DNA of 5,431 bases from Deltaproteobacteria bacterium (GTDB lineage Bacteria; Desulfobacterota; Desulfarculia; Adiutricales; JAGVGV01), in the NCBI GenBank assembly GCA_015233515.1, contig JADFXS010000207.1, positions 1 through 5,431 of the forward strand, given 5' to 3'. Of this stretch, positions 1-5,431 are shown piece by piece. Each line of letters starts with the position of its first letter. Position 1 is the stretch's first letter. The notes under the pieces were generated by a model. It was not told where the DNA came from. It ran no database searches and saw only the letters and a list, made by a program, of their open reading frames with translations. The translations under genes and the position numbers were made by a program.

Positions 1-169
1 AGGCCTCTTCGCCGAAAATGACATCCCGAGCCAGCAGCTTCTTGGAAACCGCGTCCTTGGGATAGCCGACATAACTGGCCACGAAGGTCCTGACACCGTT
101 ATCGCAGGCAATGACACTGCGCGAGGTGCCCAAGTCAATCCCGACGTTTAGAATTTTGGTTTGGCTCAT
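1..169 (-). CDS. mamK: MamK-type magnetosome actin, N-terminal part (runs off the left edge)
   Basis: Only the first 56 codons are in the window. The protein begins MSQTKILNVGIDLGTSRS, and residues 10-18 (GIDLGTSRS) are the phosphate-1 loop of the actin/Hsp70 ATPase fold. The following VGYPKD (34-39), KKLLAR (43-48) and FGEEA (52-56) match, from memory, the start of Magnetospirillum MamK (GIDLGTSHT, VGYPKD, KLLGR, GDEA), which is more specific than a generic MreB or DnaK match. MamK forms cytoplasmic filaments that align and segregate the magnetosome chain. The ATG at 169-167 is preceded by a weak purine-rich stretch (AAGAAAGTG) and lies 38 bp after the stop of the coiled-coil gene, so the two are probably co-transcribed. 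The main alternative is the related actin-like Mad28 of Desulfobacterota and Nitrospirota; telling them apart needs the missing C-terminal part. Confidence 0.85.
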   Translation of the reverse strand, partial: MSQTKILNVGIDLGTSRSVIACDNGVRTFVASYVGYPKDAVSKKLLARDVIFGEEA

Positions 170-207
170 AAATTCACTTTCTTCGCTTGGTTATTGGCTG
201 GAATGTT

Positions 208-756
208 TTACGATTCACTCCGCAATGTTTTGTTTTCATCAAAAATAGCCTTAAGGAACGGCAGTTTGTCCTTGCTGACCGGGCCACGTCTTGTTTCCGA
301 TGCCTTGGCCCAGTCGGGCCTTGGTCTGCGTATTTCCAACTCAGCCAGTTTGGCCTCGATTTTTCTCAGTCTTTCTTCGGAAACCGCGGCTTCCAGCAGA
401 GCCAGCCGGGCTTCCATGGCTGGAATCGATTCGTTTTCCGCCGCGGCCTTTTTCCGTCCGAAGAGGCGGCCGGTCTGGCGGGAGATATATTTGAAAGGCG
501 TGGCTACGGCTCTGGTGACTGGAGTAGTGACTGTCGAGACACTGTTTTTAACTACGCCTCCCGTGCGCTTGATGGCGTTATATGAAGCCCACCCGGCAAA
601 CTCCATGGTGGCGCACGAATATTTGCCGGCCTCCTTTATGGCCGAACCGCTTCTCATGAGGAGGCTTGCAATGACCAGCCCGGAATATTGGGCCGCGGCG
701 ACGGAATATTGCCCGGCCTCATTGATGGAGTTAAGTCCAGTGTTTATTATCCTCAT
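208..756 (-). CDS. Repeat plus coiled-coil protein upstream of mamK, candidate magnetosome (Mad-like) protein
   Basis: I do not recognise this 182-residue protein as a named family. Residues 10-37 and 39-66 form an imperfect tandem repeat of about 28 residues (INEAGQYS... and IKEAGKYS..., 10 of 28 identical), rich in Ala, Gly, Ser and Tyr. Next come a Thr/Val-rich linker (67-95) and a basic patch (GRLFGRKK, 96-103). A predicted amphipathic coiled coil spans about 111-142, with hydrophobic positions M114, L118, L121, V125, L130, I133, L137 and L140. The tail is charged. There is no signal peptide or clear membrane span, so it is probably cytoplasmic or peripheral. The ATG at 756-754 has a good Shine-Dalgarno (GAGG, 9 nt upstream). 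The gene lies directly before mamK. Coiled-coil Mad proteins (for example Mad23, Mad25, Mad26) accompany MamK-like actins in Desulfobacterota, so a chain-connector or filament-partner role is plausible, but this is inferred from position and architecture only. Confidence 0.75.
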   Translation of the reverse strand: MRIINTGLNSINEAGQYSVAAAQYSGLVIASLLMRSGSAIKEAGKYSCATMEFAGWASYNAIKRTGGVVKNSVSTVTTPVTRAVATPFKYISRQTGRLFGRKKAAAENESIPAMEARLALLEAAVSEERLRKIEAKLAELEIRRPRPDWAKASETRRGPVSKDKLPFLKAIFDENKTLRSES

Positions 757-804
757 GAATATCTACCTCTAACTCGTCACCCTTGGGGGGATGCCCGTTT
801 GTCT

Positions 805-848
805 TTTATAATTCATTATTTTGAGCAGTTGACCGATCAGGTCGGTCA
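805..848 (-). promoter_or_regulatory. Possible promoter and 19-bp palindromic operator for the coiled-coil/mamK unit
   Basis: Positions 830-848 form a palindrome with 7-bp perfect arms, TGACCGA (830-836) and TCGGTCA (842-848), around the 5-bp centre TCAGG. Its size and form are like sites bound by dimeric repressors such as TetR-type regulators. On the minus strand a TATAAA hexamer (810-805) would be a -10 element, putting the start of transcription near 798, about 40 bp before the ATG at 756. The matching -35 window (833-828) has no good TTGACA, but it lies inside the palindrome. A bound protein would therefore cover the promoter. The palindrome is directly visible; the promoter and operator roles are inference. 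Confidence 0.35.
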
Positions 849-875
849 TACTTGCTATTCCGCGCTAATTCCTAA

Positions 876-899
876 GAAACAGCACCTTGGGGCTGTTTC
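876..899 (-). terminator. Stem-loop downstream of feoB, possible terminator
   Basis: A perfect 8-bp inverted repeat, GAAACAGC (876-883) and GCTGTTTC (892-899), encloses an 8-nt loop. Read on the minus strand the stem ends ...GCTGTTTC and is followed by TTAGG, so the U-tract is short and partly inside the stem. It lies about 195 bp after the feoB stop and before the putative promoter of the next unit, which fits a weak intrinsic terminator or a 3' end-protecting hairpin. Confidence 0.4.
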
Positions 900-936
900 A
901 GATGGCCATAGCTTGCCTTCAGATGGAGCGTAAGGT

Positions 937-1034
937 GTCATTTCAATGAGCAGCGCAAACTGCGAAAAGAAATCTCTAAAGTTAGGAGACCGTTCTTGAA
1001 AACAACGGAGATTTCTCCCTTCGGTCGAAATGAC
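937..1034. repeat. REP/MITE-like extragenic palindromic repeat
   Basis: The outer ends GTCATTTC (937-944) and GAAATGAC (1027-1034) are perfect inverted repeats. The inner blocks AGAAATCTC (968-976) and GAGATTTCT (1008-1016) are nearly so, with 8 of 9 complementary positions. A small central hairpin, CCGTT (990-994) with AACGG (1004-1008), adds to the fold. The right arm, read on the minus strand, is the common dispersed motif GTCATTTCGACCGAAGGGAG followed by AAATCTC, which I recognise as a repeat found in many copies in various bacterial genomes and often mistranslated as a VISTEGRNL-like peptide. It contains no gene. Such elements are often mobilised in trans by REP-associated or IS200-like transposases, and other copies are expected elsewhere in this genome. 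Confidence 0.65.
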
Positions 1035-1093
1035 TGCAAGCAAACGTTTCTCGGCGCCATAACTCTGCGATCCGTGGGGTCGGGTATTCAAGT

Positions 1094-3031
1094 TTACATC
1101 ACCCAGACCAAAACCCAATTCAAGGCGCTGCCCGTCATCAAGGCCGTCAGGCTAATGAAGGCAGACATGATCAGGGCGTCCCGGGGACCAACCTGTCTGA
1201 CCATGGCCATCAGGTTGGCCAGACATGGGAAAAAGGTAGTCGTGACAATGACCGCCACTATGCATTGCACATAATTCATCTCACCCTTGCGGACGAGGTT
1301 GATGATTACCGCCGCCGCTGCTTCACGTCTGGCGATACAAAGGATAACCGCGTCGACCATAGCCAGGGGCAGACCGAGCAAACCTTCGATGATGGGACTG
1401 AGCAAGTGTTTGCCCGCGGTCAACAGGCCGATTCGGTCAGCTATAAATAGCGCCAGGGCGGCATACAAAAAAACCAAAATGGATTCCCTTAAGAACCAGT
1501 ATAACCGATAAAAGGTTTTTTTGATAACCCATCTAGGACTAGGCAACCTGATTTGGGGCAACTCCAGGATGAAATCCAGGCGCTCTTCGCTCTTTCTGAG
1601 AACCTGGTTTAACAATAACCCGGCGCTGATTTCCATGAAAGCCAGAACACAAAACGCGATAAGGAAGGCAGTCCAGCCCATCCGCCCCAGGATGCTCATA
1701 TTCAAGCCTAACTGAGCGACGCAGGGAATAGCAAAAGCGATCAGATAAATGGTGATGTACCTTTCCCGACGGGAGGGTATGGTCTTGGTGGTCAGGGTAG
1801 CCATGGTTTTACAGCCGAAACCAAGCACTAGCGGCATGAGGGCGTTGCCGCCCAATCCGAATTTCATCAACAGGCGCCGGCTCAGGACGGAAAGGTTGGG
1901 CAAATAGCCCACATCCTCCAGAGTGTTGAAAAACAGGAAAAAGACGGTCAAGATCGGCAAAACCGTCAAAAGAGCGTTGGCCAAGCCCATGGAAAGCACT
2001 CCGTGTTCACCGATGAGCAAATCCTGCCAAAAACCGGCAGGCAGGATATGCCCCAGGAACGCCGAGGTGGGATTCCACAAAAACGAGTACATCCATTCTG
2101 AAATTCCATTGGCCACGTTGACCACCAGCTGGAACATGAGGTACAAGACCATCAGCAGTATGGGCAGTCCGAAAAAGGGATGCCGGGTTAACCGCGCAAA
2201 CCCTTCCAGGATTTCATTTTTCGATACTTGATGCTTGCGGATGACTTTTAATTCCAGATCGTCGAGCCATTGGTTACGTCGATTGTCCAGGGCGAGTTTG
2301 ATATTGCCTCGATACTGACGGTTGAGGACTTCAACCTCGCGCTTCAGCCCCGCCATGGTCACGGCGTCGACATGATCTTTCAAGTAGTCCCAAATTCGCT
2401 GATAATTTTGGACTAACAGCAAGGCTACCGCTCGACGGAAAGGATTTGTCGCCTCCAACTGTGCCTCTAACTTGCTCAAACTGTTTTCGATCCGGTTAAC
2501 CTTAAGGACCAGGGCCTGCTTGCCCGCCCGGGCCCTTTGGATCGCCGCCTCCAGCTTTTTGGTTCCCTGGCCATGGACGACCATGGACTCAACGACCGGG
2601 ACGTCCAGAATGTGAGCCAGGCGATCCGAATCTATCCGGATGCCTTTGCGGGCGGTTTCGTCGATGGCGTTCAAGGAAATTACCAGAGGCAACCCCAGGG
2701 TGAGAAGGTCCACGGTTAAAGCCAGGGACTGTTTGAGCCGGTTGGCGTCGATGCACTGGACAATAATATCCGGTTTTTCCGTGAAGATGGCCTTCAAAAC
2801 TAGAAAATCTTCTTCTGAATCCAAAGATAAACCATGAAATCCGGGGGTATCGATGATCTCATGAAGCGCGTCGCCGATCCTGGCGGTAGCCCTTTTCATT
2901 TCGATAGTGGTTAAAGGAGCGTTGGCCACCAAAGTATATTCGCCGGTCAGATTGACGAACATCTGACTTTTGCCGGTGTTAGGGCAGCCGACGATCATGA
3001 TCTTCTTTAAAGACGACGTGGTTGACATCAT
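1094..3031 (-). CDS. feoB: FeoB-family ferrous iron transporter, magnetosome-island copy
   Basis: This 645-residue protein has the FeoB layout: an N-terminal G domain (about 1-170), a helical linker (about 171-280) and a polytopic membrane domain (about 285-645). GTPase motifs are G1 GCPNTGKS (15-22), G2 Thr42 within NAPLTTIE, G3 DTPG (61-64), G4 NAID (121-124) and a G5-like SMVVHGQG (149-156). Membrane hallmarks are LEDVGY (371-376), the Gate motif GFGC (C407), PCVAQ (C437), the ARREAAAAV segment (567-575) and FFPC (C603). FeoB moves Fe(II) across the inner membrane. Departures from canonical FeoB include Leu for Gly after the switch-I Pro, DTPGFHGL where DLPGxYSL is usual, and GFGCKTMA where GFGCxVPA is usual. 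No FeoA or FeoC is seen. The start is ATG at 3031 or 3028; no Shine-Dalgarno precedes it, and a TATAAT box 12 bp upstream suggests a nearly leaderless mRNA. Island FeoB copies have been given Mad names (Mad17 or Mad30 as I recall), which I cannot assign here. Confidence 0.95.
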   Translation of the reverse strand: MMSTTSSLKKIMIVGCPNTGKSQMFVNLTGEYTLVANAPLTTIEMKRATARIGDALHEIIDTPGFHGLSLDSEEDFLVLKAIFTEKPDIIVQCIDANRLKQSLALTVDLLTLGLPLVISLNAIDETARKGIRIDSDRLAHILDVPVVESMVVHGQGTKKLEAAIQRARAGKQALVLKVNRIENSLSKLEAQLEATNPFRRAVALLLVQNYQRIWDYLKDHVDAVTMAGLKREVEVLNRQYRGNIKLALDNRRNQWLDDLELKVIRKHQVSKNEILEGFARLTRHPFFGLPILLMVLYLMFQLVVNVANGISEWMYSFLWNPTSAFLGHILPAGFWQDLLIGEHGVLSMGLANALLTVLPILTVFFLFFNTLEDVGYLPNLSVLSRRLLMKFGLGGNALMPLVLGFGCKTMATLTTKTIPSRRERYITIYLIAFAIPCVAQLGLNMSILGRMGWTAFLIAFCVLAFMEISAGLLLNQVLRKSEERLDFILELPQIRLPSPRWVIKKTFYRLYWFLRESILVFLYAALALFIADRIGLLTAGKHLLSPIIEGLLGLPLAMVDAVILCIARREAAAAVIINLVRKGEMNYVQCIVAVIVTTTFFPCLANLMAMVRQVGPRDALIMSAFISLTALMTGSALNWVLVWVM

Positions 3032-3051
3032 CGTGATTGTGCTATTATATA
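3022..3051. promoter_or_regulatory. Overlapping face-to-face promoters for feoB (-) and the ferredoxin gene (+)
   Basis: On the plus strand a perfect -35 box TTGACA (3022-3027) precedes TATATA (3046-3051, 18-bp spacing) or TATTAT (3043-3048, 15-bp spacing), which would start the ferredoxin transcript near 3058. On the minus strand a perfect -10 box TATAAT occupies 3049-3044 and would start feoB transcription near 3037, only about 6 nt before its ATG; I see no good -35 for it. The two -10 elements share the same bases and the plus -35 lies inside the feoB start region, so polymerase probably cannot use both at once. I do not see a classical Fur box. Confidence 0.5.
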
Positions 3052-3070
3052 AGCATAAATTAGTACGATT

Positions 3071-3102
3071 CCGAGGCGGCTTGGTTTGGATTGCCGCCTC
3101 GG
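3071..3102. promoter_or_regulatory. Perfect 10-bp-arm palindrome between feoB and the ferredoxin gene
   Basis: CCGAGGCGGC (3071-3080) and GCCGCCTCGG (3093-3102) are exact reverse complements around a 12-nt loop (3081-3092). In the ferredoxin mRNA this would be a very stable leader hairpin ending 21 nt before the ATG at 3124. As DNA it sits about 35-65 bp upstream of the inferred feoB start, where a regulator dimer could bind. No T-run follows on either strand, so a simple intrinsic terminator is unlikely. A terminator-like or RNA-processing role for leftward transcripts arriving from the upstream operon remains possible. Confidence 0.55.
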
Positions 3103-3123
3103 GGAAAGCTCGGCTGTGGACTT

Positions 3124-3531
3124 ATGGCCTACCAAATAGGCGACCAATGCGTAGGGTGTGGAACCTGCGCCAAGAAATGCCCGGAGCAGGCCATCACCGG
3201 CGAGCGCAAGGTTCGTTTTAACATCGACCCTTCTCTTTGCCAGGAGTGCGGGACCTGCTTTGATCTCTGTCCCAAAGGCGCGATCCTGGATCCTGAGGGT
3301 AACCGTCCCACCAAGGTGAAAGGCAAAAAGCAAAAGATAAAAAAGGCGCACATAAATACTGAACTTTGTGCCTTCTGCAAAAACTGTTTTATGAACTGTC
3401 CCCAGGAGGCCATCAGGACAGTCAAAAGAGGTCTGTTTAGCATCGGTTATTGTCAAGTGGACTCCAGCAAATGCATAGGTTGCGGAGCTTGCACCGAATT
3501 TTGCATCACCCACGCCGTCGAATTAAGATGA
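3124..3531 (+). CDS. Four-cluster [4Fe-4S] polyferredoxin
   Basis: This 135-residue soluble protein has four CxxCxxCxxxC motifs: C9/C12/C15/C19, C39/C42/C45/C49, C82/C85/C88/C92 and C117/C120/C123/C127. The first three end in Cys-Pro, the fourth in Cys-Ile. They form two 2[4Fe-4S] ferredoxin modules joined by a lysine-rich linker (about 61-75). One extra Cys (C110) lies outside the motifs. There is no signal peptide, so it is a cytoplasmic low-potential electron carrier. The ATG at 3124 puts the first motif right after the start; an in-frame TTG at 3091 would begin inside the leader hairpin and is unlikely. The ribosome site is weak (GTGGA close to the ATG). It is the only plus-strand gene here and diverges from feoB. 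That pairing suggests a link with iron redox state (inference). Its partner could be a reductase elsewhere in the island. Confidence 0.92.
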   Translation: MAYQIGDQCVGCGTCAKKCPEQAITGERKVRFNIDPSLCQECGTCFDLCPKGAILDPEGNRPTKVKGKKQKIKKAHINTELCAFCKNCFMNCPQEAIRTVKRGLFSIGYCQVDSSKCIGCGACTEFCITHAVELR

Positions 3532-3795
3532 TTCACGCTTATCCGCCACTACCTTGAAAAAATATCCGCAATTGGAGCAGAGCCTGATGGTTTCCTCGGC
3601 GGTGGCCATGTAAATACCGACCAAAAGCAAGGGTAATCCCACGGCCGCGCCCACCACAAACAGGCAACAAAGCGCGCCGACCACGATCAGTGTCGTCGCC
3701 CACCGAGCGGAAAATTTTTTATTTCGATGTATCGCCATGGCATGGTTACACTGGGGGCAGACCAAGGCCGGGGACTGGTTATTTATTTCGGTCAT
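3523..3795 (-). CDS. Small membrane protein with a split zinc-ribbon (CxxC...CxxC)
   Basis: This 90-residue protein carries CPQC (13-16) and CSNC (73-76), a pair of CxxC knuckles that could close one zinc (or iron) site. Between them is a hydrophobic stretch (about 33-65, containing C43 and C44) long enough for one long or two short membrane helices, which would form a hairpin bringing the two knuckles together in the cytoplasm. I do not recognise a named family. The ATG at 3795-3793 has GAGG 13 nt upstream; an in-frame TTG at 3807 lies almost on top of that GAGG and is a poorer start. The start overlaps the end of the preceding gene by 17 bp, implying translational coupling. The 3' end overlaps the oppositely oriented ferredoxin gene by 9 bp. 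Confidence 0.8.
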   Translation of the reverse strand: MTEINNQSPALVCPQCNHAMAIHRNKKFSARWATTLIVVGALCCLFVVGAAVGLPLLLVGIYMATAEETIRLCSNCGYFFKVVADKRESS

Positions 3796-4147
3796 GGTGT
3801 TGTTCAAACCTCGGCTTTAGAGATTTTTTCTGATACCGGCTCAAGCCCATGGATAATCCCAGGGCTCCGCCCACCACTCCGGCAACCTTGGTGATGGCCC
3901 CGGCGATGACCACTTCCGCCGCGCTGGCCGCAATGGCGATGGTGGCCACCCCGGCCAGTAAGCCCACTCCGCCGCCGATAAGAACCTTGCTGCCTATTTG
4001 CAAAACATCAGACAGTTCCACTTGTCTGGTTTCACTAACTAACGGATCGTTCAGTTCAAGCGCCATATCCCCCCCTGGGTTCGGTTGAGTCTTCTTGGCG
4101 CGAATGGCTTCCTTGGCCTTGTCGTAATCGATATGATCAGGGCTCAT
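3779..4147 (-). CDS. Gly-rich (glycine-zipper) small membrane protein, unknown function
   Basis: This 122-residue protein has a hydrophilic N-terminus (1-48, with charged DHIDYDKAKEAIRAKK at 4-19). It is followed by two closely spaced Gly/Ala/Val-rich hydrophobic helices (about 50-103) with GxxxG-like spacing (IGGGVGLLAG; VAGVVGGALGLSMG), and a basic, His-containing tail. Such helix pairs pack tightly and are common in small magnetosome-membrane proteins such as MamC, MamD and MamG, but I see no sequence match good enough to claim homology. The ATG at 4147-4145 has GGAG about 9 nt upstream and follows the previous gene's stop by only 3 bp, so they are in one operon. There is no signal peptide. 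Confidence 0.75.
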   Translation of the reverse strand: MSPDHIDYDKAKEAIRAKKTQPNPGGDMALELNDPLVSETRQVELSDVLQIGSKVLIGGGVGLLAGVATIAIAASAAEVVIAGAITKVAGVVGGALGLSMGLSRYQKKSLKPRFEQHHDRNK

Positions 4148-4150
4148 ATC

Positions 4151-4531
4151 CTATCTCCCTTTCAGATACAAAGGCGGTATCCAGCTTTTTTTAGGTGAAT
4201 CCTTTTTGCTTTGTTTCTGGGTGGTAATTTTTTTTCGGGCCGCGTTGTAAACGGCTCCGGCCACTCCGGCGCCCAGACCGATCTTGATGGCCACGGCCAG
4301 TTCCACCGCGCCCCACAGTCCCAAGGCTGGAGCGGCGGTAACGCCAGCCACGGTGGCCAGAACTCCGGCCCCGGCTCCGACCGCGATGGTGCGCCCTAAG
4401 GATTTGCCTGATTGGTCCGGACGACATTCGCCGCCCATGCTCTCCGACATATGCTTGGAATGTAAACGACAAAAATCAAGGCTGTAGCCCTTGAACTCAC
4501 AGGTGTCACAATGCGATTTAGCGTGTTTCAT
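4151..4531 (-). CDS. Small membrane protein with a Cys/His-rich N-terminal knuckle and Gly-rich helices
   Basis: This 126-residue protein starts with a compact metal-site-like segment: H3, H7, C8, C11, C21, H24, H27 and C36 (HCDTC...CRLHSKH...C). The spacing is not CxxCH, so it is not a c-type haem site; zinc or iron binding, or a redox thiol pair, is conceivable. Residues about 45-98 form two Gly/Ala-rich hydrophobic segments with many small residues, followed by a Lys-rich tail (KKSWIPPLYLKGR end). It shares its architecture (soluble head, Gly-zipper helix pair, basic tail) with the next gene, and the two may be distant paralogues. The ATG at 4531-4529 has a strong GGGAGAAGGG Shine-Dalgarno and follows the mamN stop by 24 bp. 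Function unknown; its position next to mamN suggests a magnetosome-membrane protein. Confidence 0.78.
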   Translation of the reverse strand: MKHAKSHCDTCEFKGYSLDFCRLHSKHMSESMGGECRPDQSGKSLGRTIAVGAGAGVLATVAGVTAAPALGLWGAVELAVAIKIGLGAGVAGAVYNAARKKITTQKQSKKDSPKKSWIPPLYLKGR

Positions 4532-4555
4532 TATCCCTTCTCCCTTTAAGCCGTT

Positions 4556-4900
4556 TTATCCATAGGTCCGGCATAGCCAAAGGATATATATAGACGAGAC
4601 TATAAGAAAAATAAACGTCACCGGCAAGCCGATCCGGGCAAATTGCTCCAAGGTAATGGCATTGCCTCCCGGTAATTTCAGACCTTGCCGCTGACCGGTA
4701 TTTTCCACCAGGCTGGCAGCCACCGGCCAGGCCGTGGCCCCGGTTAACGAAGCCGAGGACCCGGCCAGAACGCCCAGCGACAGGGCCCACCAGACGATAT
4801 AGTTTGGCATGGACAGACCAAAACCCATCACAATGGGCAGCATCAAGGACGTAGTCGGTCCGGCGTTGAGAAAACCCGTTATAATTGCCGTCGACCACAT
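4556..4900 (-). CDS. mamN: MamN-like transporter, C-terminal fragment after a frameshift
   Basis: This frame encodes the last quarter of a MamN-like protein: 114 residues from ATG 4900-4898 to the TAA at 4558-4556. The segment WWALSLGVLAGSSASLTGAT closely parallels the MamN region WWALALGIMAGS..ALSGAT that I recall from Magnetospirillum, and the end (IGLPVTFIFLIVSSIYILWL) matches its final membrane helix. The homologous frame stays open upstream of this ATG (GRPWLLCLVLMW), so the gene was continuous before the frame change. If made separately it would begin by reinitiation at TGATG, where the stop of the upstream fragment overlaps this start; no independent Shine-Dalgarno is obvious. On its own it has only about three membrane helices and is unlikely to transport. 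Confidence 0.8.
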   Translation of the reverse strand: MWSTAIITGFLNAGPTTSLMLPIVMGFGLSMPNYIVWWALSLGVLAGSSASLTGATAWPVAASLVENTGQRQGLKLPGGNAITLEQFARIGLPVTFIFLIVSSIYILWLCRTYG

Positions 4901-4945
4901 CAAAACAAGGCACAGAAGCCAAGGACGTCCCAGGGATAAATGTAG
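4898..4945 (-). other. Frameshift junction in mamN with a TGATG stop/start overlap
   Basis: Reading leftward, the MamN frame must change between SGLLTYI and RPWLLCLVLMW. Adding one base in the short runs CCC or GGG (positions 4929-4935 on the plus strand read ccCaGGG) would give YPLGRPWLLCLVLMW and restore one reading frame into the C-terminal part. The current frame ends in TGA, whose last base starts the ATG at 4900 (TGATG), a classical reinitiation arrangement. The TTTT run before the stop does not give a slip into the needed frame, so programmed frameshifting at that point is not supported. Confidence 0.7.
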
Positions 4946-5431
4946 GTCAACAGTCCGGAGGCCTCCAGGCTGCCCACGAAAATGGTCATGCCCACGAAAA
5001 ACAGGACATCGTTGAATGGAACTCGCTCCAAGATGGCCCGGCGTTCTAATCCGGAGAAAAAAAAGAGCGACAATCCGCCTGTCAACGGAATGACCGAGGG
5101 GTGGAGCGGAGTGAGCGGGGCGATAATCAACAAAAAGATGACGGCCGTCAGAATGTATAAGCCTCGTCTGATGGCCTTCCGATCCTGTATGGTCAATTCG
5201 GGCTTGTTGACCTGGACCGCGGTTACCGTCGGACGAAGCGCGATGTCCCTAGATCCCGAAGGTTTCAAAACCGCCATTTTTAGGTAAATCAATAATAACG
5301 CCAGGAGCACGAGACAAATGGGGGTCATGAAATAGATGAAAGGCATGAAGCCGATTCCGACTTCAGACGAAATGAGCATGTTGGGAAAGTCCCCGATCAT
5401 GGTGGAAGCCCCGCCCAGATTCGAGGCGATC
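4900..5431 (-). CDS. mamN: MamN-like transporter, central part (5' end outside window; stops early by frameshift)
   Basis: The frame is open from the right edge and encodes 176 residues. It begins IASNLGGASTMIGDFPNM, which closely matches the MamN signature ANLGGSSTMIGDFPNM of the ArsB/NhaD/CitM ion-transporter superfamily. A cytoplasmic loop (about residues 55-80) and further helices follow (LTAVIFLLIIAPL; PLTGGLSLFFFSG; DVLFFVGMTIFVGSL). MamN is a magnetosome-membrane protein proposed to move protons or sodium and so adjust luminal pH for magnetite growth. The frame ends at TGA 4902-4900 after YPWDVLGFCALF, which has no MamN counterpart, while the true continuation lies one frame away. This is either a real disruption or a one-base error. 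It leads the operon that continues with the small membrane proteins. Confidence 0.85.
   Translation of the reverse strand, partial: IASNLGGASTMIGDFPNMLISSEVGIGFMPFIYFMTPICLVLLALLLIYLKMAVLKPSGSRDIALRPTVTAVQVNKPELTIQDRKAIRRGLYILTAVIFLLIIAPLTPLHPSVIPLTGGLSLFFFSGLERRAILERVPFNDVLFFVGMTIFVGSLEASGLLTYIYPWDVLGFCALF

Follow-up and report, generated by a model that had tools for sequence, protein, structure and literature searches.

A likely fragment of a magnetite-type magnetosome gene cluster, with feoB between mamN and mamK, from an uncultured member of the Desulfobacterota

The gene content of the window, a complete contig of 5,431 bp, raises the question of whether iron-transport and redox genes standing between mamN and mamK mark an unusual magnetosome island or an arrangement that is already known. 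Both outer genes are cut by the contig ends; between the broken 3' part of mamN and the 5' end of mamK lie three small genes, a polyferredoxin gene on the opposite strand, feoB and one further small gene. A sequence-only reading had described MamK- and MamN-type genes flanking a FeoB, a polyferredoxin and four small proteins, and all of these are present as family matches or conserved open reading frames. The break in mamN and the reversed strand of the polyferredoxin gene are additions to that reading. Its view that this gene set is unusual does not survive comparison, as the order is the published and conserved one of magnetite-type Desulfobacterota clusters (ten related loci and strains FSS-1 and XL-1). 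Because the arrangement has already been published for this phylum, the locus adds another example of something familiar and is no surprise. With high confidence, the contig holds part of a magnetosome gene cluster of the magnetite type from an uncultured member of the Desulfobacterota, in the order mamN-mad7-mad8-(unnamed)-mad9 (opposite strand)-mad17/feoB-mad11-mamK. What carries this reading is the assignment of MamK, FeoB, Mad8 and the polyferredoxin to their families, together with the conserved order and the kinship of the FeoB; the magnetite type is assigned from gene content, namely mamN together with mad7 to mad9.

The mamK 5' end (positions 2..169, minus strand, 56 aa, cut by the contig end) is identified by its sequence as a member of the MamK family (NCBIfam NF040964, E=7.7e-20). 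Its 71 bits stand against a cut-off of 400 bits, which is out of reach because the sequence is a fragment. Over 52-56 aa it is 64-83% identical to the MamK proteins of the syntenic loci, and it matches the actin-like ATPase structure 5jyg in the PDB (E=2e-8), which we take to be Magnetospirillum MamK.

The feoB gene (mad17; 1094..3031, minus strand) encodes a ferrous iron transporter of 645 aa that matches TIGR00437 (E=5.4e-92) with 309.4 bits, slightly below the cut-off of 315.65. The FeoB_N, Gate and FeoB_C domains and the GTPase motifs G1, G3 and G4 are all present. In a tree of the best FeoB per locus (82 of 84 possible rows, pieces shorter than 450 residues dropped, no alphaproteobacterial rows), the window falls in an eight-row clade made up of itself and exactly the seven FeoBs of the seven syntenic loci (SH-aLRT 100). 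This tree and the synteny place the fragment with the Desulfobacterota, in agreement with the earlier proposal of a non-alphaproteobacterial magnetosome island. Phylum labels are not clean in this part of the tree; the 'Deltaproteobacteria' FeoB loci L002 and L019, just outside the eight-row clade, are filed under Myxococcota.

The only gene on the opposite strand (3124..3531, plus) encodes a polyferredoxin with four Pfam Fer4 stretches and four CxxCxxCxxxC motifs of the [4Fe-4S] type, and is probably Mad9 by its position in the FSS-1 order. feoB and the polyferredoxin gene are divergent, and the stretch that separates them (3032..3123) contains a hairpin at 3071-3102 with a perfect 10-bp stem; none of the seven relatives compared shows this hairpin. 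Other strong hairpins occur in the corresponding region of L001 and L106. Between 2950 and 3200 there are two terminator-like sites (0.1 expected), one of them within this hairpin, and no promoter-like sites (0.3 expected). Rfam gave no matches up to E 0.1.

All four small open reading frames lie on the minus strand, and because each is conserved in relatives they are genes rather than chance frames. The 122-aa protein (3779..4147), which has a glycine-rich hydrophobic stretch, is identified by homology as Mad8. Homologues named 'magnetosome protein Mad8' (P0203, P0215 and P0217) are 51, 54 and 53% identical to it, and the Mad8 alignment comprises 30 sequences. The 126-aa protein (4151..4531) has an invariant N-terminus of the form CxxC...GYS...CxxH followed by a Gly/Ala-rich hydrophobic part (26-row alignment), and its gene adjoins mad8 in all nine loci where the place is visible. 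No Mad name occurs among the 50 homologues listed for it, and its position in the FSS-1 order makes it the probable Mad7. The 182-aa protein (208..756), in which a YS[VC]A..EY/QY-type motif occurs twice (residues 17 and 46) and the C-terminal part is charged, is likewise the probable Mad11 by its FSS-1 position between mad17/mad30 and mamK; its profile matches in nine of ten related loci, adjoining mamK (eight) or the polyferredoxin gene. Thus three of the four proteins that had been called unrecognised can be given firm or probable names, and one is left without a name. This last protein, of 90 aa (3523..3795), has a CxxC - hydrophobic hairpin - CxxC layout, and its gene comes next after mad8 in eight of the ten related loci. 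The two CxxC pairs around the predicted membrane hairpin possibly form a split zinc ribbon, making it a LITAF-like candidate, and it may be an undescribed magnetosome protein. A more speculative proposal, which we consider doubtful, is that it represents a conserved, so far undescribed membrane protein of Desulfobacterota magnetosomes with a hairpin-split zinc (or iron) ribbon, and that with the divergent polyferredoxin-feoB pair it would form an iron-handling module, a stand-in where mamN is being lost.

Conservation of the order was scored in the ten related loci that carry the module. The complete mad8-to-mamK block with feoB inside is found in seven, as is the divergent placement of feoB and the polyferredoxin gene; the latter gene is antiparallel to mad8 in nine, and mamK follows the 182-aa gene in eight. 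Outside this count stand L108 (G091; Mad8 E=1.8e-6, otherwise CDF-type matches only), the weak Mad8-like matches in L086 (BW-1, E=9.9e-4) and L030, and L008, L011, L019, L027 and L051, which were scored for synteny and, being without Mad8, not counted. L080-L083 are repeats of loci already included, the short L084, L085 and L087-L091 are superseded by the longer L110, L109 and L104-L108, and L111 and L112 were used in all-locus scans only. The flanks of the relatives carry a MamM/MamB-type CDF transporter, a MamE-type protease and a NapH-like gene; the labels mamM, mad6 and mamE given to them denote family matches below cut-off, with MamM and MamB scoring about alike. The NapH-like gene fits the description of Mad6. 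The label mamL in the relatives is our presumption from recall and position, and the copy so labelled in L003 had no NCBIfam match.

Within the window the genes follow the order (mamN)-mad7-mad8-mad9-mad17-mad11-mamK, with the mamM side lying beyond the contig. The group-specific mad genes are recognised as Mad8 by named homologues, as Mad17 by domains and tree, and as Mad7, Mad9 and Mad11 by position only. In Desulfovibrio sp. FSS-1, locus tags 00120-00130 read mamL, mamM, mad7, mad8, [unnamed], mad9, mad17 (feoB), mad30, mad11, mamK and mad10 (PMC7951924), so that, compared by locus tag, mad7, mad8, an unnamed gene, mad9, mad17, mad11 and mamK stand as in the window. The difference is that FSS-1 lists mad30 and no mamN (PMC7951924), whereas in the window mamN is present but broken and mad30 is missing. 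The magnetite cluster (cluster 1) of MMP XL-1 lists mamN, mad7, 8, 9, 17-1, 11 and mamK-1, and its locus numbers, compared as numbers and not as strands or sequences, leave five genes from mamM to mad17 and one from mad17 to mamK, as the window would (PMC9145555). Among uncultured relatives, L003 and L006 (Desulfobacteraceae), L001 (Desulfobacterales) and L104 (same phylum) share the genes, order and, where visible, strands of the window, and the FeoBs of L001, L003 and L006 are 56-60% identical to its FeoB. All four carry a gene at the mad30 position, which the window is without, and mamN is open in L003, L006 and L104 and broken in the window; the contig of L001 begins at mad8. The magnetite cluster of Desulfamplus magnetovallimortis BW-1 (L109) shares mamN, the 126-aa gene, mad8, the antiparallel polyferredoxin gene, the 182-aa gene and mamK, but has no feoB inside the block, and the 90-aa protein was not found in the BW-1 genome. 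According to a passage of PMC7602337, feoB is usually part of magnetosome clusters in most lineages. The contrast with Magnetospirillum had also been drawn too sharply: feoAB1 does lie outside the mamAB operon, but the island's five magnetosome operons include it (PMC8547445).

The mamN 3' part (4556..5430, minus strand, cut by the contig end) matches NCBIfam MamN in two reading frames (E=2.4e-31 and 1.1e-27). The pieces score 97 and 109 bits against a family cut-off of 500; among relatives, four cluster MamNs of full length score 321-360 bits and one cut MamN 271, and the longer piece of the window scores 109 bits with MamN versus 30 with ArsB. Since 10 of 14 control genomes also give matches to the MamN model, below cut-off, the call rests on tree and synteny. 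In a tree of 19 chosen rows (duplicates and the two weakest matches, L103 and L038, left out; no alphaproteobacterial rows), the window groups with five cluster MamNs and one further ER2bin7 fragment (87/87), and a 100/100 branch splits cluster MamNs from five of six paralogous transporters. The sixth (L102, branch length 5.88) lands near the cluster MamNs, and the tree carries long-branch warnings, with the window's own branch not starred. The grouping with magnetosome-cluster MamNs has moderate support from these sequences, and the MamN identity as a whole is well supported.

Alignment to relatives reveals that the mamN reading frame is not intact, with a frameshift near 4930-4950. An assembly or sequencing error, with the gene intact in the organism, is a plausible though not favored explanation. 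The sequence derives from a single metagenome contig, and protein searches with the FeoB, 122-aa and 126-aa proteins, the three used to find named homologues, yielded no record or second copy beyond this one contig. Against an error, the window is about 19 nt shorter than its relatives at the break, which is not a one-base slip in a single-letter run.

Another possibility, which we judge unlikely, is that the cluster is decaying as its lineage loses magnetotaxis. Besides the break in mamN, a non-coding gap of 337 nt with imperfect inverted repeats (757..1093) occupies the mad30 position, where five of the seven loci with the same feoB arrangement have a FeoA/DtxR-like gene. A tblastn search of the window with the proteins of three relatives brought up no relic of mad30 (best E=0.21), the gap had no blastn match at E<=0.01 among the loci searched, and one 16-nt piece of it, sought as an exact match, occurs in none of 112 loci. 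Yet the FeoB, 126-aa, 122-aa, 90-aa, polyferredoxin and 182-aa frames are open and keep their conserved residues. Moreover, four of nine relatives have no mamN next to mad7, and two of seven are without the gene at the mad30 position, so that either loss alone does not imply loss of the cluster. FSS-1, which lists no mamN, is a cultivated magnetite maker (PMC7951924).

A greigite-type cluster is very improbable, for although the greigite-side contig of XL-1 also has mad17-2 near mamK-2, mamN and mad7-mad9 appear in the gene list of its magnetite cluster but not in that of the greigite cluster. That the window is an ordinary feoB locus beside an ArsB/NhaD-type transporter and an MreB-like protein has a negligible probability: the below-cut-off control matches and sub-threshold scores of the two cut genes would allow it, but MamK and MamN are the best families, homologues are named Mad8, and the synteny of magnetosome clusters contradicts it.

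Under the preferred reading of a magnetite-type fragment, what is known of these families suggests that FeoB (Mad17) would import ferrous iron and that the Mad9 polyferredoxin would act as an electron carrier in redox control during biomineralization. Mad7, Mad8 and the 90-aa protein are putative small magnetosome membrane proteins, MamK would form the actin-like filament that positions magnetosomes, and MamN would transport ions to regulate the pH of the lumen but is probably not in use here. The absence of mad30 and the decay of mamN would be local variations, also shown by some relatives.

Thus, the fragment has three modest peculiarities, the frameshifted mamN, the missing FeoA/DtxR-like gene after feoB and the unnamed 90-aa protein, and leaves the picture of magnetosome islands unchanged. 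In Magnetospirillum, mamN is not known to be dispensable. With this contig one more uncultured lineage joins the Desulfobacterota magnetosome clusters, and the retention of the mad7-mad8-mad9 block where mamN is broken or gone hints that mamN may be dispensable in part of this group.

The window is a further example of an already known kind of gene cluster. It spans an entire contig of 5,431 bp, and its FeoB and its 122-aa and 126-aa proteins each have records from a single contig of that length. Coding density is 91% and every gene reads leftward except one. The 3' part of mamN (5430-4556, minus strand), the rightmost gene, is followed on the same strand by genes for proteins of 126 aa (4531-4151), 122 aa (4147-3779) and 90 aa (3795-3523). 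The polyferredoxin gene (3124-3531, plus strand) opposes all the others, and beyond it the minus strand carries feoB (3031-1094), the 182-aa gene (756-208), set off from feoB by a 337-nt gap (757-1093), and the start of mamK (56 codons, 169-2).

A FeoB scan of the genome collection yielded 79 loci, and in four of these, titled Desulfobacterales (L001), Desulfobacteraceae (L003, L006) and 'delta proteobacterium' (L023), the small proteins, polyferredoxin, FeoB, 182-aa protein and MamK are clustered; the 126-aa gene of L001 is out of view because that contig begins at the 122-aa gene. Profile searches matched the 122-aa protein in six of eight chosen genomes and in six of 395 sampled from the phylum to which L003 belongs, one genome (G002) being common to both sets. 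When the genes surrounding these matches were scored by profile, the module was found in ten loci, weak matches being left out of the count (L001, L003, L006, L023, L104, L105, L106, L107, L109 and L110). The 126-aa gene adjoins the 122-aa gene in all nine loci where the place is visible, and the 90-aa gene comes next in eight of ten; of the two exceptions, the genome of L107 carries it about 20 kb from the module and a genome-wide search did not find it in that of L109. The polyferredoxin gene is antiparallel to mad8 in 9/10 loci and feoB diverges from it in 7/10, five of these seven having a FeoA/DtxR-like gene after feoB. The 182-aa gene is present in nine of the ten, followed by mamK in eight. 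The ER2bin7 version of the block (L110, 11491-14857) has no feoB between its polyferredoxin and 182-aa genes; another contig (L019) carries feoB together with a DtxR-like gene and a second, weak 182-aa-like gene. Some homologues matching these clusters carry NCBI labels of Anaerolineae (P0235, P0265) or Burkholderiaceae (P0245), which are probably bin or label errors; the start of P0265 resembles the 126-aa protein of L104 (G359).

The name magnetosome protein Mad8 is given to homologues of the 122-aa protein in Candidatus Magnetomorum HK-1, Candidatus Magnetananas rongchengensis and a Desulfobacteraceae bacterium. PMC7951924 gives the locus tags of Desulfovibrio sp. FSS-1 as mamL 00120, mamM 00121, mad7 00122, mad8 00123, an unnamed gene 00124, mad9 00125, mad17 00126, mad30 00127, mad11 00128, mamK 00129 and mad10 00130. 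Judged purely by position in this order, the 126-aa gene would be mad7, the 90-aa gene the counterpart of 00124 and the 182-aa gene mad11. The same order suggests that the polyferredoxin gene is mad9, which fits the bacterial-type ferredoxin domain described in Mad9 (PMC9840458), and that feoB is mad17; Mad30 and Mad17 homologues are given as FeoA and FeoB, respectively, in PMC9376291. In the 90-aa protein, one hydrophobic stretch lies between two CxxC pairs, at 13/16 and 73/76 (alignment numbering), and the predicted structure, of middling confidence, runs strands, helix hairpin, strands. A zf-LITAF-like model matches four of five family members and falls below cut-off in the window protein, for which DUF5362 (function unknown) is the only model over cut-off; a split zinc ribbon is plausible. 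According to PMC9145555, the magnetite cluster of MMP XL-1 has the same gene content as the window and, by locus numbers, the same gene count between mamM, mad17 and mamK. Because that paper assigns mamN and mad7-9 to the magnetite cluster list and not to the greigite one, the window is most likely a magnetite-type cluster.

A FeoB tree with 82 rows, built by a quick method with SH-aLRT support only, puts the window FeoB in an eight-row clade (SH-aLRT 100). The other seven rows are precisely the FeoBs of L001, L003, L006, L023, L104, L105 and L106. Identity is highest to L001 (60%), while the sister in the tree is L023, on a long branch; the next FeoBs outside the clade are those of Desulfamplus magnetovallimortis BW-1 and two 'Deltaproteobacteria' bins filed under Myxococcota by the tree tool. 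The MamK fragment, too short for a tree, is 64-83% identical to the MamKs of module loci and 71% identical to that of one Nitrospirota locus (L027).

The MamN-type identity proposed in the sequence-only reading found moderate support in a 19-row tree that carries a tool warning about long branches, including that of the window: the protein groups with the cluster MamNs of L003, L006, L104, L109 and L110 and a further ER2bin7 piece (87/87, not starred), and is separated from five Omnitrophota MamNs and from five of six paralogous transporters, the sixth (L102) being of unsure placement on a very long branch. The mamN frame changes between 'GLLTYI' and 'LSLGRPW', within 4900-4960, where several residues are fewer than in relatives, a gap of about 19 nt as read from the alignment. 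mamN adjoins the probable mad7 in five of nine relatives; the other four, L023, L105, L106 and L107, lack it at that place. Searches across their whole genomes, which are possibly incomplete, found no cluster-type mamN: G005 gave nothing, G050 and G013 gave matches of 70-73 bits on other contigs, and G218 gave a 62-aa piece.

Among the 79 loci of the FeoB scan, 69 match a FeoA/DtxR-like profile, and the remaining ten include some cut contigs; the same profile found no such gene in the window, nor was a relic of one found there. The gap at 757-1093 holds imperfect inverted repeats, which resemble a short palindromic element with no copy found in the loci examined. A hairpin with a perfect 10-bp stem (3071-3102) lies in the divergent feoB-polyferredoxin intergenic region and was not seen in seven relatives compared; different strong hairpins occur there in L001 and L106. 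A GKYxCATAEYxGxxSYS..KR-type motif occurs once or twice in the probable Mad11 proteins (window 211-756; L104 13632-14255; L001 4982-5584), its copies spaced by about 29 residues in the window and about 70 in L104, and since copy number and spacing differ, protein length varies. In BW-1 a second gene of this probable Mad11 family lies directly 3' of feoB (L011, 11939-12457), besides the copy adjoining mamK in L109.

The claim of an unusual gene set between mamN and mamK was not borne out: its contrast used Magnetospirillum only, where even so feoAB1 is part of the island (PMC8547445), and PMC7602337 reports that most lineages usually include feoB in their magnetosome clusters. PMC9840458 proposes roles in iron for Mad17/Mad30, in redox for Mad9 and in pH for MamN. 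In the organism of the window, most likely along similar lines, FeoB would be the source of ferrous iron and the polyferredoxin an electron carrier for redox balance, while the small membrane proteins may be located in the magnetosome membrane and MamK would arrange the organelles.
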